Positions 1-23,760 of a stretch of 23,760 nucleotides of DNA are shown one piece after another; position 1 is the first letter of the stretch; every line of letters begins with the position of its first letter. Under the pieces are notes generated by a model. It was not told the origin of the DNA, ran no database searches, and saw only the letters and a program-made list of their open reading frames with translations. The translations under genes were made by a program, and so were the position numbers. This stretch comes from a virus: positions 1-23,760 of the IMG/VR virus record IMGVR_UViG_3300009093_000121. One strand, given 5' to 3'.

Positions 1-3000
1 GTGTAAGGAGCCGTTCCTCCCGTCGCGGCGATGCCACAGGCATAGGCTACTGTGATGTGTCCGGACACTGTGCAGGATCCGCAATCCACGGCCAGCGGAG
101 CCCCTCCCACCAGAGAGTAGAACTGGGCGTAGGGGGTACAGTTGGGTTCGTCCGGACTGCCGCACGCGACCCCGAAAGATATCCCTACGATTCCGGCGCT
201 CGCGTTGCCTTGGTACTCAAAGGCGTACACCTGGTAGCTGAGTGAGGGCACACCATCCAGCGAGGGGGCCTGCCACAGGAGCGTGGGGGAACCCCAGACG
301 TTGGGGGTGGAGCCCGAGGATAACGCTCCATAAAACGGAGAAGGAGTCCCCTCTCTACAGTTGAACGAAGGCGTGATCCATATAGCGAGAAGGTGACTGC
401 CCACTCTTCCCAGGGACACCAGATGGGAATAATCGAAGTAGGAGCTGTCTCCTCCAAAGCATGGGACCTGGGATTGATCCCTGGTGACGATATACTCCGT
501 CCACGCCGTAGGTGCGCTGGTCAGGCAATCCCACACGCTGACCGTCCCGTCTCCGTTGTCGTACTGCTCCATGACCGCCGTGAACGCCACATGCTCATGG
601 CCCAGAGAATCCAGGTAAGCAATGGGAGGTCCGGCCAGCAGGTCGGGCGGGTTACTGGTCCACAACTGTGAAGTGTTCCCATCAATGATCGTTTCGCTGG
701 AAAGCACATTCGCGGCGCTCAGGCTATACACCATCAGCGTGCCACCGACAAAATTACCGCCCACCACGATGTAGATTTTCCCGCCGGCGCCGACACTCGC
801 CCCTATCGGGGCGTAGAACTCCCAGCCTCCGGGAGAAAGCTCTCCCGCAAAGTGGACCTGCGGCCCGAACGAGGTGCCGTTGAACGTCGAGTACGAGACC
901 GTCGAGCAGTAGTGGGTATCCGGCCCGATGGTCGTCTTGTTGTTAGTGCCGGGGTACACCAGGATGTAGTCTCCTGGGCCGCGCACCAGTAGCTGTAGGC
1001 CTACCCTCCGGGAAGTGCCGCTGCACCCGTCGCAGGGCACAATGTATCCGGGGTTGAGGAAGTCCAGCCCAGGGTTAGCGATATCCGTGGAAGATCCCCA
1101 CGAATCGGTGGCACAGTTGAATCTGGTCAGGCGGACGCTGGGGATCGTCCAGATATCGTGCGGCGTGGAAGTAAATGCCAGGACGGGCTGCAACACGAGC
1201 ACGTCGTCCACGTCCTTGGCCGCCGTATAACTCATGCTGGAAGCGGGGACTGGAGTGAACACCGGGCAGTGAGAGTCGTCCATCAGGACCCAGGTGGTTC
1301 CACCATCGGTGGACTTGTAGGCATGGATGCGGTGCTTCCCGTCGCCGCTGGGTTGGTAGGACTGGGGGAACAGGTACAGGTCCGTGCCGTGCTCGAACCC
1401 AAAGGCTCCCTCGATCCAGTCGCTAAAGCTCAACCCGTCCGTGGGGTTGATGGTAACAGGTCCTACCGCCGGGATCGGTGTAGGAGCGGGGATGTTGATC
1501 GTGACCGGGCCTTGGATGAAAGTGGACGCCGAGTCCACTACTCCGATCGTCATGGTGAACAATCCGTAGGCCAGGGGAGTCCCGGTGACTGTCCCATCCG
1601 AGTTCACCGTCAGTCCCGGAGGAACCCCGCCGCTGTCGCTGAACGTATACGGAGGAACCCCGCCGGAAGCCGAGATGGACTGGGAGTAGACCACGCCCAC
1701 TGTTCCGTTGGGAAGAGAAGTGGTGACCAGGGATAGGGATGTGGAGATGTGGATCGTCACTAATCCGGGAGCCGTGGCGCTCAGGGCGTCCGTCACTGTC
1801 GCGTGGATGGTGTAGTTCCCGGCCGTGGTCGGAGTTCCCGTCACCGAACCGTCCGCGTTAACCGTCAAGCCAGGCGGGACTCCCGAAGAGGCCGAGAATG
1901 TATACGGAGAAGTCCCGCCGGCGGCCGTGATGTTTTGCGAGTAGGCCGTGCCCACTGATCCATCCGGCAGAGACGTTGTGACGATAGTCAGAGATCCGGA
2001 GATCGATAAGGTCACCGGCCCGGAACTGACTCCTCCCAGCGCATCGGTCACCGAGGCCGATATCGTGTAACTCCCCGGCAATGTGGGTGTCCCGTCCACC
2101 AACCCGGAAGAGTGGACCGTCAACCCAGGAGGAACTCCCGAGGAGGCGGAGAACGTGTACGGGGTGGCTCCGCCCGTAGCGGCCAGCGAGTGAGAGTAGG
2201 CGGTTCCCACCACTCCTCCGGCCAGCGAGGTGGTGGTTAAGGCCACGGCCGCTACAATGACGATCGTGGCCGGGAAAGTCGTAGAGGTGGAACTGGCATC
2301 GGTCAGTGTGACCGTGAAGGTATAGGAGCCAGGCGTAGTCGGGGTTCCGGTGACCACGCCTCCGGATCCCACCGACAATCCAGGGGGCACTCCGGCGGAA
2401 GCTGAGAACGTATACGCGGGGACTCCACCAGCCGCCGTGAACGTCGTAGTGTAGGCCGCCCCGACTTCTCCGTTAGGAGGAGACCCGGCGGATCCGCGCA
2501 GCGCCAGGTTGGCGGCCGAGACAATGCCGGGGCTCTGGTAGAAGGTGAAGTACAGGTTGGAGCCGTTCAGCCAGATCTCGTTAGGGCTGTCCCTCCCGGC
2601 TCCGAAGGTGAACACCTGCTGCGCCAGAGTGGCCGGGTCGATGCGCACCAGAGTGCCCGGACTTCCCTGGAAAGCCGCCCATACCCACGTTCCGTCAAAG
2701 TAAACGCTGTAGCAGGAGCGCCCCACTCCGGTAGAGATCAGGTTCTGGATCGTGAGGTCGGTCTTCTGGAAGCGGATCACGTTGCCAGAGACTTCGCTTC
2801 CCGCCCACAGGTGGCTGGCGGTGAAAGTGCAGTCGTCGGTGAACACCGCATCTCCGGCGCCCACCGTCCCGTACTGCTCGACCGTCATGCCTACCGGATC
2901 GATCCGCGCCACGTTGTTGCCTGCGGAAGTCCCAGCGCTTGTGACAAACAGTTTTCCCGAGGCGGTGTCGAAGCGGATCGAGTGAGGGCCGAAGCTGGAC

Positions 3001-3458
3001 ATCGATGTCGCCACCGAACTGACGAACCCCCCGTCCGAGACTCGGTACTTATAGACCGCGTCGGTCTGCCGCGAGGCCACGTAGATATAGGCCCCGTCCG
3101 AGCAGAAGGATCCCTGGTCCAGAATATGGCCGGTGTCCACAATCAGGTCGGCGTGGGCCAGCGTGACTGGATCGATCGTGCAGACCACAATTCCGCTATT
3201 GGTGGGGTTCCACGGCATGACGTATACCAGGCCCGTTCCGGCCAGGTAGAAGGCGTCGATGATGTTATTGTGGAATCCGTCGCTAGGGAACGTGATGGTG
3301 CTGAACGCTCCAGGATTGGACGGGTCCATCCGCACCACGATACCGGGAGTGCTCTCGCATCCGATCCACAGGTACCCGGCGGCGTACAAAAGAGCGTGCG
3401 GCAGGTTCGAGGACCCGCCCAGGCTCTGCGCCCAAATTTCGGTAATCGAGGTAGGCAT
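1..3458 (-). CDS. Giant modular adhesin-like virion protein, beta-propellers plus He_PIG Ig-like repeats (3' end cut by window)
   Basis: Open from an ATG at 3458 to the left edge: I checked all 1152 codons and found no stop. Residues about 20-310 look like a six-bladed NHL/YVTN-type propeller, with a recurring 'V.RIDP.T' strand near residues 41, 94, 138, 183, 229 and 272. Residues about 324-646 hold four He_PIG (putative Ig) domains at a period of about 84 aa, each with a 'VGTAYS...GG..PYTFS.S.GVPPGL...G.V.GTP' pattern. Residues about 650-1115 look like a second propeller of sialidase/BNR type with an Asp-box, STDGGTTW, at 716-723. A fifth He_PIG (ACGIAATGGTAPY) begins at the edge. It lies 4 nt downstream of the hub gene, as the last tail gene seen. 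The likely role is host or surface binding as a fibre or tailspike; this is inferred from modules and position. No catalytic residues could be assigned. The C-terminus is unseen. Confidence 0.85.
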   Translation of the reverse strand, partial: MPTSITEIWAQSLGGSSNLPHALLYAAGYLWIGCESTPGIVVRMDPSNPGAFSTITFPSDGFHNNIIDAFYLAGTGLVYVMPWNPTNSGIVVCTIDPVTLAHADLIVDTGHILDQGSFCSDGAYIYVASRQTDAVYKYRVSDGGFVSSVATSMSSFGPHSIRFDTASGKLFVTSAGTSAGNNVARIDPVGMTVEQYGTVGAGDAVFTDDCTFTASHLWAGSEVSGNVIRFQKTDLTIQNLISTGVGRSCYSVYFDGTWVWAAFQGSPGTLVRIDPATLAQQVFTFGAGRDSPNEIWLNGSNLYFTFYQSPGIVSAANLALRGSAGSPPNGEVGAAYTTTFTAAGGVPAYTFSASAGVPPGLSVGSGGVVTGTPTTPGSYTFTVTLTDASSTSTTFPATIVIVAAVALTTTSLAGGVVGTAYSHSLAATGGATPYTFSASSGVPPGLTVHSSGLVDGTPTLPGSYTISASVTDALGGVSSGPVTLSISGSLTIVTTSLPDGSVGTAYSQNITAAGGTSPYTFSASSGVPPGLTVNADGSVTGTPTTAGNYTIHATVTDALSATAPGLVTIHISTSLSLVTTSLPNGTVGVVYSQSISASGGVPPYTFSDSGGVPPGLTVNSDGTVTGTPLAYGLFTMTIGVVDSASTFIQGPVTINIPAPTPIPAVGPVTINPTDGLSFSDWIEGAFGFEHGTDLYLFPQSYQPSGDGKHRIHAYKSTDGGTTWVLMDDSHCPVFTPVPASSMSYTAAKDVDDVLVLQPVLAFTSTPHDIWTIPSVRLTRFNCATDSWGSSTDIANPGLDFLNPGYIVPCDGCSGTSRRVGLQLLVRGPGDYILVYPGTNNKTTIGPDTHYCSTVSYSTFNGTSFGPQVHFAGELSPGGWEFYAPIGASVGAGGKIYIVVGGNFVGGTLMVYSLSAANVLSSETIIDGNTSQLWTSNPPDLLAGPPIAYLDSLGHEHVAFTAVMEQYDNGDGTVSVWDCLTSAPTAWTEYIVTRDQSQVPCFGGDSSYFDYSHLVSLGRVGSHLLAIWITPSFNCREGTPSPFYGALSSGSTPNVWGSPTLLWQAPSLDGVPSLSYQVYAFEYQGNASAGIVGISFGVACGSPDEPNCTPYAQFYSLVGGAPLAVDCGSCTVSGHITVAYACGIAATGGTAPY

Positions 3459-3462
3459 AGTT

Positions 3463-6400
3463 TTAGATCGGTACCGGCATCAACTCCGTCAGGGTCATGC
3501 GCGTGTAATTGCCGTGGCGGTCCCCGAGCGGCAGCCACTCCAGGCCGCTCGCATCGGCGTATATCTTGAAGCGGTCATTGCTGCGCGTGTAGAACATGAC
3601 GCTGTAGATCCGGCTCTTGTTGAGTCCGCTGCCGAATCGGTTGGGCAGGTAGAACCGTTCCTCGGTGCGCGAGGCATGGGCCGGAAGGGTCTGGGTGAAG
3701 GACCCGGTTTCGGAGATAATCAGGACGCAGAGCGGGACCGGGCACTGGTACTGCACCCACATCTGCTTAAGGTACTTCCACCCCACATACCCGAACGCCT
3801 GTTCGTAACTCGACCAGAGCGTGATCGCGGCCGGCTCTTTGACGTGGTCGAGCGACCAGTCCCACAGCTTAAACTTGGCGCCGGTCGGCAGCGGCGAATC
3901 GATGACCAGCCGCCACTGCTTGCCGATCAGGTTGGTCGGGCAGGCGCGAACCACGCGGCGGTCGTCATAGGTCCCGCTGATATTGGGAAACGTGTAGACT
4001 GTCCCGTCCTCCTGGGTTTGCAGGTGGACCGGGACCACGATTCCGCCCGTGTCCACGGTGAGCACGAGGTTTCGCGCGATCTTATCGTACGGCCATCCGA
4101 AGTCGCTCCAGGGAGTCCACAGCACCACCTCCGGCGGATCCTCGTGGCCCAACTGGTCGAAGGGTGCCCACCTGCGGAACCCGTTGCCGAACAACTGGAA
4201 CTTTCCCGTAGGCTCCGGGTTGGTGATCAGCAGGCGCCACATCTTGGCCACCTGATCGACCGGGACCGGATAGTTCTTCTTGCGGTCGGTGACCGTCCCG
4301 GTATGGGTGAAGGTCATGACCGTGCCCAGTTCGTTCTTGAGCGCAATCGTCACAGGTACGTTCTGCGTGTCCGCATCAACCCAGACCCAGGATGGGTTCT
4401 TGTCGCTATTGGTCTCCGCGTCCTGCCAGGGAGTCGAGAGCACCGTGTCCTGGGGGTAGTCGATCTTGTCGAAGTAATACCGCCACTGTTTGAAGATCAC
4501 CGGGATGGTGGAGCCCTTGGGGTGCAGGCGGACCATCTTGGAGATCGTATCGGGGGGCAGCGGGAACTCTACCTTCCCCCGGCCTCCCGTGAGCACGATC
4601 GGATTGGCGGATAGGATGTCGAGCGTGGGAGCCTGGCCCCCCGAGATGAACCCCTGGAGAACGTCGAGTTGCAGGGTGACGTCGGCTCCCCCAGTGGTGT
4701 CCCATTCGACCGTCACGCTGCGCAGGTACTTGTCCCACGGATGTCCCAGGTCGTCCCAGTCGAAGGTATGCGCCACCTCGCCTTTGTCAGCGGGTTGGAA
4801 GATGAACCTGTGATTGAACAACTGGAACATGCCGGTACCGCTTGTCAGCGCGGCTTGGGAAGCATCCACGAAGATCCACCAGCGTTTCCCCTTGAGCCCG
4901 GTTGGCATGGTGATGTTGCGCTGGCGGTCGCTCTCCGTGGAGGTCACCGTGAACGAAGGTCCGATCGCCGCTCCGTCCGCCATGATCTGTACAGTCACGG
5001 CTACTCCATTGGTGTTGACCTCCAGGTCCACCTGATTCAGGTACTTGTCGTACTCGCTCCCGCCGTTTTCCGGAGGCGTCACGTTGACGATATCGGGAGG
5101 ATAGATCTCAGCCTGCGGGAACTCCACTTTCAGGATCCGCCACAGGTCGATGGTGGAGTTGGCCTGCCCGGTATCGATCGAGGCCGAAGCATAGGGGCGA
5201 ACGCGGAACAGTTTGCCGATCGTCGGCACGGCCAGGGGGATGACCTTCAGGCAACGCCCGCTGCCCAGATCGGTGGGGCTGGATAGCGTGAACACCTGCG
5301 GGGTTCCCGCCGTCTTGCCGTCCCGGCCGCCGCGCATCTCCAGCACCAACTGCCGGTCAGTCCCGGCGGTGTCGAAGATGACGGTCATCTGGTACAGCCG
5401 CTTGTCCGTCAATCCTCCCAAGTCCATCCAGTCGCTGGCCGATCCGGCCGAGAGCAGACCCGTGGGCTGGAACTGGAACAGGATGCGGAACAACTGGAAC
5501 TGCGCCGGGTAAGCCTCTCCGGAGAGGTGGAAGCTGATCGACCGCGCCTCGCGTCCGTAGGACTGGTAGACGCTGCCGCTCGTGTTGACGAGGTTAGGCA
5601 GCAGGCTGAGCAACTGGCGGCCCTTGAAGCTGCTCCCCGAAGGGATCTTGATCTTGAAAGTATCGACCACCGTGTCCGAATAGTTCAGCAGCAGGTCCAC
5701 ATTGATGAACGGGTTCCAGTTATAGACTCCGTTATAAAGCTGCGGGTCGATATCCAGCCACACTTCCTCAAACAACTTCATCCCGGTCGGGTCGCCCATG
5801 TCGAACCACGGCATCACGATGTCCCACGGGATCATGTTGCCGCTGGTAAACGGAGGGGAGTCCGGGGCCGTCCACCAGTCGCGCGTCGTGTTGAGCCCGC
5901 CGATGATGGTGACGACGTCCGCGATCCCGAAGGTGGCTCCGAGGAGCGGGTTGTTCACCGCTACCACCATCGACTGAGTGTCCGGCTCCTGGTAGAGCAT
6001 GGTGGTCGGATACTCCGGCAAGCTGGTCTCGTAGAACTCCTCGTTGTAGGGGATCCAGCGGTCGCGGTAAGCCGGCTCGCAGACCAGTTCGCGGGTCTGC
6101 CCCGCCAGGTTGACGTACACCAGGTGGATCATCCCCCGGTGCCATTCCATGCGGGCCGCGTTCAGGTCGGACGGAGCCATGCTAATGGGGGAGATCCCGG
6201 CGTACTGTTCTCCCCGGAATATCGGGTCGATCTGCTCCGACCGCTTCCGGGGTTGGGCGCCGTCCCAGGAGTACACCCCGTCGTCGCTCAGGTACCAGAC
6301 CTCCCCTCCGGGAGTCTTGCACCACGCGCTCTGCCCCTTGAGCCCCTTGTAAGAAACCACCGCCGGCTGAATGAGAGAACCCTGGATCACCGCGATTTCG

Positions 6401-8184
6401 TACAGGCAACTGACATTCAGCGTGAGGATCTGCCCCCGGCATTCGGTGATATTGACAATGCCGTTGGCGGGAGTCCCGGCCGCGATGCTGGTCACGGCTC
6501 CGGTGGCGTCGGACCCGATCGGGAAAGACTGCGGATACCCGTTGCGGTTCTTGTAAACGATGTGCGGGTTGTTGGGGTCGCCCGCCACCACCACCGCTTC
6601 TCCGATGATCGCCACGAGGTTGCAGTTCTGCCCGTAGATGGCATTCACCGTGATCGTGGCTCCGGTCGAGTGGGGGAACTGGAAGAAGGCGCGGAAGCTG
6701 GTTGCCGTCACCTGGGAGGCGTACACGTCCTCGCTGGTCCCCCCGGTGGCGTCGTTGATGTGGATCAGGGCGCCGGCCCCGGTGCCTCCCATGGCGGCAG
6801 CCACGGCCGCAAATCCGGACACCGTCACGGTCTGCCACCCGGCGGAGATGCCGGACAGGGTGGTGTAGGTGATTGGGGAGAGAACCGTGCTGACTACCGG
6901 CGGCTCGTTGTCGGTCTCCCACTGCTCGCTGAAAACCACATCCGGGTCCGAAGCATTGTCCACGATCGTGGTGTAGGTCTCCGCTCCGATCGAGCTAGCG
7001 ACGTTCGGGATCCGCGCGATCAGGCGGCCGATCTCGTCGCTGAGCGTGCCGCCCCGGCGGTAGATACGGACAAAGCCAATGCGCGGGTCGGCGCTGTACC
7101 AGACCAGGAGCTTCACCTGGCCGCCATGGACTGCCACCTTCTGGCTCTTGTAGACGATCCCGCTATCGGTTACGGAAGCGGTCCCCTCCCCCGCCATGAT
7201 CTGCGAGGGGTTGCCCTGATCTCCGGTGACGGTCTCTTCGTAGGTGACCACCCAGTCGTAGGGCTGCGTATCGTTGGGGGAACTTTCGGCGCCGCCGTCC
7301 AGGTTTCCGGCCAGGGGCACATCCGTGATCGAGGCCCCGGTTCCGGGATAGGATCCGGTATCGAGCAGCACGGCTTGACCGTTGGTGTCGAAGATGCGGA
7401 AAGTGGTGGATCCGTTCTGGATGTTCAGGTTGGCGTCCGGAACGCCGATGCGGATATCCCAGGGGGATCCGGCTACCAGATCCGTCCTCCCGTCCGTGGT
7501 GGTCACGGTGACTCCGGGAGTGCCCGTAAAGGTGACTTGGTCGAAGTCGCTCAACCCCGCCGGGTCCGCCAGGGTGACGATCACCCCGGTCCATACCAGG
7601 GTGGCTCCGGCCATAGCGCTGCCCACAATCGAGGTGACATCGTCAGTCCCTTTGACGAGGGACGCCAGGACCACGCCAGCCGCCGCCGCGTTACCCCACT
7701 TGGGAAGGGTTGCGTACGGGTTTAACCCAGAGTCCTTGAACATCCCGTTGGGGCAAGCAAAGTACGCCCACGGGGTGCCGCTCTCTCCGGCCGAGTAGAC
7801 CGCCATCTCCCAGTGGCGCGAGGCGTTGGCATCCACGTCGGTCGCAACCAGGGTCTTGGCGGTGTAGTTCAGGCTGCGGTAGATGTTGCGGTGATTGGTG
7901 CTGGTCAGGATTCCCAGGTAGCGCGGGTTCAGCGACGGCGTCAGCGGGTCCTCGCCGGGAGACACGCACATCTTGCGGATGAAGTAGCAGGTGGGTTCGG
8001 TGACGGTAAGCTGGCCCACCTCCTTGGTACCGGTGCGGCTGGAGATCGAACCTTCCTGGTTCGACATGATGTTATTGAGGGCGCGGTACTGCCCGTTCTG
8101 GAGCAGGTCCGGGGACTGCTTGCTCCACACGCCGTCAAGGCCGCAGCGGAACTCGATCGGCGGCGGACTATTAGGGTTCTGCAT
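3463..8184 (-). CDS. Large tail hub / DNA-stabilisation-like virion protein with C-terminal tandem beta repeats (1573 aa)
   Basis: The ATG at 8184 shares one base with the stop of the upstream connector gene and follows a GAGGT Shine-Dalgarno. The N-terminus (residues 1-55) has the 'GLDG...K.SPDLL..GQY.ALNN....GS...R.GT' pattern of phage stabilisation/hub proteins. Around residues 600-660 a segment with CLYEIAVIQGS, then YLSDDGVYSWDG, then a Q-I-D-P-I-F element matches the propeller pattern of gp10-type packaged-DNA stabilisation proteins. From about residue 790 to the end, about seven repeats of 100-125 aa recur, opening with 'W.DLG.P.DK.L..V.V..DT.G' near residues 791, 915, 1040, 1148, 1260, 1365 and 1460. 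Position after the connectors and before the adhesin supports a neck/tail-hub role. Assignment to the gp10-like family is by pattern only. The repeats are unusual for that family and could be fibre-docking or carbohydrate-binding beta-sandwiches. Confidence 0.75.
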   Translation of the reverse strand: MQNPNSPPPIEFRCGLDGVWSKQSPDLLQNGQYRALNNIMSNQEGSISSRTGTKEVGQLTVTEPTCYFIRKMCVSPGEDPLTPSLNPRYLGILTSTNHRNIYRSLNYTAKTLVATDVDANASRHWEMAVYSAGESGTPWAYFACPNGMFKDSGLNPYATLPKWGNAAAAGVVLASLVKGTDDVTSIVGSAMAGATLVWTGVIVTLADPAGLSDFDQVTFTGTPGVTVTTTDGRTDLVAGSPWDIRIGVPDANLNIQNGSTTFRIFDTNGQAVLLDTGSYPGTGASITDVPLAGNLDGGAESSPNDTQPYDWVVTYEETVTGDQGNPSQIMAGEGTASVTDSGIVYKSQKVAVHGGQVKLLVWYSADPRIGFVRIYRRGGTLSDEIGRLIARIPNVASSIGAETYTTIVDNASDPDVVFSEQWETDNEPPVVSTVLSPITYTTLSGISAGWQTVTVSGFAAVAAAMGGTGAGALIHINDATGGTSEDVYASQVTATSFRAFFQFPHSTGATITVNAIYGQNCNLVAIIGEAVVVAGDPNNPHIVYKNRNGYPQSFPIGSDATGAVTSIAAGTPANGIVNITECRGQILTLNVSCLYEIAVIQGSLIQPAVVSYKGLKGQSAWCKTPGGEVWYLSDDGVYSWDGAQPRKRSEQIDPIFRGEQYAGISPISMAPSDLNAARMEWHRGMIHLVYVNLAGQTRELVCEPAYRDRWIPYNEEFYETSLPEYPTTMLYQEPDTQSMVVAVNNPLLGATFGIADVVTIIGGLNTTRDWWTAPDSPPFTSGNMIPWDIVMPWFDMGDPTGMKLFEEVWLDIDPQLYNGVYNWNPFINVDLLLNYSDTVVDTFKIKIPSGSSFKGRQLLSLLPNLVNTSGSVYQSYGREARSISFHLSGEAYPAQFQLFRILFQFQPTGLLSAGSASDWMDLGGLTDKRLYQMTVIFDTAGTDRQLVLEMRGGRDGKTAGTPQVFTLSSPTDLGSGRCLKVIPLAVPTIGKLFRVRPYASASIDTGQANSTIDLWRILKVEFPQAEIYPPDIVNVTPPENGGSEYDKYLNQVDLEVNTNGVAVTVQIMADGAAIGPSFTVTSTESDRQRNITMPTGLKGKRWWIFVDASQAALTSGTGMFQLFNHRFIFQPADKGEVAHTFDWDDLGHPWDKYLRSVTVEWDTTGGADVTLQLDVLQGFISGGQAPTLDILSANPIVLTGGRGKVEFPLPPDTISKMVRLHPKGSTIPVIFKQWRYYFDKIDYPQDTVLSTPWQDAETNSDKNPSWVWVDADTQNVPVTIALKNELGTVMTFTHTGTVTDRKKNYPVPVDQVAKMWRLLITNPEPTGKFQLFGNGFRRWAPFDQLGHEDPPEVVLWTPWSDFGWPYDKIARNLVLTVDTGGIVVPVHLQTQEDGTVYTFPNISGTYDDRRVVRACPTNLIGKQWRLVIDSPLPTGAKFKLWDWSLDHVKEPAAITLWSSYEQAFGYVGWKYLKQMWVQYQCPVPLCVLIISETGSFTQTLPAHASRTEERFYLPNRFGSGLNKSRIYSVMFYTRSNDRFKIYADASGLEWLPLGDRHGNYTRMTLTELMPVPI

Positions 8185-8876
8185 CAGCTATCTACCTCGA
8201 CTTCTCCCATCATGGCTTGCAGGGCCAGGACGCCCTCGCGATACTGGGCTCCGCAGTAGAGCGCCCGCTGCTGGTCCTGCAACTCGGAGTCGCTGCTGAA
8301 CACCCGCTCCAGCACTCCGAATCCCAAGTACCCGGTGATGGCGTCGTCGGCCGGGATCGGGATGTCTTCTTCCGGGCCGCCTACGATCGCCGGCTTGAGC
8401 GGGCCGACCAGCGTCAGGTTGCGGTGGACCGCCGGACTCTGTCCCGCCACGTAGAATCCCGGAGCGGACCCGCCCGTAATGGCTACGCCGGAGTAATTGG
8501 GGGCCACGACAAGCTCCAGCGTGCGGATGGGCAACTCGTCCTCATGGTAGAGCGTGGGGATCCCCGGAGCGGCCCTGCGCCAGTTGCGGATCAGGGTATT
8601 GAGATCCGCCACCTGGGCGGGGCTTACCAGCCGTCCCGCCACATACACTTGGTCCACGCGCGTGAGTTCGTCGGGGATGGTGTAGCGTCCCACATTGGAC
8701 AGGATCTGCTGGGTGAACGCTCCCTTCACCATGGCCGTCTGGGTGTTGAAGTCCAGGATCGTGAGGTTCAGGAGGTCGAAGAACTGTTCAACCGTGAGCA
8801 GGCCGAGAACCAACCCCGCGTCCTCCAGCAGGTCGTAGCAGATCGAGTCGTAGATACTCTGCGCGGTCACGCTCAT
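8184..8876 (-). CDS. Neck/tail adaptor-like protein (230 aa)
   Basis: Starts at an ATG that overlaps the previous stop by four bases (ATGA), so translation is probably coupled. The N-terminal half is helical with an 'FFDLLNLTILDFN' stretch, followed by a 'YTIPDELTRVDQVYVAGR' strand pair, an 'L..LIRNW' helix and a 'LELVVAPNYSG' strand. The 222-aa neighbour shows the same order of elements (helix with 'IN.GL..LN', 'Y.TPD', 'GRQLSPLS', 'RNW', 'FVIHP'), so the two are probably divergent duplicates. Proteins of this layout next to the major capsid gene are commonly head-completion or tail-adaptor proteins that ring the portal. The specific function is inferred from position and layout. No enzymatic motif is seen. 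Confidence 0.6.
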   Translation of the reverse strand: MSVTAQSIYDSICYDLLEDAGLVLGLLTVEQFFDLLNLTILDFNTQTAMVKGAFTQQILSNVGRYTIPDELTRVDQVYVAGRLVSPAQVADLNTLIRNWRRAAPGIPTLYHEDELPIRTLELVVAPNYSGVAITGGSAPGFYVAGQSPAVHRNLTLVGPLKPAIVGGPEEDIPIPADDAITGYLGFGVLERVFSSDSELQDQQRALYCGAQYREGVLALQAMMGEVEVDS

Positions 8877-9541
8877 TTGAGTCCGGTCCCCCGGCCCTGC
8901 GCGGGTTCCTGCTCCTGGATCAGCCAGTAGGAGGGGAACTTCATCTCGCTCCAGCAGGTCATGGTTTTGATCTTCCGGATCATGTCGCGATAGGCCAGGC
9001 TGGCCGACTGGAAAGGCCGTCCCCCTTCCTTGAGCGGCAAGCGGTTTTTTCCGTAGTCCACCAGGATGTCCACAAACTGGTCGTCCAGGTGAACCGGGTC
9101 TCCGGGCGAGGACAGGCGGGGCGCGGGAGCGATGCCGGTGACATCGAGGTCGTTCCCGCCTGCCAAGTCGATCGGGTGAATGACGAACTTACCGATCCCG
9201 ATTCGAGCCCATTGGGAAACCGGACCCAGCACGGTCGTGTCCTCCGCCCAGTTGCGGTAGCGGCGGGAGAGCGAGCGCAGGCTGAGCGGCGAGAGTTGGC
9301 GGCCGTTATAGTCGCACCGGAGCGGGAACATGATGCCGTCCGGAGTGTCGTACTCCAGTTGTCCGGCCACGGTCCCGCCCGGTACCGTCACCGTGGCTTG
9401 GTTGAATCCGGTGACGACGTTGAGCCGGCTCAGGCCCTCGTTGATCACGCTGGTCACCTGAGCCTGCGGGAACTCCCCAGTGTTGTTGTCAAGCTGGTCG
9501 AGGATCCGCTGGGAGAGGCTGGCCAGGGTGAACGTGGGCAT
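8873..9541 (-). CDS. Neck/tail adaptor-like protein (222 aa), likely paralogue of its neighbour
   Basis: Starts at ATG 9541, just after the TAG of the 89-aa gene (9545-9547). A weak AGGA lies too close to the ATG to act as a normal Shine-Dalgarno, so coupling to the upstream gene is likely. The N-terminus is a helix (SLSQRILDQLDNN), then 'VTSVINEGLSRLNVVTGF', an 'LEYDTPDGIMFPLRCDYNGR' beta segment, 'SLSRRYRNW' and 'GKFVIHPIDLAGGNDLDV'. A C-terminal helical part contains 'DDQFVDILVDYGKNRLPL', the kind of element seen in phage connector and adaptor proteins. The stop overlaps the start of the 230-aa gene. Together these look like a stacked neck made of related subunits. The call rests on layout and context, not on a recognised named family. 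Confidence 0.55.
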   Translation of the reverse strand: MPTFTLASLSQRILDQLDNNTGEFPQAQVTSVINEGLSRLNVVTGFNQATVTVPGGTVAGQLEYDTPDGIMFPLRCDYNGRQLSPLSLRSLSRRYRNWAEDTTVLGPVSQWARIGIGKFVIHPIDLAGGNDLDVTGIAPAPRLSSPGDPVHLDDQFVDILVDYGKNRLPLKEGGRPFQSASLAYRDMIRKIKTMTCWSEMKFPSYWLIQEQEPAQGRGTGLK

Positions 9542-9544
9542 GTC

Positions 9545-9814
9545 CTATTTATGGATCTTCGGCCCCGGACCCGGAGGAATCCCCATCATCTCGTCACGGC
9601 GGAAGATGGCGCTGCCCCGCTGTGAGGAGCGCTTGTGGATGGCGTTAGAGACGCGGTAGTCCTTCTCCCGCTCCTCCCAGTTTCCGCTCAGATCGTACGG
9701 CTCCTTGAGCCGGTTCTGCGCCTGGATGGCGGCTTGGTCTATGCCTTGCAGGTTGCGGCCGGAGACCGTTCCGTCTGCCATAAAATCGTTTGCGTCGAGT
9801 CTTGGTTTTGCCAT
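9545..9814 (-). CDS. Small hypothetical virion-module protein (89 aa)
   Basis: Preceded by an excellent GGGAGGAG Shine-Dalgarno five to six bases before the ATG at 9814, and sitting 12 nt after the 388-aa connector gene. The product is charged and probably mostly helical: a 'QAAIQAQNRLKEPYDLSGNWEERE' region occupies its centre, followed by a basic 'AIHKRSSQRGSAIFRRDE' part and a Pro/Gly-rich end (GIPPGPGPKIHK). I do not recognise a family. Its place between two connector genes suggests a small head- or neck-completion component, but nothing in the sequence proves that. Confidence 0.65.
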   Translation of the reverse strand: MAKPRLDANDFMADGTVSGRNLQGIDQAAIQAQNRLKEPYDLSGNWEEREKDYRVSNAIHKRSSQRGSAIFRRDEMMGIPPGPGPKIHK

Positions 9815-9826
9815 ATTGCTCCTCCC

Positions 9827-10993
9827 TTAGTAACCGCCCCAGTCCAACCACGTATCGAGGTGGTTGGCGTCGTACACCGTATTGCCGATCGGCCCCTGCA
9901 ACTGTCGCTGCCAGTCCTGCAAGGAAGTCATATAGCGGCCGTCGTCCTGCTGGATGGCTTCCTCCAGGAGCACGTTCCCTTGATCGGTCAGCCGCTGCCC
10001 CGCCACGGGGTCGTAGTAGGAGTCGGTCTTGCCCTCCCGCGCGATGATCTTAGTGAACAGTGCATCCCCCTGCGCCAGCGCCACGATGATCTCTTCGTTG
10101 ATGAAGTAGGGCGACAAGTCCCCCATATTGCGCAGCTTGGGCCAGCCGTCGATGTAGAGCACCGGAATCACGTAGGCGGAAGTCTGTGCGGGCCATAACT
10201 CCCACTGCATGACGCCGCCGGGGTTGGGCGGCATGCTCACCAGTTCGAGTGGATTTGTCCCCGTGGTCGAGCGCTGCGGATCCTCGCGGTTGAGCCACTC
10301 CTGCGTCTTGTCGGTGCCGATCTGGTCGCCCGCCACCGGGTCGATCGCGTCCTTCAGGCGGTAGGCCGTGTCGCTGATCCGCACGTAGCGCAGGCAGATA
10401 TAGTATGGCTCATTGACCACCGGGACTCCGGCGGCGATCTGGTCGGCCTGGATCGAGGTGGCTGAGAGCACCGCCTTGACCGTCACCACTTGGTTGGTGG
10501 GGAGGGTGCATTGCAGGTTGGCGAGGCTCGACGCCTGGATGGTTTCGGCCGCCGCGTGGTTGAACCGGCAGAGCGCAGTGAAGTGGTCAATGCCGACGTA
10601 AGAGACCACCACGATCTCCTGCGTTCCGCCTCCCAGGTTGAGCAGCAGATAGTCGCCCTGCCGTACTTTGCTCAGGGTGGCCGGGTCGGGGTGGATCTCG
10701 CACTGCCCCGGAGCGTCCGTAGTCGGCTGGGCGAAAGTTCCGTTGATGCGGTCGGCTACGGGCCAGGCGGTCCCGGTCCCGGTCAGGAGGGAGGACCCGG
10801 CGGTAGTGCTGATTGTGCCGGTCGTGTAGCCGCTGGGGACGTTGATGGCGGTGGTGCGGAGGAGGTCGCTCCAGGAGCGCTTCTTGACGATGTTCTGGAT
10901 CCACTTGTTGATGAACTGGTCGGCCTGCTGCTCGGTGCAGTTGGGCTTTACCTGCCTCACCTTCTCACGCAAACTCCACAAGCTGTCGGCCAT
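9827..10993 (-). CDS. Probable head-tail connector / neck protein (388 aa)
   Basis: First gene after the 128-nt gap that contains a hairpin and a shared 20-nt motif, so it may head a transcription unit. The start at 10993 has only a distant GAGG as Shine-Dalgarno. The N-terminus is helical (SLREKVRQVKPNCTEQQADQFINKWIQ in two halves), consistent with an adaptor fold. It is followed by a Ser/Thr/Gly beta segment near residues 53-80 (SGYTTGTISTTAGS, then TGTGTAW), a strand pattern frequent in phage structural proteins, and a central beta-rich region. The last 120 residues are helical (FINEEIIVALAQGDALFTKI). Size, position after the capsid genes and fold pattern suggest a neck protein contacting the portal. 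A tail-completion role is equally possible. Confidence 0.55.
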   Translation of the reverse strand: MADSLWSLREKVRQVKPNCTEQQADQFINKWIQNIVKKRSWSDLLRTTAINVPSGYTTGTISTTAGSSLLTGTGTAWPVADRINGTFAQPTTDAPGQCEIHPDPATLSKVRQGDYLLLNLGGGTQEIVVVSYVGIDHFTALCRFNHAAAETIQASSLANLQCTLPTNQVVTVKAVLSATSIQADQIAAGVPVVNEPYYICLRYVRISDTAYRLKDAIDPVAGDQIGTDKTQEWLNREDPQRSTTGTNPLELVSMPPNPGGVMQWELWPAQTSAYVIPVLYIDGWPKLRNMGDLSPYFINEEIIVALAQGDALFTKIIAREGKTDSYYDPVAGQRLTDQGNVLLEEAIQQDDGRYMTSLQDWQRQLQGPIGNTVYDANHLDTWLDWGGY

Positions 10994-11012
10994 AACTCAC
11001 ATCCTCATCCGT

Positions 11013-11032
11013 ATTCTATCTTACACGTCCAA
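11013..11032 (-). promoter_or_regulatory. 20-nt motif shared with 20866-20885, candidate late promoter or regulator site
   Basis: Read on the minus strand the site is TTGGACGTGTAAGATAGAAT. A site at 20866-20885 reads ATTGACGTATGATATAGAAC, and 14 of 20 positions agree (core GACGTnTnAnATAGAA). Both lie in the only two gaps of about 120 nt inside the minus-strand structural array, both follow an inverted repeat, and both end 13-19 nt before a start codon. TAGAAT resembles a sigma70 -10 box, but no good -35 box lies 16-18 nt upstream. If this is a promoter, it may depend on a phage factor. Confidence 0.4.
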
Positions 11033-11056
11033 TATGGGACATGCCCGCATACCAGA

Positions 11057-11092
11057 AGGGCCGCATACCCCGTTTCGGCGGCATGCGGCCCT
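11057..11092 (-). terminator. Strong intergenic hairpin (10-bp perfect stem), possible terminator or processing site
   Basis: AGGGCCGCAT at 11057-11066 is perfectly complementary to ATGCGGCCCT at 11083-11092, with a 16-nt loop that can form a small CCG/CGG stem of its own. It lies 29 nt after the stop of the 167-aa gene at 11122 and upstream of the next gene. There is no T-run after it on the minus strand, so it is not a textbook intrinsic terminator. RNA stabilisation, processing or attenuation are alternatives. Confidence 0.5.
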
Positions 11093-11121
11093 CTGTTGTT
11101 CGACGCTTGACGGCGCCGGGT

Positions 11122-11625
11122 TTAGGTGATGGTTACGGTTCCGGAGATCGACGTGGCGTACCAGGTCGTTCCGTTGCTCCGCACGGTGATGCTGGCCCCG
11201 TCAGAGCCGAAGGCCGCGCTGGTGGTGCCCGCGTTGATGGCCCCGGCCAGAGCGCCGTTGGCCGCCCCCACGCGGGTGACCGTGTAGGTCTTGCCGACTA
11301 CTACCGCGCTGGCCGCCGGAAGGGTCACCGTGTTATTGGTGAGCAGCACCACGCCGCTGTCGGTGACCGGGTCGAGCGTGTAGTTGGCCGAGACGGTCTT
11401 GAACGAGGACTCCTGGCTGCTGAGCGCCCGCCACGTACTGGTGGTCGTGGTGGCCGCCGTGCATTGCCAGATGGCGGGTCCGGTAGGGGTGCCCGTACCG
11501 AACAGGTAGTCGCCAACCTGGATCCCGGAATTGGTTCCGATGCCGGTGGGCGGAGTGTCTCCGCCCCAGATGTTGGCGCCGTTGGGCAGTTGAGCCCAAG
11601 GAGTAGGTCCGAATCCGAATGCCAT
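11122..11625 (-). CDS. Probable capsid-surface or head-fibre protein (167 aa)
   Basis: The ATG at 11625 follows a clear AAGGAG Shine-Dalgarno. The product is small, poor in charged residues and very rich in Thr, Ser, Ala and Gly. The N-terminal 45 residues are Pro/Gly-rich (FGFGPTPWAQLPNGANIWGG). The rest reads as short beta strands (KTYTVTRVGAANGALAG, ITVRSNGTTWYATSISG). The C-terminal 'G.SITVRSNGT.WY' pattern is common at the ends of phage fibre and decoration proteins. It is second of two 167-aa genes directly downstream of the major capsid gene, a usual place for decoration or head-fibre proteins. A structural role is likely but the exact one is not established. Confidence 0.6.
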   Translation of the reverse strand: MAFGFGPTPWAQLPNGANIWGGDTPPTGIGTNSGIQVGDYLFGTGTPTGPAIWQCTAATTTTSTWRALSSQESSFKTVSANYTLDPVTDSGVVLLTNNTVTLPAASAVVVGKTYTVTRVGAANGALAGAINAGTTSAAFGSDGASITVRSNGTTWYATSISGTVTIT

Positions 11626-11637
11626 AGGGTTGTCTCC

Positions 11638-12141
11638 TTAGTTGTTCGGATTGAAGGCCACGATCGGGTACTGAGTCATGCTCGACTGGTACGCGATGTA
11701 GATGTCCACCTGGCCGGTGGCCACCAGGGCGAGGTTGCTGACCGAAGAGGTCACGTTGATGCCGATCGACGTGGCCGCCAGGACCGCCGGATTCGGCCCT
11801 GCGGCCGAGATCTGGAGCAGCGTGAACAGAGCGCCTTCGGTGAGAGGAGCGATGTCCGTGACAGCGGTGGCGATCAGGTCGGCGGAAAGGCTGCCGAACG
11901 TACGGGCCACGCCCGTCGAATCGGTGAAGCCGAGTTGCACCTTGAGCGTGCCGGATCCGCCGCCGCCCCAGGTGAACTGGGTGACGCCTTTGATCCGGTA
12001 TCCCAGCAACACGCAGTTGGCCGGGATGTTGAGGAGCGGGATGAAGCCGGTGGCGCTCGCGCCGAGAGCCAGGATGTCGGAAGCGTAGATCGAGAACACC
12101 GCTTCCTGGGGAGGGGCCATATTCAGATAAGTTTTCTGCAT
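11638..12141 (-). CDS. Probable capsid decoration/cement-type structural protein (167 aa)
   Basis: Lies 13 nt after the major capsid gene with a strong AAGGAGG Shine-Dalgarno before ATG 12141. The product is hydrophobic and beta-rich, with few lysines and the strands 'VLLGYRIKGVTQF', 'GTLKVQLGF' and 'QVDIYIAYQSSMTQYPIVAF' near the C-terminus. No signal peptide or membrane helix is evident. Gene position immediately 3' of MCP and the all-beta composition point to a head decoration protein that binds the outside of the capsid lattice. I do not recognise a named family, and it does not obviously align with the neighbouring 167-aa protein beyond composition and length. Confidence 0.6.
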   Translation of the reverse strand: MQKTYLNMAPPQEAVFSIYASDILALGASATGFIPLLNIPANCVLLGYRIKGVTQFTWGGGGSGTLKVQLGFTDSTGVARTFGSLSADLIATAVTDIAPLTEGALFTLLQISAAGPNPAVLAATSIGINVTSSVSNLALVATGQVDIYIAYQSSMTQYPIVAFNPNN

Positions 12142-12154
12142 CGTCTTGTCCTCC

Positions 12155-13138
12155 TTAGAAAAGCGTGCTCGACAGCTTGAAGCCGGTACGCGGGCTGGGA
12201 ACCATGATGTTCGAGCCCAGGATGTACTGGCCGGCGGAGTCGATCGAGTTCGCGCCCAGCGGCTTGAACCCGGTCCACCCGAACTGGAACAACGGCACCT
12301 TGCTCATCCACCACTTGATGTAGTTGGTGTTCATGCCGTAGATCTGGCCGATCGGGTTCGCCCCGCTCGGGAGATAACGGTCGATGACTACATCGGCGCC
12401 GTTGAACTTGAAGTTCTGGAAGCCGACGTTGGCGAGGTCGTTGTCCGTGTTGGCGTACCGCATCTGCGGCTGCGTCCCCTGCCAGATCAGGTTCCAGCCG
12501 TTCTGGGTCACCGGGATCAGGTCGGGGTGGTCGCTACCCCAGCAGGCGCTGCCGTACGCCGTGTTGAGTTGCGCCATGGTGAAGGTGGTGAGCGTGGCCT
12601 GGTAGGCGTTGAGCCCGCCGGGGACGCCGTTGGGTTGCCCGTTGATATCGGTACGGGTCTGACCGCCCACGGTGGGGTAGTTGGTCCCGTCGTCGTACCA
12701 CTCGGCAAACCCGTTCAGGTACTTCTGCCGTGCGCCCTGGCCCGCCAGATACATGTTCACGGCCAGGAGTTCCGCCATGCGCAAAGACGCATTGAGGAAC
12801 TTCATCTCCACCTGGTTGAACATGGCCTCGTCGCCATCGTCGTTCATGGCGTCGTAGCCGACCAGGGTGATGTTCACCCACGCGACCTTCATGTCCACGT
12901 AGATGGCCGCGTCGGTCGTCACGAAGTCGATGTTCATCGCTCCGCCACGGCCCATAAAGTCGGCGTTGAGCTTGCCAACAATTATGTTTTGCCGTACGCG
13001 CGAATTTCCGGTGAAGTCTTGCCGATTTTGCGATTCGAGGCGAGAGAACACCGGCGAGCTTGCGTACACCACGTCAACGCTCTCCGGCGCGATTTTCTGG
13101 TTGACGTAGGAATCGAGTTCCGTTAATTGAAGCGCCAT
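12155..13138 (-). CDS. Major capsid protein (HK97-type, inferred)
   Basis: Start ATG 13138 has a strong GGGAGGT Shine-Dalgarno six bases upstream. The 327-aa length, its place between a putative scaffold and connector genes, and the sequence layout fit a capsid subunit. An N-terminal arm contains 'YASSPVFSRLESQ'. An 'FVTTDAAIYVDMKVAWVNI' strand region and a long helix with 'EMKFLNASLRMAELLAVNMYLAG' (residues about 111-133) resemble the spine helix of the P-domain. The C-terminal third has 'IPVTQNGWNLIWQ' and 'FQNFKFNGADVVIDRYLP' (residues 208-256), as in the last domain of many capsid proteins. That third is partly repeated in the 204-aa protein encoded at 19173-19787. No maturation protease gene is evident, so cleavage cannot be predicted. 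HK97 fold is inferred from layout and general knowledge of tailed phages. Confidence 0.85.
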   Translation of the reverse strand: MALQLTELDSYVNQKIAPESVDVVYASSPVFSRLESQNRQDFTGNSRVRQNIIVGKLNADFMGRGGAMNIDFVTTDAAIYVDMKVAWVNITLVGYDAMNDDGDEAMFNQVEMKFLNASLRMAELLAVNMYLAGQGARQKYLNGFAEWYDDGTNYPTVGGQTRTDINGQPNGVPGGLNAYQATLTTFTMAQLNTAYGSACWGSDHPDLIPVTQNGWNLIWQGTQPQMRYANTDNDLANVGFQNFKFNGADVVIDRYLPSGANPIGQIYGMNTNYIKWWMSKVPLFQFGWTGFKPLGANSIDSAGQYILGSNIMVPSPRTGFKLSSTLF

Positions 13139-13194
13139 AGCTTACCTCCCGTGAGAGGCAGCCATGGACAGGTAATCGTCATAAGCCACACTCC

Positions 13195-13222
13195 ATTCTA
13201 AAAAATCAACTACACCTGCGAA
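13195..13222 (-). promoter_or_regulatory. Candidate sigma70-like promoter upstream of major capsid gene
   Basis: On the minus strand TTCGCA (13217-13222, four of six matches to the -35 consensus) is followed by a 16-nt spacer and TAGAAT (13195-13200, five of six matches to the -10 consensus). The spacer is AT-rich with a run of T. The start would fall about 50 nt before the capsid ATG, leaving a short leader. The box fit is moderate and the spacer is on the short side. Confidence 0.35.
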
Positions 13223-13269
13223 ACTCGGGAGGCAGGCTACTCCGCTGAGGGACCGACCCCCAAACTCCG

Positions 13270-14211
13270 TTACTCGGCCGCGCCCGCCAGAGCCGCTTCC
13301 CGCCGCTCCTGCATGTGCTGCTGACCGATCCCATGTCCCAGGCGCGGGCGGAAGGTTTCGCCTTCCTTCGGCTTGCGCCGGCTCATCGCGCGGGACTCGG
13401 CAAATCCGATTGCGTTGCCACCTTTGCCGTCCACCGGGTTCGAGCGGGTGCCGCTGGCGGCCATGGCGAGTCGCTTGCCTTCCTCGATCCCGGCCTGCTT
13501 GGCCTGTTCCAGTTCGGCGGCCTTGTCGGCGGCCGACTTCTCATCCAGGCGGGTCTTGTTCATCCGCTGGTAGGCATCGTTGGCGTCCCAAACTTTGTTT
13601 TCCTGCATGTAGTTGAACACGGCCTCCCGGTCCAACTCTTCGCCAAACAGGCGGCGATGCTCGGCGGCCTTCCGCTCCAGAGCCGAGTACACGTTCTGGA
13701 ATCGCAGGGCGGTGTTGTTGTTGACGTTGGCCACCAACTTGTAGACTTCGCCGGGTTCTTCGCCTTCCTTGGTGGCGGCGCTCACCGCCTTGGCCAGACG
13801 GGCTTCCAGTTCGGTGCTGCTGACCAGATTCATTTCCTTGGCCACCTCGCGGGCGACCAGCTTGATCTCTTCGGGCGTCATGTCGGTATCGCTCCTTGCT
13901 TCCAGTTCAATGATGCGAGCCTGGGCTTCTTCCAGCGCCACGGCCGTCGCATGCTGCTGCCGCGTCATGCCGTGTTCCTTGTCCCAGTGCTCAGCCTTCC
14001 AGCCTTCCCACTGCTTCAGTCCATTGACGGCCAGCATGGGGTCTTTGGCCAGGCCGGGGTTGATCTCCGCCAGCTTGGGCCGGATGGTGGTTTCAAACAT
14101 CTCTCCCGACTCCGCGTAATTGCGCAGCACGGGGTATTTGGCGGCTAACTGGCTGAGTTGGCCGCGATCGGTTTCTTCGTTGAGCTTGTCGAGTAGGTCT
14201 TGAAAGGCCAT
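13270..14211 (-). CDS. Putative capsid scaffolding protein (313 aa)
   Basis: Encoded directly upstream of the major capsid gene, with an AGGAAG Shine-Dalgarno before ATG 14211. The product is highly charged and predominantly helical. Residues about 90-145 (LEEAQARIIELEARSD, then EVAKEMNLVSSTELEARLAKAV) and 225-250 (DEKSAADKAAELEQAKQAG) look like coiled-coil segments. The C-terminus is basic (SRRKPKEGE...). Internal scaffolds of tailed phages show this composition and gene position, and a basic helical C-terminus often contacts the capsid protein. No protease motif is visible. The function is inferred from composition and synteny, and an alternative is another internal head protein. Confidence 0.65.
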   Translation of the reverse strand: MAFQDLLDKLNEETDRGQLSQLAAKYPVLRNYAESGEMFETTIRPKLAEINPGLAKDPMLAVNGLKQWEGWKAEHWDKEHGMTRQQHATAVALEEAQARIIELEARSDTDMTPEEIKLVAREVAKEMNLVSSTELEARLAKAVSAATKEGEEPGEVYKLVANVNNNTALRFQNVYSALERKAAEHRRLFGEELDREAVFNYMQENKVWDANDAYQRMNKTRLDEKSAADKAAELEQAKQAGIEEGKRLAMAASGTRSNPVDGKGGNAIGFAESRAMSRRKPKEGETFRPRLGHGIGQQHMQERREAALAGAAE

Positions 14212-14220
14212 CAGAGCTTC

Positions 14221-14610
14221 CTATACGCCGCTCGGCGTGGGCATTCCACCGGCGGCGCCTGCTACGTTGGGAGGAGGAATCACGGGGCTTTGTCCGGCCC
14301 CTCCACTGCGTTGTGCCTTCTCCTGCATAGCCTGGGTGAGTTGCAACCCGGCCTGCGCGATCGGCTGAAGAAATACGCTCAGCGAGGGATCGAGCGAGTC
14401 GAGCAGAATTTTCATGTCGCTGGCCCAGCTATCGAGTTCCTGCAACTTGGCCTGGGCTTTCTGCATGGCGTCCCCGCCACCGCCCGGTTGACCCGGTTGG
14501 CCGGGAGCCTGCGGCTGCGCGGCGAACACGGATTGGGGAGGAGGGGGAGGAGCAGCGGGTTGCTGCTGCGCCATGATGTCAGGCGGTTGGGGATACCCGG
14601 CAGAGGCCAT
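14221..14610 (-). CDS. Pro/Gly/Gln-rich head-module protein (129 aa)
   Basis: A low-complexity N-terminal half (residues 1-47) contains a run of prolines and 'GQPGQPGGGG'. It is followed by a helical segment (AMQKAQAKLQELDSWASDMK, residues about 48-67), an amphipathic stretch to about residue 98, and a second Pro/Gly-rich tail ending in PTPSGV. The Shine-Dalgarno is weak (GAAGAAG in the preceding gene's end). The gene lies 9 nt before the putative scaffold. The central helical hairpin flanked by flexible arms could assemble with scaffold or capsid, but I recognise no family and assign no function. Confidence 0.6.
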   Translation of the reverse strand: MASAGYPQPPDIMAQQQPAAPPPPPQSVFAAQPQAPGQPGQPGGGGDAMQKAQAKLQELDSWASDMKILLDSLDPSLSVFLQPIAQAGLQLTQAMQEKAQRSGGAGQSPVIPPPNVAGAAGGMPTPSGV

Positions 14611-14613
14611 ACG

Positions 14614-14910
14614 TTACCGCTTCTTCTTGCCGCCGGGGCCGCTGATGAGCGGGCTCTCGTGGCCTACGGGTTCGTACAGCGGGGTGGCCTTGCGGGAAAG
14701 ATTGCACATGGTGCTGGTGGAGATATTGGTCCCGTTATGGGGCCGGTTCTCCAGGTTCGCCACCCGGTGCTCGTTGCGGTTGAGCGGGACGCGCGTCGAA
14801 CTGGACATCAGAGGGACGCTGCCACCCGGCTGGTTGGCCATGGCGGCCGGCCCCGTTCCCAGTTTCTTCTTGGTCGAAGTGGTGACTGTCGCTTTCTCTG
14901 CGTTCAGCAT
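14614..14910 (-). CDS. Small basic protein of the head module (98 aa)
   Basis: Start ATG 14910 has a near-perfect GGAGGT Shine-Dalgarno that includes the TAG of the 20-codon ORF upstream, so the two are probably translationally coupled. The product is rich in Ser, Thr, Asn, Lys and Arg. It carries 'TSTKKKLG' near the N-terminus, 'NRNEHRVANLENRPHNGTN' in the middle, and ends in GPGGKKKR. Little regular structure is expected. The basic termini suggest contact with DNA or acidic partners, though this is only inferred from composition. No family recognised. Confidence 0.6.
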   Translation of the reverse strand: MLNAEKATVTTSTKKKLGTGPAAMANQPGGSVPLMSSSTRVPLNRNEHRVANLENRPHNGTNISTSTMCNLSRKATPLYEPVGHESPLISGPGGKKKR

Positions 14911-14912
14911 CG

Positions 14913-14975
14913 CTACCTCCGGTAGGAGCGCGGACTTTTGGTCCGCGACTTTTTTCTGCCTTTTCTTTTGGCCAT
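14913..14975 (-). CDS. Tiny Lys/Arg-rich ORF, 20 codons
   Basis: Encodes MAKRKGRKKSRTKSPRSYRR and then TAG. Twelve of 20 residues are Lys or Arg. The stop codon sits within the Shine-Dalgarno of the 98-aa gene, a typical coupled arrangement. Evidence against: no Shine-Dalgarno precedes its ATG, and the AAA/AGA codons create T-runs that mimic a terminator on the opposite strand. It resembles the 16-codon ORF 79 nt upstream in composition and in the K-G-R-K motif, which raises the chance that both are genuine. Possible roles (DNA condensation, RNA binding, capsid binding) are speculation from charge. Confidence 0.45.
   Translation of the reverse strand: MAKRKGRKKSRTKSPRSYRR
14929..14955 (+). 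terminator. Intrinsic-terminator-like hairpin on plus strand
   Basis: CGCGGAC (14929-14935) pairs with GTCCGCG (14941-14947) around a TTTTG loop and is followed after two bases by six T residues (14950-14955). This is the textbook plus-strand terminator shape. No plus-strand gene ends here, so it would only stop antisense transcription entering the plus-strand cassette. It lies inside a 20-codon ORF whose Lys/Arg codons could generate it by chance. Confidence 0.35.
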
Positions 14976-14993
14976 GATGTTTCGTATGGTCAC

Positions 14994-15034
14994 GGGCGGC
15001 CTATTTACCATTTGGTCACGCTACCGGGCCGCCC
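14994..15034. repeat. 8-bp inverted repeat between two tiny ORFs
   Basis: GGGCGGCC at 14994-15001 and GGCCGCCC at 15027-15034 are perfect complements with a 25-nt loop that itself holds ACCATTTGGT, arms ACCA/TGGT. It lies in the 79-nt gap between the 16- and 20-codon ORFs. It may fold as an attenuator or processing signal in the minus-strand transcript. There is no T-run, so it is not a standard terminator. Confidence 0.4.
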
Positions 15035-15054
15035 TTGACGGCGAGCGTGTTGGG

Positions 15055-15105
15055 TTACTTCCGGCCGGCCTTGCGGCCGTGCTTGCGACCCTTTTTGCGA
15101 TCCAT
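15055..15105 (-). CDS. Tiny Lys/Arg-rich ORF, 16 codons, strong RBS
   Basis: Encodes MDRKKGRKHGRKAGRK followed by TAA. The ATG is preceded by AAAGGAG with an eight-base spacer, as good as any Shine-Dalgarno in the window. The peptide is a near-repeat of a G-R-K unit, with nine Lys/Arg in 16 residues plus one His. It would be the first minus-strand gene after the divergent region and therefore the leader gene of the capsid operon. Protamine-like DNA binding, an RNA-binding arginine-rich motif or a translational leader are all possible. None is demonstrated. Confidence 0.5.
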   Translation of the reverse strand: MDRKKGRKHGRKAGRK

Positions 15106-15223
15106 GACGATTTCTCCTTTCGTAAGGTACCGGGTGATTTCTCACCTACGGCTGCCATATACTTGCACGCCTGCAAAAACACAGGCAACTTTAAGGATGC
15201 TGGAAAAATGCTAACCTGTTGTC
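15106..15223. promoter_or_regulatory. Divergent intergenic region with palindromes
   Basis: This AT-richer gap separates minus-strand genes (starting at 15105) from the plus-strand cassette (starting at 15224). It holds GGTGAtttcTCACC at 15133-15146 and GCCTG...CAGGC at 15169-15186. Either could be an operator half-site pair or an RNA hairpin. Promoters for both directions are expected here, but I could not find a convincing -35/-10 pair on either strand. A partial match to the motif at 11013-11032 occurs on the minus strand at 15154-15171 (GGCGTGCAAG). Confidence 0.4.
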
Positions 15224-15418
15224 ATGCAGGATACATTTGAGGACGCCGAGTACGTCGGGGTGGGAAAGCTGAGGCAGTCCATGAACTCAGAAAACTTAGA
15301 GGACCTGAAGCGGCCGATCGTCGTCACCGGCCCCCGGAGAGATAACACGATGGCCATCTTCCATTCCTGGGACCAGTGGCAGGAGATCATGAAGGTCATG
15401 TCCAAGGTTGGACAGTAG
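15224..15418 (+). CDS. Small hypothetical protein, first gene of plus-strand cassette (64 aa)
   Basis: Open from ATG 15224 to TAG 15416-15418, two bases before the next ATG. The first ATG lacks a Shine-Dalgarno. An internal ATG at 15281 has GAGG six bases upstream and would give a 45-aa product, so the start is uncertain. The C-terminal part (RDNTMAIFHSWDQWQEIMKV) looks like an amphipathic or aromatic helix. No family recognised. Tight spacing with the next two genes suggests one transcript. Confidence 0.5.
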   Translation: MQDTFEDAEYVGVGKLRQSMNSENLEDLKRPIVVTGPRRDNTMAIFHSWDQWQEIMKVMSKVGQ

Positions 15419-15420
15419 CT

Positions 15421-15726
15421 ATGGCCTGCGATATCAAGGGCTGCACCTGCCAGGACGCTCCCTGGAGTCCGATCCTCCTGCTCTATGCGCCCGCCCGCTA
15501 CGGCGAGCACCCTCCCATCCAGTCGCAGTTATCTCTAAAGATCTGTGACACCCACAAGGAATCCCTGAAGCCGGAGGACCTGATCTGCGATGCAGGGTGG
15601 ATCCAGATCGAGCAGGCCGTGGCCTCGCGGGGAAAGGCAAAGCCGGATCGTTCCCGCACACGGATTGATTGGACTCGATGGGAAGGGTCCATGATGCAGC
15701 GCCTGAAGTCGGCGCAGGATAACTGA
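15421..15726 (+). CDS. Hypothetical Cys-rich protein of plus-strand cassette (101 aa)
   Basis: I place the start at ATG 15421 (ACDIKGCTC follows the Met) rather than at an in-frame ATG at 15376, because the latter would overlap the upstream gene and precedes a non-conserved-looking stretch. Cysteines at residues 3, 8, 10, 42 and 56 and the 'CDTH' at 42-45 suggest a small metal-binding fold. The C-terminal 40 residues are basic and Trp-containing (PDRSRTRIDWTRWEGS). The stop is two bases before the GTG of the HAD gene. The function is unknown. The zinc-binding idea is inference from Cys/His spacing. Confidence 0.6.
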   Translation: MACDIKGCTCQDAPWSPILLLYAPARYGEHPPIQSQLSLKICDTHKESLKPEDLICDAGWIQIEQAVASRGKAKPDRSRTRIDWTRWEGSMMQRLKSAQDN

Positions 15727-15728
15727 CC

Positions 15729-16214
15729 GTGCGCCTCCTGTTCCTCGACGTGGACGGCGTGCTGGTCCTCGACTGGGACTGGCGGACCCATCTACATGGC
15801 AATGCGCGGCCGGACCCGGCCTGCATCGCCGCCCTCAACCACATCATCGACTCGACCGGATGCTACGTGGTGGTGAGCAGTAGCTGGCGCAAGGAGCGCA
15901 GCCTCCAGGAACTCTGCCAGATCATCAACGGCCAGTTCGGGGTTCACGGACAAGTGATCGGCCGCACCGAAGTCCTCACCGTCCACCGCGAGATCGCCGG
16001 CTGCGCCACCCCGGTGCAGGAGGCCGCCGGACGCGGCGAAGAGATCCTGAAGTGGCTGCAAGCCTACGCCCGCAAACACTCGGTCCACTCCTTTGCCATC
16101 CTGGACGACAGCGCCGACGTGGGGGAACTCGACCGCTTCCTGGTGCGGCCGGATTCGGCAGTCGGCCTCACCATGCAGGACGCCGCACAGGCGGTCGCCA
16201 TTCTCAACCGCTAA
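15729..16214 (+). CDS. HAD-fold phosphatase-like protein (HAD/Swiss-Army-Knife RNA-repair type)
   Basis: Starts at GTG 15729, two bases after the upstream stop, with a weak CAGGA site. The 161-aa product has all core HAD motifs: FLDVDGVL at residues 5-12 (nucleophile D7, acid/base D9), VVSSSWRK at 48-55 (motif II Ser, followed by W-R), and AILDDSADV at 123-131 (motif IV Asp pair D126/D127). GRGEEILKWL at 101-110 is also typical. The overall pattern is that of the small HAD domains named after 'Swiss Army Knife' RNA-repair proteins and of stand-alone phage homologues. These are presumed to act on phosphorylated ends of nucleic acid or on nucleotides. The substrate here is not known. It is the last gene of the plus-strand cassette, and its TAA overlaps the stop of the convergent 74-aa gene. 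Confidence 0.85.
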   Translation: MRLLFLDVDGVLVLDWDWRTHLHGNARPDPACIAALNHIIDSTGCYVVVSSSWRKERSLQELCQIINGQFGVHGQVIGRTEVLTVHREIAGCATPVQEAAGRGEEILKWLQAYARKHSVHSFAILDDSADVGELDRFLVRPDSAVGLTMQDAAQAVAILNR

Positions 16215-16435
16215 TTCGACTTGGGAGAAAACTCGGGCCTGAAGTTTGGTTCAAAGTATTCCCGCGCGTCCGCCGAGTGATGCACGTAGATGATCTTGCC
16301 TTCCCATGGCTCAGCCAGAGGATTGCACGGACAGGCCGAAGAATGCACGTGCTCGATCCAGTCCTGCACCGGCGTGACGTGGTCCTCCTTCTCGTAGAAG
16401 TCCACCTTCCATCCGGGATTAGATTGGGCTGCCAT
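16211..16435 (-). CDS. Small Cys/His protein with C-x-C and H-x3-D-x-RE motif (74 aa)
   Basis: The product contains 'TPVQDWIEHVHSSACPCNP' (residues 21-39) and 'YVHHSADAREYFE' (50-62). The order P..D..EH, C-P-C-x-P, then VH.S.D.RE is a pattern I associate with small phage-encoded proteins of unknown function. C35, C37, H29 and H52 or H53 could form one metal site. Shine-Dalgarno is weak (GGTGG about 10 bases before the ATG). It is the last gene of the portal-side minus-strand block, and its TAG overlaps the TAA of the HAD gene. Function unknown. Confidence 0.65.
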   Translation of the reverse strand: MAAQSNPGWKVDFYEKEDHVTPVQDWIEHVHSSACPCNPLAEPWEGKIIYVHHSADAREYFEPNFRPEFSPKSN

Positions 16436-16454
16436 TATGGTAATACCACCATTG

Positions 16455-16868
16455 CTATCCAGGAATCTGCACTGGAGAGGCTAGCAGAAAACCCTGATCA
16501 CCGACTGCCAGCAGATAGTGATTGCCGTCGCTGCCGTTGACGAACAGAAACGCAACGGCCATACCCCACGCCACTCTCTCCTGTTCGGGTAGATCGTCCC
16601 AGGCCGGACCTCCCATGAGGCCTCGGTAGCTGCCGTAAGCCTGCTTCGAGAGGAACACTAAGGGCACGTCCACTGTCGCCGTTCTGGCTGGCTCCGCTAC
16701 CTCGGCGATGAACTGCTTCTTGGCTTCGTCGCACCACTGGGTCTCCAAAATCATGGCGCGCTCAGTGTTTGCTTCGATAACGCGGCGATGCACATATACG
16801 ATCCCGTTGTCGTAGATCTTCTCGCCGCAATGAATGCAAGTCAGATCGTTGGTGTGCTGTCGGGTCAT
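16455..16868 (-). CDS. Hypothetical protein with N-terminal CxxC and W..LP...R.AW motif (137 aa)
   Basis: The ATG at 16868 follows GAGG by six bases. The N-terminus has 'CIHCGEKIY' (C11, C14), half of a zinc ribbon, with H27 and C46 as possible further ligands. Residues 77-104 include 'AYGSYRGLMGGPAWDDLP' and then 'ERVAWGMAV', a 'W..LP...R.AW..A' pattern that recurs in many phage and bacterial small proteins. The C-terminal 30 residues look like beta strands (HYLLAVGDQGFLLA). It lies 18 nt after the portal gene. Role unknown. A head-assembly accessory or a regulator are both possible. Confidence 0.65.
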   Translation of the reverse strand: MTRQHTNDLTCIHCGEKIYDNGIVYVHRRVIEANTERAMILETQWCDEAKKQFIAEVAEPARTATVDVPLVFLSKQAYGSYRGLMGGPAWDDLPEQERVAWGMAVAFLFVNGSDGNHYLLAVGDQGFLLASPVQIPG

Positions 16869-16886
16869 TTGTGCCTCGTGTCTCCC

Positions 16887-18770
16887 CTAAATTGGGCTCC
16901 CATTGCGCTGGCTCCGCGTCTGCCGCTCCTGCCTGCCCTTGGGTTGCTGGCCGAAACCCTGCTTGTGTTCTTCCTGGATGCGCTTGCTCTCGACTTCCCA
17001 GCTTGCCGGGAACTGCGTCTGCTCGTAGAGGCCCTCACCCGACAGGTACCCGGCCTTGGCCATAGTGAAGGCTTCCACCTTCTTCTGCTGGCGGGCCGCC
17101 CCGTGCTGCGTGCCCTGGCGCACGGTCACGCTGAACCGCTTCCAGTGGTCTTCCTTCTGCCCCGCGTGCGGGGACAGCATCTTGGGAGAGTAGTCGAAGT
17201 CCTGCATGGTCCAGCCGTCGTCTCCCAGATACTTGAGACGCTCATCCAGGGTGGCGTACTGGATGATGTTCGACACGGTCTGGCGGGCCGCCTGCTTCAG
17301 GGCCGCCTCGATGTAGCGGCTTTCCAGGCGCATGGGTCCGCTCATGGTGTCGCGCATCTGCTCCTGAGCCTCGCCGCTCGGCAACTGCTTCTTGCGGGCC
17401 AACTGCTGCATGTCGATGACGGGCTGCCGCTGGCGGATCCGGTCCACCAGGTACTTGGCCCAGAACTCCACCTGTCCCGGCAAGTTGGGCGCCGTCATCT
17501 CGCGCACGCTGCTTGCGTCGGCCACCGGGTTGACCAGTAACTTCTGCCCTGGCTTGCCGGGGATAAAGGCATCGAATACAGCCTCGGGCACATGGCCCCG
17601 CTTGAACACCCAAGTGCCATTGAGCGCCCGCATCACAGCCTCGTCCACACCCACTCCGATCCGGTTCATGGACTGGACTAGCGGGACCAGATCGCGGTAG
17701 GCGCTGATGCCTCCGGGGTTCCACACGCACGGGTTCAACTGGAGCAGGGTGAAGGGGAACATGCCGTGCCAGTAGGGGCTCGGCCCATCGTACATGACGC
17801 GGGATCCGGCGAAGATCACAAGGCGCTTGCGGGGATAGAGCGGCCAGTTGGGAGGCACGCGGTAGTGGAAGTTGTGGAGTTCCACCGGAAGATCGGGGTG
17901 CTTGACCAGCATCTCCCGGCCCGTCTCATTGGTCTCCGGATCGTCAATGTACCACTCCTGCAACTCGATCACGGGGAACGGGGAGTAGGAGGCCGAAGCC
18001 GATCCCTTGCGCGGACCGAGGCGCATGGCGGCCCGCCTCCGCAGGCTCGGACCCATGGCGTTCCAGGTGTACTCGGGGATGGCGTCCGGCCGCGCGTACT
18101 GGTCGCCGCTCATGCTCTTGGACATGGCGGTGGCCTCGCGCTGGAGGCCGATACATTTGGCGGGGCCGAAGCGCTGCTGGAAATAGCTGAGCGGTTTGTA
18201 GGCCCGGTAGCAGACCGCTCCCGATTCCTGGATGTCGCTGTTCATTCCGACCGGGATCACGAAGTCCAGGCCGTGAGAGGAAAACTGGAAGTTGTTGGAG
18301 TCGCTCGCCGGGTTGGGCTCAAAGGCGGTGCTCTTGAGAATGCCGGAGCCGAACAGGGAGTGGTCGATCCAACTGACCAGCGTGAGATCGAGATCGTTCT
18401 CGTACCACAGGCAGCGCATGTACTTCTGGATGACTTCGTCCTGCTGCTTGTAGGCTTTGACGCGGCTGGTGACATCCATCATGGGCTGGATATCAGAGAG
18501 CGCGGCCAGCTTGTTGGTGCGGGCCTCGCTGAGGAAGTTATCGTAGAACCGGGAGCGGTACTGCGGCCGATTCTTATTCCAGAAGTTGCCGGAGAGGAAA
18601 TCGATATATCTCTCCGCCTCCTGGAACTCGTTGTACGACCGCAGTTCCTCCTGGCCCTGGCGCATGAGGTTGTCCCGCATGTTCACCATACGACGAGGGT
18701 AGGCATCGGAAATGTCCATGGATCCGGACTTTCGTTCGATCGGGGCTCGGGGTACGGCGAAAGCGGCCAT
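16887..18770 (-). CDS. Portal protein (head-tail connector, DNA gate)
   Basis: The 627-aa product fits a portal in size and in position between the terminase and scaffold/capsid genes. Characteristic parts are an N-terminal helical region ('RYIDFLSGNFWNKNRPQYRS', residues about 53-72), then 'LAALSDIQPMMDV', a beta-rich wing ('PVIELQEWYIDDPE'), and the 'SPYWHGMFPFTLLQLNP' segment. This is followed by 'GGISAYRDLVPLVQSMNRI', the usual 'G...DL.PLQ..~N' clip/stem element. The C-terminal tail is Gln- and charge-rich (QRNGSPI at the end). It forms the ring through which DNA is packaged and ejected and on which the neck proteins dock. The start at 18770 has only a distant GAGG. An internal Met at codon 18 is an alternative. 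PEYTWNAM at residues 231-238 is encoded by DNA identical to a stretch in the gene at 19173-19787. Confidence 0.85.
   Translation of the reverse strand: MAAFAVPRAPIERKSGSMDISDAYPRRMVNMRDNLMRQGQEELRSYNEFQEAERYIDFLSGNFWNKNRPQYRSRFYDNFLSEARTNKLAALSDIQPMMDVTSRVKAYKQQDEVIQKYMRCLWYENDLDLTLVSWIDHSLFGSGILKSTAFEPNPASDSNNFQFSSHGLDFVIPVGMNSDIQESGAVCYRAYKPLSYFQQRFGPAKCIGLQREATAMSKSMSGDQYARPDAIPEYTWNAMGPSLRRRAAMRLGPRKGSASASYSPFPVIELQEWYIDDPETNETGREMLVKHPDLPVELHNFHYRVPPNWPLYPRKRLVIFAGSRVMYDGPSPYWHGMFPFTLLQLNPCVWNPGGISAYRDLVPLVQSMNRIGVGVDEAVMRALNGTWVFKRGHVPEAVFDAFIPGKPGQKLLVNPVADASSVREMTAPNLPGQVEFWAKYLVDRIRQRQPVIDMQQLARKKQLPSGEAQEQMRDTMSGPMRLESRYIEAALKQAARQTVSNIIQYATLDERLKYLGDDGWTMQDFDYSPKMLSPHAGQKEDHWKRFSVTVRQGTQHGAARQQKKVEAFTMAKAGYLSGEGLYEQTQFPASWEVESKRIQEEHKQGFGQQPKGRQERQTRSQRNGSPI
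18054..18079. repeat. 26-bp exact repeat, copy 1 (inside portal gene)
   Basis: These 26 bases are identical to 19248-19273. In both copies the minus-strand frame encodes PEYTWNAM, although the proteins are otherwise unrelated to the eye. Flanking bases differ at once on both sides. Such an exact match in two genes of different families suggests recent copying, or a motif under strong constraint. Confidence 0.85.
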
Positions 18771-18775
18771 TGCGT

Positions 18776-19183
18776 TTAGACCTCGCTACCCGGCAGGCCC
18801 ATCGTGTTCTTCACGGTGCGGCCGTCGCCGGCGACTTCAAAATTGTTGGGCATCTCCGAAGGGAGAGCCAACCCGTTGCGCTTGCAGAGTTCCTTCTGCT
18901 GACTCCAGGTTTCGACCAGCACCGGGGACTTCTTGCCCGTCACCGGGTCCTTGTCCCATACCCAGTGGCTGCCATCACGAGCGTTGCCGCCCTCTTTGGT
19001 CCGGTCCAGATACTTGGCGCTGATGGGTCCGACCCAGATGGGGGCCACCGGGAACAGGGCGACCTCCAGGGGTTGGCCGCACTCCCCGCAGAGTTGCACG
19101 GGTTCATCGCGCGGGATAGTGCCGCTGGCCACCTCCTGCTGATGCGGGCAGGCAGCATTGCGGCAGACATACTCACGAGCCAT
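18776..19183 (-). CDS. Zinc-ribbon hypothetical protein (135 aa)
   Basis: The ATG at 19183 has a GGAG Shine-Dalgarno and overlaps the end of the upstream gene by 11 nt. Residues 7-35 hold 'CRNAACPHQQ' and 'CGECGQP', giving C7, C12, C32 and C35, a compact zinc ribbon. The rest contains 'GSHWVWDKDPVTGKKSPVLVETWSQ' in two strands and an 'ELCKRNGLALPSEMPNNFEVAGDG' segment. Such short ribbon proteins are common between terminase and portal genes in phages, with no known role. Nucleic-acid or protein binding is possible. The portal gene starts five nt after its TAA. Confidence 0.7.
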   Translation of the reverse strand: MAREYVCRNAACPHQQEVASGTIPRDEPVQLCGECGQPLEVALFPVAPIWVGPISAKYLDRTKEGGNARDGSHWVWDKDPVTGKKSPVLVETWSQQKELCKRNGLALPSEMPNNFEVAGDGRTVKNTMGLPGSEV

Positions 19184-19787
19184 AAGACTCCTCGTACATT
19201 TCCCAGTCCACGTCTTCCGCGATCGACTCCTGGCGCTTTTTGGGGGACATGGCGTTCCAGGTGTACTCGGGGACCAAGCCTGGGAAATAGACCACCGCGT
19301 TGAATTTGGGGGAGTGCAAGTATTCCGGGTTTACCAGGACCATCTCCCCAGCGTGCAGGGTTTGGTCTACCACCACCTCGCACCCCATAAACTGGAACGT
19401 CTGGTACCCGCGCTTGGACAGTTCCGATCCCGCGTTTCGGTAATGCGAACGTTCGGGCAGGGAACCCCACAGCAAACCCCATAGTTGCTGGGTGACCACC
19501 ATGTAGCGCGGGGCGTAGCGGCCGAACGTACAGTGGTTGATGGCCTCCTGGATGCGAGACAGTTGCCACCCATTGACGTAGAACCCTCGCGCGTCCGGAG
19601 GCAGGGGAACCGGGCGATCCATAAACACCACGTCCGGCGCTTCCTTCCCGAAAGCGGCTTGGCGGTAGGCTTCATCCAGCGCGGCCGGATCGGGCACGTC
19701 CGTATTGGGTAACGCCTTCGCCGCCGCCGGGGCCGCCAGCGCAGCGGCAATCGTCGCGAAGAACTTACGCCTGCTCAGATTCGGCAT
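19173..19787 (-). CDS. Truncated major-capsid-like paralogue with Tat-type leader (204 aa)
   Basis: I choose ATG 19787 over one 24 codons upstream because it has a near-perfect GGGGAGGAG Shine-Dalgarno. The first 27 residues look like a twin-arginine signal: SRRKFF at 5-10, an Ala-rich hydrophobic core, and an AKA site near residue 25. Residues about 76-147 align with residues 188-259 of the major capsid protein. Shared marks are 'VTQ..W.L.W.G' (98-108), 'G(Y/F)Q.F.F.G...VV.D..L..G' (127-147) and spaced A, G and P. By hand I count about 24 identities in about 75 columns. The first two-thirds of a capsid protein is missing, so it cannot form a normal capsomer. It could be a minor head protein, a vestige or an exported protein. 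The Tat call is uncertain: Ala-rich starts also occur by chance in GC-rich DNA. Confidence 0.7.
   Translation of the reverse strand: MPNLSRRKFFATIAAALAAPAAAKALPNTDVPDPAALDEAYRQAAFGKEAPDVVFMDRPVPLPPDARGFYVNGWQLSRIQEAINHCTFGRYAPRYMVVTQQLWGLLWGSLPERSHYRNAGSELSKRGYQTFQFMGCEVVVDQTLHAGEMVLVNPEYLHSPKFNAVVYFPGLVPEYTWNAMSPKKRQESIAEDVDWEMYEESYGS
19248..19273. repeat. 26-bp exact repeat, copy 2 (inside capsid-paralogue gene)
   Basis: Identical to 18054-18079 and in the same coding frame, giving PEYTWNAM at residues 173-180 of the 204-aa protein. Here it is followed by SPKKRQES, in the portal by GPSLRRRA, so a weak similarity of basic residues extends past the exact match. Confidence 0.85.
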
Positions 19788-20223
19788 GCGACTCCTCCCC
19801 TTCTCCGGCCGCGTCCCCTTCGGGCGCCACGGGTTCCGGCTCCGCTTCCTGTCCCACATTGGACACAGGCTGCGGCTCGTTCACGGTTTCTACTTTGGGC
19901 TCCTCCGCCAGAGATTGCTCCTCTTCCATGGGGACCGGCACGGGCAGGCCCAGTGCCGCGCCTATCTTCCTGCTCAGCCGCTCGCTTGCGTCATTGAGCA
20001 ACTCCTCCAACTGTCCGGCCGCCTGGGGATCCTCCAGCACGGCCACCCCAATCTCGATCGGCTCGTTCATTGTGCCGCTGCCGCCTGGCTCGTGGCAGTA
20101 CAGGCTGCTCGACACCACCACCCCGTCGCTTGCAAAGGCGTGGCAGAAGATCTTCACGTCCGCGAACTCCATGGGGTTCTGGTTGTACTCGGCTACCATC
20201 AGGTTGATCTGTTCGAGGTTCAC
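19765..20223 (-). CDS. Hypothetical protein with acidic C-terminal tail (152 aa)
   Basis: Begins at GTG 20223, overlapping the upstream TGA as GTGA, with GGAAGGAG seven bases upstream. The first 90 residues mix beta and helical segments ('FADVKIFCHAFASDGVVV', 'IGVAVLEDPQAAGQLEELL', 'ASERLSRKIGAALGLPVP'). From about residue 95 the chain is Glu/Pro/Ala-rich and strongly acidic to the end. The tail probably stays unfolded. No family recognised. Its 3' end overlaps the Shine-Dalgarno and start of the capsid-paralogue gene, suggesting co-translation. Confidence 0.65.
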   Translation of the reverse strand: MNLEQINLMVAEYNQNPMEFADVKIFCHAFASDGVVVSSSLYCHEPGGSGTMNEPIEIGVAVLEDPQAAGQLEELLNDASERLSRKIGAALGLPVPVPMEEEQSLAEEPKVETVNEPQPVSNVGQEAEPEPVAPEGDAAGEGEESHAESEQA

Positions 20224-20852
20224 GACTGGGCTCCTTCCGTTACGGCGTCGGGTTCCGGAGCAGGCAACTCCTGGGCCTGCGGCTCGGCCAGCGGGCTTTC
20301 CAGCATGGCGCGGAGAATCTCGGCCAGCTTGGTCCCGGTGTCAAAGTCCTCATCCAGGATGCTCTTGACCGACTGGTAATCCTTCTCGGTCATGCGGACG
20401 AAGCGGGGTACGCCAGCGACCAGATACCCCAGCGCGTCGTTATCGAACACGCTGTCCACGATCTCCTGGATGATCTCGCGGGTTTCCCGGCCCTGGATCT
20501 TGGCTGGCTCCTCATAGAGAGCCATGTACACCGGATCGATCGTCACCGGGAAGACGTTTTTCCCCTCGCTGATTCCGGTGGACTGAGAGATCACTTCCAC
20601 CAGGTCCTCGCCGCATGTGGGTTCTTCCATGCCGGTGGCCTCGCGGATCCGCGCGATCTCTTCGGCGCTGATCATGAGTCCGCCTTCGGCCAGCTTGAGG
20701 AGCAGGGTTAGCGCCATGCCGCCCACTTTTTGCGAATCGGTGAGCGTGTCATCGGTTACCATGCCCAGCAAGGTGGGGACGATGTTAGCCGGGAGAGGCA
20801 ACTCCAGGCTGTAAATTTTCTCTACGATTGTCGGTTTAGGTTTGCTCGCCAT
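20220..20852 (-). CDS. Hypothetical helical protein (210 aa)
   Basis: Start ATG 20852 has an AAGGTG Shine-Dalgarno and lies 13 nt after a motif shared with the gap at 11013-11032. The product is mostly alpha-helical and acidic. Features are 'LTDSQKVGGMALTLLLKLAEGG' near residues 37-58, 'ISAEEIARIREATGMEE' and a 'REIIQEIVDSVFDNDALGYLVAG' segment. It ends with a Pro/Glu-rich tail. Nothing indicates catalysis. Its conserved-looking place between terminase and portal suggests a packaging or assembly accessory, but I recognise no family. Confidence 0.65.
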   Translation of the reverse strand: MASKPKPTIVEKIYSLELPLPANIVPTLLGMVTDDTLTDSQKVGGMALTLLLKLAEGGLMISAEEIARIREATGMEEPTCGEDLVEVISQSTGISEGKNVFPVTIDPVYMALYEEPAKIQGRETREIIQEIVDSVFDNDALGYLVAGVPRFVRMTEKDYQSVKSILDEDFDTGTKLAEILRAMLESPLAEPQAQELPAPEPDAVTEGAQS

Positions 20853-20865
20853 TACAACACCTTTC

Positions 20866-20885
20866 GTTCTATATCATACGTCAAT
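20866..20885 (-). promoter_or_regulatory. 20-nt motif shared with 11013-11032, candidate promoter or regulator site
   Basis: Reads ATTGACGTATGATATAGAAC on the minus strand; 14 of 20 bases match the site upstream of the 388-aa gene. It contains a TTGACG box but no well-spaced -10 partner, and TATGAT within it resembles a -10 box. It ends 13 nt before the 210-aa start codon, so if TAGAAC were the -10 box the leader would be only a few bases long. Confidence 0.35.
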
Positions 20886-20900
20886 AGAGAAAGGGGTTGT

Positions 20901-20971
20901 CGGGGACTGCGCTTGCTCTGGCGACTCCGCGCGGCCTTGTTGATCGAAGTGGCGTTGGGATTCAGTCCCCG
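20901..20971. repeat. 9-bp inverted repeat right after terminase stop
   Basis: CGGGGACTG at 20901-20909 is the exact complement of CAGTCCCCG at 20963-20971, spaced by 53 nt. The right arm can also form a short local hairpin, GGGATTCAGTCCC. The structure starts two bases after the terminase stop on the minus-strand transcript. A tRNA was considered because the span is 71 nt, but no T-loop or anticodon arm fits. A 3' stabilising fold or factor-dependent terminator is plausible. Confidence 0.45.
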
Positions 20972-20973
20972 CG

Positions 20974-23673
20974 CTATAGCATATCGTACGGAACGTCCTG
21001 TATCGCGGACCCTTTGGTGTGCTCGTTGACCAGATCGAAACTGGTCCCCCGGTAGCGGTGGGTCTCCCCGCCGAAGACGTCCCTCACTTGGTCCATGATG
21101 GGCCGCTCGTCGTTGCTTTTGAGTTGGGGACTGGGGTCCGGCATCTCCAGGTGCTTGGCGGTGAAGCGGATCGAGCCGCAGCCTTCGTACGGGCAGCGGT
21201 ACTCGGTCTCGGGGTTAGCGGATCCCCAGGTATGTTCGGGGTCTTTGGAACAGGTCATGGCCCACTTAGCGGGCTCGTCCTGCTCGATCTGGCTCGGCAC
21301 GCGCACCCGGCCCGTCTCGTCGCAGTCGGTCTCGTGCGAGCAGTAGAGCGAGATCATCCCGGCCATGAGTTCGTCGTCGTTGCAGCCCTCGGTGGCGCCG
21401 AAGCTGCGCGAGGCCGCTTCGTCCTTCTCGTACACCGTGGTCTCTTCCGCGAAGTTGCGGCTGCGGATGATCCAGGAGTGGGACAGGAGGTAGTCCACGG
21501 CCGTCTGGTGCAGGTAGGCTTTGGTGTTGACCTTGGTCCACCAGTGCCACTTCTGCCCCAGCGGGTGGACGCTATCCAGGTGCTTCCAGCGGAAGACGTT
21601 GGGGTAATTGTATTTGTAGATCAGGTCGTCGCCCGTGGTCTGGTAGGTGTTGTACTCGACGCACATCAACGCTTCGTTGTACCAGCGGCCCAGCACGTTG
21701 GCGTAGAAGGCCAACTCCTTGGGCTTGGTATGGTTGTCGCGCCACACCGCCACCTGTTCGTCGGGCGCTCCCCGGCGGCCCACCTTGTTGACGAAGATGA
21801 CGGAGTAGTCCTCGCCAATTCCCTCGCTGACGTCCACCCCGATGCAGTACTCGGCTCCCGGCTCGGGTTCCTTCCAGACCCATAGCGGAGTTTCATCGTG
21901 GCGGTGGTCCACGTTGCAACCCTTGATGTAGCAGCGGCCCTTGTTGCGGGCGTCGGCCCCGTGGATCTCGCTGCTCTCCCGATAGAGCTTGCCTTTTTTG
22001 AGCGGGCACTCCTCCACCGTGGCCTGCATCCACTCGCGGCAAGCGTCGTTGAACAGGACGTAGCCGCTGGCCTGCCAGCACTCCTCAGCGGTGACGGCAA
22101 GTTCCTGCTTAAATTGCCTTACGGCCTTCTGCCCCTGCTCCTCGGCCTGCTCGCGCTTATCCTGGTGCCAGTAGAGTTGCTCGTCGGTAAGCGCGAGCGG
22201 CATCAGCTTGCCCGCGTTACACTCCGGGCATAGGGTATCGGCTACGCTCTCTCCGAACAGGGTGGCCTTGCGGTGCCGGCCGCAGTTTCCGCACTTCACC
22301 CATTCCTTCTTCACCCGCTCCTGGAGGGCGAACTCGGCGTGCGGGAGTTTCCAGCCCTGTGGAGGAGCCAGCACGCGCGTGGTCTCAAAGAAACTGGGCA
22401 GGAACAGGGGATACCAGCGCGGCCACTTGCCCTGGTCCATGCGGCGCTCGAACGCTCTCCACATGCGGTGCGCGGCCGATCCGGCGCCGCGCCCGGTGGA
22501 TTCCATAAAGCCGAAGACCTCCGGCAGGTCCGCCATGGAGTTCCCCAGATCCTCGTTGACGATCGCCTCCAGGTCCTCCTCAAAGAAGTCGGTGTACTCG
22601 GAGACGTGGGCCGCGTCGATCGGCAGGCCCTGGCCGACGCCAGAGTACTGGTTGCTCCACTGCACGAACAGCTTGCTGTCGAGTCCAGGGTGGCGCAGGC
22701 GCTGCGTCTCGTCCGGGTTGTCGAACCACAGGCCGAACTTCTCCTCGCGGCGGGCCGTCATGGGTTTGAGCCACCACGGCATGCGGTCGTAGATGTGAGC
22801 CATCAGGGAGAACAGGTACGAGGAGTGAGCCTGATCTACCGAGACCACAATCGCGCGGGTGTTGGGGAAGAACATCGCACGCCACGCCAGCATGGCTTCT
22901 ATCAGAGTGGAACAATTGTGGGTGACCAACCCTTCCGCCACAAAGTTTCCGGTGGTGGTCTCCACGTCCACCATCGACCTGATTCCCACAGCGATGACGG
23001 AAACCACTCCGCTCGAACCGCCTATACCTGGAGCGTCCGCCCGATTGACCCGCATACCCGGCCGCAATCTCGCGGTGGTGATCCAGTGTCCGCCAGAGCG
23101 GAACGGGTGGTCGTCCGTAGCCAGGAGAGTGGTCCCGTCATCGAAAGAGATGCGGAAGGCTTCCTTGAAAACCACCCAGGACTTCACGACTGAGGCGGTG
23201 CAAGGCCGCCCGGTAGATTCGTCCATCGAGAATAACTGGTCGCCGGGTTTCAGGTCACCGATCCTCACCCATCGGATATCAGTCGTAAGCACCTTGGTGT
23301 CAGGATCGAGAGCGCCAAGCTGGCGGCCTTTGACGATAATAATCTTCTGGGCGCGGCCCTTCTCCTTCAGATCGTAGTAGCACTGGAGGATGAGGTGCTG
23401 GGCCTCCCACAGACTGAACAGCTTGTCCTTCTTGCCCTTGGTGGTGATCCAGAAGTAGTTCTTCGCCGCGTAGGTGAAGTCGTCCTGGCAGTCGGTGGCC
23501 TGCTCGATGATGGCCTTCCGGTCGGCCTCAGAGCACAGGCTCCACTTCTCCAGGGACGGCATCGCGTCCCACTCGTCCTCGTCGATTTTGTATTTGAGGG
23601 GGAGGTCCTTGTCCAGGTAGTCGATCATCAACTGGACGCCGGGGTCTCTCTGCCATCCAAGGTCTACGGGCAT
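20974..23673 (-). CDS. terL: Terminase large subunit (packaging ATPase/nuclease), intein-containing
   Basis: The 899-aa precursor, with a GGAG Shine-Dalgarno before ATG 23673, drives DNA packaging at the portal. ATPase motifs: a deviant Walker A, KGRQLG-CST, split between residues 120 and 254 by an intein (121-253); a Walker B/catalytic pair in AAHVSEYTDF (E359); and a coupling motif FMESTGRGAG (389-397). Nuclease (RNase-H-like) motifs: GVDVSEG with D614, VEYNTYQ with E673, and NDDELMAG with D766/D767. Two zinc-binding insertions are visible: C461-x2-C464...C482-x2-C485 between the two domains, and C808...C827...C832 near the C-terminus. After splicing the protein would be 766 aa, longer than many TerL proteins because of the insertions. 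The gene upstream ends 4 nt before the ATG. Confidence 0.95.
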   Translation of the reverse strand: MPVDLGWQRDPGVQLMIDYLDKDLPLKYKIDEDEWDAMPSLEKWSLCSEADRKAIIEQATDCQDDFTYAAKNYFWITTKGKKDKLFSLWEAQHLILQCYYDLKEKGRAQKIIIVKGRQLGALDPDTKVLTTDIRWVRIGDLKPGDQLFSMDESTGRPCTASVVKSWVVFKEAFRISFDDGTTLLATDDHPFRSGGHWITTARLRPGMRVNRADAPGIGGSSGVVSVIAVGIRSMVDVETTTGNFVAEGLVTHNCSTLIEAMLAWRAMFFPNTRAIVVSVDQAHSSYLFSLMAHIYDRMPWWLKPMTARREEKFGLWFDNPDETQRLRHPGLDSKLFVQWSNQYSGVGQGLPIDAAHVSEYTDFFEEDLEAIVNEDLGNSMADLPEVFGFMESTGRGAGSAAHRMWRAFERRMDQGKWPRWYPLFLPSFFETTRVLAPPQGWKLPHAEFALQERVKKEWVKCGNCGRHRKATLFGESVADTLCPECNAGKLMPLALTDEQLYWHQDKREQAEEQGQKAVRQFKQELAVTAEECWQASGYVLFNDACREWMQATVEECPLKKGKLYRESSEIHGADARNKGRCYIKGCNVDHRHDETPLWVWKEPEPGAEYCIGVDVSEGIGEDYSVIFVNKVGRRGAPDEQVAVWRDNHTKPKELAFYANVLGRWYNEALMCVEYNTYQTTGDDLIYKYNYPNVFRWKHLDSVHPLGQKWHWWTKVNTKAYLHQTAVDYLLSHSWIIRSRNFAEETTVYEKDEAASRSFGATEGCNDDELMAGMISLYCSHETDCDETGRVRVPSQIEQDEPAKWAMTCSKDPEHTWGSANPETEYRCPYEGCGSIRFTAKHLEMPDPSPQLKSNDERPIMDQVRDVFGGETHRYRGTSFDLVNEHTKGSAIQDVPYDML
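22915..23313 (-). other. Mini-intein in terL, Ala1 type (133 aa, no homing endonuclease)
   Basis: Residues 121-253 of the TerL precursor form an in-frame insertion in the P-loop: exteins join as KGRQLG and CSTLIEAM. The insertion has Hint-domain blocks: block A 'ALDPDTKVLTTD', block B 'TDDHPF' (Thr 66, His 69 in intein numbering), block F 'MVDVETTTGNFVAEGLVTHN' with penultimate His132 and terminal Asn133, and Cys at +1. At 133 residues there is no room for a LAGLIDADG or HNH endonuclease. Position 1 is Ala instead of Cys or Ser, so the standard first N-S shift is impossible. Ala1 inteins are known as class 2 and class 3. The class 3 WCT set is not present (F at B:12, D at F:4), so a class 2-like direct attack by Cys+1 is the better guess. 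Confidence 0.9.
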
Positions 23674-23677
23674 CAGC

Positions 23678-23760
23678 TTACTCCGGAGCGTCGATCAGTT
23701 TGTCTTTGAACTCGGCCGCCGGCGTGGGAGCGAACTGGATGGTGGATCGGCCGGTCACCA
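23678..23760 (-). CDS. 3' end of an upstream minus-strand gene (last 26 codons visible)
   Basis: Reading the minus strand from the right edge gives an open frame ending in PTPAAEFKDKLIDAPE and TAA at 23678-23680. The stop lies just inside the terL ribosome-binding region, four bases before the terL ATG, as expected for a coupled upstream gene. A small terminase subunit often precedes terL, so that is one possibility, but too little is visible to tell. Confidence 0.6.
   Translation of the reverse strand, partial: VTGRSTIQFAPTPAAEFKDKLIDAPE

What the first reader, a model, noticed from the sequence alone, without database searches (positions are those of the whole stretch)
19173..19787. Capsid-protein paralogue, truncated and with a Tat-like leader, between terminase and portal genes
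Residues about 76-147 align with residues 188-259 of the window's own major capsid protein: 'VTQ..W.L.W.G', 'Q.F.F.G...VV.D..L..G', and about 24 identities over about 75 columns by hand. The N-terminal two-thirds of a capsid protein is missing and replaced by a start resembling a twin-arginine signal (SRRKFF then an Ala-rich core, AKA). A partial capsid fold on a possibly exported phage protein is unexpected. It could be a minor capsid or vertex protein, a decoy acting in the periplasm, or a domain captured for another use.
Basis: partly seen in the sequence, partly recalled or inferred. Interest (0 to 1): 0.78.

Follow-up and report, generated by a model that had tools for sequence, protein, structure and literature searches.

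The report
Export-type leader fused to capsid piece
A soil phage carries a small accessory gene joining an export-type leader to a diverged piece of its capsid protein; related phages carry similar leaders joined to other pieces of their own head proteins, a recurring design I found no description of and whose function is unproven.

Summary
Residues 74-158 of the 204-aa protein align with residues 186-275 of the window's major capsid protein (MCP; blastp E 3e-12). A curated capsid model agrees independently (NF033394, E 2.5e-5). The MCP helix-strand motif occurs a second time at residues 35-56, and the tail (169-187) resembles the portal protein. The first 26 residues look like a twin-arginine leader, but curated Tat models do not score it.

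The gene sits in an accessory slot between two conserved head genes, which abut in 30 of 49 related modules. Seven of the modules with an insertion carry a gene with a Tat-like leader there. Across 17,059 ORFs of related phages, Tat-like leaders and short pieces of MCP, portal or terminase co-occur far more than chance allows (9 of 85 versus 14 of 16,974, p about 1e-15; shuffled decoys 0). The piece differs between phages.

The likely explanation is a chimeric accessory protein, held at or sent through the inner membrane, that uses a captured virion-protein piece to contact head components. That mechanism is inferred. Young chimeric ORFs without a head-related role are nearly as likely. No matching literature was found in the open-access library searched.

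The parts
19173..19787 (-). The chimeric gene, 204 aa (P0001)
   Evidence: ORF with ATG and strong RBS, codon-position GC like its neighbours
19792..19798 (-). Ribosome-binding site ggaggag
   Evidence: read directly in the sequence
19710..19787 (-). Twin-arginine-type leader, aa 1-26 (MPNLSRRKFFATIAAALAAPAAAKAL)
   Evidence: motif and hydrophobic core by eye and script; curated Tat models do not score it
19620..19685 (-). First, weak copy of the MCP 189-211 motif, aa 35-56
   Evidence: MCP HMM 7-8 bits
19314..19568 (-). Capsid-like segment, aa 74-158, matching MCP 186-275
   Evidence: blastp E 3e-12; hhalign; NF033394; shuffle test
19227..19283 (-). Portal-like tail, aa 169-187 (PGLVPEYTWNAMSPKKRQE)
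   Evidence: portal matches in the window and many relatives; shuffle p 0.001
19248..19273 (-). 26-bp stretch identical to the window's portal gene (18054-18079)
12155..13138 (-). Major capsid protein, HK97 fold
   Evidence: phrog_9953 E 2e-20; AlphaFold pLDDT 76 and PDB fold matches to phage capsids E 1e-11
16887..18770 (-). Portal protein
   Evidence: phrog_156 E 7e-5; 48-55% identical to syntenic relatives
18776..19183 (-). Conserved zinc-ribbon-like head-module gene, downstream edge of the slot
   Evidence: alignment A2 with 4 invariant Cys; overlaps the chimeric gene by 11 bp
19765..20223 (-). Second accessory gene of the slot (acidic, 152 aa)
   Evidence: ORF; no clear relative found in the syntenic phages examined
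20220..20852 (-). Conserved head-module gene ('G20'), upstream edge of the slot
   Evidence: relatives in the syntenic phages
20974..23673 (-). Terminase large subunit with an intein
   Evidence: terminase phrogs and a HINT domain; relatives are continuous across the insert

Best explanation
The gene is a chimeric accessory ('moron'-type) gene in an insertion slot of the phage's head operon. Shown here: an N-terminal twin-arginine-type leader is joined to a diverged piece of an HK97-type capsid protein (central part, with its helix-strand motif present twice) and a short portal-like tail. Related phages carry genes of the same design with other pieces: MCP residues 5-36, 20-48, 165-211 or 279-307; portal 405-436; terminase Walker A or the ESTA/G motif. 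Inferred: the leader takes the product to the inner membrane, anchored or exported by Tat, and the retained piece acts as a subunit mimic that binds the oligomer it came from (capsomer, portal or terminase). That would tether or poison head assembly, most usefully that of a rival phage sharing the host. Coupled translation with the conserved zinc-ribbon gene would express it late, with the head genes.
For: Architecture. Recurrence: 9 of 85 Tat-like ORFs carry a piece of MCP, portal or terminase at 6 bits or more, against 14 of 16,974 other ORFs and 0 for shuffled Tat ORFs (Fisher p 1e-15, or 7e-14 after merging the near-identical L051/L053 pair). An earlier pass gave p 3e-12, with no co-occurrence for three control head proteins. 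L051t, L053t and L284t were found by the MCP model alone and proved to have such leaders. Slot census: the flanking genes abut within 33 bp in 30 of 49 modules, and 7 modules with an insertion carry a Tat-like gene there (with the leader genes). In the window, L125, L132, L174 and L180 that gene abuts or overlaps the zinc-ribbon gene. Leaders are alike across phages while the bodies differ (L132t and L174t share 14 of 21 leader residues).
Against: Export is not shown; of about 12 leaders only L067t passes curated Tat models. Several pieces are short (20-40 aa) with weak individual scores. L051t and L053t show little constraint (dN/dS about 0.75 on 14 changes, against 0.055 for their MCP). No partner binding is known. 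Export through Tat would remove the product from the cytoplasm, where heads assemble, so the mechanism needs membrane retention.
Confidence: 0.38

Rival explanations
1. Young chimeric ORFs without a head-related function. The leader gene is a non-essential gene in the operon, so fragments of neighbouring head genes that land there by illegitimate recombination are tolerated and drift.
For: Sporadic occurrence in the slot (7 of 49 modules); different piece in each phage; dN/dS about 0.75 for L051t/L053t; raw fragments without leaders also occur, such as the 88%-identical portal piece in L087:16072-16395.
Against: Leader-plus-piece also occurs at other places (after the MCP in L051/L053 and L284, before terminase in L157), so one tolerant locus does not explain the association. 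Reading frames, start sites and leaders are kept although the bodies are diverged. The capsid piece of the window is far from any recent copy.
Confidence: 0.37
2. The window protein is simply an old, degraded capsid paralogue with a hydrophobic N-terminus. The shorter pieces in other phages are chance matches.
For: Only the window's capsid segment is strong on its own (42-47 bits); most others score 6-16 bits.
Against: Decoys give 4 hits at 6 bits where real ORFs give 23, and none of the decoys of Tat ORFs reaches it. The L125t N-terminal piece alone reaches E about 1e-6 with 58-65% identity over 31 residues. The L053t piece resembles its own lineage's MCP.
Confidence: 0.13
3. Minor capsid, vertex or decoration protein of the virion.
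For: Capsid-derived segment and late-operon position.
Against: MCP residues 1-185, including the spine helix (103-130 in the model), are missing. Syntenic relatives lack any homologue of the whole protein. A membrane-type leader is odd for a virion part.
Confidence: 0.07
4. Decoy that occupies host defence sensors of capsid, portal or terminase proteins.
For: Bacterial sensors of MCP exist (CapRel, PMC9712102), and the pieces come from proteins that such sensors can read.
Against: The known MCP sensor is cytoplasmic, while the leader points to the membrane. No sensor of this host is known.
Confidence: 0.05

Closest known systems
HK97-fold major capsid proteins (NF033394 capsid_maj_Podo; phrog_9953)
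   Same: Residues 74-158 align with the central part of the family.
   Different: N-terminal 185 residues and the C-terminal strands are absent; leader and portal-like tail added; score far below the family cut-off (23.7 against 80 bits).
Tat-exported proteins (TIGR01409, PF10518)
   Same: SRRxFF motif, uncharged hydrophobic core, AKA before the mature part.
   Different: Curated models do not score the window's leader; only L067t passes. No cofactor or folded enzyme domain typical of Tat cargo.
Phage moron genes, for example the HK97 gp15 superinfection-exclusion moron (cited in PMC11364771)
   Same: Accessory gene inserted between conserved late genes that otherwise abut.
   Different: Built from pieces of head proteins; no sequence relation tested.
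Tai tail-assembly-interference proteins (PMC11364771)
   Same: Proteins carried by phages and satellites, often upstream of the packaging module, that block virion assembly of other phages; a model for what this gene might do.
   Different: Tai acts on tails, and I saw no report of Tai proteins made of captured virion pieces with a leader; sequence relation not tested.

Membership tests
Major capsid protein (HK97 fold) | Sequence homology over the central capsid region | tested here: met
Major capsid protein (HK97 fold) | Full-length fold with N-arm, E-loop, spine helix and P-domain | tested here: not met
   MCP 1-185 and the C-terminus are absent
Major capsid protein (HK97 fold) | Predicted structure of the shared segment | tested here: inconclusive
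   model pLDDT 43.6, no PDB match; secondary-structure order agrees but the alignment contained MCPs
Tat substrate | Twin-arginine motif followed by an uncharged hydrophobic core | tested here: met
   SRRKFF, 15 uncharged residues, AKA
Tat substrate | Score on curated Tat-signal models (TIGR01409, PF10518) | tested here: not met
   no hit for the window protein; L067t passes both, L180t scores below cut-off
Tat substrate | Export by TatABC | not testable with these tools
   needs a reporter assay; SignalP and TatP were not available
Moron-type accessory gene | Present as an insertion between genes that abut in relatives | tested here: met
   30 of 49 modules have the flanking genes within 33 bp
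Moron-type accessory gene | Own promoter and terminator | not tested
   overlap with the next gene suggests co-translation instead
Virion assembly interference protein (Tai-like role) | Blocks assembly of other phages | not testable with these tools
   needs expression and phage assays

The most novel reading that the evidence does not exclude
A class of phage-encoded membrane-targeted 'virion mimics'. Phages fuse a Tat-type leader to captured pieces of their own capsid, portal, terminase or decoration proteins and use them at the inner membrane to control or sabotage head assembly, most likely of competing phages. The piece is swapped as the targets change.
Probability: 0.22. Interest if true: 0.86.

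Novelty: new variant of a known kind. Interest (0 to 1): 0.6.

Why it matters
If the association reflects function, phages repeatedly turn pieces of their own head proteins into leader-bearing accessory proteins. That would be a ready-made source of dominant-negative or tethering peptides against capsid, portal and packaging motor, and a design usable to find phage-phage competition factors in sequence data alone. If it does not, it is a clear case of gene birth by fusing a leader to fragments of neighbouring genes. Either way it gives testable predictions for poorly known, probably acidobacterial, soil phages.

Tried and rejected
Direct relatives of the whole protein: none in viral contigs by its own peptides, none in cultured phages. 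In 396 genomes of the host phylum, two hits were MCPs and a third, over residues 2-92, was not followed up. Structure route: the model was too poor to use. PDB sequence search with the MCP profile: no match. Homing hypothesis (pieces mark intron or intein insertion sites): considered because these phages are rich in both; only some pieces span such sites (MCP 20-48, the terminase P-loop), others do not, so dropped. Recent duplication of the own MCP: not supported by the tree, which puts the segment on a very long, poorly placed branch. Literature searches for phage Tat leaders, capsid fragments or decoys gave nothing on such genes; the library lacks most subscription journals and preprints.

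Full report
WHAT IS THERE. The window is a 23.8-kb fragment of a virus record that carries the late genes of a tailed phage, nearly all on the minus strand. Its gene order is terminase (20974-23673), a conserved 210-aa gene (20220-20852, 'G20'), an acidic 152-aa gene (19765-20223), the gene of the finding (19173-19787), a zinc-ribbon-like gene (18776-19183), portal (16887-18770), scaffold-position gene (13270-14211) and MCP (12155-13138). Portal relatives occur in Tunturiibacter phages and MCP relatives in an acidobacterial genome assembly, so the host is probably an acidobacterium.

CHECKING THE OBSERVATION. The 204-aa protein aligns with the window's MCP over residues 74-158 / 186-275, at E 3e-12 by blastp and 95.9% probability by profile comparison. 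An outside curated model of podophage capsid proteins hits the same segment (NF033394, E 2.5e-5). Against 1000 shuffles of its own mature part the MCP score is 42 bits versus a maximum of 5.4.

The MCP motif around residues 189-211 appears a second, weaker time at residues 35-56. The tail, residues 169-187 (PGLVPEYTWNAMSPKKRQE), resembles the portal protein, with a 26-bp exact DNA identity to the window's own portal gene and similar matches to portals of many relatives. An alignment can also lay this tail onto the MCP C-terminus, so its portal origin is likely but not certain.

RELATIVES. MCP, terminase and portal searches brought about 270 loci. None that I examined holds a homologue of the whole protein. 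Syntenic relatives keep terminase, G20, zinc-ribbon gene, portal, scaffold and MCP in the same order. Of 49 distinct modules with both G20 and zinc-ribbon gene, 30 have the two genes within 33 bp of each other; the rest carry insertions. The finding is therefore a gene in an accessory insertion slot. Seven of the modules with an insertion (window, L125, L132, L172, L174, L180, L018) have a gene with a Tat-like leader in the slot. In five of them (window, L125, L132, L174, L180) it overlaps or abuts the start of the zinc-ribbon gene.

THE PATTERN. The mature parts of these leader genes differ, yet most resemble pieces of head proteins. L125t: MCP 5-36 (58-65% identity over 31 residues, E about 1e-6) and possibly MCP 137-154. 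L174t: MCP 20-48. L018t: portal 405-436 and MCP 281-307. L132t: terminase ESTA/G motif region. L157t (upstream of terminase): terminase Walker A. L067t: weak similarity to the decoration-like protein encoded just after the MCP in its relatives, and to Phage_cement_2. L051t and L053t (MCP 165-211) and L284t (MCP 279-295) were found only through the MCP model and turned out to begin with such leaders. L180t, L172t and L228t have no recognised piece.

STATISTICS. Every assigned MCP, portal or terminase piece put to the shuffle test reached its floor (p 0.001), while models of three other head-module proteins gave nothing at that level for any leader ORF. Over 17,059 non-family ORFs, 23 carry a piece at 6 bits or more against 4 in shuffled decoys. 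Nine of the 85 Tat-like ORFs do, against 14 of 16,974 others and none of the decoys of Tat ORFs; Fisher p 1e-15, or 7e-14 after merging the near-identical L051/L053 pair. A first pass with fewer loci gave p 3e-12, with zero for control models. Caveats: the hypothesis was formed on part of the same data, related phages are not fully independent, and the leader criterion is a motif rule whose hydrophobicity cut-off I loosened slightly (1.4 to 1.3) between the two passes, which brought in L132t.

LEADER. The window leader has SRRKFF, a 15-residue uncharged stretch and AKA. TIGR01409 and PF10518 do not score it. L067t passes both cut-offs when searched at the record level, and L180t scores below cut-off. 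Export is therefore a reading of the motif, not a result.

SELECTION. L051t against L053t gives dN/dS about 0.75 on 14 differences, against 0.055 for their MCP: weak or mixed constraint. The window segment sits on a long branch and cannot be placed near the own MCP, so it is an old or fast-evolving piece and not a fresh copy.

STRUCTURE. The MCP model is good (pLDDT 76) and matches HK97-fold capsids. The model of the finding is poor (pLDDT 43.6), and its fold search is meaningless. Its helix-strand order over residues 76-157 follows that of MCP 188-269, but the input alignment contained MCPs, so this is weak support.

HOW IT MIGHT WORK. Shown: leader motif, capsid piece, slot, overlap with the next late gene, recurrence. 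Inferred: membrane targeting, and binding to the oligomer of origin by subunit mimicry, with tethering or poisoning of head assembly. Assembly interference by phage-encoded proteins is known for tails (Tai, PMC11364771), and host sensors of capsid proteins exist (PMC9712102); I saw nothing built like this in either. The main rival, young chimeric ORFs without such a role, is about as likely.

VERDICT. Observation confirmed and extended; interpretation partly supported. The recurrent leader-plus-head-piece design is the interesting result; its function is open.

Noticed in passing
window 20974-23673 (minus), residues about 122-253 of the terminase: Small intein of about 130 aa inserted at the terminase P-loop (KGRQLG / CST); appears to start with Ala and ends HN-C. 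Related phages lack it there, but some carry inserts at other terminase positions.
   Followed up: partly
L098, L178, L166: The MCP gene is interrupted at different points (after residues about 22, 50 and 94), suggesting several introns or insertions in this phage group; L098 terminase also has a roughly 1-kb insert.
   Followed up: no
L087:16072-16395 (minus), also in L092, L094, L095: ORF upstream of terminase carrying an 88%-identical piece of the phage's own portal (residues 382-437), without a leader: a fresh fragment capture.
   Followed up: partly
L132:3662-4084; L013:1682-2176; L113:2971-3501; L135:2582-3097; L231:5431-5670; L196:10989-11123: Small ORFs without leader that also contain MCP-like stretches (such as GFTGFK, or MCP 89-125 at 16.8 bits), several of them in the same slot.
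   Followed up: partly
L228:2677-3075, L229:1934-2341, L237:3269-3676: Conserved Tat-like leader gene with a four-cysteine, zinc-ribbon-like body directly upstream of terminase; dN/dS about 0.41 between L228 and L229.
   Followed up: partly
L088:11222-12337, L090:10077-10943, L098:7110-7916: HNH or GIY-YIG endonuclease-like genes (by eye) between the zinc-ribbon gene and the portal in several relatives.
   Followed up: no
window 15729-16214 (plus): ORF on the opposite strand with a HAD-phosphatase-like start (LLFLDVDGVL), the only plausible plus-strand gene seen; recognised by eye.
   Followed up: no
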